Source of the DNA: Chloroflexota bacterium
GTDB taxonomy: Bacteria; Chloroflexota; Dehalococcoidia; Lucifugimonadales; Lucifugimonadaceae
Direction: 5' to 3'
DNA: 64,000 nucleotides
Assembly (NCBI GenBank): GCA_009838175.1
Contig: VXSB01000003.1
Span: forward strand, 22,163-86,162
The notes beneath the pieces were generated by a model that ran no database searches, was not told the origin of the DNA, and saw only the letters and a program-made list of their open reading frames with translations. The number at the start of each line of letters is the position of its first letter. Positions within the stretch are counted from its first letter, which is position 1. Position numbers and translations under genes: made by a program. Below are positions 1 to 64,000 of this stretch, in pieces.

Positions 1-402
1 CGTTACGGGCACCACGTTTCGAGTGCCTACCGGACCAGGCCAATGCCAGTGAAGACCCTGATCGGCGATCGCCACGAAGCGACCGAACGTCCGCAATGCT
101 GCCTGCTCTTCCGGACCGACTGTGTAAACACCAGTCGCCAGCCACACAACGGCCGCTATCGGTATCAATAGGAGAACTACCGCACTTGCCCGACCTGATC
201 CGCCACCACCTTGTTCGGATGATTCTCGTGAAGATCCTTCGTCACCGCCACCCATGCCAGGGATGCCGCCAAGCGCCTCGCGAATGCGCTGCATGATGTC
301 GCCGAACGTGACCTCCGGCTCCTCGTCGCGCTCAGGCGGGCGATACATCAGCGAATCGTCCGAACCTTTGTCGGGGGCTGATGCTTGTGGGGAGTTGGAC
401 AT
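1..402 (-). CDS. hflK: HflK, FtsH-protease modulator (N-terminal part, runs off the window)
   Basis: I translated this on the minus strand because the ORF track omits it; it starts at ATG 402 and is still open at base 1, giving 134 residues of the N-terminal half. Residues 1-75 are acidic and then Gly/Ser-rich. A single hydrophobic segment (about 76-93, VVLLLIPIAAVVWLATGVY) is followed by the typical SPFH entry VGPEEQAALRTFG and GLHWHWPGP. This order (low-complexity cytoplasmic tail, one membrane anchor, then the prohibitin/band-7 domain) is that of HflK. HflK forms a membrane complex with HflC that controls the FtsH protease. HflC would be expected beyond the left edge. No clear Shine-Dalgarno precedes the ATG. 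Family assignment is confident; the rest of the protein is not visible. Confidence 0.88.
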   Translation of the reverse strand, partial: MSNSPQASAPDKGSDDSLMYRPPERDEEPEVTFGDIMQRIREALGGIPGMGGGDEGSSRESSEQGGGGSGRASAVVLLLIPIAAVVWLATGVYTVGPEEQAALRTFGRFVAIADQGLHWHWPGPVGTRNVVPVT

Positions 403-665
403 CTAGGAAATTATCGCGTCTTGGATCACGCCAACAGAAGCTGGATACGTCGAATGCGAGGTGAGAGTTTTCAGTCGGAGTTCAGATCCGTATGCGATGA
501 GTCTGGAACGAGTCCTTAGACGCAATTATATGAAACGTGGCCCCAACAAACGGTCGACACATCAACTCGTTGCGGTTCAACAATGCTGTTGGTTAGTCTC
601 TCGCCCAGAGAACACCGCCAGACCGCCCACGCTCACCACACTCCGCAACGCGAATCGAGCCAGGT

Positions 666-1703
666 CTAGTCGCCTATGGCTCCGCCAATGTCCCGTTGCT
701 TGAATACCCAAGCCGTCGCCGCGACCAGTATGACGCTGTAACCGAGGATCGCAACGAATACTCCGACGGTCTCCGAAGAATCCAGTTCCGACGGCACAGT
801 TGTCCAGGAGAGGAAGGCTTGAATGAGCAGATAATCCGCGACATCGGCAAGCGTGTCGTTGAGGCGGAGAAGCGTCGCGAGTATGGACTCCACGATGAAA
901 TATCCAACAGAGAGAGCTATTCCGATGCCGCGTGAGGTCGTTAACACTGTAGCGAAGATGCCGAGGGCTATGAATGGCAGTAGTCCGTACACGGTTTTGA
1001 GAAAAATCAGGACTACTTCGGACCATTTGCCGGAGTCTGCGATGCCGCCGTTCTCGTCACTGGAGATTAGTGCGATTACCAAGCTGGACACCACAGCCAA
1101 CAGTGAAATGACGATAAGCGCGTCAGAACACATCCTTATGAGCAGCAGAAGCTTGGCGAATAGGAACTTCCATCGCCCGATGCCGCCGGCAAGAACGGTT
1201 CGTAGAGTGCCCCAACCGTATTCGGACCCTAGAATTGAAGCCGCGAGAATCATGATGAGGATCGGGCCTATCGCGATGGGTCTGAAAGAAGAAATGATCG
1301 CAATGCTTTGAGTGATGCTGTTGGGGAGCGTGAAACCTCTACGAAGCTGTTCTCGATCAGCGAATCCATCGCAAACTCCGTCGGCGCGCCATGCGTCCAT
1401 CTCCTTTAAGAACTCTGCGCGTCGGTCTTCCGGGATTTGATCGAAACCCGGCGGCATCCGATCGTTCACGAAGTCCGAACAGGTGATCTCGATAGAGCCG
1501 GGTGTAGGTTCTTCCCACGACACGCTGTATGACACGAAGCCACCGCCCATCAACATGTTGACATCGTCGTTGTTAAAAGCCAGATAATTGACCCAAATGC
1601 CGAGTTGCGAGACCAGCAGAGCAATTGCGAGGAGGATCCAAGGGATGCGGAGACGCCGGACTTTGAACCATTCCCATTTGGTTAGCCGAAGAGTGTGATA
1701 CAT
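666..1703 (-). CDS. ABC-2 type transporter permease
   Basis: This 345-residue membrane protein is the permease partner of the ATPase encoded just upstream on the same strand (38 bp gap). One membrane segment lies near residues 20-40. A soluble loop of about 90 residues with two cysteines follows, then a block of five or so hydrophobic helices from about residue 145. The motif GSEYGWGTLRTVL after the second helix is the hallmark of ABC-2 permeases that work with single-domain ATPases in drug, lantibiotic or lipid export. The substrate cannot be told from sequence. It is the last gene of the PadR-ATPase-permease unit, and no obvious terminator was seen in the 263 bp before hflK. Confidence 0.85.
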   Translation of the reverse strand: MYHTLRLTKWEWFKVRRLRIPWILLAIALLVSQLGIWVNYLAFNNDDVNMLMGGGFVSYSVSWEEPTPGSIEITCSDFVNDRMPPGFDQIPEDRRAEFLKEMDAWRADGVCDGFADREQLRRGFTLPNSITQSIAIISSFRPIAIGPILIMILAASILGSEYGWGTLRTVLAGGIGRWKFLFAKLLLLIRMCSDALIVISLLAVVSSLVIALISSDENGGIADSGKWSEVVLIFLKTVYGLLPFIALGIFATVLTTSRGIGIALSVGYFIVESILATLLRLNDTLADVADYLLIQAFLSWTTVPSELDSSETVGVFVAILGYSVILVAATAWVFKQRDIGGAIGD

Positions 1704-1741
1704 CAGAATCGCATCCGTTCTCGATACAGTTGCTACTGGTT

Positions 1742-2851
1742 TCAGGCGTCGTCACCGGTAACTTCGAGGAAGTATTTCTCCAACGAACCGGGGCCGGAGC
1801 TAGTCTCGATGACGTAAACCTCCGACCGTCCGAGGACCGTTGATATTTCGGCGAGTTCGTCGCGAGAGGAAGACACGACAACCTCGCCATCTTCCATCCG
1901 CACCTCTGAAATCCAATCGAGCGCCGAAAGGATCGTTACAGCTTTCTCGTCGTCCGTGGTCTTGAGGCGGACATTCTCGTCGGATCGGAGAATGTCTGAC
2001 ACGGAACCTTGGGCGATTAGGTTTCCGTTCGACATGATGACGACGCTGTCGCACATCTGCTCGACCTCGTTCAACAGGTGGCTGGCCACCAGAACGGTTC
2101 TTCCGTCCTCGGCGAGTTGCCGGATGAGGTGACGAACTTCAGCCATACCAGCGGGATCCATGCCGTTGGTGGGCTCGTCTAGCAAGAGGAGTTCGGGATC
2201 GCCCAAAAGCACAAACGCCAGCCCAAGTCGCTGTTTCATCCCGAGCGAGTACGTGCTGAAGCGGCGGTCTCCGCTCTCTGCCAGGCCAACCTTTTCGAGG
2301 AGACATTCGATATCTTCGGGTTCGCCCCGCTGAAAGATGCCTTGGAAGTAGCGGAGATTCTCTCGACCAGTTAAGTAGGGATAAAAGGACGGATACTCAA
2401 CGATCGCTCCCACACGGCGCAAGGACTCTTCAAGACCGTCGGTAGATCCAAATAGGCTGAAGCTGCCAGAAGTCGGTTGAACAAGCCCTAGCAACATTCC
2501 CATCGTGGTAGTTTTGCCGGAACCGTTGGGACCGAGTAGACCGAAGGCGTGGCCCCGAGGGACGGACATCGAAAGGTCGTCTACAGCGACGATGCTACCG
2601 TAGATCTTCGACAGCGCGTCAGTTTCGATGACCGGTTTACCGTTGCCCATTCCGTATCCTCCTGCGCGTTCATTGAATGCAGAAACCGCCAGATCGGAGA
2701 TCAACTGCATCCATACGATCAGTCCGCGTGCTCCTTTTCCGTCGCACCGCATCCGGTCCCGGAAGAATTGGACCATCAGTTCGCCGTACTCTCCCCGGAA
2801 CTCCCTCGGATAGGCGACGAGGAGCGCGCGGTAAACCCTCTCGGAGATCAT
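1742..2851 (-). CDS. ABC transporter ATP-binding protein with N-terminal permease-prefix-like domain
   Basis: The ATPase domain occupies roughly residues 75-300 and has all the motifs: Walker A GPNGSGKTT, signature YSLGMKQRLGLA, Walker B LLLLDEPTNGMDP, and a switch His in VASHLL. It belongs to the CcmA/NatA-like group paired with ABC-2 permeases. The first ~65 residues (RALLVAYPREFRGEYGELMVQ...) are unusual: they resemble the short 'permease prefix' helix-rich module normally found at the N-terminus of ADOP/FtsX-like permeases, not on ATPases. The track starts at 2878, but ATG 2851 is better. It is 1 nt downstream of the PadR stop and has GGGAG about 8 nt upstream, suggesting translational coupling to the regulator. 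Confidence 0.88.
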   Translation of the reverse strand: MISERVYRALLVAYPREFRGEYGELMVQFFRDRMRCDGKGARGLIVWMQLISDLAVSAFNERAGGYGMGNGKPVIETDALSKIYGSIVAVDDLSMSVPRGHAFGLLGPNGSGKTTTMGMLLGLVQPTSGSFSLFGSTDGLEESLRRVGAIVEYPSFYPYLTGRENLRYFQGIFQRGEPEDIECLLEKVGLAESGDRRFSTYSLGMKQRLGLAFVLLGDPELLLLDEPTNGMDPAGMAEVRHLIRQLAEDGRTVLVASHLLNEVEQMCDSVVIMSNGNLIAQGSVSDILRSDENVRLKTTDDEKAVTILSALDWISEVRMEDGEVVVSSSRDELAEISTVLGRSEVYVIETSSGPGSLEKYFLEVTGDDA

Positions 2852-2852
2852 G

Positions 2853-3218
2853 TCAGGCTCCCAACCTTGACATTGCATCCGTGCGCCTAGACCTCGCGGT
2901 TCGGGCGAGTTGCTCGATGCGGTCTACCTCGGCGTCGAGAGTACGCAACCCCAGATCGGTCAGGCGGTAATAACGACGACGTTCATCGTCGAGATCAGGA
3001 TCCGGTCGTTCGGAGCTCTCGTCAATCAAGCCAGCCTTCAACATCTGCTTTACGGCACCGTAGAGCGTCCCAGGCCCCATCATGACCGCGCCTTCGGTGA
3101 ATGATTCGACCTCTTTCATGATGGCGTAGCCATGCTTGTCGCCGGTTGTCAGGGCGAGGAGGATGTGCATCTGCGAAACGGGTAACGGGAGAAGGCTTGA
3201 GGGCGTTTGGTTGAGCAT
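2853..3218 (-). CDS. PadR-family transcriptional regulator
   Basis: This is a small winged-helix repressor. The segment from LPLPVSQMHILLALTTGDKHGYAIMKEV through GPGTLYGAVKQMLKAGLI to DDERRRYYRLTDLGLRTL is the classic PadR fold: recognition helix, then a wing with RRRYY, then a C-terminal dimerisation helix. I prefer ATG 3218 (MLNQTPSS) over the track start at 3311, because the extra 31 residues are not part of the family and would run into the palindromes that probably form the operator. It is the first gene of an operon with an ABC exporter. PadR proteins commonly repress their own exporter operon until an antibiotic-like ligand binds; that role is inferred here. Confidence 0.88.
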   Translation of the reverse strand: MLNQTPSSLLPLPVSQMHILLALTTGDKHGYAIMKEVESFTEGAVMMGPGTLYGAVKQMLKAGLIDESSERPDPDLDDERRRYYRLTDLGLRTLDAEVDRIEQLARTARSRRTDAMSRLGA

Positions 3219-3267
3219 CGTCACGTGGTTGAATCGGAAGTCCGTGTTCCCGACTAAGCGAACCGAG

Positions 3268-3317
3268 GTATATAGCGTAGGCCGATATACATGAAGCCAT
3301 TGTATCGTCATACGATA
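3268..3317 (-). promoter_or_regulatory. Candidate PadR operator/promoter region with two AT-rich palindromes
   Basis: Just upstream of the preferred padR start lie two inverted repeats: GTATAT with an 11-nt spacer and ATATAC (3268-3290), and TATCGT-CAT-ACGATA (3303-3317). AT-rich dyads of this size are typical of PadR binding sites, and their position suggests autoregulation. The AT-rich stretches may also contain the -10 element. No experimental support is visible. Confidence 0.5.
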
Positions 3318-3340
3318 TATATGTCAACTGCGTCTGGGGC

Positions 3341-3469
3341 AACTAATCTTGCCGCGAACTTGCTTTTCTTGCCGCGAAATTGCCGCTGCTTCCGGCAATT
3401 TTCGGCAATCAGCGGCAATTTAAGGGGGATCTTGCCGCTGCTAGCGGCAATTTGGCGGCAAGATTAGTT
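3341..3469. repeat. 129-bp element with perfect 15-bp terminal inverted repeats
   Basis: AACTAATCTTGCCGC at 3341-3355 is matched exactly in reverse complement by GCGGCAAGATTAGTT at 3455-3469. Between them the motif TTGCCG/CGGCAA occurs repeatedly in both orientations, including a hairpin TTGCCGCT-gct-AGCGGCAA. The whole stretch can fold into a nested cruciform. It lies between the padR operon and the 3' end of the molybdenum hydroxylase operon. It carries no ORF and looks like a small non-autonomous (MITE/REP-like) element. Confidence 0.7.
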
Positions 3470-3487
3470 TTTGAACAAGTTCAAAAA
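3468..3487. repeat. Short palindrome TTTTTGAAC-AA-GTTCAAAAA
   Basis: A perfect 9-bp dyad with a 2-nt centre abuts the right end of the 129-bp inverted-repeat element. It could be a protein-binding site or a bidirectional terminator-like hairpin. Only the symmetry is seen. Confidence 0.45.
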
Positions 3488-3506
3488 GTTTCTCCGTCCC
3501 ACAACC

Positions 3507-3542
3507 AAAAAAAACTCCCCCGGCCGAAAAACCGGGGGAGTT
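3507..3542 (-). terminator. Rho-independent terminator of the molybdenum hydroxylase operon
   Basis: Read on the minus strand, an 11-bp G/C-rich stem (AACTCCCCCGG paired with CCGGGGGAGTT) closes an 8-nt loop and is followed directly by a run of eight T residues. It lies 37 bp beyond the stop codon of the large subunit gene at 3579. This is a textbook intrinsic terminator. Confidence 0.9.
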
Positions 3543-3578
3543 CGCCACTCCGTAGGCGGCTGCGTTCTACGAGCCATT

Positions 3579-5855
3579 TTACGAATCGAGCGCCGCGACG
3601 ATGCGTCCGGCGTTCATCGGGGTCTCCCGCAAACGGATGCCGATGGCGTTCTTGAGGGCGTTGCCAACTGCTGGAACCGGGGGGACGATCGGGACTTCGC
3701 CAACGCCGCGGACACCGTACGGGTGAACCGGGTTCGGGACTTCCACAATCACTGTCTCGATGTTCGGGAGGTCGAGGGAGGTCGGCATTCGGTAGTCGAG
3801 GTATGAGGAGTTCGACATCACGCCGTCGTCGCTCATGTAGTACTCCTCGTTCAACGCCCAGCCGATGCCTTGCGCGGCTCCGCCTTGCATCTGGCCTTCG
3901 ACGTACGACGGGTGAATCGCACGGCCAGCGTCTTGCACGATGGTGTAGCGGACGACATCGGTCTTGCCGGTCTCGGGGTCAACCTCGAGGTCGCAGATGT
4001 GCGTGCCGTATGCTCCACCGGCCGCTTCGAGATCGACGCTACCGGTAGAAGTTACAGGCCCGCCAGTGTCGTCGAGTTTTCCGGCGAGGTCCTTAAAGCC
4101 GATGCTCAATTCAGAGTCGGACTTGGATGAGAAGACGCCGTCTTCGAACTGCACGTCCTCTTCATCGATGCTCCAGAGCCTCGATGCTCGGACCTTGAGC
4201 TTGTCGATCATCTCGATTGAGGCGTTGTATGCCGCGTAGCCGGTCGCGTAGGTGACTCGACTGCCACCGGTGACGGCGGTGAAACCGACGGTGTCGGTGT
4301 CAACGACAGTCGGGTTGACGTCCTCAGCGGAGATTCCGAGAGTCTCGGCTGCCTGCATGGCGATCGATGCACGGGTGCCGCCGATATCGGTCGAACCCTC
4401 GACCAGCTCTACGGTTCCGTCGTTGTTCAACGAGAGGTTGACAGACGACTGCAAACCGACGTTGAACCAGTATCCGCTTGCGAAACCGCGGCCACGCACT
4501 CGACCCGGTGAAGCCTCGCCGATGTCGGAGTTCCAGTGGTCGGTCTCCTTAGCGGCGTCCAACACCTCTTCCATGCCGATGCGCGGGAAGATCGGGCCGT
4601 CGCCTCGGCGAGTGCCTTCTTTGGCGGCGTTGTCACGTCGGAACTGCCACTTGTCGAAACCGGCCTGTTCACAGAGGTCGTCGACCAATGTCTCAATCGC
4701 GAACGCGACTTGCGGTGATCCAGGTGCGCGGTAGGCCGCGACCTTGGGCTTGTTGACGAGAACGTCGTAGCCGACGATGCGCATGTTCGGGATGTTGTAG
4801 CAGGCGTAGATGCACATGCCGGAAGCGCCGACTAACGAGCCGGGGTATCCGCCAGCCTCCATGCGAAGCACGGAATCGGCTGCTACGATCTTGCCGTCCT
4901 TGGTGGCGCCAAGCTTCAGAGTGATCTTGCCACCGGCTGCGGGCCCGCTACCCTCGAACACGGAGCGACGCTCCATGATGATCTTGACAGGTACGTTGCC
5001 GGCCTTCTTCGAGAGGGCTGCTGCTACGGGTTCGAGGTAGATCGGGATCTTGCCGCCGAAACCGCCGCCGATCTCCAGCGGGGTTACGCGGATCTTCGAC
5101 TCGTCCATCTGCATGACGGCGGCGACTTGCTGCCTAACAGTGAACGCGCCCTGCGTGCTGGTCCATATTTTCAGCCGACCGTCCTCGTCCCACACCGCGG
5201 TCGCGTTGTGCGGCTCGATGTAGCCTTGGTGCACCATTTCAAGGCTGAACTCACCTTCGATGACGTGGTCGGCCTCAGCGAGCGCGGCATCAGGGTCGCC
5301 GAACTCGTGGGTGAACTCTTTGACGTGGTTGGCGTGCCCGCTCTCCTCCGCGCCCGGCGAACCTACGAACTCCTCGAGAATCGCTGGCATGTCCGGGTCG
5401 ATGGTGTCGTCGACGTTCGTTGCGGAACGTAGGACTTCGTACTCGACCTTGATGGCTCGCGCAGCCTCTTCAGCGGTGTAGCGGTCTACCGCGGCGACGC
5501 CTGCCACGGCGTGTCCGGCGTAGAGCGCCTTGTCGCTGGCGAGAATGTTGTCGACAGCCCATTTCAGGTTGGTCACACCTTCACCGAGGTCCACCATCTT
5601 GTCGCCGGCTTGTGGTAAGTCGGCGTTGGTGACGACTGCGTGGACGCCGTCCATCGCCTCAGCGGCGGAGGTGTCTATCGACTTGATGCGAGCGTGGGCG
5701 TGCGGACTTCGCAGGATAGCGCCCCAGATCATGCTTGGCAGCTTGATGTCGGCACCGTAGATCGCTCGGCCGGTCACCTTGTCGAGACCGTCGTGGCGTA
5801 TCGGGCGGGTACCGATTACCTTGTATTCGCTCTTGGGTTCAAATGTTGCAACCAT
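3579..5855 (-). CDS. Xanthine dehydrogenase-family molybdopterin-binding subunit
   Basis: The 758-residue protein is the large, catalytic subunit of a molybdenum hydroxylase (xanthine oxidase/CO dehydrogenase family). It opens with the a/b-hammerhead domain (DKVTGRAIYGADI). GGGFGGK at about residues 263-269 and RGVGE near residue 716-720 bracket the molybdopterin pocket; the Glu of the latter is the general base of the family. The loop after the cofactor site reads AYRAPGSP at about 374-381, not the Cys- or GAGR-type loops of CO dehydrogenases, so CO is not the likely substrate. It is the last gene of an operon with the Fe-S and FAD subunits and is followed by a strong terminator. The substrate is unknown; a purine, N-heterocycle or aldehyde is typical. 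Confidence 0.92.
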   Translation of the reverse strand: MVATFEPKSEYKVIGTRPIRHDGLDKVTGRAIYGADIKLPSMIWGAILRSPHAHARIKSIDTSAAEAMDGVHAVVTNADLPQAGDKMVDLGEGVTNLKWAVDNILASDKALYAGHAVAGVAAVDRYTAEEAARAIKVEYEVLRSATNVDDTIDPDMPAILEEFVGSPGAEESGHANHVKEFTHEFGDPDAALAEADHVIEGEFSLEMVHQGYIEPHNATAVWDEDGRLKIWTSTQGAFTVRQQVAAVMQMDESKIRVTPLEIGGGFGGKIPIYLEPVAAALSKKAGNVPVKIIMERRSVFEGSGPAAGGKITLKLGATKDGKIVAADSVLRMEAGGYPGSLVGASGMCIYACYNIPNMRIVGYDVLVNKPKVAAYRAPGSPQVAFAIETLVDDLCEQAGFDKWQFRRDNAAKEGTRRGDGPIFPRIGMEEVLDAAKETDHWNSDIGEASPGRVRGRGFASGYWFNVGLQSSVNLSLNNDGTVELVEGSTDIGGTRASIAMQAAETLGISAEDVNPTVVDTDTVGFTAVTGGSRVTYATGYAAYNASIEMIDKLKVRASRLWSIDEEDVQFEDGVFSSKSDSELSIGFKDLAGKLDDTGGPVTSTGSVDLEAAGGAYGTHICDLEVDPETGKTDVVRYTIVQDAGRAIHPSYVEGQMQGGAAQGIGWALNEEYYMSDDGVMSNSSYLDYRMPTSLDLPNIETVIVEVPNPVHPYGVRGVGEVPIVPPVPAVGNALKNAIGIRLRETPMNAGRIVAALDS

Positions 5856-5916
5856 GGTCGGATCCCCTTACATGTGTTGATGATCGCCTTAGTTTGTGTT
5901 GCTCCTGAGTCGGCCT

Positions 5917-6411
5917 TTACGACATCTCGGCAGATGCCTTCTGCACTGCGCGCACGATCTTGTCGTAACCGGTGCAGCGGCAGAGGTTGCCAGCCAGCCA
6001 GTGGCGGATGCGGTGTTCGTCTGGAGCCGGCTCGTTGTCGAGCAAGCCCTTGGCGGCTACCAAGAAACCCGGCGTGCAGATGCCGCACTGAAGCGCGGCT
6101 TCTTCTAGGAACGCCTGCTGCAATGGGTGCAGACCTTCGGGAGTCGCCATTCCCTCAACGGTCTCGACCGACTTGCCGTCGATCTCGGCGCCGAGGACCA
6201 AGCAGGAGTCGACGATGCGGCCGTCAAGCGAGACGGTGCATGCGCCGCAGTTGCCGTCCAAGCAACCCTCTTTGGTGCCGGTGAGTCCGACGATTTCACG
6301 GAGAGTGTCGAGGAGGCTCATGTACGGCGGCACGAGGAACTCGTGCGGGTTGCCGTTGATGGTGGTACGGACGTGTACCCGAGCTGGCCCGGGAGTAATT
6401 TGAGTCGTCAT
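5917..6411 (-). CDS. (2Fe-2S)-binding subunit of molybdenum hydroxylase
   Basis: This 164-residue electron-transfer subunit has the two domains expected of CoxS/XdhC-type proteins. The N-terminal plant-ferredoxin-like domain carries EGCLDGNCGACTV plus a downstream DSC cysteine. The C-terminal helical domain carries LQCGICTPG and NLCRCTGY. All eight cluster cysteines are present, so both [2Fe-2S] centres should form. The C-terminal TGYDKIVRAVQ is typical. It lies between the FAD subunit (6-bp gap) and the molybdopterin subunit (61-bp gap) on the same strand. It should pass electrons from the Mo site to FAD. Confidence 0.95.
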   Translation of the reverse strand: MTTQITPGPARVHVRTTINGNPHEFLVPPYMSLLDTLREIVGLTGTKEGCLDGNCGACTVSLDGRIVDSCLVLGAEIDGKSVETVEGMATPEGLHPLQQAFLEEAALQCGICTPGFLVAAKGLLDNEPAPDEHRIRHWLAGNLCRCTGYDKIVRAVQKASAEMS

Positions 6412-6417
6412 CTATTT

Positions 6418-7383
6418 TCAGCCTCTCGCTCGTTCTACTGATTTGTTGATCATTCGTCGGGTCAAGACCGCCGAAAGGTGCTTGCGCTGTTCTATGGTTC
6501 CGCGCATGTCGGCGATCGGAGTAGCGGCGGCGCCAGCGGCTTGGGCGGCGGCTTCGATTACGTCGTCGCTGACCGCGTTGCCGATGAGTGCGGCCTCGGC
6601 GGCTGGTACTACCAATGGCACCGGAGCAACCGCAGCAAGCGCCACGCGTGCTGCCTCGAATGTGCTGCCATCGCTGCTTAGCTTGACCGATACGCCAGCG
6701 CCCGCAACCGCGATGTCCATCTCGTTACGTGGAATAAAGCGTTCGTATGCTGCTCCGAAGTTGTCGCCCGGGGCTGGTAGCACCATGCTCACCAGGATCT
6801 CGCCGCGTCCGAGGACGTTGGAGCCGGGGCCGGTGCAGAAATCTTCAACCGCAACATCGCGATGGTCGTCGTCACCGCCGGGTCCTGCGATGTGGCAGAC
6901 CGCGTTGTATGCGATCAATGGGCAGATGCCGTCCGCGCTCGGCGATGAGTTGCAGAGGTTGCCGCCCAATGCCGCTCGGGACTGGATCTGAATTCCGCCG
7001 ATCATCTCGACGGCGTCGATGATGCCAGGAAAGCTGTCCCTGATTTTCTGATCTTCGTAGATCTGGTAGCACGGAGTAGCCGCGCCGATTGACACGCTAC
7101 CATCCGGATAGTGACTGATCTGTGTCAGCTCTGGGATGTTCTTGACATCGACGATCGCGTCGAGGTCCCATCTGTTAGCCCGTGCCTGTACCAGTACGTC
7201 CGTCCCACCAGCGATTGGGCGCGCACGGTCGCCGTGCTTGTCTAACACTGCTACTGCGCCTTCGATCGTTGTGGGCGCCTCATATGCAAAGGGATGCAAA
7301 AGCCCGCTCCTTTTCCCTGTTGGTTTGTCAGCCCATTCCGTCGAGTCGTGAACTCTGACGGACAAATGCCGATTTTCTCGCAT
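6418..7383 (-). CDS. FAD-binding subunit of molybdenum hydroxylase
   Basis: This 321-residue protein is the medium, flavin-binding subunit (CoxM/XdhB type). The FAD-binding PIAGGTDVLVQ motif lies near residue 57, and ALGGNLCNSSPSADG near residue 138 is the second family signature contacting the flavin. A CO-dehydrogenase-flavoprotein C-terminal domain follows. The family domain begins at about residue 28 (LLHPFAYEAPTT), so the first 27 residues are an unusual extension or the true start lies inside; no alternative ATG exists. It is the first gene of the three-subunit operon. Confidence 0.92.
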   Translation of the reverse strand: MRENRHLSVRVHDSTEWADKPTGKRSGLLHPFAYEAPTTIEGAVAVLDKHGDRARPIAGGTDVLVQARANRWDLDAIVDVKNIPELTQISHYPDGSVSIGAATPCYQIYEDQKIRDSFPGIIDAVEMIGGIQIQSRAALGGNLCNSSPSADGICPLIAYNAVCHIAGPGGDDDHRDVAVEDFCTGPGSNVLGRGEILVSMVLPAPGDNFGAAYERFIPRNEMDIAVAGAGVSVKLSSDGSTFEAARVALAAVAPVPLVVPAAEAALIGNAVSDDVIEAAAQAAGAAATPIADMRGTIEQRKHLSAVLTRRMINKSVERARG

Positions 7384-7456
7384 ATGAGTTTAAGCGAGAT
7401 TACACCCAACTGCAAAACGGATTGAGAAAGTCGTGGGGTGTATCTTGGGGCTTGTT

Positions 7457-7494
7457 CACCCTCACCCTAGCCCTCTCCCGTCAAGGGAGAGGGG
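7457..7494. repeat. Dispersed repeat, 'CCCTCTCCC' hairpin type, intergenic copy
   Basis: The segment CACCCTCACCCTAGCCC continues into CCCTCTCCC-gtcaa-GGGAGAGGG, a 9-bp stem with a 5-nt loop. The same sequence type recurs at 16301-16333 and inside the gene at 16.8 kb. It lies between the FAD-subunit gene and the 3' end of the MFS gene. Confidence 0.7.
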
Positions 7495-7503
7495 ATTTGT
7501 CTT

Positions 7504-8820
7504 CTAAATCCGCCGCAACGCCAGTTGCCATACGGCTAGGGTTGCGACGATGGCTGCGATGCCGGCGACGATGAAGGCGAAGGGTGCGCCCCAGAGTTGA
7601 GCCAAGGTGCCCATTACTAGCGCGCCTAACGCCTGCGCGCCCCAGGTGAAGTTCATAAGGCTCATCACGCGTCCTCTGAAGGTGTCGGATGTGAGAGTCT
7701 GGACTACAGTGGTGCTCATGGTGCCTTTGACTACGGATAGTCCGCCTAGCAGACCGGCAATGGCGAGGGCGAAGATGAACAAGTCGACTGCGCCGAATGC
7801 GATGTAGCAGATGCCGACCGCGACTCCGCCGAGCGCGAGAAAGAGGGGCGGTTTAGATCGCGTTCCGATTAACGTGATTCCGAAGGTGCCGACCAATCCG
7901 CCGATACCGATGGCGAGGAGTAGTCGACCGTAGGTGGCTGTATCGCCGTTGTAGACCTCTTGGGTTACGACTGGAAGCAGCGTCTCCAACGGGGTTGCGA
8001 CGATGCCGATGATTACGCCGTAGCCGATGATTACAGCGATGGCGGATTCGCGCCGTACAAACTTGATGCCCTCCACCATGTCTCTTACGCGGGCGCGGGT
8101 AGTTGTTAATAAGCGGTTCCCCCTACGGGCACCCCCTGTGTTTTTGCTTTGCTGGGACCCCCTCTTAATCTCCCCCTGAGAGGGGGAGGGAGATGGGTTG
8201 CCTTGCGAAAGGGGCGTTGCTCCTGCAAAGTGCGGCTGGTGGTCCATGCGGAGCAGTGTGAGCACTGTAAGTACATAAGAGGCGGAGACGATGAAGAAGA
8301 GTCCTTCCATGCCGACGGCGGAGACTAGTGGGTGGAAGAGGGATGGTCCCAGAATCGCGGCGCCGCCGAATACGACGGAGTAGAGGGATATGGCGCTTGG
8401 CAGCTGTTCTCTGGGTACGAGCGATGCGACCATTGCGCCGCGGGTGGGGATGTCGAACGCCAACATTACGCCAGTAACGGCTGAGATGGTCAAGAGGTGC
8501 CATGCCTCGATCGTGTCGGTGGCTATCAACACTGCGGTGACCAATCCCGCGATCGCGAATAGGAAGCGGGTGAAGCGCAGGAGACGGAGACGGTTGACGG
8601 TATCTGCGACGACGCCTCCCCAGACCGAGAAGATCATCACCGGCGCCATCGTCGCGGCGGTTACCGAACCTAGAAGGATCTCCGACTCGGTGAGGGAGCG
8701 CATCAGCCATAGCCGACCATAGACGAGGGTCCACATGCCGACGTTGGAGAACGCGGCGGCGATCCAGAAGAGTCGGTACTCGCGGTAGCCGAAGACCGCA
8801 AAGCCGGTGCGTCTCAGCAC
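7504..8820 (-). CDS. MFS transporter (enterobactin-exporter/MFS_3-like) with repeat-derived central loop
   Basis: The protein (438 residues) has about ten to twelve membrane helices in two halves. FAVFGYREYRLFWIAAAFSNVGMWT at the N-terminus and the VSGV..DIPTRGAMVASLVPREQLPSA loop are typical of the EntS-like MFS_3 family of exporters. The central cytoplasmic loop between the two halves contains a proline/serine-rich stretch (NPSPSPSQGEIKRG, about 35 residues) encoded by a dispersed genomic repeat that keeps the frame open. That loop tolerates insertions, so the transporter is probably functional. It overlaps the Gfo/Idh gene upstream by 7 bp, so the two are likely co-transcribed. The substrate is unknown. 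Confidence 0.88.
   Translation of the reverse strand: MLRRTGFAVFGYREYRLFWIAAAFSNVGMWTLVYGRLWLMRSLTESEILLGSVTAATMAPVMIFSVWGGVVADTVNRLRLLRFTRFLFAIAGLVTAVLIATDTIEAWHLLTISAVTGVMLAFDIPTRGAMVASLVPREQLPSAISLYSVVFGGAAILGPSLFHPLVSAVGMEGLFFIVSASYVLTVLTLLRMDHQPHFAGATPLSQGNPSPSPSQGEIKRGSQQSKNTGGARRGNRLLTTTRARVRDMVEGIKFVRRESAIAVIIGYGVIIGIVATPLETLLPVVTQEVYNGDTATYGRLLLAIGIGGLVGTFGITLIGTRSKPPLFLALGGVAVGICYIAFGAVDLFIFALAIAGLLGGLSVVKGTMSTTVVQTLTSDTFRGRVMSLMNFTWGAQALGALVMGTLAQLWGAPFAFIVAGIAAIVATLAVWQLALRRI
8118..8225 (-). repeat. In-frame dispersed repeat inside the MFS transporter gene
   Basis: The DNA contains ACCCCCTCTTAATCTCC and CCCTGAGAGGGGGAGGGAGA, then TTGCGAAAGGGGCG. The intergenic copy at 11.5-11.7 kb is nearly the same, and its minus-strand reading also gives NPSPSPSQGEI. 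The reading frame of the MFS gene continues without stop through the repeat. Edges are approximate, judged from where transporter-like sequence resumes. Confidence 0.75.
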
Positions 8821-10100
8821 TCGACGATACCGGCTGCGAGGTCGATGTCGTCTTGGAATCTGCTCACTGCGCCAGACAACACGTCGTCGATGTTGACGGC
8901 CTGATTGGTCTCGCCAGACTCCATAACGCCGTACGCCAATGCCAGCGCGGCCATTCCTTCTATACTGCCAACCTCTGGCGACCTCCCATCTGCAACCGCT
9001 CCGGCCAGATCCATGTACTCGATGGCGAGTATCTTGGCGTCGATTTTGCGGAAGTCCATCTCGTACGACGACATCCGACGTTCGCCGTCCCAGAGGGTGG
9101 ATGTAACGTCGTCGATCTCGAAGTCGGGTACGAGGTCGAGAAGCGCGTCGCCTTCGACGGCAGTCCCGTCCGCTCGGACGATGCGCGGGCTGGTGCCTTG
9201 TCGGCTCGGAGGGCGGTAGAGCGTGCCTTCACTGCCAACGACTACGGAGTCGCCGAGGCTGTAGCCATGCGATGCGTCGGTGATGATGAGTTGACCGGCG
9301 GCACCGGACGCGAAGCGTATCGTAGCGAACGCGGTGTCGACCGCGTCCTGCTCGACGATATCGCCGACATCTTCGCCGCCAGCTTCTTTTCGATGCGTAT
9401 ACATCGCGGCGAGGCCTGGTGCTTGGTCTGACATTGGTCGCATGATGCGCTCGGGGTCGTTGACATCGGTTTCGGCGTAGACGCGGACGGCTGGTCCCAT
9501 TAAATAAAGGAGGAGGTCTGCGTTGTGCACTCCGGCGTCGAGGACGACCCCGCCGGCTTGATCTTTCTTTGCGCGCCAGACCGTGCTGTGCATCACGCCG
9601 CGATGCGCGCTGCTGATCGAGAAGTCGACCGCGAAGTACGGTTTGCCGATCGCGCCCGAATCGATCAGCGATTTGGCGAGTCGGTTCATCGGATCGCGTC
9701 TGAAGTTCTCCGAGATGGAGAGCACTTTGCCGGTTTCATGCTCGACCGACTGCATCATCCGACACGCCGTGAGCGTCAAGCCCATCGGCTTCTCGACCAT
9801 GACGTTAAGCCCGGAACGCATCGCCTCGATCGCCAAGACGTGGTGCGCCGGAGTGCTGGTGACGATATCGACGGCGTCGAGCGCGAGCGCGTCGGCTGCC
9901 TCTGCGAGGCTTGGGAAGACTGATGGCGTCTCGGGTGTCGATTCGGCGATAACGCTGGCGACGGCTTCTGCGGAATCAATATGCGGGTCGCATACTGCGA
10001 CCATGCGTACGTCGTCGAAATATTTTCGGAGCTCGATATAGCCGGTAGCGTGCCGCATGCCCATGCCACCAGCACCGACTAGGGCGATGTTCAGAGTCAT
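8814..10100 (-). CDS. Gfo/Idh/MocA family oxidoreductase
   Basis: The 428-residue protein starts with a Rossmann NAD(P)-binding motif (ALVGAGGMGMRHATGY). VMVEKPMGLT near residue 103 is the EKP signature of this family; its Lys is part of the catalytic site. A C-terminal alpha/beta substrate domain follows, with DAGVHNADLLLYLMG near residue 190. Members oxidise or reduce sugars, inositols or related cyclic compounds. It heads a two-gene unit with the MFS transporter, overlapping it by 7 bp, which suggests import or export of a related metabolite. Its start lies just beside the MITE-like repeat at 10122. Confidence 0.88.
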   Translation of the reverse strand: MTLNIALVGAGGMGMRHATGYIELRKYFDDVRMVAVCDPHIDSAEAVASVIAESTPETPSVFPSLAEAADALALDAVDIVTSTPAHHVLAIEAMRSGLNVMVEKPMGLTLTACRMMQSVEHETGKVLSISENFRRDPMNRLAKSLIDSGAIGKPYFAVDFSISSAHRGVMHSTVWRAKKDQAGGVVLDAGVHNADLLLYLMGPAVRVYAETDVNDPERIMRPMSDQAPGLAAMYTHRKEAGGEDVGDIVEQDAVDTAFATIRFASGAAGQLIITDASHGYSLGDSVVVGSEGTLYRPPSRQGTSPRIVRADGTAVEGDALLDLVPDFEIDDVTSTLWDGERRMSSYEMDFRKIDAKILAIEYMDLAGAVADGRSPEVGSIEGMAALALAYGVMESGETNQAVNIDDVLSGAVSRFQDDIDLAAGIVEC

Positions 10101-10121
10101 GGCTACAATGCTACGGGCTGT

Positions 10122-10247
10122 TTTGAACTATGATTTCGATGATTTTTTGATGATGGGCTATGATTTGGTGTTGCTCTCAGCGTGGCAGAGGTCCCGACAC
10201 TCGGCATCACAGTTCATCATTCGAAATCATGGCAATCATAGTTCAAA
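10122..10247. repeat. MITE-like inverted-repeat element, copy A1
   Basis: The element starts TTTGAACTATGATTTCGATG and ends CAATCATAGTTCAAA, so its ends are imperfect inverted repeats of about 45 bp; the whole 126 bp can fold into one long hairpin. A second near-complete copy is at 12409-12533 and a left-half copy at 11373-11413. The right end of A1 contains the ATG used by the downstream FAD oxidoreductase. Confidence 0.85.
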
Positions 10248-11383
10248 GACCAACCTCCACATCGCGCGTCGTTATCGTTGGTGGCGGGGTTATTGGGTGT
10301 ATGACGGCTTACTATTTGACGCGGGCGGGGGTTTCGGATGTGGTGGTTGTTGAGCGTGAGGGGGTTGCTTCGGGGGCTAGTGGGTACTCGGCGGGGATGC
10401 TGACGCCGTATTCGGGGTCTAATGATCCGGGGTTGCTGGCGCTTTCTAGTGCTTCGTTGGAGCTTCACGCGGAACTTGCCGAGGAGCTACCGGCGGTTAC
10501 CGGGATCGATCATGGGTACGACATGGTGCCGTATCTTCGTTGCACGTTTGCGGAGTCTGGTTACAACGAGGCTAGAAAGTTCATGGACGATCGCGTAGCG
10601 GATGGTCTCGAAGCTGAGTGGTTGACGGGTGAAGAGGCGCGGTCAGTGTGCGATTGGTTGAGTGATGAGGTTGAGGGGGCGTGTCTGACATCGATAGAAC
10701 CTTCTGTTGATTCGCGGCTGCTGACGAAGTCGGTGCTGAAGGCGGCTGAGATGGGGGGAGCGCGATTGGTGGATGGTGAGGTTGTGGGGATGGATTCCCG
10801 CCTGCGCGGGAATGACGTGGGCGTAGTCCTCGCTGATGGATCGACTATCGAGGCGGATGTGGTTGTGCTGGCGATGGGGCCTTGGTCGAAGAATGCGAGT
10901 GGCTGGCTGGGATACGAGATTCCTGTGGAGCCGCAGAAGGGTGAGCTTCTTTATATGTACACAGGAGGCGATCATCCGAAACCGCCGATGACGATGCACA
11001 ACATGGACGATGGCGGAGTGATCTTCCCGCGTCGCCTCTCGCCGACGATACTCGGTGCGACTAAAGAGGACGGCAAGGGTTACGATCGCGAGCCGTCGGA
11101 GTACGCTTGGGAGTTCATAATCCCGCGTGTCCAGCGACTTTCTCAGCGGATAGACAGGTCAGTGGTCTCGCATCAAACGGCGTGTCTGCGTCCGATGCCT
11201 TTGGACGGCAAGCCGTATGTGGGTCTTGCGCCAGGTTGGGAGAATGTCTACATCGCGTCTGGGCACTGGTCGGAGGGCGTCCACTACGGTCCCTTGACGG
11301 GCAAATCGATAGCGGAGTTGATCACGGATGGTGAGACGTCGACCGATATTTCGGCGATTGATGCGGGGCGGGTTGAACTATGA
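10229..11383 (+). CDS. FAD-dependent oxidoreductase, DAO/glycine-oxidase family
   Basis: This D-amino-acid-oxidase-type flavoprotein has the FAD-binding dinucleotide fold VVIVGGGVIGCMTAYYLTRAG at its N-terminus, followed by VVVVEREGVASGASGYSAGML, as in ThiO/glycine oxidase. Near the C-terminus, RPMPLDGKPYVGLAPGWENVYIASGHWSEG is the second flavin-contact region. I place the start at ATG 10229, inside MITE-like copy A1, not at 10160, because residues before it come from the repeat. The stop codon (GAA CTA TGA) lies inside repeat copy A3, so both ends of the gene come from the same repeat family. A further short palindromic repeat is translated in frame as DSRLRGND at 10.8 kb. No Shine-Dalgarno is visible. 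The substrate is unknown. Confidence 0.85.
   Translation: MAIIVQRPTSTSRVVIVGGGVIGCMTAYYLTRAGVSDVVVVEREGVASGASGYSAGMLTPYSGSNDPGLLALSSASLELHAELAEELPAVTGIDHGYDMVPYLRCTFAESGYNEARKFMDDRVADGLEAEWLTGEEARSVCDWLSDEVEGACLTSIEPSVDSRLLTKSVLKAAEMGGARLVDGEVVGMDSRLRGNDVGVVLADGSTIEADVVVLAMGPWSKNASGWLGYEIPVEPQKGELLYMYTGGDHPKPPMTMHNMDDGGVIFPRRLSPTILGATKEDGKGYDREPSEYAWEFIIPRVQRLSQRIDRSVVSHQTACLRPMPLDGKPYVGLAPGWENVYIASGHWSEGVHYGPLTGKSIAELITDGETSTDISAIDAGRVEL
10792..10816 (+). repeat. In-frame palindromic repeat inside the FAD oxidoreductase gene
   Basis: ATTCCCGCCTGCGCGGGAAT forms an 8-bp stem with a CTGC loop and is flanked by GG and GAC. It is a well-known type of dispersed bacterial repeat (compare Neisseria dRS3-like ATTCCC...GGGAAT units). 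Here it is translated as DSRLRGND. A sister copy with compensating stem changes lies at 11432-11460. Confidence 0.75.
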
Positions 11384-11413
11384 TTGCGATGATTTTTGAT
11401 GATGGGCTATGAT
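11373..11413 (+). repeat. MITE-like element, left-half copy A3
   Basis: TTGAACTATGATTGCGATGA and TTTTTGATGATGGGCTATGA match the left halves of copies A1 and A2. The right half is missing and other repeats follow directly. The TGA at 11381-11383 is the stop codon of the FAD oxidoreductase. Confidence 0.8.
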
Positions 11414-11431
11414 GCCCCTCGCCCCGGCCCC

Positions 11432-11460
11432 TCTGGATTCCGGCTTTCGCCGGAATGACG
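11432..11460. repeat. Palindromic repeat, intergenic copy
   Basis: ATTCCGGC-TTTC-GCCGGAAT (11437-11456) within CTGGATTCC...GGAATGACGA is the same repeat type as the in-frame copy at 10792. Its stem bases differ but still pair, indicating that the hairpin is conserved. Confidence 0.7.
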
Positions 11461-11528
11461 AAAGAAGGTGCCGGAAAGACGTAGGAAGGTGTGGGAATGA
11501 CGGTGGTGGTGCAGGCGCGTGGGTGTAT

Positions 11529-11686
11529 GAACCCCCTGCGTCTCGCTGCGCTTGACGCGTCCCCCTTTTGCTGACGCAAAAAGGGGAGGGCATCCCCCGC
11601 GGAACCCCCTCTGAATCTCCCCCTGAGAGGGGGAGGGAGAAGGATTCGCGTCCTCTTCGTTTCGCGAAAGGGGCGTGCCGATTTGG
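11529..11686. repeat. Composite G/C-rich dispersed repeat, intergenic copy
   Basis: The segment contains, in order: CCCCTGCGTCTCGCTGCGCT; CCCCCTTTTGCTGACGCAAA followed by AAGGGG; GGGCATCCCCCGCGG; the hairpin CTCCCCCTGAGAGGGGGAG; and TTTCGCGAAAGGGGCG. The modules recur singly or together at 8.1-8.2 kb (inside the MFS gene), 16.8 kb (inside the Mrr-like gene), 37.8 kb (inside mutS2) and 63.97 kb. Together with the A3 and ATTCC repeats it fills the 330-bp space between the FAD oxidoreductase and the antitoxin gene; no gene is evident there. Confidence 0.75.
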
Positions 11687-11713
11687 TGTAATCTGTACGA
11701 AGAGCATTGGATC

Positions 11714-11947
11714 ATGCAAAACACGCTGCACATCACCACGAAGGTATTGCCTGGCGGCAAGATCGAGATCGTAAACGAAAAGCTTCCAGTGGGGGAAGCG
11801 GTTGACGTTGTGGTTCGTCACGCCTCAGCCTCAGCGCGCCGCTCCGCAGTCGATATTCTGAACGAAGCACCCGGGCACCGTCTATTCAAGACGGCAGATG
11901 ACGTGAATTCCCTGCTGAAGGATGAACGTGCCTCGTGGGACAGCTGA
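11714..11947 (+). CDS. Probable antitoxin of a VapBC-like pair
   Basis: This 77-residue protein directly precedes and overlaps (13 bp) a PIN-domain toxin gene. The N-terminal part (HITTKVLPGGKIEIVNEKLPVGEAVDVVV) looks like the short beta-rich part of DUF2281/DUF104-type antitoxins. The C-terminus (KTADDVNSLLKDERASWDS) matches the helical tail ending in 'ERxSWD' that is frequent in antitoxins of VapC partners. I chose ATG 11714; the track start at 11675 adds 13 residues from repeat-flanking DNA. It should neutralise the toxin and bind its own promoter, by analogy with the family. Confidence 0.75.
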   Translation: MQNTLHITTKVLPGGKIEIVNEKLPVGEAVDVVVRHASASARRSAVDILNEAPGHRLFKTADDVNSLLKDERASWDS

Positions 11948-12372
11948 TCCTTCCTTCAAGCGGACCTGTCTATCTGGACACCAGCGGGTTCATCTACAGT
12001 GTGGAGCGCATCGAACCATATCACGGGTTGCTTGAGCCGATGTGGCGGCAGGCCCAGTCCGGACAGTTCACCATTGTGAGCAGCGATTTGGTGGTATTGG
12101 AGACCCTGGTCAAGCCTCTGCGTGATGGCGACAGAATCGTCGAGACGCTCTTCAGATCGTTATTCGACGCGATTGAGGTCAACTTGATCCCGGTGACGCG
12201 TGCTCTTTGGGAAGAAGCCGCCATTCTTCGTGCCGAAACTGGATTGAAGACGCCCGATGCAATTCACGCGGCTACAGCTCTGCGCGCCCAGTGCACTCTC
12301 TTTGTCACCAACGATGACGACTTTCGACGCGTTGAAGGCTTGCCAGTCGTTGTCTTGGATGATCTCGGATAA
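11935..12372 (+). CDS. PIN-domain ribonuclease toxin (VapC-like)
   Basis: The 145-residue PIN protein has the expected acidic residues: Asp in VYLDTSGFIYS, Glu in VVLETLVKPL, Asp in LKTPDAIHAATAL and Asp in FVTNDDDFRR. These coordinate the metal in VapC-type RNases, which cleave tRNA or other RNA. Its ATG lies 13 bp inside the antitoxin gene, the usual coupled arrangement. The pair sits between repeat copies A3 and A2, in the most repeat-rich part of the window, consistent with an acquired accessory module. The RNA target is unknown. Confidence 0.88.
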   Translation: MGQLILPSSGPVYLDTSGFIYSVERIEPYHGLLEPMWRQAQSGQFTIVSSDLVVLETLVKPLRDGDRIVETLFRSLFDAIEVNLIPVTRALWEEAAILRAETGLKTPDAIHAATALRAQCTLFVTNDDDFRRVEGLPVVVLDDLG

Positions 12373-12408
12373 CTGCGCCCAGTACCTCTATACGCCGCGC
12401 CGCATGTT

Positions 12409-12533
12409 TTTGAACTATGATTTCGATGATTTTTGATGATGGGCTATGATGTGGTGCTGCTCTCGGCGGGTCGGAGGTGCCTACGCTCACCATCACAGTT
12501 CATCGTTCAAAATCTTGGCGATCATAGTTCAAA
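12409..12533. repeat. MITE-like inverted-repeat element, copy A2
   Basis: This copy matches A1 (10122-10247) over its full length with scattered substitutions and one length change in a T-run, including the TTTGAACTATGATT start and ATCATAGTTCAAA end. It lies in the 346-bp gap between the toxin gene and the large surface-protein gene. The rest of the gap holds a likely promoter. Confidence 0.85.
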
Positions 12534-12586
12534 GGCGCAGGGGTGAAATCCTGTAGAATCTCTGCGAAAAGAGGCACGCCCATGTA

Positions 12587-12615
12587 TTGCGCGGTTTTGT
12601 GTACACTGGTATGAT
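12587..12615 (+). promoter_or_regulatory. Candidate sigma-70-type promoter of the surface-protein gene
   Basis: TTGCGC (12587-12592) and TATGAT (12610-12615) are separated by exactly 17 nt. The -10 matches consensus in five of six positions; the -35 is weak. The transcript would have a leader of about 100 nt before the GTG/ATG start near 12719, where AAAGGA provides a ribosome-binding site. Confidence 0.4.
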
Positions 12616-12718
12616 GTTTGCGTAAGTCGAAGAGGCGCGCGCTTGTTTCGATTCACGCGCGCATCAGACTGCTAACGACGGAATGGCGACAAGTCAAAGC
12701 TTGTAAAGGAAACACAAC

Positions 12719-15700
12719 GTGATGAAATCCCCTACATCACTGATTAGGTTCAGGAACGCGGTGGGCGTGATGCTGGCTATGTCGGCAATCTTCGCCGTCG
12801 TCGTAAGCACCATCTCTATGCCCGGCGACAGGGCGTTCGGGCAGACGGCGACCATGACCAACAGCGCGAAAGTTCAGGGCGCGTTAGATGCGTTGGAAGC
12901 AGCGGCGGCGGATCCTGACTTCAACGACAGCGTTGCCGGCGGCCAAACTTCGGACGGGAAGATCACTCAGTTGCAAGCTGCTGTGGCTGCGATCCCTACC
13001 AATATTGCACCTGACGCGGACAATAACGATGCCGCGGACGTGGACGACGACAATAACCCTCTTCCGAACTTCGCGATCGAAGTTGACAACCCTGGGTATG
13101 ACGCGGACGAGACCGCTGCTGAATATGCGGAAAAGATAAGCGCGAACGCAGCGCTAACTGACGGCGGCGGCAGTGCCGTGACCAACGGACTTAATGAGTA
13201 TCTATCTGACTTGGCCGCCGCGAGGTTAGCCACGGACGGTACCAGTGAGAGTGAAGCGTTGGCGGCGGCGAATACTGCCTTTACCGCGTTGAGGGGAGCC
13301 CTGTGGGACAGCGACACCGTTGCCGACACCGATGCGTTGGCACTATCTGATGCCACCAAGTCAACCTTGGACGGGTTGAACAACGGTTTGCTGACATCAA
13401 CCCCTGATGATCTAGCGGCTTTCAGGACATCAGTGGAAGACGCGCTGAAAAATGACGCGAACTGGTACCCGGAGGACCCTGCCACTGCCCTACCGACAGC
13501 AAATCTGACGGAAGCCGATGGCACTACTACGCTTGTCATTGCGGATCAGCTCAACGCGCTGTTCAATCCCAATACCGCCGATGACGGAACGGATGACACT
13601 GGTGCACTAGTCACCTTGACAGCCGCCCGAACTGCCGAGAGCACCGCGCTAGCTGGCGCGAAGGCAATACTCGAGGCCGTAAAGATGGCCGTTGATGGCG
13701 CTACCTTGCCTGCCGTTGACATGGCGATATACACAGCAGTTTCTCCCAGAACCACTGAGGCGGAGGAAAAAGCGGAAGCCGACATGCAACTGGCCACCGC
13801 TAAGATGCTGCTGATGGAGCTGGTAGGTCGATTGAATGCCAGCAACGCTGAAGAGTTCACCGCGTTCGACGAGCTTGCCGCTCTGAAGACAGCGTTGAGG
13901 GGAGGCATGGGAAGCATCCCATCGATCGGTGTGACGATGAAGAGGCTGGATGCGATAGAGACCGCGTTGCTGAAGAATAACGCGGAAGATCTAGCTGATA
14001 GTAGTGACGGCGCGGGTGACGGCGAGTTGTCTATGTTGAAAGACGACTCTCTAACCCACATCATCACGGCACTCGGCGAACTCTCCGATTTGGATGGAAC
14101 CGGCGCGCAGATGATGGCGATGCGAGACCTTGATGCATTGCTCACCGCGGTGGACAATTCGGTCATGAAGACCATGTTCACGGCGGATACTCCGGCTGGT
14201 GATCTGAGCACTGAGGCGATGGCCGTGAGTGACGCGTTGGCCGCGTTCGCGGCGGTCAAGACCGCTCTATTGGCTAAGCACGTCGACCCTGCAGATGTCG
14301 ATGCCGCCACCATGGCTTTGAACACAATCGCGGATGGCGATGTTGGAGCTGGTCTGAATGGCATTATCGAAGCCGCGGCGCCTCTCTTGAACACCGATCT
14401 GATTCCGGATGCCGAAGCTACGACTGCCTTTGACGAGAGTGCGTTGTTCACGGCATTGAAGTCCAGCATTTTGGCGAGTGCTCTCCCAGAGGAGCCAAGC
14501 GCTACGGATGCCGAAGTTACGGCCGCTGAACTGTCGATGGCGCTGGGGCTTACGCGTACAGAGCCTGATCCGGCGACCCCTGAAGACTCTGCTGACGATA
14601 CGTTGGCAACCAATGACTTCGCCGCGTTCCTGAATAATGTGGCGATGCTCGAAGACATCATCGATACGGTGGACATCACCGAAGGCACCACCGGCATTCA
14701 AGCTTCGACAGCCTTGGATGCTCTTGTCACCGCGTTGGAAGCTACTGTGAACACCAAGTTCAATGCTGCTGATACTGACAGTGGTGACACTGTAGTTCTC
14801 GATAACGCCAACGAAAGAGCTGAAGATTTCAGGAGTAGCACACTTGCTTATAACGACTTCTCAGCGGTGGCGGCATTGCAAGCCGCGTTGGGCGACTTGG
14901 ACGGTGGCGACCTCGACACGAAGGTCAAGACAGCGAGGGATGCGCTGATTGCGGCATACGACAACCGCGACGGACTGAATGCCGACGCCGAAGCTGAGAT
15001 CTCAACCGCGTATCAGGAGCTGATCAGCAAGGGCAGCACCCAGCACGCTTTCGCTCAGAAGGCCGCTCTGCTAGAGCTTAAGTCTGCGCTCGAGACTGCT
15101 GGCGACGACTCCAATGATTTGGAGATGGCGATCCAGAACGCTTTGACGACGCAGTCGCCTGAGCAACAGCAGGCGCAAGCGATGATCTCGCGCATCGAGC
15201 CGGCGATCCGCGGCGCTACGGTGTCCGGCGGTGACAAGGTCACGCTCGAAGTCAAGATCTACGGTCTGCAAAACGTTATGGACCAGAAGCTGGCATACGG
15301 TACGGACGGAGAAGCTGACACTGATGACGACCCGACGTTCGATTGGGGCAGCGCCTCATCCGACACCGGACCATCGATCACCTACACCGCTCCGAATTCG
15401 CCTGGTACGCACACGGTCACAGCATCGCTTGACTCCAACGAGTGCTACCACGCAGACAGCGATGAGCAGATGGAGAAGTGCTCGGCATCGTTCGAGATCC
15501 GAGTGCGCCGTCCGTCGGCTCCGCAACAGCCTGACCCGGCTCCGGTCAACCCGCCTGGTGACATTCCTGAGCTCCTAGCGGATGACGGTGGCAACCAGTA
15601 CGCAGTGTTCACGCCTGAAGAAGGCGGTACGTTCGACGCAGGCGAAGGCTACTCGATCACCGCTGCTGCTGGCGCGGTCCCGAACAACGAGTTCATCGGA

Positions 15701-16201
15701 ATCCGAATGTCGGACGATGGGGCGGCCTCAAACGCCGGCATGACGCACCAGCGCTACACGCTCGGTGGCAACATGTACGGTGTGCACGCGGTCGACAGCT
15801 CTTCGCAGGCAGTCAGCTCGTACGCGCTTGACGACCCGGCCACAGTCTGTGTGCCGCTGCCGGACGAGTTGCGTCAGAACATCTCGGAGTTGGCAGTGGT
15901 GGCGATCAACGGCGATGGTTCGCTGACGATCCTGTCCGCGCAAGTTCGGATAAGCGACGCTGGCACGATGGTATGTGGTGGCTTGAGCAACCTGCCAGCC
16001 TCAGTGGCGGTAGGTAGCGCAGGCGCTCCGGCAGCCATCCCGACGCCGACACCAGAGCCCACGCCAGAGGCGCCCGACACCGGCGGCACTGCCCCGGCAT
16101 CGAGCACGATGGTCCTCTGGGCCCTGCTCCTCGGCATCGCGACGCTTGCCCTAGGCAGCGTGCTGGTAATCGGCCGCCGCCGCGAGAGCGTGCGGAAGTA
16201 G
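12719..16201 (+). CDS. Large secreted, cell-wall/membrane-anchored surface protein (helical stalk)
   Basis: A signal peptide (hydrophobic stretch about residues 13-35, possible cleavage near AFGQ) leads a 1,160-residue protein. Residues ~45-840 are rich in Ala, Asp, Leu and Thr, with many degenerate ALxALEAAL-type helical units, suggesting a long stalk. An Ig-like region (~850-950, TVSGGDKVTLEVKIYG to SFEIRVRR, with a Cys pair) and a second Cys-containing beta-rich domain (~965-1100) follow. A PTPTPEPTPE linker leads to PDTGG, a hydrophobic helix and RRRESVRK, resembling a sortase-type or membrane anchor. GTG 12719 has AAAGGA at good spacing; ATG 12722 is equally possible. It is probably an abundant surface or adhesion protein. 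I recognise the architecture but no named family for the stalk. Confidence 0.8.
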   Translation: MMKSPTSLIRFRNAVGVMLAMSAIFAVVVSTISMPGDRAFGQTATMTNSAKVQGALDALEAAAADPDFNDSVAGGQTSDGKITQLQAAVAAIPTNIAPDADNNDAADVDDDNNPLPNFAIEVDNPGYDADETAAEYAEKISANAALTDGGGSAVTNGLNEYLSDLAAARLATDGTSESEALAAANTAFTALRGALWDSDTVADTDALALSDATKSTLDGLNNGLLTSTPDDLAAFRTSVEDALKNDANWYPEDPATALPTANLTEADGTTTLVIADQLNALFNPNTADDGTDDTGALVTLTAARTAESTALAGAKAILEAVKMAVDGATLPAVDMAIYTAVSPRTTEAEEKAEADMQLATAKMLLMELVGRLNASNAEEFTAFDELAALKTALRGGMGSIPSIGVTMKRLDAIETALLKNNAEDLADSSDGAGDGELSMLKDDSLTHIITALGELSDLDGTGAQMMAMRDLDALLTAVDNSVMKTMFTADTPAGDLSTEAMAVSDALAAFAAVKTALLAKHVDPADVDAATMALNTIADGDVGAGLNGIIEAAAPLLNTDLIPDAEATTAFDESALFTALKSSILASALPEEPSATDAEVTAAELSMALGLTRTEPDPATPEDSADDTLATNDFAAFLNNVAMLEDIIDTVDITEGTTGIQASTALDALVTALEATVNTKFNAADTDSGDTVVLDNANERAEDFRSSTLAYNDFSAVAALQAALGDLDGGDLDTKVKTARDALIAAYDNRDGLNADAEAEISTAYQELISKGSTQHAFAQKAALLELKSALETAGDDSNDLEMAIQNALTTQSPEQQQAQAMISRIEPAIRGATVSGGDKVTLEVKIYGLQNVMDQKLAYGTDGEADTDDDPTFDWGSASSDTGPSITYTAPNSPGTHTVTASLDSNECYHADSDEQMEKCSASFEIRVRRPSAPQQPDPAPVNPPGDIPELLADDGGNQYAVFTPEEGGTFDAGEGYSITAAAGAVPNNEFIGIRMSDDGAASNAGMTHQRYTLGGNMYGVHAVDSSSQAVSSYALDDPATVCVPLPDELRQNISELAVVAINGDGSLTILSAQVRISDAGTMVCGGLSNLPASVAVGSAGAPAAIPTPTPEPTPEAPDTGGTAPASSTMVLWALLLGIATLALGSVLVIGRRRESVRK

Positions 16202-16209
16202 ACCCCAAC

Positions 16210-16238
16210 GTAGGGGCAGGTTTGAAACCTGCCCCTAC
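16210..16238. repeat. Perfect palindrome downstream of the surface-protein gene
   Basis: GTAGGGGCAGGTTT-G-AAACCTGCCCCTAC is a perfect 14-bp dyad with a single central base, 9 bp after the stop codon. It resembles a dispersed palindromic repeat and may also help end transcription. Confidence 0.65.
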
Positions 16239-16251
16239 CGATAGGAATAGA

Positions 16252-16285
16252 AGAACGGCGTCCGTAGCGATACGGACGCCGTTCT
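16252..16285. terminator. Strong hairpin between convergent genes, probable bidirectional terminator
   Basis: AGAACGGCGTCCGTA and its exact reverse complement enclose a GCGA loop (15-bp stem). It lies between the convergent surface-protein and Mrr-like genes. The T-tract is poor on both sides, so its terminator role is less certain than the fold. Confidence 0.55.
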
Positions 16286-16300
16286 GATTCTGTGGGGTAT

Positions 16301-16333
16301 GTCCCCTCTGATGGGACAGGGTTAGGGAGAGGT
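16301..16333. repeat. Dispersed 'CCCTCTCCC' repeat overlapping the 3' end of the Mrr-like gene
   Basis: On the minus strand it reads CCTCTCCCTAACCCTGTCCC then ATCAGAGGGGAC, the same repeat type as at 7457. The stop codon TAA of the gene at 16322 comes from the CCCTAACCC part, so the repeat sets the C-terminus of the protein. Confidence 0.65.
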
Positions 16334-17458
16334 CGTCCCTAAAATCTTCGCTGCGCCTCTTGTTTGGGCGATTTCGGCTAGTTGAGTGCCGTTGATGGTG
16401 GCGATGGGGGTTGCGCCTTGGCGGTTAGCTTCTTCGATGGCGCCGCGTTGGAATTCGCTGGTGGTGATGATCAGTCCGTGATCGCCGATGCGCATGCCGC
16501 CGCGCAGAAGTTGGATGTCGCCACCGTGGACGTCGCGATGCCAGTTGAGGGCTTGGACGGAAAAGTTTATGTCCATCACTTCGGCTATGTCCATGCTGGC
16601 GTGGATGTCGAGTTCGCCGGGCCTCAAACGATTGATGACCACGACGTCGGTCATGCCGATGCTGGCGAGGAATACGACGATGAATCGCTCGAAACGCTGA
16701 TTGGAGAGGGTTCTGATACGCCGGAGCAGGGCCGCGTCGGAGGTGTCGGAGTCATCGCGCTTCCCCCTCGCTTCGCGAAGGAGAGGAGCAGTTTGTTCTT
16801 TCTCTCCCTCGATGGGAGAAGGTCCGGGAGAGGGTGATTGCTGTTGTTCGCCATCCTCGTCGTCATTCGCTTCTACGGTGTCGGTGGATGAACTTTGTGC
16901 AGGGAAGTAGCGAAGGCCGTAGGTGTTGTTTCCGACGCGGACGAAGGTGGATTCGCCGCCGTGCTGAAGCATATCTTGGATGAGCTGGGATCGGACCTCT
17001 GCCTCGTCCTTTGATCTTGTGCCTTTCAACACGCCTGCGGCGCGGAGCATCGTCGTCATCTCGTCGATGCTCAGCGGACGTCTCGCGCGACTCAGCACTT
17101 CTTTGGTGGCGTCTTCTAGCGTCCACATCGCGCCGACATTCGAACGCGCGATGGCAGATGCAATGCTGATCGGGTTGATCGTTGATGCCGTCGTAGTCGC
17201 GATCTCGGTGCCGGTCCGCAACGTTCGATCGAGCATGGACGGTAGCGTGAACCTACCTGATGGTGTTTGCACGATGCCTGAGGTCTCGGTAGCTTCCTCT
17301 ACGACGTGCTCGAGTTCTACTTTTACGGATTCATCGTCGAGCGGCTCGTTGGCATCGATGGGGATGCGTGCGGATTTGATCTGACGCACGATCTCCGCTG
17401 GCGACAACGGCTCGCCAGCACGTCTCAAAACGTCAAATGCGGCTTCGATCAACCGCAT
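16322..17458 (-). CDS. HARE-HTH / Mrr-like restriction-endonuclease-fold protein, likely inactive nuclease
   Basis: The 378-residue protein appears to have two winged-helix modules of the HARE-HTH/Mrr-N type (about 1-70 and 100-180; e.g. AAFDVLRRAGEPLSPAEIV and ATKEVLSRARRPLSIDEM), then a C-terminal Mrr-like domain (from about 245). FERFIVVFLASIGMTDV, GELDIHA, and GLIITTSEFQRGAIEEAN match the Mrr_cat pattern. Where active enzymes have Q-x-K, this protein reads VQALNW, so the catalytic Lys appears replaced by Leu. Between the parts, SPSPGPSPIEGEKEQ and LREARGKRDD are encoded by a dispersed repeat in frame, and the stop codon also lies in a repeat. It may bind modified DNA without cutting. It lies 16 bp downstream of the amidohydrolase gene. 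Confidence 0.7.
   Translation of the reverse strand: MRLIEAAFDVLRRAGEPLSPAEIVRQIKSARIPIDANEPLDDESVKVELEHVVEEATETSGIVQTPSGRFTLPSMLDRTLRTGTEIATTTASTINPISIASAIARSNVGAMWTLEDATKEVLSRARRPLSIDEMTTMLRAAGVLKGTRSKDEAEVRSQLIQDMLQHGGESTFVRVGNNTYGLRYFPAQSSSTDTVEANDDEDGEQQQSPSPGPSPIEGEKEQTAPLLREARGKRDDSDTSDAALLRRIRTLSNQRFERFIVVFLASIGMTDVVVINRLRPGELDIHASMDIAEVMDINFSVQALNWHRDVHGGDIQLLRGGMRIGDHGLIITTSEFQRGAIEEANRQGATPIATINGTQLAEIAQTRGAAKILGTTSP
16761..16838 (-). repeat. In-frame composite repeat inside the Mrr-like gene
   Basis: CCCCCTCGCTTCGCGAAGG and the hairpin TCTCCC-tcgat-GGGAGA followed by GGTCCGGGAGAGGGTGA belong to the same repeat types as those at 7.46, 11.6 and 37.8 kb. The frame of the gene remains open through it. 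It falls in the linker between the winged-helix part and the nuclease-like domain. Confidence 0.7.
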
Positions 17459-17474
17459 CGATCAACCTCCAAAC

Positions 17475-19064
17475 TTATACGGCTTCTCCTGCCAACACTC
17501 CGGTCAACCTCTCGTGGTCCACAGCGACCTGCCCGTTTACGACGACGAACGGGATTCCTTCGGGGAACTGTTCAGGATCTTCAAAGGTGGCACGGTCTGT
17601 AATACGTTCGGAGTCGAACACTACGATGTCTGCGAACTTGCCTTTTGCGATCTCGCCTCGATCTTTGAGTCCGAAGCGCAGAGCGGCGTTCTGGGACAGG
17701 CGCTGGACCATCAACTCTAGCGGGATCTTGTGACGCCGTCGGAGTCGGCCGATCATACGCGGGAAGCAGCCGTAGGCGCGAGGGTGGACCATGCCGCCGG
17801 TAGGAATGGCATCGGAGCCGACCATGTAGTCTGAGCGCTGCATAAGTTCCATGATGTCGGCCTCGACCTGCTGCCAGACTCGGGTGCTTGCAGGAGGTGC
17901 GCCGCGGAAGCCGCAGTTGAGGTCCTCTTCGAGCATGACTCGGCACATCATCTCTTCGACGGATACGTTCCATTCCGCCGCCACGTCGTCGAAGTACATG
18001 CCCTCCAGATGCTTGTTCGCCTCCGAGCCGATGTGCGACCATACATTTCCTCCAGCGGCACTTCCGCGTGAACCGCTGACGATGCCATCTATGACCCGCT
18101 CACGGCTCTCACCATCTGCGAGCAGTTTGAGCATCGATTCAGGGCCACCTTCGTGGAACCAGCTCGGGAAGAAGGACTGCGGGAAGCTGGAGCCGACCGG
18201 ATAGGGATAGGTCTCTAACGTGACATCCACACCATCCGACTTGGCGCGTTCGACCGGTTCGAGAATCGATTCGAGGTCGCCTGCAGAGTCGGGCTGCGTT
18301 CGGTAGTGCTCAAGGTGGATCTGGGCGCCAGAGCGGCGACCTATCTCCATCGCCTCTTCGACACCACCACCTGCGAAACCGCGATCGGTGTTGTGGTTTC
18401 GGAGGTGAATGGACAGCGGAAGTTCGTACTCCTTAACGACGTTCATGATGTTGACAAGTTCGTCGGTGTCGGAAAAGGAGTTGGGGTAGTAGGAGAGGCC
18501 GGTGGAAAAGCCGCACGCGCCCTGCTCGAAGCTCTCGCGGATTATGCGCTCGGCGCGTTTCCAGTTATCTCCAGTCAAGGGCTCGTCGATCATGCCGCCG
18601 ACTGCTTCTAGGCGTACGGGGCCGTGACCGAGGAACATGGCGACGTTGCACGATGTCTTGTTGTGGTAGTTCGACATCGCAGTGGCGTACGTCGACATGT
18701 CCAGCTCTTCGGACGCATAGCCCAAGACGCCGCTCAGGTAGTGCATGTACATGAGGTAGTTCTCGCGTGAGAGCGGAGCTAGCGTGAGGCCGTCTGGAGC
18801 GATGATCTCGGTGGTAACACCCTGTCGGATGCCGCAGGCGTGTTGCCCATCTCGAAGCAACGCGGCATCGGCGTGGGAGTGCACATCGATGAAGCCGGGG
18901 GTCACGGCAAGACCGTTGGCGTCGATGACGCGTGTGGCGTTTGCGGCTGAGAGATCGCCGATAGCTGAGACGCGCTTGCCGTCGATTCCGACATCGGCTC
19001 TGATGCCGGGCGCGCCGGTGCCGTCGTAAACAGTGCCGTTGATGATTAACAGGTCGAATTGCAT
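17475..19064 (-). CDS. N-acyl-D-amino-acid deacylase-family amidohydrolase
   Basis: This 529-residue member of the amidohydrolase superfamily starts with the small beta domain (LLIINGTVYDGTG) and has VTPGFIDVHSHAD near residue 60, the HxH metal motif of the TIM barrel. HLEHYRTQP near residue 254 holds further ligand histidines, and the C-terminal RGEIAKGKFADIVVFD closes the beta domain. Its spread matches D-aminoacylase/N-acyl-D-glutamate deacylase proteins, which release free D-amino acids from N-acyl forms. No signal peptide is visible, so it is cytoplasmic. It is followed by the Mrr-like gene on the same strand. Substrate specificity is not determined by sequence alone. Confidence 0.88.
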   Translation of the reverse strand: MQFDLLIINGTVYDGTGAPGIRADVGIDGKRVSAIGDLSAANATRVIDANGLAVTPGFIDVHSHADAALLRDGQHACGIRQGVTTEIIAPDGLTLAPLSRENYLMYMHYLSGVLGYASEELDMSTYATAMSNYHNKTSCNVAMFLGHGPVRLEAVGGMIDEPLTGDNWKRAERIIRESFEQGACGFSTGLSYYPNSFSDTDELVNIMNVVKEYELPLSIHLRNHNTDRGFAGGGVEEAMEIGRRSGAQIHLEHYRTQPDSAGDLESILEPVERAKSDGVDVTLETYPYPVGSSFPQSFFPSWFHEGGPESMLKLLADGESRERVIDGIVSGSRGSAAGGNVWSHIGSEANKHLEGMYFDDVAAEWNVSVEEMMCRVMLEEDLNCGFRGAPPASTRVWQQVEADIMELMQRSDYMVGSDAIPTGGMVHPRAYGCFPRMIGRLRRRHKIPLELMVQRLSQNAALRFGLKDRGEIAKGKFADIVVFDSERITDRATFEDPEQFPEGIPFVVVNGQVAVDHERLTGVLAGEAV

Positions 19065-19134
19065 CGGATCTCCGTCCGTTCAAGGTTTAGGTGTGGATAG
19101 CAGGATATCGCGAAAGCTGGGTGTGTTATCGTGA

Positions 19135-20724
19135 TCACTCTTTCGCGTAGTGGTCGCGCTTCAAGAAGGTGTTAGCCCAGGATGCGGTGCCTTTGAGTGA
19201 GGCGTCGGTGAAGGTTACAGGGTGGTTGAGCATATCTTCTTCTTCGCCGTAGAGTTTGAGGGTGTTGTAGGCGCGGAGGTAGATGCAGTCTTTGTCGAGG
19301 ATTTCGCACTTGCCGGCTCGAGTGCCGCCGCAGGGTCCGTTGCGCTGGTTCTTGACGCACTGGGACTCCGGGCAGAGTTCGGCGATTTCGGGGAGCGAGC
19401 AGTCGCCGCAGTCTCGGCAGCCGTATAGCGGCACCTTCATCATCTGCTCGGCGGCGTGGGCGACTTTGGTTGCGATTTTGCTCTTATCGATCTGGCGGTA
19501 GATAGCCGCGCTGGCGTTGAAAGCAGGAGCGTCGTGATCGAATATCGCGTGTTTTCCGAAGCGGCCGATGCGATACGCGAAGTCAGGGTGAAGAGCGCGC
19601 CTGACAAACGACGCGGGACGACCTCGGCGGGCATCATATTCGCGGTTCAATTCGTCAGAAGCAGTGTTGGTGCTGTCGCCAGGTTCGAAGAGGTAGAACT
19701 CGTCGGGTTGAGAGTAGCCGATCTCGGCGGCGGCATCTTTCCAGCCGTCGCCGGTGATGCTTTCGGCGATGTCGAGTATCTGCTCGATACGTTTGTATGT
19801 GAGCCTGCCGGAGAGATAGACGCCGCTGTAGCCGGTTCCTCGCAGGACGGCGATCTGCTTGGCCGCGAATTCGTTGAAGAATGCACGTCCGCGGTCTTTT
19901 GATTTGGCGGCGCGGTTCGCCACCTCGACAAGTTCGGAGTTGACGGCGACACCGGGGATGCCCCACCGACCAAAGAATCGTGCAGCAGGTGCGCTCAGGA
20001 CAAAGATCGAGCCGAGGATCGGCGGTGCTTCCTCGCCGTGTTTGAGGTTGAGGTATCGGATTAGCTCGTGATGTTTTCGGGCATCGTACCCGATCTGAGA
20101 TACGAGCCACTTGGCGCCAGTTCGGAGCTTGAAATCCATCTTGTAGAGCTGCGTCAGATACTCGCCCTCATAGAGCTTGAAGGGGTTGACTGCGGCTCCG
20201 GGATGGAATGCAGTGTGTCCGAGTTCAGTTTCGGCGTTGCGCCGTCCTGGAAGCGTTACACGCAACCCTTCGTTCATGCGACGTATCAGCTCCAGCAGAC
20301 CTACAGAGTCGGTGTCGAAAACGGGTTGAGCCTGCCCCGAGAAACCGTCTACCGGGTAATCGCCGGAGAGACAGAGGATGTTGCGGAATCCGAGGCTGGA
20401 CAGAGACCACAATCGTCCTTCGAGAGCATTGCGATTGTAATCCTTACAAGAGAGGTTGATTACGACCTCGGCATCGCCATCCAGCAGTTCGCGGCCCAGC
20501 GTTTCGGGAGTGATGTGCGGATTACCGCCGGGGTTGTCGGTGAAACAGACGGCGTCGACTCTTCCGCCCTGTGATGCTGCTTTGGCGAGGTCTACGGAGT
20601 GTCGAGCGCCTTCTTCCATGGCGAGGCCGCGCGAGGTTTCGATCTCGATCGCGACCTTGAAACCGTCGGATAGGCGTGCGATTATGCCGGATTGACGGAC
20701 GAGAGAATCTTCATCGGAGGGCAT
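19135..20724 (-). CDS. metF: Methylenetetrahydrofolate reductase with MTHFR C-terminal Cys-rich domain
   Basis: Residues ~20-330 form the FAD-binding TIM barrel of MTHFR: VAIEIETSRG contains the catalytic Glu, and CLSGDYPVDGFSG and ELGHTAFHPGAAVNPF bind folate and flavin. The C-terminal ~100 residues have the MTHFR_C pattern: YGCRDCGDCSLPE, CPESQCVKNQRNGPCGG and CEILDKDC. This Cys-rich domain is common in anaerobe-type and Chloroflexota MTHFRs and may interact with an electron-transfer partner. The enzyme reduces methylene-THF to methyl-THF for methionine synthesis or C1 metabolism. The track uses TTG 20733; ATG 20724 is more likely. The start abuts the divergent pgpA region. Confidence 0.9.
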   Translation of the reverse strand: MPSDEDSLVRQSGIIARLSDGFKVAIEIETSRGLAMEEGARHSVDLAKAASQGGRVDAVCFTDNPGGNPHITPETLGRELLDGDAEVVINLSCKDYNRNALEGRLWSLSSLGFRNILCLSGDYPVDGFSGQAQPVFDTDSVGLLELIRRMNEGLRVTLPGRRNAETELGHTAFHPGAAVNPFKLYEGEYLTQLYKMDFKLRTGAKWLVSQIGYDARKHHELIRYLNLKHGEEAPPILGSIFVLSAPAARFFGRWGIPGVAVNSELVEVANRAAKSKDRGRAFFNEFAAKQIAVLRGTGYSGVYLSGRLTYKRIEQILDIAESITGDGWKDAAAEIGYSQPDEFYLFEPGDSTNTASDELNREYDARRGRPASFVRRALHPDFAYRIGRFGKHAIFDHDAPAFNASAAIYRQIDKSKIATKVAHAAEQMMKVPLYGCRDCGDCSLPEIAELCPESQCVKNQRNGPCGGTRAGKCEILDKDCIYLRAYNTLKLYGEEEDMLNHPVTFTDASLKGTASWANTFLKRDHYAKE

Positions 20725-20800
20725 GAAGTTCAATTATCGCGTGGATAGACGGCAACATAAGATTGAGTTGCTCAGTTCGAAGATCTGGCTGTGGTGGTTC

Positions 20801-21292
20801 ATGACTAAACGCTTCTTGGATTTCGCGTCTCTAGCCCTAGCTACGGGTTTGGGTGTAGCGTATTTGACTCCGATTGCTAAGGCTACGCTGGCGAGTGCGG
20901 TTACCGCGGTTATCTACTACGTGTTCGCCCGGAGCGGGGGCGACATAAGTTTGAGCATGATTCTTGTCGCGGCCATTGTGGTGATATTTTTCGTGGGAGT
21001 AGCGGTATCGGCGCGTGTGAAGTCTGACGAAGACCCGGACCCTAGCAAGGTCGTGATCGATGAAGTTGCCGGCCAGCTCGCGGCATTCCTGATACTGGCT
21101 CCGGTCGAATGGTGGTCTGTGCTCGCAGCATTCCTGCTTTTCCGGCTGTTCGACATCGTGAAACCGCTAGGGATCAGGCGGCTGGAAGCCATCCCGAACG
21201 GTTGGGGCATCATGTTGGACGACCTTGCGGCAGGAGTTCTAGCCGCTATAGTGATCAACGCGGCGATCCTGATCGCCAACCTCGTCATTTGA
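20801..21292 (+). CDS. pgpA: Phosphatidylglycerophosphatase A
   Basis: PgpA-type integral membrane phosphatase (163 residues from the preferred start). It dephosphorylates phosphatidylglycerol phosphate in phospholipid synthesis. The family signatures are clear: DPDPSKVVIDEVAGQLAAF, FRLFDIVKPLGI and GWGIMLDDLAAGVLAA, the acidic residues of which form the metal site. Four membrane segments are evident. I chose ATG 20801 (MTKRFLDFASLALATGLGVAYL) because the family begins there; the track's ATG at 20723 adds 26 atypical residues, although GGAGG lies only 2 nt before that ATG. It converges with the sulfatase gene 6 bp downstream. Confidence 0.88.
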   Translation: MTKRFLDFASLALATGLGVAYLTPIAKATLASAVTAVIYYVFARSGGDISLSMILVAAIVVIFFVGVAVSARVKSDEDPDPSKVVIDEVAGQLAAFLILAPVEWWSVLAAFLLFRLFDIVKPLGIRRLEAIPNGWGIMLDDLAAGVLAAIVINAAILIANLVI

Positions 21293-21297
21293 AGGTT

Positions 21298-23058
21298 TTA
21301 TCCGGATCGACGTTCTCCGACGTTCCCCGGGCCGCGGTGCTGCGAGATGTGGTCCCGTTTGCCTTTAAACCGCTTCGCTAAAAGCCCTTCTCGAACGGGC
21401 CATAGGACGACTCCGGCTCGTTCGGCCCAAGCATCGTACTCCTCGATCATCGACGCGACACGCTCGGGTTCCGTTGCGGCGTGGTCGTGCTGCTCGGTGC
21501 GGTCTTCTGGGATGTTGTACAGCTGCCACGGGCTGTCCCATTCGGCGACGAGCTTCCAATCGCCGATACGGATGCCTCGGTTGCCCTCGTGCTCAACGGC
21601 GACGGGTTTTTCTCGTGACCACTCCTTGCCTTCCAATATCGGTACGATCGACTCGCCTTCTAGAGGTGTGATCTCGCTTCCGTCGTACTCGGTCGGGTAG
21701 ACGGCGCCGATGGCGTCGTAGATCGTCGCCGAGATGTCAGTGATGTGCATCGGCACGTTGTCGATGATCGCACTTTCGCTGATCGTTTCTGGCCAGTGGA
21801 CGATGAACGGAGTCGATATTCCGCCCTCGTGTATCCACCGCTTGAAGAATCGGAAGGGTGTGTTAGAGACGTTTGCCCAAGGGAGTTCGACGGCTTGGAA
21901 CGTGGTGTCGGGACCGGGTCGCAGCTCGGGGATGTCGCCGACTCGCACTGGTTGACCGTCGAGGGTCGGTTCGGTTGCCCATTGCGACGGATCGGGCCAA
22001 TCGTCGTCCTCTTGAAAGAGTTCAGCGCAGCCGCCGTTGTCCGATAGGAACATGATGAGAGTGTTCTCGAACTGTCCATGGCGTTTCAGGGTGTCGATGA
22101 CACGTCCGACACCGCGGTCGACCTGCTCGATCATGGCGCAGTAGACGGCCATACGGATGTCTTCGTACTCCTTGTTCTGCACGTCAGACCAAGGCGGCGC
22201 GTCCTCATCGCGTGCGGAGATCGGCCATTTCTCATCGACGATGCCTAACGATTTCTGCTGTTCGTGTCGAGAGCCGCGGATCTCGTCCCAACCGCGCATG
22301 TATTTGCCTTCATACTTGGCGATATCCTCTTCCCACGCGTGCAGCGGCCAGTGCGGAGCTGTGAAGGCGATGTACTGGAAGAATGGTTCGCCATCGGTCA
22401 TGGCTTCGTCGATCTGAGACACGGCGTGGTCGACAATGGCATCTGTGAGATGGAAGTCGGATGACTCGACGTTGATCAGAGTGTCTTGGAGGACTAGTGT
22501 CTTGGGGTTCCAGAACGAGTCGGCGGCTTCTAGGAGCCCGAAGTATTTGTCGAACCCGCGCTGCGTTGGAAGTGGGTGCGTCTCGTCGCCTGGCACCCAT
22601 TGGTCACGGTGTCGTCGATCGTATCCACCCCCGACATGCCACTTGCCGGACATGAGAGTTCGGTATCCCGCGCCTTTGGCGACCTCGGCGATGGTGACGC
22701 AGTTGTCGTTCAGATAGCCTTGGTAGCTTGGTACGCCTAAGTCGGCGGTCATCTGACCGATGCCGGCTTGGTGGGGGTTCAATCCAGTTAGAAGGGCGGC
22801 ACGCGACGGGCAGCAGCGAGCGCCGTTGTACATCTGGGTGAAGCGGATGCCGTTGTTGCCAATGGAGTCGAGGTTCGGGGTGTTGATATCGCCGCCGTAA
22901 CATCCGATGTCAGAGAAGCCGAGGTCATCGACCATGATGACGATTACGTTTGGGCGGGATGTTTGTTGCGAAGTTGCAGATGGGTTCGCCAATTCAGGCT
23001 CTCCTAGGTTTTGATTGGACTTAGTTGGTAGCCTCCGATCAGTTTCCGTACTCGGCAT
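21298..23058 (-). CDS. Sulfatase (arylsulfatase family)
   Basis: The 586-residue sulfatase has the metal-binding VDDLGFSDIGCYGG at about residues 43-56 and the formylglycine motif CCPSRAALLTG, where Cys82 of C-C-P-S-R would be converted to formylglycine. LSDNGG and other alkaline-phosphatase-fold motifs follow. It resembles the choline-sulfatase/arylsulfatase A group that removes sulfate from organic sulfate esters. There is no recognisable signal peptide, so it appears cytoplasmic, unlike most polysaccharide sulfatases. No maturase is seen in the window. ATG 23058 has GGAG upstream and lies 20 bp inside the end of the MlrC-like gene, indicating one operon. Confidence 0.9.
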   Translation of the reverse strand: MPSTETDRRLPTKSNQNLGEPELANPSATSQQTSRPNVIVIMVDDLGFSDIGCYGGDINTPNLDSIGNNGIRFTQMYNGARCCPSRAALLTGLNPHQAGIGQMTADLGVPSYQGYLNDNCVTIAEVAKGAGYRTLMSGKWHVGGGYDRRHRDQWVPGDETHPLPTQRGFDKYFGLLEAADSFWNPKTLVLQDTLINVESSDFHLTDAIVDHAVSQIDEAMTDGEPFFQYIAFTAPHWPLHAWEEDIAKYEGKYMRGWDEIRGSRHEQQKSLGIVDEKWPISARDEDAPPWSDVQNKEYEDIRMAVYCAMIEQVDRGVGRVIDTLKRHGQFENTLIMFLSDNGGCAELFQEDDDWPDPSQWATEPTLDGQPVRVGDIPELRPGPDTTFQAVELPWANVSNTPFRFFKRWIHEGGISTPFIVHWPETISESAIIDNVPMHITDISATIYDAIGAVYPTEYDGSEITPLEGESIVPILEGKEWSREKPVAVEHEGNRGIRIGDWKLVAEWDSPWQLYNIPEDRTEQHDHAATEPERVASMIEEYDAWAERAGVVLWPVREGLLAKRFKGKRDHISQHRGPGNVGERRSG

Positions 23059-24610
23059 CCAGCTCCATCGGGTAGAGCGGGATGCGGCGGTGGTGGTAGG
23101 TAAAGGTCGACATGTCGGCGGTGGTTACGCCGGGGGTGTTGACGAGGATGACTTTCCCGGCGATTGGCTGGTACGCGGGCCGGGGAGATACGACTCCTTT
23201 GGCCACGACGATTTTGTAGCGTTCGGGAATGATCCCAATGTGGTACATCTGCGCTCGGACAGTGTTGCCCGCGCGGACTGATGTCAGGAGGAGGGTTTGC
23301 CCGCCATCAGTGTCTAGGCGTACGCTGACGCCGGAATCGTAAAAGCGGAATCCTCCGTGGGAGGCACCTAGCTCTTCGTACTGTCCATCGGTGATCGCTC
23401 GGACGGTTCCGGTGACGCGTACTGGTTTGCCGTGCATGTCGTCGGTCTTGCCGCCGACATCGAGCGTGACAGTGCCCCCTACTCCTGCTTCAACGCAGGC
23501 TTCGACGGATTCTGGGTCGTAAAGGGTCTGGAGGAAGCCAGAGATGCCTCGCTCGACGACTTGTGCGAGGATGTGCGTCGAATCTGCGGAAGAACCGCCG
23601 CCGATGTTGTCGCCCACGTCCATGAGTACGATTGGGCCTTCTCTCGCGGCATCGGCATCATCAGGCATTGCGAGCGCGGTGCCGTCGGTTGCTACTACGT
23701 CAGCCTCGTTGAGATCTCGTGGACCTACGTATTCGGCGAGGGCCATGTCTAATGCATCAGAGATGGAAGCGACTTCGACGTTCAACTCTGCGCGACGCTC
23801 CCAAGCTTTGGCGGCCATGTCTTTGGCGACGGATTTTGCCAAGTCGAGGTCGCCGTCCGCAATAGCTACCCATGACATGCCCATCTCTTCGACGTCGGAG
23901 TATGGGTATCCTTCGGCGACGGAGGTGTCGAGGATGCCTGGGATCTCGTTTGCTGCTAAGGCATCGGCGACGAAAGACTTCATCGGGTCTTCGCCGGTGA
24001 ACTGCTTGACGATGTTGACGTACATCGGCGGCATCTCGATCCACTGGACGGGATCGATCTCGCCTTTGGCTGCGCTCACGATGAGGTCGGCGGTTTTACG
24101 GCCTCGGACTTTGGGATCGAGGTGGGGGTTTGTTCTCCAAACGATGCAAACGTCGGTGTGTTCCACGACTGGTTTCGAGACGTTTCCGTGCATGTCGAGG
24201 GTGATGCCCACACGCATGTCGGGCCCTACGATCTCGCGCACGGCGCGACTGAACTCGCCATCCATATCCGGGAATTCCTCGCTCACCGCCGCACCATGGT
24301 TCGAGATAAGCACCGCGTCCCATGGACCACCATCGCGGAGCATCCCGAACATCTCGGCGGTAAGCCGGTCGTACGCGTCTTTGGTTATCGTGCCGATCGG
24401 ACCGGTTACGGCGTACATGAGAGGGACGAGTTCGAAACCGAGCTCTTCAGCGGCCTGCATGTACCCGGAGATTGTGTATTGAGCGTCGCGGAACTTGTCG
24501 AAGATCTCTTTGCCTCTCAAGATGCCGGTGGCTTCAAATGCCGCGTAGTCGGCGGGGACGCTGGAGAAGGTATTGGTTTCGTGTGAGATGCCTAGGAGTG
24601 GGATGCGCAT
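23039..24610 (-). CDS. M81-family metallopeptidase (MlrC-like)
   Basis: The protein (523 residues) matches the microcystinase C family over its length. The N-terminal domain begins RIPLLGISHETNTFS. SNHGAAVSEEFPDMDGEFSR and TLDMHGNVS carry the His/Asp residues that bind zinc. The C-terminal domain has DVGDNIGGGSSADSTHIL. Named members hydrolyse linearised cyanotoxin peptides, but most homologues act on unknown small amides or peptides. The downstream overlapping sulfatase suggests a shared catabolic task. It diverges from the first dehydratase gene on the other strand, with a 133-bp intergenic region between. Confidence 0.88.
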   Translation of the reverse strand: MRIPLLGISHETNTFSSVPADYAAFEATGILRGKEIFDKFRDAQYTISGYMQAAEELGFELVPLMYAVTGPIGTITKDAYDRLTAEMFGMLRDGGPWDAVLISNHGAAVSEEFPDMDGEFSRAVREIVGPDMRVGITLDMHGNVSKPVVEHTDVCIVWRTNPHLDPKVRGRKTADLIVSAAKGEIDPVQWIEMPPMYVNIVKQFTGEDPMKSFVADALAANEIPGILDTSVAEGYPYSDVEEMGMSWVAIADGDLDLAKSVAKDMAAKAWERRAELNVEVASISDALDMALAEYVGPRDLNEADVVATDGTALAMPDDADAAREGPIVLMDVGDNIGGGSSADSTHILAQVVERGISGFLQTLYDPESVEACVEAGVGGTVTLDVGGKTDDMHGKPVRVTGTVRAITDGQYEELGASHGGFRFYDSGVSVRLDTDGGQTLLLTSVRAGNTVRAQMYHIGIIPERYKIVVAKGVVSPRPAYQPIAGKVILVNTPGVTTADMSTFTYHHRRIPLYPMELDAEYGN

Positions 24611-24743
24611 CGAATGCTCCTCGATATGGAAGATGTTGGCTTTGTGGCAAAGGTTAATCTATCACCGTCACACATTTCCGGTGCTAGACTTTGAAGCGCA
24701 TTAGGGCTATGTGAGCCGGTTAACGGCGCAAACGGAGAAACCG

Positions 24744-25904
24744 ATGAGGATTACCGATATCAAGAACTACCCGGTATGGGTCGGGCAACGCAACCAGATG
24801 CTCGTCAAAGTTGAAACTGACGAAGGCATCTACGGATGGGGAGAATCAGGGTTTTCCGGCCGCGAGCTCTCTGTGAGCGGCATGGTTGACCACTTCCGGG
24901 AGTGGCTCATCGGTCAAGACCCGATGCGGCGTGGCCGGATATGGCAGGAAATGTATCGCGGGCAGTACTTCGAAGGTGGTCGCAGCATCACCGGCGCGAT
25001 GTCGGCTATCGACATCGCGTTGCACGATATCGCCGGCAAAAAACTGGGCGTCCCGGTGTATCAGCTACTCGGTGGAATGCAGCGGGAATGGGTGCCGACG
25101 TTTGCAAGTGGTGGAGGAACCACTGCGGAGGAAGTCGCCGAGATGGGGAAGGCTATCTGGGCCGACGGTTTCAAAGCCATGCGCCTCAACCTGCAAACCA
25201 TCGGTGAGATCAACGATCCGACACTCTTCGAGCCGCGAGAATCGATCGCGCCGACCGCTGAGGCGCTAATAAAGGCTAGGGAAGCACTGGGTCTAGAACC
25301 AGTGATCGGCATCGACTATCACCATCGTTTGTCGGTGGCCGAAGCGGCGTCATTCTGCCAGATGATGCCGATGCACACGCTCGATTTCATTGAAGAACCG
25401 ATCCGCGACGAATCTCCCGAGGCGTACGAAGAGTTGCGCAAGCTTACGGTTGTGCCGTTCGCGATCGGTGAGGAGTTCGCGTCGAAGTGGCAGTTCCTGC
25501 CCTATATCGAGAAGGGCCTGACCAACTACGCACGGCTAGACATCTGCAACGTCGGCGGCTTCACCGAGGCAATGAAGGTCGCGGGATGGGCGGAGGCGCA
25601 TTACATCGACCTGATGCCGCACAACCCGTTAGGGCCGATCTGCGTAGCGGCGACTTCGCACTTCGCAACTGCGATACCGAACTTCTCTTGGCTGGAGATA
25701 CGCCACTCGGTTGGTGAGCCGGACAACAATTTCTACCAAGACGACATCTTCCCTGTGCAGCCAACGGTTGAACCGGGGCGCGTAGTTTTGAGCGATCTGC
25801 CGGGCCTAGGCATCGAAGTCGACGAGGCTAGCCTGACCGAACCGTTCCAGTTCTGGGAGGCACCACACCTGCACCGTAGGGATGGGTCGCACACGAATTG
25901 GTAG
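24744..25904 (+). CDS. Enolase-superfamily dehydratase, galactonate-dehydratase-like (paralogue 1)
   Basis: This 386-residue mandelate-racemase-type enzyme has the N-terminal capping domain (MRITDIKNYPVWVG) and a TIM barrel with metal ligands in GIDYHHRLS, DFIEEP and IGEEF. The His in DYHHR and the PHNPLGPI motif near residue 300 are characteristic of D-galactonate/gluconate dehydratases. The expected product is a 2-keto-3-deoxy sugar acid. I moved the start from 24711 to ATG 24744, which has GGAG 7 nt upstream. The neighbouring gene is a close paralogue, and a dehydrogenase follows. The exact sugar acid is unknown. Confidence 0.87.
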   Translation: MRITDIKNYPVWVGQRNQMLVKVETDEGIYGWGESGFSGRELSVSGMVDHFREWLIGQDPMRRGRIWQEMYRGQYFEGGRSITGAMSAIDIALHDIAGKKLGVPVYQLLGGMQREWVPTFASGGGTTAEEVAEMGKAIWADGFKAMRLNLQTIGEINDPTLFEPRESIAPTAEALIKAREALGLEPVIGIDYHHRLSVAEAASFCQMMPMHTLDFIEEPIRDESPEAYEELRKLTVVPFAIGEEFASKWQFLPYIEKGLTNYARLDICNVGGFTEAMKVAGWAEAHYIDLMPHNPLGPICVAATSHFATAIPNFSWLEIRHSVGEPDNNFYQDDIFPVQPTVEPGRVVLSDLPGLGIEVDEASLTEPFQFWEAPHLHRRDGSHTNW

Positions 25905-25961
25905 ACCCGAAGCGATTCTGGCCTTATCAGGGCCCCGAAGCCCATCAACGCGATTCCCCCG

Positions 25962-27122
25962 ATGAAAATTGCCGACATCAAGACCTACCCCGTACGGATC
26001 GGGCACCGAAACCAGATGCTCGTGAAGGTAGAGACCGACGAAGGCATCTACGGTTGGGGCGAATCCGGCTTCTCGAGCCGTGAACTCGCCGTCACCGGAA
26101 TGGTCAACCATTTCCGCGAGTTCCTCGTTGGTCAGAACCCCATGCAGCGGGGTCGCATCTGGCAGGAGATGTACCGGGGCCAGTATTTCGAAGGCGGGCG
26201 GACCATAACCGGCGCAATGTCCGCCATCGATATCGCCCTCCACGATATTGTCGGCAAGAAACTCGGCGTACCTGTCTACGAACTCCTTGGCGGAAAGCAA
26301 CGAGATTGGGTGCCCACCTTCGCATCAGGCGGAGGCTCAACAGCCGAAGAGGTCGCCGAGATGGGTAAGGCTATCTGGGCCGAAGGCTTCAAAGCTATGC
26401 GCCTCATCCTGCAGACAACTGTCGAAAACGGCGATCCCAACCTCTTTGAACCCCGAGAGTCCATAGCCCCCACCGCCGAAGCCCTCATCAAACTGCGTGA
26501 GGTCCTGGGTTTCGAACCCGTAATCGGCATCGACTACCACCACCGCCTATCAGTGGCCGAGGCCGCATCCTTCTGCCAGATGATGCCCGACCACACCCTC
26601 GATTTCATCGAAGAGCCCATCCGAGACGAGTGCCCTGAAGCCTACGAAGAACTCCGCAAACTCACCGTTGTACCGTTCGCCATCGGCGAGGAGTTCGCCT
26701 CTAAGTGGCAGTTCCTCCCCTACATCGAGCGCGGCCTCACCAACTACGCTCGTCTCGACATCTGCAATGTCGGCGGCTTCACCGAGGCAATGAAGGTCGC
26801 CGGATGGGCAGAAGCCCACTACATCGATTTGATGCCTCACAACCCGCTTGGCCCCATCTGCGTCGCCGCGACCTCTCACCTCGCGACCGCGGTTCCCAAC
26901 TTCTCCTGGCTTGAGATCCGACACTCCGTCGGCGAACCCGACCTCAACTTCTACGATGACGACATATTCCCCGTCCAACCAAAACTCGAACCCGGCAAAG
27001 TCATCCTCTCCGACGAGCCTGGCCTAGGCATCGAAGTCGACGAGGCGTCGTTGACAGAACCGTATAAGTTCTGGGAACCGCAGCATTTGCACCGGCGCGA
27101 CGGATCGCACACGAACAGGTAA
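25962..27122 (+). CDS. Enolase-superfamily dehydratase, galactonate-dehydratase-like (paralogue 2)
   Basis: This copy is the same length as paralogue 1 and, by eye, about 85-90% identical in protein; all metal and catalytic motifs (GIDYHHRLS, DFIEEP, IGEEF, PHNPLGPI) are conserved. The DNA is much more different than the protein: this copy strongly prefers C-ending codons, whereas paralogue 1 uses mixed third positions. Differences cluster in the capping loops (SSRELAVTG versus SGRELSVSG) and after the KAMR motif (LILQTTVENGD versus LNLQTIGEIND), so substrate range may differ. It lies 57 bp after paralogue 1 and 5 bp before the dehydrogenase gene. Confidence 0.87.
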   Translation: MKIADIKTYPVRIGHRNQMLVKVETDEGIYGWGESGFSSRELAVTGMVNHFREFLVGQNPMQRGRIWQEMYRGQYFEGGRTITGAMSAIDIALHDIVGKKLGVPVYELLGGKQRDWVPTFASGGGSTAEEVAEMGKAIWAEGFKAMRLILQTTVENGDPNLFEPRESIAPTAEALIKLREVLGFEPVIGIDYHHRLSVAEAASFCQMMPDHTLDFIEEPIRDECPEAYEELRKLTVVPFAIGEEFASKWQFLPYIERGLTNYARLDICNVGGFTEAMKVAGWAEAHYIDLMPHNPLGPICVAATSHLATAVPNFSWLEIRHSVGEPDLNFYDDDIFPVQPKLEPGKVILSDEPGLGIEVDEASLTEPYKFWEPQHLHRRDGSHTNR

Positions 27123-27127
27123 CACCC

Positions 27128-28204
27128 ATGCTCAACATCGGATTCATCGGCGCCGGCAAGATAGCGGACCTCCACGCTCCCGGTTACCTTGCCAACCCCG
27201 ACGCCCGAATCTACGCCGTCGCCGACAACGGCCCAGGCATCGCCGAAGCCCGTGCCGCAGAGTGGGGTGCGGAAAAGGCTTACACCGACTACCGGGCCAT
27301 GCTGGATGATCCAGCAGTTGATGCTGTCGAAGTTCTGACGCCGCACTCGCTCCACGCCCAAATGGTCGTTGATGCTCTCGATGCCGGCAAGCACGTCAGC
27401 CTCCAAAAGCCGATGGCGATCACGCTCGATGAGTGCAACGCCATCGTCGATGCAGCAAACAATACCGACAAATTCATGCGCGTCTTCGAGAACTTCGCAT
27501 ACTACGAACCCATCGTCCGAGCCAAGCAGATGCTCGACGATGGCGTGATCGGCGAACCGATCTCGATGCGCATGAAGACCGTCACGGGTCACCGAAAACA
27601 CGGCTGGGACATTCCCGACGCATCGATTGCGTGGCGATTCGATCAATCGATAAACGGTGTCGGCAAGGCAATCCTCGACTATGGGTACCACATCTTCGCG
27701 ATGGGCCGGTGGTTCCTCGGAGAACCCGAGCAGGTTTTCGCTTGGATCCGCACCAGCTACACCCAGGAAGGCTACGAAAACGACTCCCCGCTCCTCGTAG
27801 CTTGGTCCTACGAAGGCGGCAAGACCCACGGCTCATGGGAGCAGCAGGCATCCACCGAGATGGTCGTACGCTCCGACTACTACCCGGGCGATGAGTGGTT
27901 CGAACTCAGCGGCACCCGCGGCGTGATATGGGTCAACAGATGCACCGCAAAGATGCTCTACGACACCCCACCTCTGACTTACTACGCCGATGGGGAGATG
28001 AGCCGCGTTACTGAAGACGAGATCAACGCCGACTGGGGCAACTCATTCGTCCAATGCGTCAACGAGTTTGTCTACGGCATCCTAGAAGGTCGCCAACCCG
28101 ACATGACCGCCGAAGACTCCCGTGAGACCTACAAGTTCGCCCGCGCGAGCCAGCTGGCGGCTAGCGAGAATCGACCAGTCACGTTATCCGATGTTCGAGA
28201 TTGA
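27128..28204 (+). CDS. Gfo/Idh/MocA family oxidoreductase
   Basis: This 358-residue dehydrogenase starts with the Rossmann motif GFIGAGKIADLHAPGY. The family EKP signature is here SLQKPMAIT, with Gln for Glu but the catalytic Lys kept. A C-terminal substrate domain follows from about residue 125 (FENFAYYEPIVRAKQMLDDG). It begins 5 bp after the second dehydratase, so the genes are almost surely co-transcribed, and it probably acts on the same sugar or sugar acid. Codon use is C-rich at third positions like its upstream neighbour. Its start ATG at 27128 directly follows CACCC and lacks a clear Shine-Dalgarno, suggesting coupling. Confidence 0.87.
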   Translation: MLNIGFIGAGKIADLHAPGYLANPDARIYAVADNGPGIAEARAAEWGAEKAYTDYRAMLDDPAVDAVEVLTPHSLHAQMVVDALDAGKHVSLQKPMAITLDECNAIVDAANNTDKFMRVFENFAYYEPIVRAKQMLDDGVIGEPISMRMKTVTGHRKHGWDIPDASIAWRFDQSINGVGKAILDYGYHIFAMGRWFLGEPEQVFAWIRTSYTQEGYENDSPLLVAWSYEGGKTHGSWEQQASTEMVVRSDYYPGDEWFELSGTRGVIWVNRCTAKMLYDTPPLTYYADGEMSRVTEDEINADWGNSFVQCVNEFVYGILEGRQPDMTAEDSRETYKFARASQLAASENRPVTLSDVRD

Positions 28205-28221
28205 GACGGAAACAAAATGCA

Positions 28222-28254
28222 GAAGCCGCTGGTTAGGAGGGACCCAGCGGCTTC
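28222..28254. terminator. Hairpin terminator between convergent genes
   Basis: GAAGCCGCTGG and CCAGCGGCTTC form an 11-bp stem with an 11-nt loop, 17 bp after the dehydrogenase stop. On the minus strand it is followed by TGCATTTTG, so it may serve mainly the gene at 28301. T-tracts are short. Confidence 0.6.
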
Positions 28255-28300
28255 AAGAGGTGAGGTTGGTAGTCGTTTGGTTTGACGACGGTCACATCGG

Positions 28301-28912
28301 TTATGCGTCGTCGCTCATGTCAGTGTGACTCGTATCTTTTTCCCAGTCCTTGCCAGAACCCCAACGTCCCATTTTGCCGCGCCAACCACGATGACCGCCG
28401 TTCTTCCAGCCGCTTGGATTAGGCATTAGCTTGATAATTGCGTCGGGTTGAGCGTCGTACCAGTCGGATAACGAATCGGCGTCCGACTGAGTGAGTACGC
28501 CCTTCTCGACGAGGTAGTCCAACTTGTCGTCAGCAAGCACCAGCGAACCGTGATGTCCACCGAAGCCCTTGCCGCCCAAGCCGCGCTTCCCGGCCATCGT
28601 CAACTCAATGTCTGGTTTCGCGTCTAGCCAAGTTTGGATCGCGTCCGCTTCCTCCTGCGTCAACTTAGCGTGTTCGACCAGTTTGGCTAAGTAACCGTCA
28701 CTTCGCTCATCGCGAATTTCTTCCTTCGCCTGCGCGAAGGCATCCTCGACATCGGAGGTTTCCAATCCTAGAATCGATGCGACGCGCTCGGCGAAAGATT
28801 GTCTCCCGCTGTCATCATCGGTTGACTGCGCAGCGATGCCGGCGAAAATACCGACGGCTGCCAGAAGGGATACGGCGGTAACGCTGAGGATGACGGTGAG
28901 TCTCTTTTTCAT
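28301..28912 (-). CDS. Small secreted protein with duplicated DUF2680-like helical motif
   Basis: From ATG 28912 the protein (203 residues) starts MKKRLTVILSVTAVSLLAAVGIF, a clear signal peptide; the track start at 28972 adds 20 unlikely residues. The mature part is charged and helical. FAERVASILGLETSDVEDAFAQA is followed by two related units, LTQEEADAIQTWLDAKPD (near 75) and LTQSDADSLSDWYDAQPD (near 128). Such units occur in DUF2680-type secreted proteins. Gly/His/Trp-rich stretches (GGKGFGGHHG, GGHRGWRGKMGRWG) separate and follow them, and could bind metal or nucleic acid. The function is unknown. Confidence 0.72.
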   Translation of the reverse strand: MKKRLTVILSVTAVSLLAAVGIFAGIAAQSTDDDSGRQSFAERVASILGLETSDVEDAFAQAKEEIRDERSDGYLAKLVEHAKLTQEEADAIQTWLDAKPDIELTMAGKRGLGGKGFGGHHGSLVLADDKLDYLVEKGVLTQSDADSLSDWYDAQPDAIIKLMPNPSGWKNGGHRGWRGKMGRWGSGKDWEKDTSHTDMSDDA

Positions 28913-29108
28913 GTGGCTGTTGCCCGCTTTCAACTTTTCGGTTTTATCCGCAGCCCAACTTCGAACGTCCAACGTTCACTAGTTACGCAGGTTCTGGACG
29001 TGCGGATTTAGAGATTGGAGAAGTTCGCAGACGCGTATAGTCTTAATTTGGGCAGCAAATTGCAGACAGTCCGGCGATTGCCGGGCTTAGTACTCGTCGA
29101 GGAGACAG

Positions 29109-29885
29109 ATGGCGGTAGCAATCGATTTATCCGGCAAGCGCGGCGTCGTGTTCGGCGTCGCCAACCAGCGCAGCATCGCCTGGGCGATATCGGAACGACT
29201 CGTCCAAGCCGGTGCTGAACTCGCGTTTACGTACCTCAACGATCGACTTCTAGCACCGGTGCAGAAAACTGTCTCCGGTTTGGAAGACCCGATCTTGATC
29301 GAGTGCGACGCGACGGACGACGGCGATGTGCAGTCGGTCTACGACCAAGTGGGTGACAAGTGGGGCGGCATCGATTTCGTGGTTCACTCGGTGGCGTACG
29401 CGGAGCGAGACGATTTGGGTGGAGATTTCTCGACGACGGGACGTCAGGGTTTCCGCACGGCTCTGGAAACCAGTGCCTACACCCTAATGCCGGTCGTCTC
29501 ACGCGCCGTCCCTTTGATGCCTGATGGCGGCGCGGCCCTCACCATGACCTTCGACGCGTCCCAACGCGTCTACCCCGGCTACAACATCATGGGCACCGCC
29601 AAGGCGGCGTTGGAGAACGAGGTCCGGCAGCTGGCGGCAGAGTTTGGCGACCGGAATGTGCGCGTGAACGCGATTTCGGCAGGACCATTGCCGACGCTAG
29701 CAGCCCGCAGCATTCCCGGTTTCCGCGACATGACGCGTGCTCACAGGGATCGATCGCCGCTAAAACGCAACATCACGCATCGTGAGGTCGGCGATACGGC
29801 GCTGTTTTTGCTGAGCCATATGGCTACCGGCATCACGGGCGCGGTGATACCGGTCGATGCGGGATATGGGATTATTGCGCTCTAA
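29109..29885 (+). CDS. fabI: Enoyl-[acyl-carrier-protein] reductase (NADH), FabI type
   Basis: The 258-residue protein is a FabI-type short-chain dehydrogenase catalysing the last step of fatty acid elongation. Markers are GVVFGVANQRSIAWAI (divergent Rossmann loop), SVAYA, and the catalytic Tyr-x6-Lys in YPGYNIMGTAKAALE. AISAGPLPTLAARSIPGF is the FabI substrate-loop region. The start is well supported by GAGGAGA about 4-9 nt upstream. It stands alone, converging with the transaldolase gene. Triclosan sensitivity would be expected from the family, but this is inference. Confidence 0.93.
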   Translation: MAVAIDLSGKRGVVFGVANQRSIAWAISERLVQAGAELAFTYLNDRLLAPVQKTVSGLEDPILIECDATDDGDVQSVYDQVGDKWGGIDFVVHSVAYAERDDLGGDFSTTGRQGFRTALETSAYTLMPVVSRAVPLMPDGGAALTMTFDASQRVYPGYNIMGTAKAALENEVRQLAAEFGDRNVRVNAISAGPLPTLAARSIPGFRDMTRAHRDRSPLKRNITHREVGDTALFLLSHMATGITGAVIPVDAGYGIIAL

Positions 29886-29904
29886 AGCGCTACAGCGAAA
29901 GCTC

Positions 29905-30705
29905 CTAGTGCCGACTATACGGCACGCCTTCTAGCAGTCCGGCATCATACATCGCGTTCCACTCATTCAGGAAAGTCGTGTTCCATTCGTCGGTGAATTT
30001 GGCTTGCAGCATCTCCTCGAAAATGGGCCAGAAGACGATGATGCCGTCGGCACCGTCACGGAGGGCGGCTTCGGCGGTCTCTTTGGATCGCACTAGCGCG
30101 GCAGTGATGTAAGGTCGGTTCGCCCAGTCGGCGAAGATGTCTCGGAGGTCGCGCACCAGAGCGGTCGGATCACCGGAAACGTCTCGGTAGGGCTCGCAGA
30201 AGGGGAGAACGTGGTCTACGCCTGCTTGAGCGACTGCGACAGCTTGGTTGATTGTGAATACGGTTGTGCAGAAGGTTTCGACACCCGCCTTCTTAAGTTC
30301 TGCGAACGCGCCGAGGGCGTTGACGGTGCACGGAATCTTGAGGATGACTTGGTCAGACATCTTGGTGAAGACTTCACCAACGTCTAGAAGTTCCTGCGTC
30401 GAGTGGCCATCGATCTCAACCGCGACCTTCTTGTCGGTGATGTCGAGATATCGCTGAATGACTTCGGTCATCTGCCCGTATTTCTGGACCATTTCGTTGA
30501 GCACGACTGTGTTGGTGACGATGCCAGCGGCTCCGCGGCTCATCCACGGCTTGAGGTCTTCGGGATCTCCAGCGAGCCAGACAGCGGGGCTAGCTGCCGT
30601 CGCCCGATTCATCTCCGCCGCTCCCATCGGCATGAACGCCGAGTCGGGCGCGCCGTTGGTGGCCACGGGCGGCTGGGTGGGCATTTGTGTTGCTGTCTGC
30701 TGCAT
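29905..30705 (-). CDS. Transaldolase-family protein
   Basis: This 266-residue protein fits the small transaldolase/fructose-6-phosphate aldolase group. GAAGIVTNTVVLNEMV (the family's 'TNPxL' region with changed residues), VILKIPCTVNALGAFAELKKAG with the Schiff-base Lys, and TTVFTINQAVAVAQAGVDHVLPF are the main signatures. I use ATG 30705 (MQQTATQ), which has GGAGAG at good spacing; the track start at 31143 runs back through the divergent dipeptidase gene and is wrong. The N-terminal ~30 residues are low complexity (Gln/Thr/Pro/Ala). The canonical Asp of TNPS-type transaldolases is not obvious, so it may be a specialised aldolase. Confidence 0.8.
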   Translation of the reverse strand: MQQTATQMPTQPPVATNGAPDSAFMPMGAAEMNRATAASPAVWLAGDPEDLKPWMSRGAAGIVTNTVVLNEMVQKYGQMTEVIQRYLDITDKKVAVEIDGHSTQELLDVGEVFTKMSDQVILKIPCTVNALGAFAELKKAGVETFCTTVFTINQAVAVAQAGVDHVLPFCEPYRDVSGDPTALVRDLRDIFADWANRPYITAALVRSKETAEAALRDGADGIIVFWPIFEEMLQAKFTDEWNTTFLNEWNAMYDAGLLEGVPYSRH

Positions 30706-30846
30706 GTCTTTACTCTCCGCGATGATTTCGGAACTAATGGCTGGGACGCATTGATTGCTTGATTGAAGTTTAAATGGAATTTCCGAAGATAGCGTCGCGT
30801 CGTAAACTTCGAGACATTCCGAGCGCAATCCATATTGGGGGAATTT

Positions 30847-31866
30847 ATGAGTACCGATCCTCACCATGCACGAAGGCTGTACGACGAGGCAGTAATTATC
30901 GACGCGTTGAATGTGAGCAACTGGGACAGCAATGCCGTATTCGAGAGCCTGAACGCAGGTGGCGTGGCGGCTATTAATGCCACTCAAGCCACATGGGAAG
31001 GCTACGAGGAGACGCTCGATATGATCGCGAAGTGGTACGTCCGGTTCCGGCAACGGCCCGACCAAATCCTTTTGGTCGAGACCGTCGACGACATTCACCG
31101 CGCTAAACGAGAGGGCAAGACAGGCATCATCTTCGGCTGGCAAAACACATCGCCCATCGAAAACGACCTCGATCGCCTAGAAATCTTCCACAAACTCGGT
31201 GTCCGCATCATGCAGGTCACGTATCACGAACGCAATCTTCTCGGCGACGGATGCATGGAGCGCCAAGATGGAGGACTCACCAACTTTGGCATCGATGCCG
31301 TCGCCGAGATGAATCGACTTGGCATCCTGCTCGACCTCTCGCACGTCGGTGTCTCAACTACCCAGGAAAGCATCGAAGTCTCCCAAAAACCAGTCGCCAT
31401 CACCCATGCCAACGCCAAGTCTTACTTCGACCACCGTCGAAACAAAACCGACAGGGCGATCAAAACCATGGCCGAAAAAGGCGGCGTCATCGGCGCAACC
31501 TGCATCCAGGGCTTCCTGCGTAACACCTACGACTCCACCATCGACGACTACCTAGACGCGATCGACCACCTAGTAGACATGGTTGGCGTAGATCACGTAG
31601 CCATCGGCACCGACCACACCCAAGACCAACCCGAAGAGTTTTGGAAGTTTATAGGCGGCCAACAGGGCACCAAATACCCTTCCAGTTTCACCGGCCACAG
31701 TGGCATGCCTTTGGCATGGGAGGATCAATACCCAGAAGGACTGAAAACCCCAGACCAGTTGCCGGTATTGTCCGAATACCTTCTGAACCGCGGGTACTCC
31801 GACGACGACGTGGTCAAGATCCTAGGCGGCAATTGGCTGCGGTTGTTTGAAGAGGTTTGGGTTTAG
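30847..31866 (+). CDS. M19 (renal dipeptidase)-family protein with altered metal ligands
   Basis: The fold is clear: LTNFGIDAVAEMNRLGILLDLSHVG, ITHANAK, DHRRNKTDRAIKTMAEKGGVIGA, VDHVAIGTDHT and the C-terminal RGYSDDDVVKILGGNWLRL align with membrane dipeptidases. However, the first metal motif (usually DGHND) reads IDALNVSNW, and the bridging Glu position (usually VEG) reads FGWQN. So one zinc site appears lost or remodelled, while the second-site His residues and the catalytic Asp remain. It may be a mononuclear amidohydrolase or act on a non-peptide substrate. ATG 30847 has GGGGGA 5 nt upstream. It diverges from the transaldolase gene. Confidence 0.8.
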   Translation: MSTDPHHARRLYDEAVIIDALNVSNWDSNAVFESLNAGGVAAINATQATWEGYEETLDMIAKWYVRFRQRPDQILLVETVDDIHRAKREGKTGIIFGWQNTSPIENDLDRLEIFHKLGVRIMQVTYHERNLLGDGCMERQDGGLTNFGIDAVAEMNRLGILLDLSHVGVSTTQESIEVSQKPVAITHANAKSYFDHRRNKTDRAIKTMAEKGGVIGATCIQGFLRNTYDSTIDDYLDAIDHLVDMVGVDHVAIGTDHTQDQPEEFWKFIGGQQGTKYPSSFTGHSGMPLAWEDQYPEGLKTPDQLPVLSEYLLNRGYSDDDVVKILGGNWLRLFEEVWV

Positions 31867-31888
31867 CTCCAACTGTGCTGAATCGAAA

Positions 31889-31917
31889 CGCCCCGGAGAA
31901 TTACCCCGGGGCGTTTT
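31889..31917 (+). terminator. Rho-independent terminator
   Basis: CGCCCCGG and CCGGGGCG form an 8-bp stem with a 9-nt loop followed by TTTT, 22 bp after the dipeptidase stop. The upstream AAAC gives weak support for function on the other strand too, serving the convergent glnA. Confidence 0.8.
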
Positions 31918-31944
31918 CGTCTGTATCCTTCGTCCGCTAAAGAC

Positions 31945-33363
31945 TCAGGCGTCGTAGCTGAGGAAGAACTCGTACGGGTGCGGACGCAGACGGACTGCGT
32001 CGACCTCGTTCTCGCGTTTGAAGTCGATGTAGGCCTCCAAAAGGTCAGGCGTGAAGACGCCGCCCTTGAGCAGGAAATCGCTGTCGGCTTCCAACGCATC
32101 GAGAGCTTCCGACAAGCTTCCTGGAACCTGATTCAGCGTCGAAGGGTCAACTTCGTAGAGGTCCTCTTCGATCGGCTCGCCCGGGCTTGCGCCAGTGGCG
32201 ATGCCGTCGAGACCGGCCATCAACATGGCTGAGAAGGCAAGGTACGGGTTGCAGGTCGGATCCGGAGGTCGGAACTCTACGCGCTTCGCGTTCGGCGACT
32301 GCGAGTACATCGGAATGCGCGCCGCAGCCGAGCGGTTTCGTGCCGACAACGCCAAGATCGTCGGAGCCTCGAAGCCCGGTACCAAACGCTTGTACGAGTT
32401 GCTGCTCGGAGCGACCAGCGCCATCAGCGCGTCGCCGTGTTTGAGCAGTCCGCCGATGTAGGCGAGCGCCAACTCGCTCAAACCAGCGTAGCCATCACCC
32501 GCGAACATTGGCGAGCCATCTTTCCAGATCGACTGGTGAGTGTGCATGCCCGTGCCGTTGTCCTCGAACAATGGCTTCGGCATGAATGTGGCAGTCTTGC
32601 CGTGCTTGGCAGCAGTGTTCTTCAGGCAGTACTTGTAAGCCATCACATGGTCAGCCGCCTGCTTCAAAGGTGAAAAACGCCAGTTGATCTCACCCTGGCC
32701 AGCCGTCGCAACCTCGTGGTGGTGCTTCTCGATCTCAATGCCAAAACGGGCCATCGCTTCGCAAGCCTCGTGCCGGATCACCGTCTGAGTGTCCGAAGGC
32801 GGTGCTGGGAAGTAGCCGCCCTTATGGCGGAGTTTGTGACCCAAGTTTGGACCTTCGCCCGAAAGGTCGGTGGCGTTGCCAGTGTTCCAGATCGCCTCTT
32901 CCGAGTCGACCTCGTAGTGCGCAGAGTTGGAAGCACCGCCATACGAAACGCTGTCGAAGATGAAGAATTCAGCTTCGGCACCCCAGTAGGAGGTGTCACC
33001 GATGCCGGTCGACTTCAAATAAGCCTCCGCTTTCGCCGTCACATGGCGCGGGCTCCGGTCGTAGTCCGCTAGCGTGATAGGGTCTTTAACGTCGGCGATG
33101 ATCGAAACCGTGCCCGGTATGAATGGGTCAACGGTCGCGGTGCTGGCGTCAGGGAACAGCAGCATGTCAGATTCGTCGATCGTTTGGAAACCCCGGATAC
33201 TCGAACCGTCAAAACCAGTGCCTTCGGCGAACAGGTCTTCGGTTACTTCGTGCTTGGGGAAGGACACGTGCTGCCAAGTGCCCGGAACATCGGTGAAGCG
33301 CAGATCCAACCACTGCGACCCCGATTCCTCCATCATCTTGATCACATCATCGGCAGTTGCCAT
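31945..33363 (-). CDS. glnA: Glutamine synthetase, type I
   Basis: The full-length (472 residues) GSI enzyme makes glutamine from glutamate, ammonia and ATP. Clear signatures are GTGFDGSSIRGF in the beta-grasp domain, KHHHEVATAGQGEINWRF (ATP/metal site), TFMPKPLFEDNGTGMHTHQS and NRSAAARIP. EEDLYEVDP near residue 400 matches the region of the adenylylated Tyr in GSI-beta enzymes, so control by adenylylation is possible, but no glnE or PII gene is in view. AGGAG lies about 12 nt before the ATG. A TGAAACAT direct repeat upstream may be a regulator site. Confidence 0.96.
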   Translation of the reverse strand: MATADDVIKMMEESGSQWLDLRFTDVPGTWQHVSFPKHEVTEDLFAEGTGFDGSSIRGFQTIDESDMLLFPDASTATVDPFIPGTVSIIADVKDPITLADYDRSPRHVTAKAEAYLKSTGIGDTSYWGAEAEFFIFDSVSYGGASNSAHYEVDSEEAIWNTGNATDLSGEGPNLGHKLRHKGGYFPAPPSDTQTVIRHEACEAMARFGIEIEKHHHEVATAGQGEINWRFSPLKQAADHVMAYKYCLKNTAAKHGKTATFMPKPLFEDNGTGMHTHQSIWKDGSPMFAGDGYAGLSELALAYIGGLLKHGDALMALVAPSSNSYKRLVPGFEAPTILALSARNRSAAARIPMYSQSPNAKRVEFRPPDPTCNPYLAFSAMLMAGLDGIATGASPGEPIEEDLYEVDPSTLNQVPGSLSEALDALEADSDFLLKGGVFTPDLLEAYIDFKRENEVDAVRLRPHPYEFFLSYDA

Positions 33364-33417
33364 GTTTTTCGTCTCTCCTGAACCTGTTTGACTCTTGAAG
33401 GCGCGGTGAAGCGCCGA

Positions 33418-33458
33418 TTGAATTCAAGGTAATAAAGATATGTTTCATAGATGTTTCA
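33418..33458 (-). promoter_or_regulatory. Candidate regulatory region upstream of glnA
   Basis: On the minus strand TGAAACAT occurs twice, 11 bp apart (33440-33458), i.e. one helical turn. It is followed by a TTTATTA-rich stretch and the palindrome TTGAATTCAA (33418-33427). This arrangement, about 55-95 bp before the glnA start, suggests binding of a dimeric regulator near the promoter. The factor is unknown. Confidence 0.4.
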
Positions 33459-33565
33459 CCCCGCGTCTAGCGATGTCTAGCGGATGGCTGAAGACAATCA
33501 ATTAACATTTCTCCAGTGCAGCCGAATGGCACACTCCAAAGCGAATCTGATCCCGCGAACTCGAC

Positions 33566-33976
33566 TTGAATCCGCAACACTTGCAGGCGATAAAGATGGG
33601 CGCAGCCGCGGTTGATGACTGGCGCTCGGAGAATCCGAGCGAACGTCTGGACCTGTCTGGGGCGGACTTGGCAGGTATGAACTTCACAGGATGGAATCTG
33701 TCGCGTGCGATACTGGACAACGCCGATTTGAGCGGTGCATGTCTGCGGGGAGCGGATCTTTCGGAGGCGTGGGCCAGGCGGACGAAGTTCGTAGAAGCGG
33801 ATCTTAGCAACTGCGCGTTGTTTCGCACGAGTTTGGCGGGTGCCGATTTGCGAGACGCTGATCTCAGTAACACGAATATGTATCGGTGCATCCTTAGGGA
33901 CGCGGTCTTGAACGATGGCACGAACTTCGACGGTGCTTGGGCTGCCAAGGTGATATGGCCTGACACCAACAAATGA
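33566..33976 (+). CDS. Pentapeptide-repeat protein
   Basis: After a helical lead (NPQHLQAIKMGAAAVDDWRSENPS), which is typical of a widespread pentapeptide-repeat subfamily, about 17 A(D/N)LSX-type units follow: LDLSGADLAGMNFTGWNLSRA, NADLSGACLRGADLSEA and so on. They should form a right-handed beta-helix of four coils. The start is probably the TTG at 33566, because the family lead sequence begins there; ATG 33596 is an alternative that would cut it. No Shine-Dalgarno is clear. Function is unknown; some family members mimic DNA or bind gyrase, but nothing here shows that. Confidence 0.78.
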   Translation: MNPQHLQAIKMGAAAVDDWRSENPSERLDLSGADLAGMNFTGWNLSRAILDNADLSGACLRGADLSEAWARRTKFVEADLSNCALFRTSLAGADLRDADLSNTNMYRCILRDAVLNDGTNFDGAWAAKVIWPDTNK

Positions 33977-34007
33977 AGAACCATTTACTTCAAAAGGAGT
34001 GCTTCAA

Positions 34008-34934
34008 ATGCAGATGGTAGATTTCGGTAATACCGGGTACAAGGTTTCGCGGCTGGGCGCGGGTTTGGCAGAGATCGGCTCGGAGCTCGATTTCGATGAT
34101 GTTGAACAGGCTGGGAGTGTTCTGAACAATGCACTCGACATGGGCATCAACTTCTTGGACACGGCAGCGTGTTACGGGATTTCCGAGGAGCTGATCGGAC
34201 GCACGGTGGCCAATCGCAGGGATGAGTATGTGCTTGTGACGAAAGCTGGTCATGCTCGTGGGGGTGGGTTGAATGGCAGCGATTGGACGTATGAGACGGT
34301 GCGCGACTCGATCGATCGCAGTCTGCGCCGTCTGAACACTGACTATGTCGATCTGGTGCAACTCCATTCCTGTGGCATTTCCGACCTTGAGAGGGGCGAC
34401 ATCATCCGAGCGCTTGAAGACGCGCGGGATGCCGGGAAGACTCGCATGATCGGATACTCGGGCGACAACGATGCTGCGCACTGGGCTGTTGACTCGGGAG
34501 TGTTTTCCACATTGCAGACCAGCTTCAATGTCGTTGAGCAGCGAGCATATACGACGGGACTGCTGGAGAAATGCGCTGACAATGGGATTGGTGTGATCGT
34601 CAAGCGTCCGATCGCAGGTGCGACTTGGGGCATGGCGAAATCAGGGATGTCGAGTTCGCGTCGAGGGTACGACAACACTTATTTGCAGCGATGCCAAGTG
34701 GTTCAGCGGCAAGGCGATGTGCCGGGCGAGCCTGAGGACCCGATCGTCGCCGCCATGGGCTTCACGCTCGCGCATCCAGAGATTCACGTCGCGATCATTG
34801 GGACTAAGAACCCGCGGCATATGGCATCGAACATCGAGACGCTTGACGACGCGCTCAGCATAGATAACACGTTCGTCGATGTGATGCATGACCGTTTCGC
34901 CGAGTTGGACGACGATTGGCATCAGTTGACATGA
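34008..34934 (+). CDS. Aldo/keto reductase
   Basis: This 308-residue (beta/alpha)8 oxidoreductase has the catalytic tetrad: Asp and Tyr in NFLDTAACYGISEELIG, Lys in VLVTKAGHARG, and His in YVDLVQLHSCG. The C-terminal NADP-binding part includes AIIGTKNPRHMASNIETL. ATG 34008 has AAAGGAG 8 nt upstream; the track's GTG at 33999 lies within that site. It overlaps the next gene by the 4-nt ATGA, so it probably works with that enolase-family enzyme in sugar or sugar-acid metabolism. The substrate is unknown. Confidence 0.9.
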   Translation: MQMVDFGNTGYKVSRLGAGLAEIGSELDFDDVEQAGSVLNNALDMGINFLDTAACYGISEELIGRTVANRRDEYVLVTKAGHARGGGLNGSDWTYETVRDSIDRSLRRLNTDYVDLVQLHSCGISDLERGDIIRALEDARDAGKTRMIGYSGDNDAAHWAVDSGVFSTLQTSFNVVEQRAYTTGLLEKCADNGIGVIVKRPIAGATWGMAKSGMSSSRRGYDNTYLQRCQVVQRQGDVPGEPEDPIVAAMGFTLAHPEIHVAIIGTKNPRHMASNIETLDDALSIDNTFVDVMHDRFAELDDDWHQLT

Positions 34935-36094
34935 AGATCGAACGCATCGAAATCCATCCTCTAGTCGGCAAGCTGGAGGAACCGTTCGGTTGGTCGCAGC
35001 GGTGGACGGATGAACGCCGAACGACCATCGTGAAGATCGTTGCGGACGATGGTTCATACGGATGGGGTGAGACTGGCACGAGCACGGAGGCTCTAGCTGG
35101 AGCCGCGTCGAGGTTGATCGGCGAAAACCCGGAGCGTATCGGCGCGATCTGGCAATCGATTGTGAATCCCACGTATCAAGGCGGAGGCTTCACTGGATTT
35201 TCATCGAACGTCGCAAGCGCGATCGACATGGCGTTGCACGACTTGGTGGGGCGTTCACACGGGTTGCCAGTTTATGAACTGCTTGGCGGGAGGGTTCGGG
35301 ATCGTATATGCGCCTACGCGACGGGACTCTACTATGTGCCGTCGGATTTGGAAGACCCTACGTGGGGGGATTTTCTGGAAGAGGCTCAGGGCTATGTAGA
35401 TCAGGGTTTCTCGGGCATGAAGATGAAGGTCGGCGGGTTGAAGTTGGACGAGGATGTGGATCGGGTACATGCTCTTCGTCGGCAGGTCGGTGACAATATC
35501 CGCATCATGGTGGATGCCAACGAGGCGTATGACCCGATGACCGCGCTTCGGATGGCTAATCGCATAGCGGACGCGGACGTTACGTGGTTCGAAGAACCAT
35601 GCTCGTCGCGTGCGGACGATGACAACCTGCTCGTAACTTTACGCTCGCCAGTTCCGACATCAGGCGGTGAGTCGGCGAGCACGCGGCGGGAAGTGGCGAG
35701 GCTGCTCAAGAAGCGCATCTTCGACATTATCCAACCAGAGATCGTTAATGTTGGCGGCATCACGGAGTTGAAGCTGTCGGCGTCGATGGCCGAGGCCTTC
35801 AACGTACGGTTCGTGCCGCACTTCTGGAACACCGCGATAAGCTTTTCAGCCATTCTACATACGCTCGCGACGGTTTCGCAGTCTCCGCCCGCGCACCCGA
35901 AGGAACCTTATGTGAACGAGCCAGTAACTGAATTCGACCAGACGCCGCATCCGATCAGATACGCGTTGACGGATCCGGTTTTCACGCAGACCGACAGTCA
36001 TGTGGAGGTGCCGGACAAGCCCGGCCTCGGCGTTGAAGTTGATGAGGAAGTGTTGGCGCACTTCAGAGAAGGCGACGCGGTGGTCGTAAGTTAG
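34931..36094 (+). CDS. Mandelate racemase/muconate lactonizing enzyme-family protein
   Basis: This 387-residue enolase-superfamily protein is only distantly related to the pair at 24.7-27.1 kb. It has the KxK motif (GFSGMKMKVGG), metal ligands in IMVDANEAYD, TWFEEP and GGESA, and a His in VPHFWNTAIS, which together point to the mandelate racemase subgroup. Such enzymes dehydrate or epimerise sugar acids after proton abstraction by Lys or His. The start ATG 34931 overlaps the aldo/keto reductase stop (ATGA), so the track start at 34916 is not needed. The second metal ligand and base arrangement fits an acid-sugar dehydratase; substrate unknown. Confidence 0.88.
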   Translation: MKIERIEIHPLVGKLEEPFGWSQRWTDERRTTIVKIVADDGSYGWGETGTSTEALAGAASRLIGENPERIGAIWQSIVNPTYQGGGFTGFSSNVASAIDMALHDLVGRSHGLPVYELLGGRVRDRICAYATGLYYVPSDLEDPTWGDFLEEAQGYVDQGFSGMKMKVGGLKLDEDVDRVHALRRQVGDNIRIMVDANEAYDPMTALRMANRIADADVTWFEEPCSSRADDDNLLVTLRSPVPTSGGESASTRREVARLLKKRIFDIIQPEIVNVGGITELKLSASMAEAFNVRFVPHFWNTAISFSAILHTLATVSQSPPAHPKEPYVNEPVTEFDQTPHPIRYALTDPVFTQTDSHVEVPDKPGLGVEVDEEVLAHFREGDAVVVS

Positions 36095-36123
36095 GGTCGC
36101 GCACCCGCGTTAGCATTGAGTGC

Positions 36124-37287
36124 ATGTCTGTTTCGACTGCCTCTACAACGGACCAAAAACCAATCATTTTGGATTTCTCGCGCTCAGAATTGGAGCGCGA
36201 AGTGGTGGATGTGTTGGGGCAGTCGAAGTTTCGGGCGAAGCAGATTTGGCAGGGGTTGCATCGGGAATGCTTGCTGGATTTCGAGTTAGTGACGACGTTG
36301 CCGAAGGGGTTGCGGGAGGAGTTGGCGCGGCGATATACGGCGAATCCTCTTGAGAAGGTGATGCATCTGACATCGGCGGATGGTTCGACTGACAAGGCCC
36401 TGTTCAGGCTTGCTGATGGTGAGTTGGTGGAGACGGTTTTAATGCGCTACGCTGCTGACTCGCATCGCAAGGCGCGGAAGACGGTGTGCGTTTCTACACA
36501 GGCTGGTTGTGCTTTGGGCTGCACGTTCTGCGCGACGGGTCAGCAGGGATTTCGCAGGCAGTTGACGACTGGTGAAATAGTGGCTCAGATCATCTTCATG
36601 CAGCGGATCGCGCTTGCGGAGGATCGATCCGAAGTGGAAGAGGGAGCACGGGAGATAGGTAGCGTCCAGGGTGTGACGAACGTTGTCTTCATGGGCATGG
36701 GCGAGCCGCTTGCGAACTACGAGAACACAATGTCGGCGATTCGATCGATCAACGATGCGAACGGCTTGGCGGTTGGTGCTCGGCATATCACTCTTTCAAC
36801 GGTCGGACTGGCACCGCAGATCGTGAGGTTGGCGCGCGAGAACATTCAGATCAACTTGGCGGTGTCGCTGCACGCGCCGGACGATGCGACGCGTTCGCAA
36901 ACGATGCCGATCAACCGCCGTTACCCGATATCAGTCTTGCTCGATGCATGTCGTCGGTACGTAGAGATGACTGATCGGCGGATCTTCTTTGAGTACGTGT
37001 TGCTACAAGATCAGAACGACAGAGTCCGTCACGCTCGTCGCCTCGGCGAGCTGCTATCCGGAATGTTGTGCCATGTGAATCTGATCCCGGTCAACCCGAC
37101 TGCGGGCGGGCCTTACCGTCGCACGAGCCGTGCAGAGGCCGAGCGGTTCCAGCTTGAACTGCGAAGATACGGCGTGCCGTCTACGGTGCGTATCGAGAAG
37201 GGCATCGATATCGACGCTGGTTGCGGGCAGTTGCGGGCGCGGGTGGTTGATGCTGATGCGCTGCTGAAGGACGTCATTCCAGCATAG
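36124..37287 (+). CDS. rlmN: Dual-specificity 23S rRNA/tRNA m2A methyltransferase RlmN
   Basis: This radical-SAM enzyme methylates C2 of A2503 in 23S rRNA (and A37 in some tRNAs). The CxxxCxxC cluster motif is CALGCTFCATGQQGF. TNVVFMGMGEPLANYENTM, GARHITLSTVGL and LAVSLHAPDDATRSQTMPINRRYP are strongly conserved RlmN segments. The two cysteines needed for the methylene intermediate can be placed (the final one in GIDIDAGCGQLRAR). The 387-residue length is normal. Its 3' end overlaps the convergent mutS2 gene by 14 bp. Confidence 0.95.
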   Translation: MSVSTASTTDQKPIILDFSRSELEREVVDVLGQSKFRAKQIWQGLHRECLLDFELVTTLPKGLREELARRYTANPLEKVMHLTSADGSTDKALFRLADGELVETVLMRYAADSHRKARKTVCVSTQAGCALGCTFCATGQQGFRRQLTTGEIVAQIIFMQRIALAEDRSEVEEGAREIGSVQGVTNVVFMGMGEPLANYENTMSAIRSINDANGLAVGARHITLSTVGLAPQIVRLARENIQINLAVSLHAPDDATRSQTMPINRRYPISVLLDACRRYVEMTDRRIFFEYVLLQDQNDRVRHARRLGELLSGMLCHVNLIPVNPTAGGPYRRTSRAEAERFQLELRRYGVPSTVRIEKGIDIDAGCGQLRARVVDADALLKDVIPA

Positions 37288-39757
37288 CGATCGTGACGCC
37301 GTTGCCGCCGGCGTTTCGGGGTGCTGGTTGGAAGGTTTCGACGTGTGATTCGCGGGATAAGATGTCGCGAACGGCTTGTCGGAGCGCGCCAGTTCCTTCG
37401 CCGTGGATTATGCGGACGCTGGTGAGGCCTTGCATAAAGGCCCTGTCGATGAATTGCGGGATCATCGATTCGATCATGTGGACGCGGGAACCGCGGACGT
37501 CAAGATCTCCGGCAGCGTCGGAAACACGCGTCATCTTGGTCGGTGTTGGTTGCTGCGATGAAGATTGGTTCGACGTGGGCGCGCTTCTGGAAGCCTTTAA
37601 GAGCGTCATCATGTGTGGGCGCGCTTGGAACCGCATCGAACCGGACAGTATGACGGCGCGCTCGTCACGATCCAGCTCGACGATCTCACCAGTCAGTCCG
37701 AGACTCTCGACTCTGACGACGTCGCCGATCGCGAATTTAGGTGGATTGCTGGCGGGCATCCCCCGCGGTCGCTGCGCTCCCGCGCCCCCCTCGCTTTGCG
37801 AAAGGGGCGAATCAGGTGTAGCCATCCAGGCTTCGCTGTTGACCGAACGTGCAACGTCGGCGGCCGATTGTCTAGCTTCTTGCCAGGTGTTGTCGCGCTC
37901 CGCTTCGCGCATGAGACGACGTAGTTGGCGGCGCACGCGTTGGGCTTCGCTTTTCAATTGCTCGCGCGCCTCTTCGATAGCTTTGTCGCGTTCGTTTTCG
38001 GCGTGTTGGAGATGGGATTCGGCTTCGGCGCGCATACGTTCCGCCTCGGCGCGATCTTCGGCGGCTTGCTGTTGGACGTCGCCGATCTGGTCGCGTTCTT
38101 GTTGCAGCGATTTCAGGAGGCTTTCGGTCTGCGATCGGAGGGGATCGAGCATGGTTATGGCATGATCGACGATCGGTTGCTCCAGTCCGAGACGTTGGGC
38201 TACCTGCATGGCGTAGCTCTGTCCGGGCAAACCCATGATGAGTCGGTAGTTCGGGAGCATCGTCTCCGGATCGAGTTCGACGGATGCGTTAGCGAGATGG
38301 TCGTGTTTTGCGGCGAATTCGGAGACTGGACGATGGTGAGTGGTGATGCATGTCCAAGCGCCGCTGGACACCAAGCGATCGAGGATTGCGCGGGCGAGGG
38401 CTGACCCTTCTTCGGGATCAGTACCTGTACCGAGTTCGTCGAGTAGCACGAGTGATCTATCAGAAGCATGTGCGAGGATTCGTATCACCCGTTCCATGTG
38501 GGATGAAAAGGTGGATACGCTGCGGTCGATGCTTTGGGCATCTCCAATGTCGGCGTATACACCTTCGAATACAGGTAACTCAGATGCTTCCCGCGCAGGG
38601 ATTTGCAGACCGAATTGATGCATCAGGGCTACCAGCCCGAGGGTCTTTAAGGCGATCGTCTTGCCACCGGTGTTGGGTCCAGTGATTACCAATCCGCGTC
38701 TGATCTCGTCGAGTCGCATAGTGATGGGGACCGCATCATCGCCGAGAAGGGGGTGGCGCGCTTCGATTAGAACAGGGTTGATCGGATCGTCTGAGGCAGA
38801 ATCGAAGCTGGTTTTCGGACGGATGCCACCTATTTTTAACGACAAACGGCCTCTGGCAACCGCTGCGTCGAGACTGGCGGCGGCTTGCAAGGATGCCATC
38901 GCATCTTCGCCATGAAGGGCGATCGCGCGCGACAGTTTTCGCAGCACTCGCTCCTCTTCCTTCTCCGCCTCGTACGCGGCTTCTCGCCACTCGTTGGCGG
39001 CGTCGACTACTGTGAATGGTTCGATGAATGCGGTTTGACCGCTGGACGAGACGTCGTGGATGATGCCTCGTACGAATCCGCGATGCGAGGATTTCACCTC
39101 CAGCACCAACCGATCTCCGCGTGACGCGATCACGTTCGACTGCAACACCGGTTTCAGATCTTCGCGCGATGCTAAACGCTCCATTATTCGCATCGCGCGT
39201 TGGTACGCGGTACGCGATCGCTCGCGCATCTGGCCGAGGCGTGGTGTGGCACTGTCGAGCACGTCGCCTGAATCCGAGAGCGCCTCGACGATACCCTTTC
39301 GCACTTCGCGAAGATCGCGGATCTGGGACGCCATATCGGAGAGCAAAGGCAATTCGTCCGTGATCGTCATCACGGTTGACCTAGCGACCCACATGGATTG
39401 GAAGATGCTGCACAGCACCAGCAGCTCGGAACCATTGAGCATACCGCCGAGAATGGCGCGACGCAGCGGCTCCCGTGGGTCTCGCATCCCAGCCAAGCCG
39501 ATGTCGCCCTTCGTGTTGAGCAGAGTTACGGCCTCGGCGGTTTCGTCCTGCAAGCGCGTGACGTCTTCTGGGTGGCGAACGGGTCGCGCTTCGCGTATGA
39601 TCTCGCGCGACATGTAAAACCGGGCTTCTTTGGCTAGCATCTCGCGAACGCGGTCGAACTCCAAGAGGTTTTCTGCTTCTTGGAGCATTAAGTCTGAGTC
39701 GATGCCGGAACTGGGTTGCGGCGGATCAGGGCTGGTTTTCGTATCAGATAATGTCAT
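37274..39757 (-). CDS. mutS2: MutS2-family ATPase/endonuclease with repeat-derived insert
   Basis: The protein (827 residues) has the MutS core (from EFDRVREMLAKEA), the ATPase with GPNTGGKTIALKTLG and VLLDELGTGTDPEEGSALA, a long coiled-coil rich in Glu/Arg/Gln (about 545-640), a KOW-like region (FAIGDVVRVESLGLTGEIVEL) and a C-terminal Smr nuclease domain (DLDVRGSRVHMIE...RIIHGEGTGALRQAV). MutS2 acts on branched DNA and on collided ribosomes. Just before the KOW-like part, residues reading SPLSQSEGGAGAQRPRG are encoded by a dispersed repeat in frame. The key motifs are intact, so it should be functional. Confidence 0.93.
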   Translation of the reverse strand: MTLSDTKTSPDPPQPSSGIDSDLMLQEAENLLEFDRVREMLAKEARFYMSREIIREARPVRHPEDVTRLQDETAEAVTLLNTKGDIGLAGMRDPREPLRRAILGGMLNGSELLVLCSIFQSMWVARSTVMTITDELPLLSDMASQIRDLREVRKGIVEALSDSGDVLDSATPRLGQMRERSRTAYQRAMRIMERLASREDLKPVLQSNVIASRGDRLVLEVKSSHRGFVRGIIHDVSSSGQTAFIEPFTVVDAANEWREAAYEAEKEEERVLRKLSRAIALHGEDAMASLQAAASLDAAVARGRLSLKIGGIRPKTSFDSASDDPINPVLIEARHPLLGDDAVPITMRLDEIRRGLVITGPNTGGKTIALKTLGLVALMHQFGLQIPAREASELPVFEGVYADIGDAQSIDRSVSTFSSHMERVIRILAHASDRSLVLLDELGTGTDPEEGSALARAILDRLVSSGAWTCITTHHRPVSEFAAKHDHLANASVELDPETMLPNYRLIMGLPGQSYAMQVAQRLGLEQPIVDHAITMLDPLRSQTESLLKSLQQERDQIGDVQQQAAEDRAEAERMRAEAESHLQHAENERDKAIEEAREQLKSEAQRVRRQLRRLMREAERDNTWQEARQSAADVARSVNSEAWMATPDSPLSQSEGGAGAQRPRGMPASNPPKFAIGDVVRVESLGLTGEIVELDRDERAVILSGSMRFQARPHMMTLLKASRSAPTSNQSSSQQPTPTKMTRVSDAAGDLDVRGSRVHMIESMIPQFIDRAFMQGLTSVRIIHGEGTGALRQAVRDILSRESHVETFQPAPRNAGGNGVTIAMLE
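37753..37812 (-). repeat. In-frame dispersed repeat inside mutS2
   Basis: GGGCATCCCCCGCGG, CTGCGCTCCCGCGCCCCCC and TCGCTTTGCGAAAGGGGCG match modules of the intergenic repeat at 11.5-11.7 kb and the edge copy at 63.97 kb. The mutS2 frame stays open. It falls in the flexible link between coiled-coil and KOW-like region. Confidence 0.75.
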
Positions 39758-39908
39758 GCAACCCCAATTTTAGACACGACGTATTCCGTGGCACGTTGGT
39801 GGAGTTCTTGAATAGATAGGCAGTGGCATCTTGGATATAGCTGTTGATAGGGCCGTTTTGGCATCAGATGAGGGCTTGGAGCATATTCGAGCGGCCGGCG
39901 ATCGATTG

Positions 39909-40763
39909 ATGTCGTTCTCGAACTTGCGGTACGAAGGGCGGTACGTGCCGGCAGGTGGGTTCCAACGAATACATGTGATGGAGTTTGGGGACGGACCTCC
40001 AGTGCTGTTAGTGCACGGAGCCGGTAGCGGCGGGGCTATCTGGCACCGGCAGATCGCTGCATTGGCAATGGACCACAGAGTGGTCGTTCCTGATGTTCCG
40101 ATGTTCGGCATGTCGGAGATTCCGGATCGTGTGCATGCGCCTAGGACGCAAATCGGAGATGTGATTTTGGACGTGATGGATGCTCTCAGCATCGATATTG
40201 CCGACATCGCTGGCCACTCTTTGGGAGCATTGGGGTCTATTGGCGCGATGACCCGCGATCCGGAGCGCTTCAACCGCGCGGTATTGATGTCATCGCCAGG
40301 ATTTGGGCGGGGGTTGAATTGGCTTCTGCGGCTGGCGTCGGTCCGAATGATGCAACGGTTCATCAGATACGACTCCAGACGAGACCGTGCCTTCTTTTTT
40401 GATCGTTTCGAAGCGCAACGATCCGGCCCTTCGGACGAGCGCGAGATGTGGAAAGAGTTGCATTTCCGGGTGGGTAGTCGGAACGGAGCGGTCGACTCGT
40501 TTCATCAAGGTATGGGAAGGTTTACGGGGTTATTCGGACAACGTGATTTATTGTCTGAAGAGGCTCTTGCGGCGATTGGGGCACCGACGTTGTTTATCTG
40601 GGGAGATTCGGACAAGATAATCCCAACGCGTCACAGCAAAAAAGCAGTCGAGTCTTTACCGAATGCGAGGCTTGAGATCCTCGAAGACTGCGGTCACTTA
40701 GTGCAGTTGGAAGCGTCGCACCGCGTGACCCAACTCATGCTCGATTGGTTTCGAGTCAGCTGA
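39909..40763 (+). CDS. Alpha/beta-fold hydrolase
   Basis: The catalytic triad of the alpha/beta hydrolase fold is easy to see: oxyanion segment VLLVHGAGSGG, nucleophile Ser in AGHSLGALGS, Asp in WGDSDKIIP and His in LEDCGHLVQLE. A cap domain (about residues 150-225) is rich in Arg and Phe. I use ATG 39909; the track's TTG at 39831 would add 26 residues with no family support, though neither start has a good Shine-Dalgarno. It diverges from mutS2 and its 3' end overlaps the convergent formyltransferase gene by 8 bp. The substrate is unknown; ester or C-C hydrolases of this shape are common. Confidence 0.85.
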   Translation: MSFSNLRYEGRYVPAGGFQRIHVMEFGDGPPVLLVHGAGSGGAIWHRQIAALAMDHRVVVPDVPMFGMSEIPDRVHAPRTQIGDVILDVMDALSIDIADIAGHSLGALGSIGAMTRDPERFNRAVLMSSPGFGRGLNWLLRLASVRMMQRFIRYDSRRDRAFFFDRFEAQRSGPSDEREMWKELHFRVGSRNGAVDSFHQGMGRFTGLFGQRDLLSEEALAAIGAPTLFIWGDSDKIIPTRHSKKAVESLPNARLEILEDCGHLVQLEASHRVTQLMLDWFRVS

Positions 40764-41664
40764 ATCGGTCGCCTACCGACAAGCTACTTTCGTGAGTCGG
40801 TGATTTCGGGCCGCGACCGACTCTCACTCTTTTCACTTTGACTGAGCCTCCATCGGTCGAAACAGTCATTCCCGTACCGTCGATTTCAAGAATCGTTCCT
40901 GGATCAACGTTCGTGTCGTTGCTAGATGCCTTCGTGCTGCCAAACAAGGAGACCTTTTCATCGCTCAACGTGGTCCATGCGCCCGGCTGAGGGTCGCAGC
41001 CGCGGATCAAGTTATGGACACTGTCTGCGTCGTTCGACCAATCGACTTGGGCTTCCTTGGAGCCACACCATCCCTCGTACGTAGCGTTGTTCTCGTCTTG
41101 GACGATGTGCGGAGCGTTTCCAGTAGCTACCAGGTCCACTGATTCCACTAATGCTTCGACGCCCATCGGGAATAGATGGTTGAAGTAAAGCGAACCGACG
41201 GAGTCGTCAGGCCCGATTTCGACTCGTTTCTGCATCAGGATTGAACCAGTGTCGAGTCCCTCGTCAGGCCAGAATATCGATAGGCCTGTTTCAGTATCGC
41301 CGTGAATGATGGCCCAGTTGATGGAGCTCGGTCCGCGATGGAGAGGTAGGAGTGAGGGATGATATTGAATGGTGCCGCGGCTCGGTGCATTGATGATTTC
41401 ATTTGGAACGATATCGGTGACGTAGGCCATAACGCAGAGATCAGCGTCGAGAGATCGGAAGACGTCGATGCATTCCTGGTCTCGCATCCGCTTGAACTGC
41501 CAGACCGGGATGTCCATTGCCTCGGCGGCAGTTGCGAGCGGTTCACGTCTACGGCGCCCATCAGGCGCGGCGAAAACACCGACAATGTCGTGCTCTTCGC
41601 GGTCTATCAAAGCCTCAAGGACCGCTTTTCCGAATGCGGATTGACCGATAAGGGCGATTTTCAT
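40756..41664 (-). CDS. Formyltransferase-family protein resembling the hydrolase domain of 10-formyl-THF dehydrogenase
   Basis: The protein (302 residues) has the formyltransferase fold: KIALIGQSAFGKAVLEAL, then TIQYHPSLLPLHRGPSSINW with the catalytic His, and GLDTGSILMQK with the catalytic Asp. A C-terminal OB-like domain follows (about 205-300, with NLIRGCDPQPGAW). Throughout, it is closer to the N-terminal 10-formyltetrahydrofolate hydrolase domain of animal ALDH1L1 than to methionyl-tRNA formyltransferase Fmt. The first catalytic Asn of Fmt-type enzymes (NIHPS) is replaced, as in ALDH1L1 (IYHPS). There is no aldehyde-dehydrogenase domain. It may be a 10-formyl-THF deformylase or transfer formyl to an unknown substrate. 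Confidence 0.8.
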   Translation of the reverse strand: MKIALIGQSAFGKAVLEALIDREEHDIVGVFAAPDGRRRREPLATAAEAMDIPVWQFKRMRDQECIDVFRSLDADLCVMAYVTDIVPNEIINAPSRGTIQYHPSLLPLHRGPSSINWAIIHGDTETGLSIFWPDEGLDTGSILMQKRVEIGPDDSVGSLYFNHLFPMGVEALVESVDLVATGNAPHIVQDENNATYEGWCGSKEAQVDWSNDADSVHNLIRGCDPQPGAWTTLSDEKVSLFGSTKASSNDTNVDPGTILEIDGTGMTVSTDGGSVKVKRVRVGRGPKSPTHESSLSVGDRFS

Positions 41665-41743
41665 AGGAGGACGCTTATCCTAGTATTTGAACTTGGGGCG
41701 AAGCCCATCGTGTCAGCATCTAAATCTCGAGCGGTTGCGCTCA

Positions 41744-42130
41744 GTGTCTGAACCTACCACATCATCAGAATATTTCGCGCGGGGCTTGAATTCGGCGCAA
41801 CTCGGTCAGCCGGACTCGGCGGCGCGGGACTTTGAAGAGGCGGCTTGGTTGGATCCTGAGAATGCAACGATACAGTTCAATCTCGGAACGGCATATCTCA
41901 GCATGGGATTCTTCGAGCAGGCGGTGATAAGTCTCGATAGGGCACTGGATTTGGAGCCCGAGAACTCGGACGCCTTGGGCAATCGCGCGGTGGCGAGAAC
42001 CGCATTGGGTCAGGATGAACTCGCGGAAGCGGATATCACGAAGGCGATCGAACTCGGCGCGCCGCCCGATGGAATACATGCAGTTGTCGAATACGTGAAG
42101 CAGCGTCGAAGGCCCCAAGATGTACGTTAG
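41744..42130 (+). CDS. Tetratricopeptide-repeat protein
   Basis: A short protein (about 128 residues from GTG 41744) of three TPR units: SSEYFARGLNSAQLGQPDSAARDFEEAAWLDP, ATIQFNLGTAYLSMGFFEQAVISLDRALDLEP, and SDALGNRAVARTALGQDELAEADITKAIELG. No signal peptide or other domain is present. The track's TTG start at 41687 adds residues without TPR character and overlaps the upstream control region of the divergent formyltransferase gene. TPR units usually mediate protein contacts; the partner is unknown. Confidence 0.75.
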   Translation: MSEPTTSSEYFARGLNSAQLGQPDSAARDFEEAAWLDPENATIQFNLGTAYLSMGFFEQAVISLDRALDLEPENSDALGNRAVARTALGQDELAEADITKAIELGAPPDGIHAVVEYVKQRRRPQDVR

Positions 42131-42193
42131 GGGATAGAATCAGGTTTTAATCCATCCCAAAATCGTCAAGGACGAGAGAGGCGGAGATAAGCG

Positions 42194-43219
42194 ATGTCTA
42201 AGACGCGTGTCGGCATCATCAACGTTACCGGATACGCCGGTTCCGAACTGGCGCGTATTCTGTACCGACATCCAGATGTGTCAGTTGAGCAGGTAACAGG
42301 TCGAAGCGCAGCCGGTAAACAGCTCAGCGAGGTCTACCCGCACCTTCTCGACGCTGACATGACGATCTCGCCTTCGCTTGACGACTCGGTCGATTTCGTC
42401 TTCTCCGCGTTGCCTCATGCTGCTAGCGCGGAGGCATTGAGTCCGTTCATCGAAGAGGATGTTCGGTGCGTCGACATCAGCGCTGACTTCCGCCTCAAAG
42501 ACGTGAATGTTTTTGAAACTTGGTACAAGACAGCGCATCCATGTCCTCAATACATCGAGAACGCCGTGTACGGACTGCCGGAACTCCACCGTGAGGATGT
42601 CAAGCGGAGCTGGTTGATTGCCAACCCCGGCTGCTATCCGACGGGAACGATTCTCGGACTGGCTCCGGCTTTCGACGCGAACATCATTGAAACCGATGTG
42701 ATCAGTGACTCGAAGTCCGGCGTTTCGGGGGCCGGCCGTAAAGGCGACGTCGCGTACAACTTCAACGAGATCAACGACAACATGTCGGCGTACGGGCTGA
42801 GCGGACATCGGCACATGCCAGAGATGTCGCAGGAGCTTAGCGCGTTGTCGAAGCATGGCGAAGTCAAGGTTACGTTCGTACCGCACCTCGCTCCGATGAC
42901 GCGCGGTATTCTTGGTACTCACTACGCCACATTGAAGAGCGAAGTCTCCCAAGAAGAGGCGAGCGACATCTACCGCACTTTCTACGCTGATGAGCCGTTT
43001 GTGCGAGTAGTTTCAGCCGCGCCGTCTACCAAAGAGACTTGGGGCAGCAATCACGTCCTCATCAATGTCAACGTGGACGTTTACAGCGATCGATTGATCG
43101 TGGTGACCGCGCTAGACAACTTGGTCAAAGGTGCTGCCGGAGCCGGTGTTCAGAACATGAACCTTATGCTCGGGTTACCCGAAACGACCGGATTGGAAAC
43201 GCTGGCGGTTTATCCGTAA
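42194..43219 (+). CDS. argC: N-acetyl-gamma-glutamyl-phosphate reductase
   Basis: ArgC reduces N-acetylglutamyl phosphate to the semialdehyde in arginine synthesis. The 341-residue protein has the NADP-binding start VGIINVTGYAGSELARIL, the catalytic Cys in NPGCYPTGTILGL, and the His of SGHRHMPE. KSGVSGAGRKGD is the usual substrate loop. GGAG lies about 9 nt before the ATG. Other arg genes are absent from the window, so the pathway is scattered in this genome. A second function in lysine synthesis (LysY) is possible for some homologues, but sequence features fit ArgC. Confidence 0.93.
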   Translation: MSKTRVGIINVTGYAGSELARILYRHPDVSVEQVTGRSAAGKQLSEVYPHLLDADMTISPSLDDSVDFVFSALPHAASAEALSPFIEEDVRCVDISADFRLKDVNVFETWYKTAHPCPQYIENAVYGLPELHREDVKRSWLIANPGCYPTGTILGLAPAFDANIIETDVISDSKSGVSGAGRKGDVAYNFNEINDNMSAYGLSGHRHMPEMSQELSALSKHGEVKVTFVPHLAPMTRGILGTHYATLKSEVSQEEASDIYRTFYADEPFVRVVSAAPSTKETWGSNHVLINVNVDVYSDRLIVVTALDNLVKGAAGAGVQNMNLMLGLPETTGLETLAVYP

Positions 43220-43260
43220 GTTGCTGTTGATCTCCGATTCGTAGGGCTGGCGGAGGGCAA

Positions 43261-43935
43261 TCACGCATCTGCCTTCCGCCACCTCACCAACAGGTGGTGC
43301 CCGCCCCGGCGGCGCAGCGCGTTGTTGATGACGGTTATCAGCTGGCGGTCGGTGATGATTTTCGACTTTTGCAGGAGTCTTGCTTCTTCTTCTTTGGAGT
43401 GGAGGAAAGTTTGGGCAAGTTCCGTGACGTCGCGTCGGAGTTCGACTGTAAGGCCGTATTGGGCGGCGATCTCTTCGGGATTGGGCGCGTCTAAGCGGAA
43501 TAATGCGCTCAACAGGAAGCGACCGCCGGGTTTCAGGACCCTCGCCACCTCGTCCATGTCGTAGATGTCAGTCGAAACGACGAGGTCGATTGAGTTGGCT
43601 TCAAGCCCAGTGTTCTCTACGGGCGCGACGATAAAGTTGCATCGTTGATCGACGCCTTCGATGCGCGCGAGGTCAGTCGCGGTCGCGATTGCGTCCTCGT
43701 CGATGTCGTTGCCGTAAACGGTGCAGTTGTAGAGGGATGCGAGCCAGCGTGCGTTGCCGCCCACCGCGCAGGCCATATCGAGGATTACCGAGTTCTCGTC
43801 TGGTTCGATGTCGAAGAGACCCACCTTTAGGATGGTCTGGTTGGCTCCGAGGTGCATGAACTCGCCGAATAGCAGACTGTCAGCAGTCCCGTTCTCGTCG
43901 TACCAGCGTTGAAGGCGTTGAGTTTTGTTCATCAT
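43261..43935 (-). CDS. Class I SAM-dependent methyltransferase
   Basis: The 224-residue Rossmann methyltransferase has motif I as VILDMACAVGGNARWLASLY, motif II region VYGNDIDEDAI, motif III SIDLVVSTDIYDMDEVARVLKPGGRFLLSALF. A short N-terminal helix (RLQRWYDENGTADSLLFGEFM) and a C-terminal helical part are typical of small-molecule methyltransferases. The first glycine of the usual GxGxG is Cys-Ala (ACAVGG), which is tolerated. It is followed downstream on the same strand by no gene and converges with argC. The substrate is unknown. Confidence 0.82.
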   Translation of the reverse strand: MMNKTQRLQRWYDENGTADSLLFGEFMHLGANQTILKVGLFDIEPDENSVILDMACAVGGNARWLASLYNCTVYGNDIDEDAIATATDLARIEGVDQRCNFIVAPVENTGLEANSIDLVVSTDIYDMDEVARVLKPGGRFLLSALFRLDAPNPEEIAAQYGLTVELRRDVTELAQTFLHSKEEEARLLQKSKIITDRQLITVINNALRRRGGHHLLVRWRKADA

Positions 43936-43966
43936 CTATTGCGTTTCGTCGATTGTGCCGTTCGCT

Positions 43967-44719
43967 CTATTTTCGAGTAAGGACGTTTTGCAGCTCGGTC
44001 AAGGAAGTAATTCGGAGATGATCGGCGAAATCGGGGTGATTGTTGTTGCGGTCGAGAAGTACTGGTTGGATCCCCGCGCCGATGGCTCCGTTGATATCAG
44101 ATTCGAGTTGGTCGCCCACCATTAGCGCGGCGTTCGGTAGCGTGTTGTTCGCGCGGCGCAAAGCCTCTACAAATATGCGTGGATCAGGCTTTTCGCATCC
44201 GACTTCGCTACTCGTGACCGCGAAGTCGATGCTATCTGATAGTCCGAGTTGGTCCGATAGCTCAGAACCGCCACTGGGCACGTTCGACACGATTCCAACG
44301 ATGTAACCACGTGCGCGGAGCTCATATAGGTTGTACAAAACGTCTTCGTAAAGGACCATTTCGTATTCCTGCGCGGCTACTGCCTGCCAAATCTTGTCGG
44401 CGAGTTCGAGATCCACCTCAATGCCGCATCCTTGCAGGACCAACTGCTCGAACTTAGCGAAGAATTGATCGCGCTCGGTCGCGGTCATATTTCGGATGGG
44501 CGTTTTGGTGTTTTCGTGGGTCATGTAAGCCTCGGCGACCGCGTACCCTGCATCGATTCCAGCTTTGGTTACCTCAATGCCGAACTGCAATGCCGCGCGT
44601 GAATGGATGACGTAACGGTCTGGAGACCATGTAGCCAACGTGCCGTAGACATCAAAAAGTATCGTCTTTACGTTTTTCAAAACGTCCGTCTTTGATGTTC
44701 GTTGCGTTCTAACCTTCAT
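43967..44719 (-). CDS. HAD-superfamily hydrolase (haloacid dehalogenase/phosphatase type)
   Basis: All four HAD motifs are present: ILFDVYGTLATW (motif I), VSNVPSGG (II), GCEKPDPRIF with Lys (III) and LMVGDQLESDINGA (IV). A helical cap domain sits between motifs I and II. The second Asp of motif I (DxD) is replaced by Tyr (DVYGT), which is typical of L-2-haloacid dehalogenases rather than phosphatases, so a dehalogenase-like or pyrimidine-phosphatase role is open. The start at ATG 44719 overlaps the comF stop by 11 bp; the track start at 44752 lies deeper within comF. Confidence 0.85.
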   Translation of the reverse strand: MKVRTQRTSKTDVLKNVKTILFDVYGTLATWSPDRYVIHSRAALQFGIEVTKAGIDAGYAVAEAYMTHENTKTPIRNMTATERDQFFAKFEQLVLQGCGIEVDLELADKIWQAVAAQEYEMVLYEDVLYNLYELRARGYIVGIVSNVPSGGSELSDQLGLSDSIDFAVTSSEVGCEKPDPRIFVEALRRANNTLPNAALMVGDQLESDINGAIGAGIQPVLLDRNNNHPDFADHLRITSLTELQNVLTRK

Positions 44720-45446
44720 TATCGAATTCGGCGTCGAGAGTCTCTTTAGCAAATACGATCGCCGACACGCGCCGGGCTCCAGCGAGTTTCAACGCGGCTG
44801 CGCAATTCATGAGAGTGTTGCCGGTGGTGCAGACATCGTCAATGAGAAGGACATGCCCATCGTCGAAGCGGTAGTTGGCTTCGAACGCGCCTCTCAACGA
44901 GATCGCGCGTTGTTGCTTTGTAAGTTCGACTTGTGATTGCGTCGCACGCGTCTTCGCCAATGCATCCTCAATGAACTGCAACGGTAGTTTGTCGGCGATT
45001 TCTCTCGCGAGCAGCGATGCTTGGTTGTAACCGCGCTCGCGCAGACGATCTTGGTGTGCTGGCACCGGTGCGACGCAATCCAAGTTCGCTCGAGATACAA
45101 ATTGGTGTGCCGACATGGTATCCGCCATCGCCGGGGCGATGGCCGTTATATGACGATATTTGAGCGCGTGGACTACGCTTCTTGCTGGACCGCCATAGCG
45201 ATATATCGGCACGAGGCGGTCCAAAGGTGGCGGTAAGGCGACGCAATCGCCGCAGAGTTTCAGGTTCTCGGCGGTGCGTTCCCCACATTTCAGGCATGTG
45301 TTGCTAGCGAGTTTCGGAGCGTTCTCGATGCACTGGTCGCACCAAAGCGACCCTTCCTCGCCGCAGTGAACACACGCTATGGGTACCAGGAAATCAGCTA
45401 CTGCTTTGATGGCTTTCGACGCGGTTTTGATTGAGGGTGCTGGCAT
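44709..45446 (-). CDS. comF: ComF-family phosphoribosyltransferase-like protein
   Basis: The 245-residue protein has the ComF layout. An N-terminal zinc-finger region has three Cys pairs (CVHCGEEGSLWCDQC, CLKCGE, CGDC). The double-zinc-ribbon part is followed by YGGPARSVVHALKY and VPVPAHQDRLRERGYNQASLLA, and a phosphoribosyltransferase core with the PRPP motif VLLIDDVCTTGNT. ComF takes part in DNA uptake in competent bacteria, where it may act with the helicase ComFA or on purine salvage. No other com genes are visible here. It overlaps the HAD gene and lies 23 bp upstream of it on the coding order after the large membrane protein. Confidence 0.9.
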   Translation of the reverse strand: MPAPSIKTASKAIKAVADFLVPIACVHCGEEGSLWCDQCIENAPKLASNTCLKCGERTAENLKLCGDCVALPPPLDRLVPIYRYGGPARSVVHALKYRHITAIAPAMADTMSAHQFVSRANLDCVAPVPAHQDRLRERGYNQASLLAREIADKLPLQFIEDALAKTRATQSQVELTKQQRAISLRGAFEANYRFDDGHVLLIDDVCTTGNTLMNCAAALKLAGARRVSAIVFAKETLDAEFDNEG

Positions 45447-45469
45447 CTTGTCAAATCCCGTGATTATCG

Positions 45470-48400
45470 TTATCCACGGTACTCGTAGATGGTTACCGGG
45501 CCTTCGCTGAACACCGGATGCAGATTGAGTTCATCTGAATTGTTGAATTTCTCCATACCGCTGGACGGATAAGCACCCCGTTCCAGCTCTCCGACATAGA
45601 CGTATCTGACATCGAATTCGTCCAAGAATTTACGTGCGTCGTCAATGTCTCTGGTGACATAGAAGTTATTGATGGCGGCCCTGCGACGCTGCACTTCCCA
45701 GCGGTATTCGTGTCGTTGCTGAGTCTGATGCCAATCCCAGCCTAAGATGGTCGGCAACCCCGTATAAATCGAGATACGGTTGGCCCACGTGTACAGGTCC
45801 CATTGCGCTTCAACAACGACCGGTGATCCATGCACATTTTCTCGCAACCACTCGATTCCGGGTCTATCCGAGGCGATCTCGATGTCAATGCCGCGCGTAT
45901 GGTAGAACGCCTCATCCATGTAAGCTTCACCATCGATCCCTGGTCCTATGATGTTGAAACGATCGTCTAGCCGAACGTCAGTTGCCATCACAGGGTAGAT
46001 GAATACACCTACGGCAAGGATCGCGAAAACCGATAACCATAGAGCTCTGACGGAGCTAATGTTGCGAGTGATGAACGCTCCCACGTCCCAGAGTCTCCAC
46101 AAGGCGTAACTCGCTGCAATCGCTAGCAACCACCACGCTTGGATGTAGAACTTGAAGATGGTGTTCTGACGTCCGATGTCGTTCTTTACGGTGATCACGT
46201 CAACGCCCGCAGCCATCAACAACGCCATCATCGTTAGGGCGACTGTGATGATTATGTAGCGTTGCCCGGGGTGCCTTCGCAGATATGCCATTAGCCCAGT
46301 CAGAGCCAATATCGCGGTGCCTGCAAGAGTGGCGATCACAGTGATGAAGTGCGGATAGGAGACGATGACGGCGATCCAGACTATGCCAAACGCGCCTACG
46401 ATTGCTGCATTCGCCCAGTTCGGATATCCGAAATCGTTTTTGAGTATTCCGACGATTGAATCGAAGCGGAACGTCCCGCGGCGCCATTCGATGACCAGCC
46501 AGGAACCAAGTGCGAAGAGGAATATCGCGTGGATGACGAGATAGCGCCAGAGCGACGTCTGGAACTTGCTTAGCTCAACCCCGTTGTTGAAGAGTTCGAA
46601 GTTGTTGTGGAACGGGAGATACACAACGTATCCGACGATTCCGACTATTGCCGTCTTACCAATCGCGTGTGCAATGCCCACCAGCTTGCCTCGGTGACCG
46701 TAAAGAAACTCTCCTGCGAAAATGAAACCCGCGGCGAAGAGAAGCTGGGTAGGGTAGTCCCAAGAATTGATGAGGCGCAACGAGCCGACGGCGATTCCCA
46801 AGAGCGCCAGAGAAGCTAGAGTCTCGAATCTCGACAACCTCTCCATGCCGGCTCGGAGGAAGGCGGTGATGGACAGCCCCAACGCCAAGATGGCGAAGGG
46901 AATAGCGATCATATGGGCATGCAAATCCGCGTATAGGAATGTGAAGAACGGAAACTCGGTAATCTCGTTGCCGCCAGTATCTCGCTCGAAAAGCCGTGTG
47001 CTTCGCCAGTAGTCGAACTGCGGGAAGTCTTGCCCCTTCACATATGCGTCGTACAACCCTCCGCCGACCTGAGCTAATCCGTCGATGTTTGCAGCCACAA
47101 CGGCCAACACTGCCGCGGTGACACCGAACATTATCGGGACTTTGCCGAGCCTGATCGCGCCGCGTGCCCGCATCGCCATGGCGACCAAGTTGTAAGCGAT
47201 CGTGTAAACGGAAGTCGCAGTCAGCGCGAAAATTAGCGGTACCGCTAGGTTGTATGCGACCGATGGAATGATTCCGGTCATGCGGATCAACGAAGCGACT
47301 ATGAACTGGCCGTAGTAGTAGTAGTTGAGATATCCACCGGCGAACCATGGGTCGTAGGGCGGCATTATGGTCGATCGCGTGATGGCGTTCAGATACGCGA
47401 AGTCCATCGGCTTTTCACCGCCCCGCCATGCGTGCCAGAGGTCCGGATTGGCGAGGCGAATGGCCAAGAAGGCTAGAAACGCTATGAGGAAGATCAACTC
47501 GGCGACAGCGATGGTCTTCCAGTTCGCTTTCATGAAGACAACGATCTCGTCGCCAATCTTCCAGAATATGGCGAAGGAAACAAATGCGAGCAGGACGATT
47601 CCAATTCCGACGGTGATGGCGTTGAAGCCGATTACGCCGAAGCTCGCGAACAGCCACGCGATGGTTGCGACGATAAGCAGGCCTAAAGGTTTGCTGAAGA
47701 GGTACCCACGGTCGGCGAACGGACGGAAGACGACATATGTCAGCGGCCAGGCCGCCAAGGCGATGATCTGGACCGCGATCAGCCACACGAGCCACGCCAA
47801 CTCATTCGGCAAGTCCTTGAGGAAATAGATGGTGTTCCAACTGTCGCCCGATCGTTGGATTCTCGCCTGGTCATCTTCGTATAACAGCCCTACTCCACCA
47901 GCTAGAACGCGGTTGATGTTGTCGAGTGATTGACCGTCGTAAATCCGGCTAAAATACTCGGCCTGCCCAAGTTTGTCGGTGTTCTGGAAGACGATGGCGT
48001 GTGGATGCTCGTAGACGGTGAAGCTCTCGTCCGCCCATCCGAACCAGTCCCAGTTGTAGAGAGAGCCGCGCGGTTTGATATAGCCCCCTGGGACTCCGAA
48101 AGGGACCCTCGCGTACGGATCGTCCCAATAGACGACGCCGAAAAGTTCTGGCACTCGCACTGATGAATAGACGGCCTTGTAGCCCAACTCTCCGCTAAAC
48201 AGCTTTTCGTAGAAACTCGTCGATATCGGATACCGTTCCGGCAACCTTGGAATCGTCGCCGCGAGCCGATTGCTGTAGAGCACGAGATAGTCTGCACTCT
48301 CCAATAATCGAGCGACAGTTGAGAACTTGGCACGATTGTCGGGTTCGTACATCGGCAGTTTTTCGTGCATTCGGAAGCCAATGATGTTGGGTATGCCCTC

Positions 48401-49963
48401 CTCCCAATGTTCCTGAATCACGACAGTTCCCAGTCCGGCGTTTTCGCGCAACCACCTTGAAACGTCTTGTGCCGGGTGTGCCCCGCTGAAGACGTTGAGG
48501 TATGCGAACGTGTAGTGTGCGAGTAAGAGGAATGCCACTGCGCCTAGGGCGTAAGTGCCCAACCGGATCGCCTGGTGGAGTCTCGGTAGCAAGTCTGCAT
48601 TGACCCACCAGATTGCGGCGGCGGTGAAAGCGATCAAGAATGGCGTGGCCGGGAGCATGTAGCGTAGGAACTTGACCTCGAACTGACCGTTTATCAAGAG
48701 GTACGGGAGCACGAACGACAACACGACGATGAACGCGAGATTGCGCGTGACGAGTGTGCGAGCCAACGCCCAAATCAGACCGAGCCATACCGCGATGCCG
48801 AGAGATATGCCCAAGCCCCACGTCGAGAGTTGTCGCATCTGATAGAGGAACGCAGGTGTATCGATGTATTGACGGGTGAACGGAAAATCGACTACACGTC
48901 TGACCATCTCTGATTGGCGGTAGATGTCGGAGAAGTATTTCTCCCAGTCGATGATCATGTACGGCTGTGTCACCAACAAAGCGATGACTGCTGCTGAACC
49001 GGCCAAGATGGCGTATCGGAGCGCCAGCTTGACATCGTCTGGCGTTACGCTGATGGCTCCGCGTGATGTGATGCTGGGTCCGATCATCACTAGCAGGTGC
49101 GCGGCGGCCACAGCTAGGGCGACAGGAGCCGCTGTTGCCTTGGTCGCGATTGCCAATCCGAGCATCACACCCGACAGCAGGGCGTCCGACTGTTTCCGTT
49201 CTTGGACTAACCGTGTCGAGAAGTAGACTGTTGCAACGATGAACATCGTCATCGGGGCATCGACGGCGGTGTAGTGCGCGTTCTGGATATGTATGACCGC
49301 CAACGCGGTCAGCAATGCGGCTAACAGACCGGCTCGCCGATCGCCGGCCAGGCGTGATGCCAACAGGAAGACGAATAATACGGTGATCGTGTCGGCGATA
49401 GCAGCGAAGTTGCGTCCGGGAAATCTGAGGTCGAACAGGTTCCAGTCTTTATCAGCAAATGGCGCAGCTATCGACTTCCAGGCCGCGAGCGCATAAAGCG
49501 GCAGACTGCCGTAGTTGAACCATTGCGGATTAAGTCGAGATTCGGGGGTCAACAAACCCGGTTCGGTCAGCTGTGAAAAATCGAGCCGCTCGGCGCGCCC
49601 CAAAAAGTCGCGCTCGTCGGGATGGTACAGTCCGCCCTGATCCCAATCTGTTCCGAACATGCGCAGAACAAGCGCGAGAACCAAGATAGCGCCTAGGACA
49701 ACATCGATCAGATCCAGTCGGCGGCGTCTCGGTGCTACGTAAACTGGCGCATCGGAACCATTTTCGGAATCGACTGATTCAACCGGTGGTTTTACGCGTC
49801 CGCCGATGTGGATATTGATACTCGGACGCCACTCGGGCACCGATTCGATGCTTGCCCAAGATGTACGCGGGGGTGTAGGTTCGCGGTCGACAACGTCAAC
49901 CGCAGATTCAGTGGGCCGGAGTCGGTTGGAGTCGGAATTAGTTGGGGTTGGTTGAAGTTCCAT
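45470..49963 (-). CDS. Giant DUF2298 ('YYY') membrane protein fused to a GT-C glycosyltransferase-like half
   Basis: The 1,497-residue protein has two membrane halves. After a cytoplasmic Pro-rich head (1-80), residues ~85-690 resemble a GT39/PMT-like GT-C glycosyltransferase: the first helix is followed by GLYHPDERDF with the acidic catalytic-type motif, then about ten helices and a soluble domain. Residues ~760-1497 form the DUF2298 module, defined by GGYLNYYYYGQFIVASL near 880 and the closing NRISIYTGLPTILGWDWHQ. Around 25 membrane helices are likely. Such two-part proteins are known from Chloroflexota and archaea and probably move or attach polyprenyl-linked sugars to the cell surface. 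It lies just upstream of comF on the minus strand. Confidence 0.85.
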   Translation of the reverse strand: MELQPTPTNSDSNRLRPTESAVDVVDREPTPPRTSWASIESVPEWRPSINIHIGGRVKPPVESVDSENGSDAPVYVAPRRRRLDLIDVVLGAILVLALVLRMFGTDWDQGGLYHPDERDFLGRAERLDFSQLTEPGLLTPESRLNPQWFNYGSLPLYALAAWKSIAAPFADKDWNLFDLRFPGRNFAAIADTITVLFVFLLASRLAGDRRAGLLAALLTALAVIHIQNAHYTAVDAPMTMFIVATVYFSTRLVQERKQSDALLSGVMLGLAIATKATAAPVALAVAAAHLLVMIGPSITSRGAISVTPDDVKLALRYAILAGSAAVIALLVTQPYMIIDWEKYFSDIYRQSEMVRRVVDFPFTRQYIDTPAFLYQMRQLSTWGLGISLGIAVWLGLIWALARTLVTRNLAFIVVLSFVLPYLLINGQFEVKFLRYMLPATPFLIAFTAAAIWWVNADLLPRLHQAIRLGTYALGAVAFLLLAHYTFAYLNVFSGAHPAQDVSRWLRENAGLGTVVIQEHWEEGIPNIIGFRMHEKLPMYEPDNRAKFSTVARLLESADYLVLYSNRLAATIPRLPERYPISTSFYEKLFSGELGYKAVYSSVRVPELFGVVYWDDPYARVPFGVPGGYIKPRGSLYNWDWFGWADESFTVYEHPHAIVFQNTDKLGQAEYFSRIYDGQSLDNINRVLAGGVGLLYEDDQARIQRSGDSWNTIYFLKDLPNELAWLVWLIAVQIIALAAWPLTYVVFRPFADRGYLFSKPLGLLIVATIAWLFASFGVIGFNAITVGIGIVLLAFVSFAIFWKIGDEIVVFMKANWKTIAVAELIFLIAFLAFLAIRLANPDLWHAWRGGEKPMDFAYLNAITRSTIMPPYDPWFAGGYLNYYYYGQFIVASLIRMTGIIPSVAYNLAVPLIFALTATSVYTIAYNLVAMAMRARGAIRLGKVPIMFGVTAAVLAVVAANIDGLAQVGGGLYDAYVKGQDFPQFDYWRSTRLFERDTGGNEITEFPFFTFLYADLHAHMIAIPFAILALGLSITAFLRAGMERLSRFETLASLALLGIAVGSLRLINSWDYPTQLLFAAGFIFAGEFLYGHRGKLVGIAHAIGKTAIVGIVGYVVYLPFHNNFELFNNGVELSKFQTSLWRYLVIHAIFLFALGSWLVIEWRRGTFRFDSIVGILKNDFGYPNWANAAIVGAFGIVWIAVIVSYPHFITVIATLAGTAILALTGLMAYLRRHPGQRYIIITVALTMMALLMAAGVDVITVKNDIGRQNTIFKFYIQAWWLLAIAASYALWRLWDVGAFITRNISSVRALWLSVFAILAVGVFIYPVMATDVRLDDRFNIIGPGIDGEAYMDEAFYHTRGIDIEIASDRPGIEWLRENVHGSPVVVEAQWDLYTWANRISIYTGLPTILGWDWHQTQQRHEYRWEVQRRRAAINNFYVTRDIDDARKFLDEFDVRYVYVGELERGAYPSSGMEKFNNSDELNLHPVFSEGPVTIYEYRG

Positions 49964-50094
49964 ACGAACGTTGAGATTCTAATGAACACAACGCGCCCAT
50001 TGCGTACGAGGGGGAAGTACGAAATTTTGGCCGATCCGTCGCGCGGTCTATAACATAACTCTAGACCATCGAATCAATCGAAAGGCTCAACGAC

Positions 50095-51030
50095 ATGTCG
50101 TCTACCCGTCAAAACGAACGTGTGGCGTACTTCAATGGCGAGATCGTGCCTGAAAGCCAAGCTGTCGTCCCGTTCAGAGATCGCGGCTTCAAGTACGGCG
50201 ACGCCGTATTTGACATGACACGCACCTTCGGCCACCGGATATTCAAACTCGATGAACACTTGGAGCGCTTCTACAACTCGCTTGATTACGTGAGAATCGA
50301 TCCGGGCATCACCAAGGATGAGATGCGGGATGCCACGATCCAGGTAGTCGAACAGAACCTGAAGCTTCTCAGCGACGACGATGATTACTGGGTCGGGCAA
50401 CGCGTCTCGCGCGGAGTCGACCTCGTCGGTGGCGATATGTGGTCGACTGACGGGGGACCAACGGTGATCATCGAGTGCACTCCGTTGCCGCTCGGACCGC
50501 GGGCGCGGCTTTACCGAGACGGCATTGATGTTTGGGTGCCGGCGACGCGTCGCGTAAGCCCTGAAGCGTTGAGCCCGCGCGCCAAGTCGCACAACTACCT
50601 GAACCTGATCATGGCGGACATGGAGGCCAAGGAGTACGATCCCGAGGCGTGGGCGATACTTCTCGACAACCGCGGATTCCTTACTGAAGGAATCGGTTCC
50701 AATGTCTTCGTCGTCAAGGATGGCGTCGCGTATACGCCCAAGGCACAGTTTGTTCTCGGCGGCATATCCCGCGAGACCGCAATCGAACTCGCTGATGTGA
50801 TTGACTTGGAAGTCGTCGAGACTGATCTCGACATGTTTGATGCAACGACTTCGGATGAGGTGTTCCTAACTTCGACATCGCTGTGTATCTGCCCTGTGCG
50901 TAAGGTTCAAGGCTCTACGGTGGGTGATGGCAATGTGCCGGGCCCGGTCACCAAAGCACTGATGGATGCCTACGTAGATCTGGTTGATTTCGATTGGGTC
51001 GGTCAGTACTTGAAACGGCTTGAAGACTGA
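50095..51030 (+). CDS. Class IV PLP aminotransferase (branched-chain/D-amino acid type)
   Basis: The 311-residue fold-type IV aminotransferase has the PLP Lys in SPRAKSHNYLNLIMADMEA, the phosphate-binding EGIGSNVFVV and the late TSTSLCICPVRKV segment. VPFRDRGFKYGDAVFDMTRTFGHRIFKLDEHLERF is the conserved N-terminal region. It may be a branched-chain amino acid or D-amino acid transaminase; the family cannot be split reliably by eye. AAAGG lies about 10 nt before the ATG. Its stop overlaps the possible start of the EamA gene, indicating one transcript. Confidence 0.85.
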   Translation: MSSTRQNERVAYFNGEIVPESQAVVPFRDRGFKYGDAVFDMTRTFGHRIFKLDEHLERFYNSLDYVRIDPGITKDEMRDATIQVVEQNLKLLSDDDDYWVGQRVSRGVDLVGGDMWSTDGGPTVIIECTPLPLGPRARLYRDGIDVWVPATRRVSPEALSPRAKSHNYLNLIMADMEAKEYDPEAWAILLDNRGFLTEGIGSNVFVVKDGVAYTPKAQFVLGGISRETAIELADVIDLEVVETDLDMFDATTSDEVFLTSTSLCICPVRKVQGSTVGDGNVPGPVTKALMDAYVDLVDFDWVGQYLKRLED

Positions 51031-51188
51031 CCTCTTCGGACGAATCTAAGAATCTCGATAACGCAGGTCGAGACTCCGTTTCTATTGGTGGTTCTTCTAA
51101 CGGGCACGCCAATCGGGCCGACCGTCGCCGACCACTGACCTTCGGTGCTGGCAGTTTTGCCTTTCTGCTCGCCTCACTTTGGGCGGGC

Positions 51189-52043
51189 TTGCCGGTTGCT
51201 GTAAAAATCGGCCTAGAAGATTCACCGCCATTACGTCTCGGATTCATGAGATTCGTGCTCGGCATGGTCGTCGTTCTTATTTGGGCGCTGATCACGCGCC
51301 AAAGTCTGAAGATCACGCGCGCCGAACTCTGGCCCCTGATATTGCTCGGGTTGTTGTTTTCGGTTCAGACCGCGTTCATGAATCTCGGTCAGTACAACAC
51401 CACTGCTGGACACGCTGGTGTTGTCATAACGACGTTTCCGTTGTGGGCCGGCGTGTTCGCCCACTTCCTGATACCCAGCGATAGACTATCGCCCCGTCGA
51501 GTGATTGGCGCGATCATCGCTTACTCCGGCGTAGTTGCGCTGTTCGTGAGGAGCATCGTCGGCGATGTCGATGCGCTCGGCGCACCGAACGTATGGCTTG
51601 GCGACCTCTTAATCATGTGCTCCGCGTTGCTGCTCGGATTGCGGCAGGTTTACCTTTCAATACTCGGGCAAGGTATATCGACCGTTAAGATGCTCGTCGC
51701 ACAGGGAATATTTGGTTGTGTGACCTTCCTTGTCGGATCGTTGATTTTCGAGGCCGAGCCGATTCGGATGACACTTTTGCTTGGCGTGTCGCTCTTTTAT
51801 CAAGGCGTGATAATCGCTGGTTTCGCCTTCCTTGGTCAGACGTGGTTGTTGAGCAACTACCTGCCAAGCAGAGTGACGTTGATTTCCTTGTCATCTCCGA
51901 TCATGACGGCGGTGTTATCTTGGTTGATACTCGGCGAGAACATCGGGCCCGAATTGTGGGCGGGAGCAATTCTTGTGATGGTAGGTTCATACATCGCCCA
52001 AAGAAATCAGTCCGACACCAAAGAAAAGCCGAACTCCACCTGA
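51189..52043 (+). CDS. EamA/DMT-family transporter
   Basis: A ten-helix drug/metabolite transporter with two EamA repeats: PPLRLGFMRFVLGMVVVLIWAL to LFVRSIVG, and NVWLGDLLIMCSALLLGLRQV to MTAVLSWLILGENIGPELWAGAILVMVGSYIAQR. The track's start is TTG 51189, but it cuts the first helix. The frame is open back to 51024 and encodes a better first helix (GAGSFAFLLASLWAGLPVAVKIG), yet has no ATG, GTG or TTG. The CTG at 51027, overlapping the aminotransferase stop as CTGA, is a possible start. Cargo is unknown; amino acids or related metabolites would fit the operon. Confidence 0.8.
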   Translation: MPVAVKIGLEDSPPLRLGFMRFVLGMVVVLIWALITRQSLKITRAELWPLILLGLLFSVQTAFMNLGQYNTTAGHAGVVITTFPLWAGVFAHFLIPSDRLSPRRVIGAIIAYSGVVALFVRSIVGDVDALGAPNVWLGDLLIMCSALLLGLRQVYLSILGQGISTVKMLVAQGIFGCVTFLVGSLIFEAEPIRMTLLLGVSLFYQGVIIAGFAFLGQTWLLSNYLPSRVTLISLSSPIMTAVLSWLILGENIGPELWAGAILVMVGSYIAQRNQSDTKEKPNST

Positions 52044-52063
52044 TCGACGGGGACGGTAGGCAG

Positions 52064-52498
52064 ATGTCAAACATTCCAAGCAACTTTGTCGTAGGTTCGA
52101 CCGCTTCGGTCAGCCGTCTGATCACGGGCGAGACCGTTCGTGAATTCGCGGAACTAAGTGGAGATACTCAACCGCTTCACTTGGACGATGATTATGCTTC
52201 TAAAACCAGATTTGGTCAGCGGATCGCGCACGGCGCGTTAATGGTCGGGATGATTTCAGCGGTATTGGGCGTGAAGATGGCTGGTCAGGAGGCGACGATC
52301 ATATTCCTCGGGCTGAGCGTCAACTTCATCGCCCCGGTGCATATCGGTGACGAGGTTACAGCTCGTTGCGAGGTGACGAACGTTAGAGAGGACAAGCCAA
52401 TCGTGAAGCTGGCGGTTACCTGCGCCAACCAAACCGGCGATGAAGTCATGACCGGCGATGCGGCCGTTTACATCGATCCACATCCGATTAACGGCTAG
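52064..52498 (+). CDS. MaoC-family (R)-hydratase-like protein
   Basis: This 144-residue hot-dog-fold protein has the hydratase-2 catalytic motif SGDTQPLHLDDDYASKTRFGQRIAHGALM, with Asp and His at the usual positions. It resembles PhaJ, which hydrates trans-enoyl-CoA to (R)-3-hydroxyacyl-CoA, and related single-domain MaoC proteins. I use ATG 52064, preceded by GGTAGG; the track ORF from 51716 is an overlap with the transporter in another frame. The gene lies 20 bp after the EamA gene and probably shares its transcript. The natural acyl substrate is unknown. Confidence 0.87.
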   Translation: MSNIPSNFVVGSTASVSRLITGETVREFAELSGDTQPLHLDDDYASKTRFGQRIAHGALMVGMISAVLGVKMAGQEATIIFLGLSVNFIAPVHIGDEVTARCEVTNVREDKPIVKLAVTCANQTGDEVMTGDAAVYIDPHPING

Positions 52499-52575
52499 GT
52501 GAAAATCCCAATTCCAGATGCCTCAACCGTTAGGTTTTTGGTGTTGATTTGGAGACGGTTTGGGTAAACGGATTT

Positions 52576-52604
52576 TTGCAATGATTCCGTTGCTCTCGTA
52601 CACT
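52576..52604 (+). promoter_or_regulatory. Candidate sigma-70-type promoter of the GreA-like gene
   Basis: TTGCAA (52576-52581) and TACACT (52599-52604) are spaced by 17 nt, each with four of six consensus bases. They lie about 85 bp before the TTG start at 52690. Confidence 0.35.
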
Positions 52605-52689
52605 TAAAAGAAGTGTCCCGCTTCGGTTCGCGCACATGCGAACCGCTGTCGTGTACTTTTCGCTGGTCGCCAGCATTAAGGAAAGCAAC

Positions 52690-53529
52690 TTGGTATCACA
52701 AACCGAATACTCCGCAGCCGCTTCCACCTCCAACGGTTTGACCGTCCAAGATGCCGTCACCGAATACGTAATCACGATACCCGACAGCAAGAAGCGCTCG
52801 GTCCATCCGGAACTTACGAAGTTCGCTCGCTGGATAGGCCCCAATAACACTCTCGAGTCGTTACGACCATCGGATATCAGCCCGTATTCCGAGACCTTCG
52901 GGGCCAGCGCGTCGGATACGAACAAACAGCGTGTGGCAGCCGTAAAGGACTTCCTTAATTACGTCAAGAAGAAGGGTTACATCGAGGTCAGCCTCGCTCC
53001 TCACATCCGCGTCCGCAAGCCAACGATGAATGCCGCGCGTGGCGGTGCTATGCGACGACGTGACACGGAGGTCCAGATCACGCAACAGGGCTACGATGAG
53101 ATGGTTAACCGCCTCGAGGAGCTTCGCGTGGAGACCGTCCGGTTAGCTGGCGAGATCGAACGTGCCGCTGCCAGTGGTGACGTCCGTGAAAACTCGCCGC
53201 TTGAAGCCGCCAGGGAAAATCAGGGCATGGTTCAGGCCCAAATCAACCGGTTGGAATCGACTCTCAAGGTCGCGACGATAATCGATGAATCTGAGCGGCG
53301 AGCCAGTGACCACGTGCAGATCGGCTCTTGGGTGCGTCTCACCAAGGATGGCACCGACATGACCGTCGATTATCAGATCGTAGCGGCAAACGAAGCGAAT
53401 CCGTTGCGTAACAAGATCTCAGATATCTCCCCAGTTGGGAGCGCCATTCTCGGCAGCAAGCCGGGCGATGAGGTGATTGTCAAAGCCCCGGCAGGTGAAC
53501 AGAAGTTCACGATCAACTCCATCTTCTGA
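52690..53529 (+). CDS. GreA-type transcription elongation factor with integrase-like N-terminal domain
   Basis: The C-terminal ~165 residues are a complete GreA/GreB factor: a coiled-coil tip GDVRENSPLEAARENQ keeps the two acidic residues (Asp, Glu) that provoke RNA cleavage in stalled polymerase, and the FKBP-like end includes ISPVGSAILGSKPGDEVIV. The N-terminal ~100 residues (VQDAVTEYVITIPDSKKRSV...LRPSDISPYSE...KQRVAAVKDFLNYVKKKGYI) look like the SAM-like DNA-binding domain of tyrosine recombinases. I prefer TTG 52690, with AAGGAAAG 4-11 nt upstream, to the track's ATG 52636. The extra domain may tether the factor to DNA. It is followed by the TerC gene. Confidence 0.82.
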   Translation: MVSQTEYSAAASTSNGLTVQDAVTEYVITIPDSKKRSVHPELTKFARWIGPNNTLESLRPSDISPYSETFGASASDTNKQRVAAVKDFLNYVKKKGYIEVSLAPHIRVRKPTMNAARGGAMRRRDTEVQITQQGYDEMVNRLEELRVETVRLAGEIERAAASGDVRENSPLEAARENQGMVQAQINRLESTLKVATIIDESERRASDHVQIGSWVRLTKDGTDMTVDYQIVAANEANPLRNKISDISPVGSAILGSKPGDEVIVKAPAGEQKFTINSIF

Positions 53530-53600
53530 TTTTCACTATCACGCGTTCGTCGAACAAACGCCCTGCCAGATTGAATCCGGACGATTAGAGGAATTCTGCC

Positions 53601-54614
53601 GTGGAAGGGTATTTCGACAGTTTCACGATCCTCGCGGCGTTCACCGTCGGGGTCTTTGTTCTACTTCTGATCGACCTCCTACTCCTGAGCGGCAAGGCCC
53701 ACCACGTGGGCATGAAGGAGGCCACTCTCCTCACCATCTTATGGACATTAGTTGCTGCCGCTGTCGGGGTTTGGGTCTTCATCGCCGGGGGAACCGAACT
53801 GGGCATCGAATACACGACGGCATACGTCGCCGAGAGAGCCCTCAGCATCGACAACCTCTTCGTATTCCTCGTCATCTTCAACTACTTCGCCCTCCCTGAC
53901 CTCTTCCGTTCCCGCGCCCTCCTCTTCGGCATCGTCGGCGCCCTTGTCGCCCGCGCCGTCTTCATCTTCTTCGCCGTCGGCATAATCTCCGTATTCGAAC
54001 CCGTCCTATACCTCCTCGCCGCAGTCCTCATATACACCGCATACAAACTCATAACCTCCCACGGCGAAGACGTCGACCCTTCCAAGAACATAGTCGCAAG
54101 AGTGTTCCGACGCATCTACCCGATTTCCGACGAATACGACGGCCACAATTTCTTCACCGTCAAGAACGGAATCCGAATGGCAACCCCATTCGCCCTTGTC
54201 GTCCTCGTTCTCGCTTCAACAGATGTCGTATTTGCCATCGACTCCATACCCACCGTCGTCGGCATCTCCAAAAACGAGTTCATCATCTGGTCATCAAACG
54301 CCATGGCCGTTCTCGGCATGCGGCCTCTTTTCTTCCTCCTCGAAGGCCTCGTAAACCTCTTCCGATATCTCTCCTACGGCCTAGCAGCAATCCTCGCATT
54401 CATCGGCGTGAAGATCATCGTCGAAACCGCCATCCACGACCAGTTCCACGATCTCATCCACAACCTCGGCGTGCCCGACGGTCAAATCTCCATCACCATC
54501 ACTCTCGGATCCTTGGCAATCGTGATCGCAATCTTGGTGATAAGCGTCATCGCATCGGTCGTGCTGCCGCAGTCAGAAGAAGATCATCACAGACACGACG
54601 AGGCGGCGGCGTGA
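53601..54614 (+). CDS. TerC/Alx-family integral membrane protein
   Basis: This 337-residue protein has about nine membrane helices and the TerC signatures: TTAYVAERALSIDNLFVFLVIF, STDVVFAIDSIPTVVGISKN and SNAMAVLGMRPLFFLL, with the conserved acidic residues inside helices. Alx/TerC proteins export manganese or shield against metal and tellurite stress. Start GTG 53601 has GAGGA about 8 nt upstream. No yybP-ykoY-type riboswitch was recognised in the 70-bp upstream gap. Its end overlaps the next gene by GTGA. Third positions are very C-rich from about 53.8 kb to 54.5 kb, unlike the neighbours. Confidence 0.9.
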   Translation: MEGYFDSFTILAAFTVGVFVLLLIDLLLLSGKAHHVGMKEATLLTILWTLVAAAVGVWVFIAGGTELGIEYTTAYVAERALSIDNLFVFLVIFNYFALPDLFRSRALLFGIVGALVARAVFIFFAVGIISVFEPVLYLLAAVLIYTAYKLITSHGEDVDPSKNIVARVFRRIYPISDEYDGHNFFTVKNGIRMATPFALVVLVLASTDVVFAIDSIPTVVGISKNEFIIWSSNAMAVLGMRPLFFLLEGLVNLFRYLSYGLAAILAFIGVKIIVETAIHDQFHDLIHNLGVPDGQISITITLGSLAIVIAILVISVIASVVLPQSEEDHHRHDEAAA

Positions 54615-57520
54615 ATGCCGTAGGCGGGTCGACGCGCTCGCAACTCGCTGAAGAGCTCAAACGAGCAGTCGCCGGCGAAGTGCGCTTCGACCGCTACGCG
54701 CGGCAGATGTACTCCACCGACGCGTCCATTTACAAGATGACGCCCATCGGCGTTGTCCTCCCAAGAGATGCAGACGATGTGAGCGCTGTTATCGAGACGT
54801 GCGTGTCCGCGGGTGTTTCCGTGCTCCCTAGAGGCGGGGGAACTGGTCTGTCAGGACAAACCGTTAACCGAGGCGTGGTGGTTGATTTTTCGAAATACAT
54901 GCACGACATCGTCGAGATCAACCGTGAGGAAGGATGGGTCCACACTCAACCGGGTATCACTATCGACGAACTGAACCGCCAAGTTACGCACACTGGCAAG
55001 TACTTCACCCCTGATCCCAGCACATCATCGCGAGCCAACATCGGCGGCGCGATGGGTAACAACTCGTGCGGTTCTCACTCGATCATCTACGGCAAGACCG
55101 TCGACCAAGTCCAGCAAATGTCGGTTGTACTTGCTGACGGGTCCCGAGCGACATTCGAGGCGCTTAACGCCGGGCAGTTGGAAGGCAAGATGACGCTCTC
55201 CAACCGAGAAGGACAGATCTACCGTGGCATTCCAGATGTTGCAGAGCGTGCGGGAGGCGAAGTTGATCGGCGCTTTCCCAAAATTCTTCGGCGCGTTGGA
55301 GGTTACAACATCGACCGGGTCTACTCTCCGGGCGACGGGCCGATCATCGATCTGACGCAGGTGATGGTCGGGTCCGAAGGCACACTTGCCGCCGTCACCG
55401 ACGCGCGCCTGAAGCTCTGGGACATCCCGAAGTCGAAAGGCTTGGCGGTCCTTCACTTTCACACGCTGCGAGACTCGATGGAGGCCACCGTCGCGACACT
55501 AGGGCACGAAGTGAGCGCGGTTGAGCACATCGGGGAGATAATCATCGCCCAAGCCCGCAAATCGCTAGGCTTTTCGCGCGGTCTAGGATTTCTCCAGGGC
55601 GAGCCTTCAGACATTCTCGTCGTTGAGATGACCGGCGAAAACATGGCCGAAGTGCGCTCCAAGCTAGAAACGTTCAGTGCTTCTATCCAACGCAGCACCG
55701 CAACTTACGCGGTAACGTTGTTGCTTGAGCCAGCGGAACAGCGGCAGGTGTGGGCGATGCGCGAGGCGGGTCTGGGTTTGATGATGAATGTCGAGGGGGA
55801 TGCGAAGCCGTTGCCGTTCGTCGAAGACACCGCCGTTGCGCCCGAACTCTTGCCGGAGTACGTCGAGCGTTTCGACGAGATTGTCAGACGGCACGGCACC
55901 GAAGCGGGGTATTACGGTCATGCCAGCGTTGGGTGTCTGCACATTCGGCCGCTCGTAAACCTCAAGAAAACCGTCGGCATCGATCTCATGTACACCATCG
56001 CCGATGAGATATCCGATCTCGTCCTCGAATTCGGCGGCTCTCTGAGTGGCGAGCATGGTGACGGGATCGTTAGAGGGGCGTGGGCCGAGAAGATGTTTGG
56101 CCAAGAGTTGGTTGGCCACTTCCGCGAGGTCAAAGACCTATTCGACCCGGACGGGATCATGAACCCCGGCAAGGTTTTCGACACTCCTGACATGCGGGAA
56201 AACCTGCGCTACGGCCCCGCCTATTCGGCGCAGGCGCTGCCGACCAAACTCGATTGGAGCGCGGATGGCGGGTTCGTTGGTGCGATTGAACGATGCAATG
56301 GAGTGGGAGCTTGCAGGAAGGTCAACGCCGGCGCGATGTGTCCTTCTTACATGGCTACACGCGAAGAGGAGCACTCAACCCGGGGCCGAGCCAACGCACT
56401 GCGCGCCGCGTTGTCCGGCGCACTACCCATCGACGAATTCCAATCGGAGAGGATGTACGAGGTTCTCGACCTTTGCCTCGAATGCAAATCTTGCAAATCG
56501 GAATGTCCGTCGAACGTCGATATGGCGAAGATTAAGTACGAATTCCTTGACCTTTACTACCAGACGCACAATGTGCCGCTGCGTTCGAGACTCGTCGCCG
56601 ACATCCACCGCCTAAATGCCCTAGCACCCGGGCCGCTAGCCCCACTCGCCAATATCGTCAACAGGTCCGCGCCCGCGAGGTGGGCGTCCGAAAAGGTTTT
56701 GGGTATCGACCGACGCCGCAAACTGCCCAAGATTGTTAGCAAGACGTTTGAACAGTGGTTCAGAGGACGTAGCTCGAACACAACCGGGTCGCGCGGCGAT
56801 ATCGTGCTTTTCCACGACACCTTCATGAACTTCAATCATCCGGAAGCAGGTGTGGGCGCGGTAAAGCTGCTCGAGGCGCTAGGTTACCGGGTGCGTCTGG
56901 GTGATCGTGTCTGTTGTGGTCGACCGATGGTGTCAGCCGGAATGCTCGATCGTGCCATCGAGAACGCCGAGAGAAACGTTGCGGCGCTGATGCCGTACGT
57001 CGAGGCTGGCGCAAAGATCGTGGGTTGCGAGAGCAGCTGCGTATTGACGTTGCAGGACGAATATCCGGATCTGCTGGGTTCGGATCCTGCGGCGCAGGCT
57101 ATCGCGGATGCTTCGCTGATGCTCGAAGAGGTTTTGGTTGATGCTTTCGACGATGGTGGTCAGCAAATCGCTTGGAGCGATGCATCGACCGAAATCCTGT
57201 TGCACGTTCACTGCCACGAACGCGCTCTCATAGGCACCACGCAAGCTGTTGCCGCGTTGAACCAACCGCCTAATTACCGAGCCGAACTCATCGACGCCGG
57301 ATGTTGCGGCATGGCCGGTTCGTTCGGATACGCCAAAGAACACTACGATGTATCGCAACAGGTCGGCGAAGATCGCTTGTTCCCAGCTTTACGCAAGGCA
57401 GGATCCGACACCAAGTTCGCTATTACAGGCGTCTCGTGCAAGCAGCAGATCGAAGATGAGCTTCATCGGCCTGCACACTTCCTCGCCGAAGTGTTGGCTG
57501 ACGCCGTAGCCGACCGCTAA
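54611..57520 (+). CDS. Fused FAD-linked oxidase / Fe-S oxidoreductase (GlcD-GlcF or YdiJ-like)
   Basis: The 969-residue protein joins an FAD_binding_4/FAD-oxidase_C part and an Fe-S part. PRGGGTGLSGQTVNRGVVV and SSRANIGGAMGNNSCG bind FAD; GGSLSGEHGDGIVRG is in the oxidase C-domain. From about residue 560, CNGVGACRK...MCPSYMATREE and CLECKSCKSECPSNVD hold two [4Fe-4S] clusters, and CCGRPM, CESSC, HCHERALIG and DAGCCGMAGSFG form the CCG domain. This is the architecture of D-2-hydroxyacid dehydrogenases such as YdiJ or glycolate oxidase subunits, passing electrons to quinone. The likely substrate is D-lactate, glycolate or D-2-hydroxyglutarate. Start GTG 54611 overlaps terC. Confidence 0.9.
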   Translation: MNAVGGSTRSQLAEELKRAVAGEVRFDRYARQMYSTDASIYKMTPIGVVLPRDADDVSAVIETCVSAGVSVLPRGGGTGLSGQTVNRGVVVDFSKYMHDIVEINREEGWVHTQPGITIDELNRQVTHTGKYFTPDPSTSSRANIGGAMGNNSCGSHSIIYGKTVDQVQQMSVVLADGSRATFEALNAGQLEGKMTLSNREGQIYRGIPDVAERAGGEVDRRFPKILRRVGGYNIDRVYSPGDGPIIDLTQVMVGSEGTLAAVTDARLKLWDIPKSKGLAVLHFHTLRDSMEATVATLGHEVSAVEHIGEIIIAQARKSLGFSRGLGFLQGEPSDILVVEMTGENMAEVRSKLETFSASIQRSTATYAVTLLLEPAEQRQVWAMREAGLGLMMNVEGDAKPLPFVEDTAVAPELLPEYVERFDEIVRRHGTEAGYYGHASVGCLHIRPLVNLKKTVGIDLMYTIADEISDLVLEFGGSLSGEHGDGIVRGAWAEKMFGQELVGHFREVKDLFDPDGIMNPGKVFDTPDMRENLRYGPAYSAQALPTKLDWSADGGFVGAIERCNGVGACRKVNAGAMCPSYMATREEEHSTRGRANALRAALSGALPIDEFQSERMYEVLDLCLECKSCKSECPSNVDMAKIKYEFLDLYYQTHNVPLRSRLVADIHRLNALAPGPLAPLANIVNRSAPARWASEKVLGIDRRRKLPKIVSKTFEQWFRGRSSNTTGSRGDIVLFHDTFMNFNHPEAGVGAVKLLEALGYRVRLGDRVCCGRPMVSAGMLDRAIENAERNVAALMPYVEAGAKIVGCESSCVLTLQDEYPDLLGSDPAAQAIADASLMLEEVLVDAFDDGGQQIAWSDASTEILLHVHCHERALIGTTQAVAALNQPPNYRAELIDAGCCGMAGSFGYAKEHYDVSQQVGEDRLFPALRKAGSDTKFAITGVSCKQQIEDELHRPAHFLAEVLADAVADR

Positions 57521-57559
57521 TCCCTAACTGGTTCTCGTAGCTGCCAGAATGCATCTCTC

Positions 57560-58552
57560 ATGCCCACCGTAGGCATAATCGCAAACCCCGCTGCGGGCAA
57601 GGACATCCGGCGATTGGTGGCGCAGGGGCGCGTCGTATCCAACCAAGAGAAGTCCAACATCTTGAGGCGGGTTTTCGCAGGGCTCCAATCACAAGGTGTG
57701 AACACGGTGATCGTTATGCCGGATATGGCCGGTTTGGCGCGAAATGCGATGTCAGACACTCAGGAGACGATGCAATCGGAGTTTATTGATCAGATGCCAA
57801 CCGGTAGCCAGCGCGACTCGACGGTTGCGGCGCAAATCATGCGTGACGCCGGAGCCGACTGCATATTGACGCTGGGAGGTGATGGAACTAATCGGTTGGT
57901 TGCAAAGGGATGTGGCGACGTGCCATTGGCACCGATCTCGACTGGTACCAACAACGTCTTTCCCAAGGAGATCGAAGGCACATTGGCTGGCATCGCAGCA
58001 GCGACCGTCGCAAAGAATCCTGATATTCGGGATCTCGTGTGTCGTCGTTCCAAGAAGATCGAGATCATCGTCAACGGGGGACTTCGGGACATCGCACTCG
58101 TAGATGCCGCAGTCTCGCGCCAGACCATGATCGGTGCCCGGGCATTATGGGACGTCGGCACGTTGGAGGCCGTGTTCCTGACCCGCGCCGAAGCATCGAG
58201 CATAGGGATCGCTTCCATCGGAGCACGGCTCGCGCTGATTGCCATCGACGATGCAAGGGGACTGCACATCAGCTTTCCGGGACCTGGTCAACCCGGTGAA
58301 GAATCTGTGGTCGCGCCGATCGCTCCCGGCATGGTTCGGGAGGTGCCGATCACCGGATGGAAAGTCATCGAGCCGGGTGAAACGGTTCTGGTTCAAGCAT
58401 CGAGAGGCACAATCGCCCTTGATGGGGAACGCGAGATCGAGCTGCTAGAGGGTATGAGGACGGCGGTGCGGATCAGCACCGAGGGCCCATGGGTTGTAGA
58501 TTTCGACCGTGCCCTGCAGGTTGCGTGCTCGAACGCTGAAATGAGAATGTGA
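57560..58552 (+). CDS. ATP-NAD/AcoX kinase-family protein
   Basis: This 330-residue protein begins with VGIIANPAAGKDIRRLV and has LTLGGDGTNRLVAKGCGDVPLAPISTGTNNVFP, the GGDGT and GTNN motifs of NAD-kinase/diacylglycerol-kinase folds. That combination and the length match the AcoX group (ATP-NAD kinase-like proteins near acetoin genes). A beta-sandwich C-terminal domain follows from about residue 150. The function of AcoX proteins is not settled; NAD phosphorylation or a related sugar-nucleotide kinase is likely. The gene lies 39 bp after the FAD/Fe-S oxidoreductase and may be co-transcribed. Confidence 0.82.
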   Translation: MPTVGIIANPAAGKDIRRLVAQGRVVSNQEKSNILRRVFAGLQSQGVNTVIVMPDMAGLARNAMSDTQETMQSEFIDQMPTGSQRDSTVAAQIMRDAGADCILTLGGDGTNRLVAKGCGDVPLAPISTGTNNVFPKEIEGTLAGIAAATVAKNPDIRDLVCRRSKKIEIIVNGGLRDIALVDAAVSRQTMIGARALWDVGTLEAVFLTRAEASSIGIASIGARLALIAIDDARGLHISFPGPGQPGEESVVAPIAPGMVREVPITGWKVIEPGETVLVQASRGTIALDGEREIELLEGMRTAVRISTEGPWVVDFDRALQVACSNAEMRM

Positions 58553-58604
58553 TTCGGGCATCAATGTGTACGACCACTGCCCATGAATCGTACGCTTTGC
58601 CGGT

Positions 58605-59279
58605 TTACTCGCCGCGTATGGCCTTGATCAGTGCCACAACATCGCGGCTGCGCGTCTCGAGTGTCGACCAATCTCCGTTCGCGACCACGTCGCTGGACAC
58701 TAAGCGCGAGCCCATGCCGACGGCGCATACGCCGGCTTCGAACCAAGGGCGGAGAGAATCCTCTGTGATGTCAACGCCTCCAGTAGGCATGATCGAAGAC
58801 CATGGCATGGGTGCCAACACATCTTTGACGAAGCCCGGACCTCCGACTGCTGAACCTGGGAATATCTTGACAATGTCTGCTCCCAGCTCTTCGGCATTGG
58901 AAATCTCAGAAGCGGTGCCGCAACCGGGTATGTAGGGAACCTTGCGGCGGTTGCAGACCTTTGCAACGTCTGGATTGGTGACCGGTCCGACGATGAAGCT
59001 GGCGCCGTTGCTGATGTAGATCGATGCAGTTCCGGCATCGAGAACTGATCCCGCGCCAAGAATGGCATCCGGTAACTCGGTGGCGCAGAAGCGGTCCAAA
59101 CTTGAAAACACTTCCCAGGCGTGATCGCCGCGGTTGGTGAATTCGAGGACGCGTATTCCGCCTGCGACGCAGGCTCGAGCGATGTTTTGGGCATTCTCGA
59201 TGTCGCCGTTGTAGAAGACCGGGACAACCCCGATAATGTGCATTGCGTTCAGAACTTCGAGCTTCGAGTGCCGTGACAT
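58605..59279 (-). CDS. eda: Bifunctional KHG/KDPG aldolase (2-dehydro-3-deoxy-phosphogluconate aldolase)
   Basis: The 224-residue TIM-barrel aldolase cleaves 2-keto-3-deoxy-6-phosphogluconate to pyruvate and glyceraldehyde-3-phosphate. Markers are GIRVLEFTNRG with the catalytic Glu, ILGAGSVLDAGTASIYISNGASFIVGP, and the Schiff-base Lys in DIVKIFPGS, with PTGGVD closing the phosphate site. The length and motifs are normal. It faces away from the HpaI-type aldolase and KDG kinase genes, which lie divergently just beyond 59.4 kb and should give it its substrate. Confidence 0.9.
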   Translation of the reverse strand: MSRHSKLEVLNAMHIIGVVPVFYNGDIENAQNIARACVAGGIRVLEFTNRGDHAWEVFSSLDRFCATELPDAILGAGSVLDAGTASIYISNGASFIVGPVTNPDVAKVCNRRKVPYIPGCGTASEISNAEELGADIVKIFPGSAVGGPGFVKDVLAPMPWSSIMPTGGVDITEDSLRPWFEAGVCAVGMGSRLVSSDVVANGDWSTLETRSRDVVALIKAIRGE

Positions 59280-59400
59280 TCTTTATCTCCTGAGACCGTT
59301 TCGCTCGTCGATTTTAACGAGTCTATCGCCTGCCCATACAGTCGATGCGAACCCCTTGTGTTAATCTCATTGCGCGTGGAATCGTGAGGGAATTGAGAAT

Positions 59401-60204
59401 ATGGACGTCAATCCTGTAAAGGCGAAACTCAACCAAAACTTGCCATCGCTAGGCACCTGGTCGGCGAGCGGTGACCCCACGGTCATCGAGACGTTGTTGC
59501 ACACCACTGATTTTGACTGGGTAACTCTCGATTTCGAGCATAATCCAATCGATGTATCGACCGCGGTCAACTGCCTGCGCGCTGGCAACGGTTCCGGAAA
59601 ACCGATGTTCGCCCGCATCCCGAGCAACGACCCGATCTGGGTCAAGCGAGTTCTCGACATCGGCTTTACTGGCATCGTAGTTCCCGACGTCAAAGATGAA
59701 GACGAGGCGGAACGTGCCGTCCAGGCCGCCAAGTATCGACCTCGCGGTCTCCGCGGCATCGGCTCCACGCGCGGTCAGCTCGTCTATGGCAGCGACTACT
59801 ACGAGAAGGCCAACGACATCATTATGGTCGTCTGCATGATCGAGGACTGGCGAGCCGTTGACCGGATCGACAAGATCATGCAGGTGCAGGACCTCGATGT
59901 CTGCTTCGTCGGCCCCAATGATTTGGCCAGCTCGCTCGGTGTGCCAACTGGGCTTGACAACAAACATCCGGACCATGTGAAGGCCGTCGAGACCGTCGTG
60001 GCGGCAGGCAAAAAGCATGGAGTCGCCACAGGTATCCACTGTATCGATGGCAACGAAGCCGCTCTTCGTATCGAACAAGGCATGACATGGTTCCCAATCG
60101 CCTCCGATGTTCGGTTGCTCAAATCGGCTGTCGATGCCGAACTTGCGAACGTTGCATCTGGATCGGATGGCGAAGGCGATGATGAGAACGCCACGTTTTA
60201 TTAG
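59401..60204 (+). CDS. HpcH/HpaI-family class II aldolase
   Basis: This 267-residue class II pyruvate-type aldolase has LGTWSASGDPTVIETLLHTTDFDWVTLDFEHNP, FARIPSNDP, GIVVPDVKDEDEAERAV, RPRGLRGIGSTRG, and the metal-binding Glu and Asp in CMIEDWRAVD and CFVGPNDLASSLG. Family members cleave 2-keto-3-deoxy acids such as those from L-rhamnonate or homoprotocatechuate to pyruvate plus an aldehyde. GAGGGA lies about 10 nt before the ATG. It is the first of four same-strand genes ending with glycerol kinase, so it probably takes part in sugar-acid breakdown. Confidence 0.88.
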   Translation: MDVNPVKAKLNQNLPSLGTWSASGDPTVIETLLHTTDFDWVTLDFEHNPIDVSTAVNCLRAGNGSGKPMFARIPSNDPIWVKRVLDIGFTGIVVPDVKDEDEAERAVQAAKYRPRGLRGIGSTRGQLVYGSDYYEKANDIIMVVCMIEDWRAVDRIDKIMQVQDLDVCFVGPNDLASSLGVPTGLDNKHPDHVKAVETVVAAGKKHGVATGIHCIDGNEAALRIEQGMTWFPIASDVRLLKSAVDAELANVASGSDGEGDDENATFY

Positions 60205-60251
60205 AAATCAGCAAAACTGAACTGAAGGTCAACCTCAAGGAGATTCAATCG

Positions 60252-61277
60252 ATGCCATCAGTCGTCACGTTCGGCGAGATAATGTTGCGGCTCGCAACCA
60301 TGCGTCGCGAACGCTTCACGCAAGCGCGCGAGTTTGAGGTTACATACGGCGGCGGCGAGTGCAACGTCGCGGTGTCTCTGGCCAACTTCGGGATCGAGTC
60401 GGTATACGTAACTGCGATTCCGAACAACGACATCGGTCAAGCCTGCATCAACTATGTAAGACAGTGGGGAGTGGACACCTCCGAAATTGTGCGCCAAGGT
60501 CAACGCCTCGGCACGTACTACCTTGAAAACGGCGCTGCAATGCGGGCGTCGAAGGTGATTTACGACCGAGCGGCATCCTCGATAGCCGAACTGCAACCCG
60601 GCGAGATCGATTGGGAGCGCATCTTCGATGGAAAAGATTGGTTCCACTTCACCGGTATAACGCCGGCGATCTCGGAATCTGCTGCCCTAGCCTGTGATGA
60701 AGCGGCGGCGGTTGCCAAGTCGATGGGCTTGACGGTCTCCGCAGACATGAACTATCGCAAGAACCTATGGTCGCCCGCGGAAGCACAGGCCGTAATGCAA
60801 CCGATGATGAAGCACGTCGATGTCGCCATCGGCAACGAAGAAGATGCTGAGATGTCGCTCGGTGTAGCTCCTGAGGGTGTCGATGTAGAGAGCGGCGAAA
60901 TCGATGCTGCGGCTTATGAACCGGTCGTAAACCGGTTGGTTGAAGAGTTCGACTTCCAGCAAGTCGGCATCACCTTACGCGAATCTCAATCTGCGGACGA
61001 TAACGACTGGTCAGCGCTTTATTTCGACGGCTCCGAGATTCTTCTGGCATCGAAATACTCGGTTCGCATCGTGGATCGTGTGGGTGGAGGCGACGCATTT
61101 TCGGCTGGCCTGATATATGGCAATCTTCAGGATGGCTGGACATCTACTCAGGTTCTTGACTTCGCGGCCGCGGCTTCCGCGCTGGCGCATACGTTCCACG
61201 GCGATTTCAACCTTGTGTCCGTCAGCGAAGTCATGAGTGTGGCGGGTGGAAACGTCAGCGGACGAGTCCAGCGATGA
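60252..61277 (+). CDS. kdgK: 2-keto-3-deoxygluconate kinase (PfkB family)
   Basis: The 341-residue PfkB kinase has TFGEIMLRLATMRRERFTQ, YGGGECNVAVSLANFG and the catalytic DRVGGGDAFSAGLIYG with its Asp base. The N-terminal substrate-lid pattern and the GEIMLRL start are those of KDG kinases (KdgK), which make 2-keto-3-deoxy-6-phosphogluconate for the Eda aldolase. AAGGAG lies 9 nt upstream. The 3' end overlaps the next SDR gene by ATGA. Substrate preference (KDG versus galacto form) is not visible. Confidence 0.85.
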   Translation: MPSVVTFGEIMLRLATMRRERFTQAREFEVTYGGGECNVAVSLANFGIESVYVTAIPNNDIGQACINYVRQWGVDTSEIVRQGQRLGTYYLENGAAMRASKVIYDRAASSIAELQPGEIDWERIFDGKDWFHFTGITPAISESAALACDEAAAVAKSMGLTVSADMNYRKNLWSPAEAQAVMQPMMKHVDVAIGNEEDAEMSLGVAPEGVDVESGEIDAAAYEPVVNRLVEEFDFQQVGITLRESQSADDNDWSALYFDGSEILLASKYSVRIVDRVGGGDAFSAGLIYGNLQDGWTSTQVLDFAAAASALAHTFHGDFNLVSVSEVMSVAGGNVSGRVQR

Positions 61278-62017
61278 GCATGGAGATGCGGGGCCGAGTG
61301 GCGCTGGTTACTGGCGGCTCGAAGGGGATAGGACGTGCGTGCGCTTATGCGTTCGCACGTGAAGGCGCGAACGTCGCTGTAACCGGTCGGACTCTTTCGG
61401 AGTTGGAGGAAACAGCGGAAAACGTTCGTGAATTGGGCGCGGAAGCGCTGGTGTGCCAGTCGGATTTCACGGACCGGGCACAGGTAGCGGCGATCGCTCC
61501 AGCCGTGTTGGCCGAGTTTGGACGCATTGACGTTCTTGTCAACAATGCGGCCATTATCCATCCGCGAATCGACCTGACTGACCTCGCAGACGAGACTTGG
61601 TACGATGTGATCGAGGTGAATCTGAACGCAGCTGCGATGCTCACCAAGTCGGTCATTCCGACGATGGTCGAGCAGAGCAGTGGCACGATCATCAACATCT
61701 CAAGCATCGGGGGGCGATCTGGCGGCAGAGGTCGTAGCGCGTACCGGGTAACCAAGGCCGCGCTAATCAGCCTCACACAGTCTCTGGCCGCCGAGTTGCA
61801 CGAGCATGGCATCAATGTCAACGCGATTTGTCCTGGTGGAACGGATACCGAAGGTTACCGCGAGGCTTTTAACAACCGCGGACGTGCGGATCACCCGAAC
61901 TTGATGCTGCCGTCGGAGATTGCCAATCTCGCCGTTTTCCTCGCATCTAAGAAGTCGTCCGCGGTCACTGGGACAGCCATTGATGCGTTCGGTGGCAATA
62001 ACCCGCTCTTCGGGTAA
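61274..62017 (+). CDS. Short-chain dehydrogenase/reductase
   Basis: This 247-residue classical SDR has the cofactor motif VALVTGGSKGIGRACA, NNAAII, the catalytic Ser in NISSIGG and Tyr-x3-Lys in SAYRVTKAAL. NVNAICPGGTDTEGYR is the usual lid region. It overlaps kdgK by 4 nt and precedes glpK by 2 nt, so it belongs to the sugar-acid operon. It may oxidise a sugar acid or a keto-deoxy acid. The exact substrate is unknown. Confidence 0.9.
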   Translation: MSMEMRGRVALVTGGSKGIGRACAYAFAREGANVAVTGRTLSELEETAENVRELGAEALVCQSDFTDRAQVAAIAPAVLAEFGRIDVLVNNAAIIHPRIDLTDLADETWYDVIEVNLNAAAMLTKSVIPTMVEQSSGTIINISSIGGRSGGRGRSAYRVTKAALISLTQSLAAELHEHGINVNAICPGGTDTEGYREAFNNRGRADHPNLMLPSEIANLAVFLASKKSSAVTGTAIDAFGGNNPLFG

Positions 62018-62019
62018 CG

Positions 62020-63618
62020 ATGCCTTCCGGCTCCTTAATCCTCACAATCGATCAGGGCACCACGTCGACGCGCGCGATCGTTTTCGACGAATCCGCGTGT
62101 CCGATCGGGTCGGCGCAACAGGAGCTTCGCCAGATTTTCCCGCAGTCCGGGTGGGTGGAGCATGATCCGGTTGAGATCGCTGAAGCTGCTATCGGAGTTG
62201 CGCGACTCGCTCTGGAGGATGCCAACGCCACTGCGGCTGATGTGGCGGCGATGGGCATTACGAATCAACGGGAAACGACCGTCATTTGGGAACGCGCGAC
62301 TGGACGTCCACTTGCCAACGCCATTGTCTGGCAGGACCATCGCACTGCCGAGATATGCAACGGTCTAAGCGACGCGGGATTGGCAGACGATATCTGGTCG
62401 CGAACCGGCCTGATCGTCGATCCGTACTTTTCGGCGACGAAGATGCGCTGGATGTTGGACCACTTGCCGATACCCAATCTGCAAGCTCGCGCTGAGATCG
62501 GGGATGTGCGGCTGGGCACGGTCGACTCGTGGCTCATCGACCAACTCACCCGTGGCTCATCCAACACTCCACAAGATGATGTTCCGCATCTAACCGATGT
62601 CACCAATGCTTCGCGCACGATGCTGCTTAACATCCACGACTTGACGTGGGATCCCGAGCTTCTCGAAATCTTCAACATTCCAGAGGCCGCGTTACCGACG
62701 CCGTTGCCTTCTGCCGGGACGTTTGCTGTCACACATCCGTCGATATGCGGGCGCGCAATACCGATTACCGGGGTGGCTGGGGACCAACACGCGGCGCTTT
62801 ACGGTCAGGCGTGTTTCGCTCGTGGTGATATGAAGTGCACTTACGGCACGGGCGCGTTTTTGCTGGCGAACAACGGTGCCAACCTTGATCTCTTCACTGG
62901 TGCAGCCGGTTCGGGACAGCTAACGGCTGACGATCTTGATGAGGCGAATGCCGGGTTGTTGTTCACTCTCGGCTGGCAAGCTGGAGGGTCCAAGATTTAC
63001 GCGCTCGAGGCATCGATCTTCAATACTGGATCGACTATGCAGTGGTTGCGAGACGGACTTGGCATCATTGCCAATGCGGAGGAGTCGTCTGATATCGCGG
63101 TGCTTCTTGGAGATAACGATGGTGTGTATCTCGTTCCTGCGTTCTCCGGCCTCGGTTCGCCTCACTGGGACCCACATGCCCGAGCGTCCATTACTGGCAT
63201 GAGCAGAGGCACGACAAAAGACCATGTCATCCGCGCGGCACTCGAATCTACCGCCTACCAAGTGAAAGAGGTGGTGGACATCATGGATTCTCAGCTGCGT
63301 ATGCCTCGGCGCGGTAATCGTCGGGAGCGTGTATTGCGTGTTGACGGAGGTCAGACGCGAAATCCGTTCCTGATGCAGTTCCAAGCTGACCTGCTTGACC
63401 GTCCCATTGAAGTTTCGGCGGTTGATGAGACGACGGCGCTGGGGGCAACGTTTCTCGCTGGACGTGCGGCTGGCATTTGGCGTAGCGACCGCGAACTCGC
63501 GATGTTGTGGCAGTGTGATCGGCGGTACGAACCGGAGATGTCGGAATCTGAGCGAATACGCCTGATGTCGGGTTGGAACGAAGCGCTTCGTCGCACTAAG
63601 ACTGGTTTCCGGGAGTAG
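62020..63618 (+). CDS. glpK: Glycerol kinase (FGGY family)
   Basis: The 532-residue FGGY kinase is clearly GlpK-like: LTIDQGTTSTRAIVFD, IFPQSGWVEHDPVEI, GITNQRETTVIWERATGRPLANAIVWQD, and KCTYGTGAFLLANNG and DGGQTRNPFLMQFQADLL. It phosphorylates glycerol to glycerol-3-phosphate. It lies 2 bp after the SDR gene, an unusual neighbour for the sugar-acid genes; no glycerol-3-phosphate dehydrogenase or facilitator is in view. The central region has a few more residues than E. coli GlpK. The 5' end has no clear Shine-Dalgarno, consistent with coupling. Confidence 0.92.
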   Translation: MPSGSLILTIDQGTTSTRAIVFDESACPIGSAQQELRQIFPQSGWVEHDPVEIAEAAIGVARLALEDANATAADVAAMGITNQRETTVIWERATGRPLANAIVWQDHRTAEICNGLSDAGLADDIWSRTGLIVDPYFSATKMRWMLDHLPIPNLQARAEIGDVRLGTVDSWLIDQLTRGSSNTPQDDVPHLTDVTNASRTMLLNIHDLTWDPELLEIFNIPEAALPTPLPSAGTFAVTHPSICGRAIPITGVAGDQHAALYGQACFARGDMKCTYGTGAFLLANNGANLDLFTGAAGSGQLTADDLDEANAGLLFTLGWQAGGSKIYALEASIFNTGSTMQWLRDGLGIIANAEESSDIAVLLGDNDGVYLVPAFSGLGSPHWDPHARASITGMSRGTTKDHVIRAALESTAYQVKEVVDIMDSQLRMPRRGNRRERVLRVDGGQTRNPFLMQFQADLLDRPIEVSAVDETTALGATFLAGRAAGIWRSDRELAMLWQCDRRYEPEMSESERIRLMSGWNEALRRTKTGFRE

Positions 63619-64000
63619 GAGCGGCTATCGCGTGTAATTACCAGTCGGCGTGGTTTCCGGCTGGTTTCGGTGGGTGGGGGATATTGGTTTGTTGTCATGT
63701 ATGTGGTATAGGCATTTTTCTTGGTCGACGTGTAGTTTGTCGAAGCATCGCCGCGTCTTTCGGGGTCGCGTCGATAAGTTGGTTGTGAAAGTCAGTCAAT
63801 AGTCCAGCACCGCCGACGTCGCCAGAGCGTCGGCCCTGCGTGGGGCATCTGAAAGACTGCCCCTCGTCATCGCTCGATTCACCCCTCTCGCTAGCGCTGT
63901 AGCCTCTCCGCACCCAGCGAAACGCGGAAGACGTGTGCCGGATAAAAGACCGTTCGCTCGAACCTTGAACGGGCATCCCCCGCGAGCTCGCTTCGCTTGC
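63619..64000. other. 382-bp gap after glpK without a recognisable gene
   Basis: A weak hairpin (ACCAGTCGG/CCGGCTGGT, 63640-63663) follows the glpK stop and could end transcription, though its T-tract is poor. The 93-residue minus-strand ORF (63695-63976) has no recognisable domain, no Shine-Dalgarno and a composition unlike a normal protein, so I do not call it. A dispersed repeat begins at about 63970. Confidence 0.5.
63970..64000. repeat. Dispersed repeat at the right window edge (partial)
   Basis: GGGCATCCCCCGCGAGC, then TCGCTTCGCTTGC, matches the GGGCATCCCCCGCGG module found at 11.6 kb and inside mutS2 at 37.75 kb. It runs off the window. Confidence 0.6.

Follow-up and report, generated by a model that had tools for sequence, protein, structure and literature searches.

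The gene at positions 16322-17458 of the window, the whole stretch of 64,000 nucleotides analysed here, raises the question of what use a bacterium may have for an Mrr-type protein that appears to have lost its capacity to cut DNA and that lies among metabolic genes. The host genus belongs to the SAR202-type Dehalococcoidia, three copies of the gene being found in MAG records labelled SAR202 or Dehalococcoidia.

Domain architecture

The coordinates, the strand and the length of 378 residues of this open reading frame all check out, and an RBS-like GGAGG is located 5' of its ATG, at 17466-17470. The tandem winged-helix modules and the Mrr domain described in an earlier note on this DNA were recovered with Pfam. 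HARE-HTH (PF05066, E 5.7e-17) matches two stretches, the best at residues 112-183, and Mrr_cat (PF04471, E 1.2e-13) matches residues 248-363 with 51.6 bits against a cut-off of 21. The features of the protein are as follows.

16322-17458, minus strand: coding sequence, 378 residues, comprising HARE-HTH, HARE-HTH, a linker and an Mrr_cat domain dead by motif (Pfam; RBS-like GGAGG)
17237-17452, minus strand: first HARE-HTH, degenerate, residues 3-74 (second Pfam stretch; AF2 helices)
16910-17125, minus strand: second HARE-HTH, residues 112-183 (Pfam; likeness to the first HARE-HTH of relative L080; low dN/dS)
16758-16838, no strand assigned: linker stretch from a dispersed palindromic repeat of the CCCTCTCCC...GGGAGAGG family, read in frame (exact core copies; unlike the orthologues)
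16349-16729, minus strand: Mrr_cat-like domain, residues 244-370, lysine-free (Pfam, AF2, Foldseek; lysine count 0)

The first HARE-HTH is weak by sequence (23.5 bits, under the cut-off); its AF2 helices at residues 3-14, 20-29 and 42-55 nevertheless follow the helix-helix-helix-wing order of the intact relative. The second shares 35% identity (E 4e-15) with the first HARE-HTH of L080. A C-terminal beta-hairpin present in the relatives is absent from this protein, and the GKTPEAT signature common to the HARE modules of the active cousins is eroded in the copies of the genus. Because of this erosion, the protein may have lost even the specificity of its ancestor, and its binding to DNA is itself uncertain.

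Loss of the catalytic lysine

The active site was located by alignment with the HARE-HTH-Mrr family, MspJI and AspBHI.

16688-16690, minus strand: codon of Glu257, the conserved Glu of the first helix, kept (family alignment)
16607-16609, minus strand: codon of Asp284, the catalytic Asp, kept; the GDGG loop before it now reads RPGE (family alignment)
16553-16555, minus strand: codon of Gln302, the Q of QxK, kept (family alignment)
16547-16549, minus strand: codon of Leu304, at the position expected for the catalytic Lys (family and MspJI/AspBHI alignment)

The earlier note had reported a retained Asp motif (GELD) together with VQALNW in place of QxK, and both observations hold. Asp284 is conserved inside RPGELD, where the family reads GDGG[IV]D. 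Leu304 aligns with the K of QAK or QVK in the family and, in a profile alignment limited to the Mrr part, occupies the column of QAK in MspJI (D334/Q355/K357, a numbering counted from the printed alignment) and of EAK in AspBHI. The next family residue, an Arg, is replaced as well (K304L, R305N), and the Trp at position 306 is retained. Every copy of the genus thus displays the site pattern EDQLN against EDQK[RK] in the family, and the lysine is kept in 66 of the 74 other Mrr domains examined. Since QALNW is identical in the five copies of the genus, coming from five genomes, its origin by chance or by an assembly error was rejected. Judged by its motifs, the Mrr domain is nuclease-dead, as the note had proposed, and the intact nuclease that characterizes type IV or modification-dependent restriction systems is lacking.

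Distribution and origin

The dead HARE-HTH-Mrr protein was detected only in its own genus after a search of 60 near relatives, of 393 genomes from its class and of 400 from its phylum. Relatives of the same architecture with an intact lysine are scattered across the phylum and are also found on viral or mobile contigs. These nucleases (L080-L087, L018, L016 and L108-L113) have the domain order, the Mrr fold and the Glu, Asp and Gln in common with the window protein, to which they are about 26-30% identical overall; they differ from it by the presence of QxK, the GDGG loop, the C-terminal beta-hairpin and GKTPEAT, and those sampled reside in defence loci.

In a tree of 78 Mrr domains, the copies of the genus group together in one clade with 100/100 support, and the stem leading to it measures 1.63 changes per site; the sister group of this clade, with moderate support (82/75), is the intact HARE-HTH-Mrr family. 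This topology indicates a single origin of the lysine-less copies in the genus, and the contrast between the long stem and the short changes within the clade points to one episode of fast change followed by a much slower one. Spread by plasmids was considered and rejected, with just one weak Mrr match.

Genomic setting

Two genes precede the coding sequence on the same strand.

17475-19064, minus strand: D-aminoacylase-type amidohydrolase (Amidohydro_3), upstream gene, separated by 16 nt from the start codon (gene order shared with G003, G004 and G006)
19135-20733, minus strand: MTHFR-like protein with an MTHFR C-terminal domain, next upstream (context)

Wherever the copy is intact, in the four genomes G000, G003, G004 and G006, the gene lies directly behind the amidohydrolase, with the MTHFR-like gene further upstream; in G003, G004 and G006 its RBS abuts or overlaps the stop codon of the amidohydrolase. 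A scan of the locus for promoters and terminators remained at chance level; from spacing alone, the gene is probably in an operon with the D-aminoacylase-type gene. The neighbours are metabolic, in agreement with the earlier note, and the neighbourhood conserved across the four genomes contains no defence gene; a setting among defence genes is typical of type IV restriction without strictly defining it. On the opposite strand, the window also encodes a convergent neighbour (12719-16201, plus strand), a secreted Ala/Asp-rich surface-like protein of 1160 residues with an anchor-like C-terminal tail and no Pfam match, and, at 11675-12372 (plus strand), overlapping genes for a small protein and a PIN-domain protein resembling a VapBC toxin-antitoxin pair.

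The surroundings of the intact cousins are quite different. The six loci inspected contain type I R-M genes, namely hsdS/hsdR (L102), an hsdR-like gene (L080) or hsdM/hsdS (L086), the BREX gene BrxL (L081), or Dam-type D12 N6-adenine methylases (L103 and L105). On this basis the window protein might be viewed as a modification sensor for defence, in which the HARE modules would bind foreign DNA that carries modifications, while the dead domain would recruit or license another effector, or shield sites. HARE-HTH modules have indeed been proposed as readers of base modification, on adenine or, with greater likelihood, on cytosine (PMC11037411; see also PMC10853773), and inactive REase domains have been proposed as sensors in BREX (PMC12839542). 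Such reading of modified DNA by the window protein, which the earlier note had suggested, would be possible by analogy with the active relatives and with this proposed role. A match to the PADLOC candidate defence system PDC-S02 points in the same direction; it is partial, aligning residues 237-364 with 171-300 of 324, and covers the Mrr part only. Each of the four genomes that retain an intact gene encodes methylases of the 5mC type (PF00145); these are missing from G002 and G005, yet they also occur in G001, from which the gene was lost, and this correlation over seven genomes is suggestive but not significant; N6/N4 methylases are present in 7/7 genomes of the genus, which makes that census uninformative. 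The absence of a defence gene from the conserved neighbourhood and the eroded HARE signature argue against such a sensor. So does the own genome, whose assembly is 91% complete and in which no second Mrr homologue was found that could act as the cutting partner. A role in defence is consequently regarded as unlikely, even if it survives better than the other alternatives.

Selection and gene loss

A slightly less probable alternative is that of a relic in slow decay, in which the protein no longer cuts and its gene is gradually disappearing from the genus. Among the seven genomes, three have in fact broken or lost it. The copy of G002 is a pseudogene, with residues about 13-128 deleted, stops and a repeat insertion; that of G001 is reduced to a remnant of 20 nt from the 3' end; and in G005 the gene is absent, the amidohydrolase being directly followed by other sequence (by eye, a convergent gamma-glutamyltransferase-like gene). 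These losses show that the gene is dispensable, and the repeat inserted in the linker of the window copy would also fit a decaying gene.

The substitution rates in the four full-length lineages speak against this view. The dN/dS ratio is 0.09-0.13 over the full length, about 0.04-0.08 in the dead Mrr domain and 0.04-0.05 in the second HARE-HTH where dS is finite, the linker being unconstrained; these ratios are approximate, as dS is saturated in most pairs (most >1). For the Mrr domain, the cleanest pair, G003-G004, yields a dN of 0.007 and a dS of 0.148, compared with 0.100 and 1.58 for G003-G006 and 0.174 and 2.12 for G000-G006. The Mrr remnant of G002 has a ratio of 0.115 relative to the window copy (dN 0.045, dS 0.395). 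In addition, 24 family positions and many clade-specific positions are fixed in the copies of the genus. The dead Mrr domain has accordingly, on the evidence of these codon comparisons, been under strong purifying selection since the loss of the lysine and is not decaying; a pure pseudogene was rejected on the basis of dN/dS.

A probable maintained pseudo-nuclease

The reading that best accommodates these data, to which a probability of roughly 0.6 is given, is that of a pseudo-nuclease maintained by selection, which would bind DNA and descend from a HARE-HTH-HARE-HTH-Mrr restriction nuclease of the type that occurs in R-M and BREX loci. The sequences themselves document its foundations, namely the architecture, the loss of the lysine with no substitute inside the domain, the single origin, the constraint and the conserved neighbourhood. 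In the ancestor of the genus, the replacement of the PD-QxK lysine by Leu and the remodelling of the loop around the Asp would have ended cleavage, and strong purifying selection would have followed behind the D-aminoacylase-type gene, probably in its operon. The loss of the cutting residue while the rest is kept intact in several related species, beside a metabolic gene, suggests that the protein probably only binds DNA. The HARE-HTH modules would provide this binding, whereas the dead Mrr fold may serve for dimerisation and as a clamp on the DNA backbone, in which the conserved E, D and Q may have retained contacts with metal or DNA. Because the gene lies in an operon-like arrangement and no partner nuclease was found in its genome, a regulator of local transcription or chromatin, in the simplest case acting on its own operon, is favoured over a defence effector. 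A more specific version, in which host DNA methylation, or its absence, would be sensed through HARE-HTH and the dead Mrr clamp would switch the D-aminoacylase/folate operon, is a rather speculative proposal.

The evidence supports the view that this derivative of a defence nuclease has left its defence setting. E. coli Mrr (PD-QxK, PMC12707154) likewise combines a wH-type binding domain with Mrr_cat, but its catalytic site is intact and it is a restriction enzyme that cuts. A closer parallel in principle is provided by RecC (PMC1185551) and by the inactive REases of BREX helicases (PMC12839542), in which the fold is kept, the catalytic residues are lost and new, non-cutting roles were gained, albeit in another architecture and complex; unlike them, the window protein retains three of the four site residues. 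The principle is therefore ordinary and the novelty is that of the case, a clean one in which the cutting residue of a defence nuclease disappeared in a single event, the fold was preserved by selection and the gene passed from defence loci into a metabolic operon. The protein also offers a natural lysine-free reader scaffold for probing what HARE-HTH modules bind.

Predicted structure and residual alternatives

An AF2 model of the window protein was built from an alignment of 12 rows. In its Mrr part (pLDDT about 90), D284 is placed on strand 282-291 and L304 ends strand 295-304; the elements follow one another in the same way in the model of L080, the intact control, where Asp D239 and Lys K259 occupy the equivalent places. 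The best Foldseek match in the PDB is MspJI (E 2.8e-5), which is also the best match of the L080 model. A sequence search of the PDB with a full-length profile returned no matches, and a profile limited to the Mrr part recovered AspBHI and MspJI. In the alignment behind this profile, about ten residues at the start of row 6 are erroneous, all of them outside the conserved columns. These two modification-dependent enzymes, the closest solved folds to the catalytic part, differ from the window protein by an SRA sensor in place of HARE-HTH and by the presence of the catalytic lysine. The models thus predict that the Mrr fold is retained despite the loss of this residue.

A few restriction enzymes, such as BamHI and BglII, have Glu or Gln instead of the lysine. 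With this precedent, the retention of Glu257, Asp284 and Gln302 could suggest that the enzyme still cuts through a rebuilt site, in which the invariant Arg308, or Asn305, or a folded-back Lys371 would replace the missing residue; Arg308, Asp309 and Lys371 are all fixed in the clade. The search for a substitute by alignment and structure prediction, which the earlier note had called for, produced no candidate within the domain itself. Residues 244-370 are devoid of lysine in every copy of the genus, so that an alternative lysine supplied from within the domain was rejected. Lys371, the nearest one, is just past the domain, beyond its last helix and 67 residues from Leu304. Leu is inert at this position and the GDGG loop is lost too. 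A rebuilt site is accordingly considered very improbable. Equally little credit is given to an RNA-polymerase-associated factor, in which HARE-HTH would function like that of the delta subunit (RpoE) and the dead PD-(D/E)XK fold like that of RPB5. The Foldseek matches to the RpoE-RpoC model 9a6y (prob 0.95) and to chains of RPB5, for instance 4c2m_E (prob 0.94), are not significant (E 0.1-0.2); the RPB5 matches are no weaker for the model of the intact nuclease and hence reflect nothing more than the shared fold.

Dispersed repeat and other homologues

The linker stretch 16758-16838 differs from the orthologues by the in-frame insertion of the repeat. Its core, CCCTCTCCC...GGGAGAGG, has 93 exact copies in the own genome, where a control pattern has 0, and 10-82 copies in six relatives, with a control of about 0. 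The repeat is also present at 7471-7492 of the window, other repeats occupy the same linker in G002, and repeat-like sequence at about 16300-16340 seems to supply the last residues of the protein and its stop codon.

Dead or unusual homologues were encountered elsewhere. Six genomes of one family (L034, L037, L032, L024, L027 and L038) carry a conserved pair made of an active Mrr gene and, directly after it, a dead-site Mrr homologue (E-E-[IV]-R-R), the frame of which opens with a transmembrane-like stretch in at least two of them. Within the genus of the window, L013 (G003:C20:162657-163058) is an Mrr homologue of different architecture with a degraded site, GDGGIT...QFQRP. A HARE-HTH-Mrr protein of a viral contig (L083:3425-4483) combines QAERW with GDGGTD, an independent and recent change of the site, beside the near-identical intact copies L082 and L087. 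Finally, L136:3205-3666 (G005) and L137:6678-7163 (G004) are stand-alone proteins in which an N-terminal stretch resembling a coiled coil is combined with a HARE-HTH at the C-terminus; their genes lie at a distance of about 3 kb from a gene for an N6/N4 methylase.
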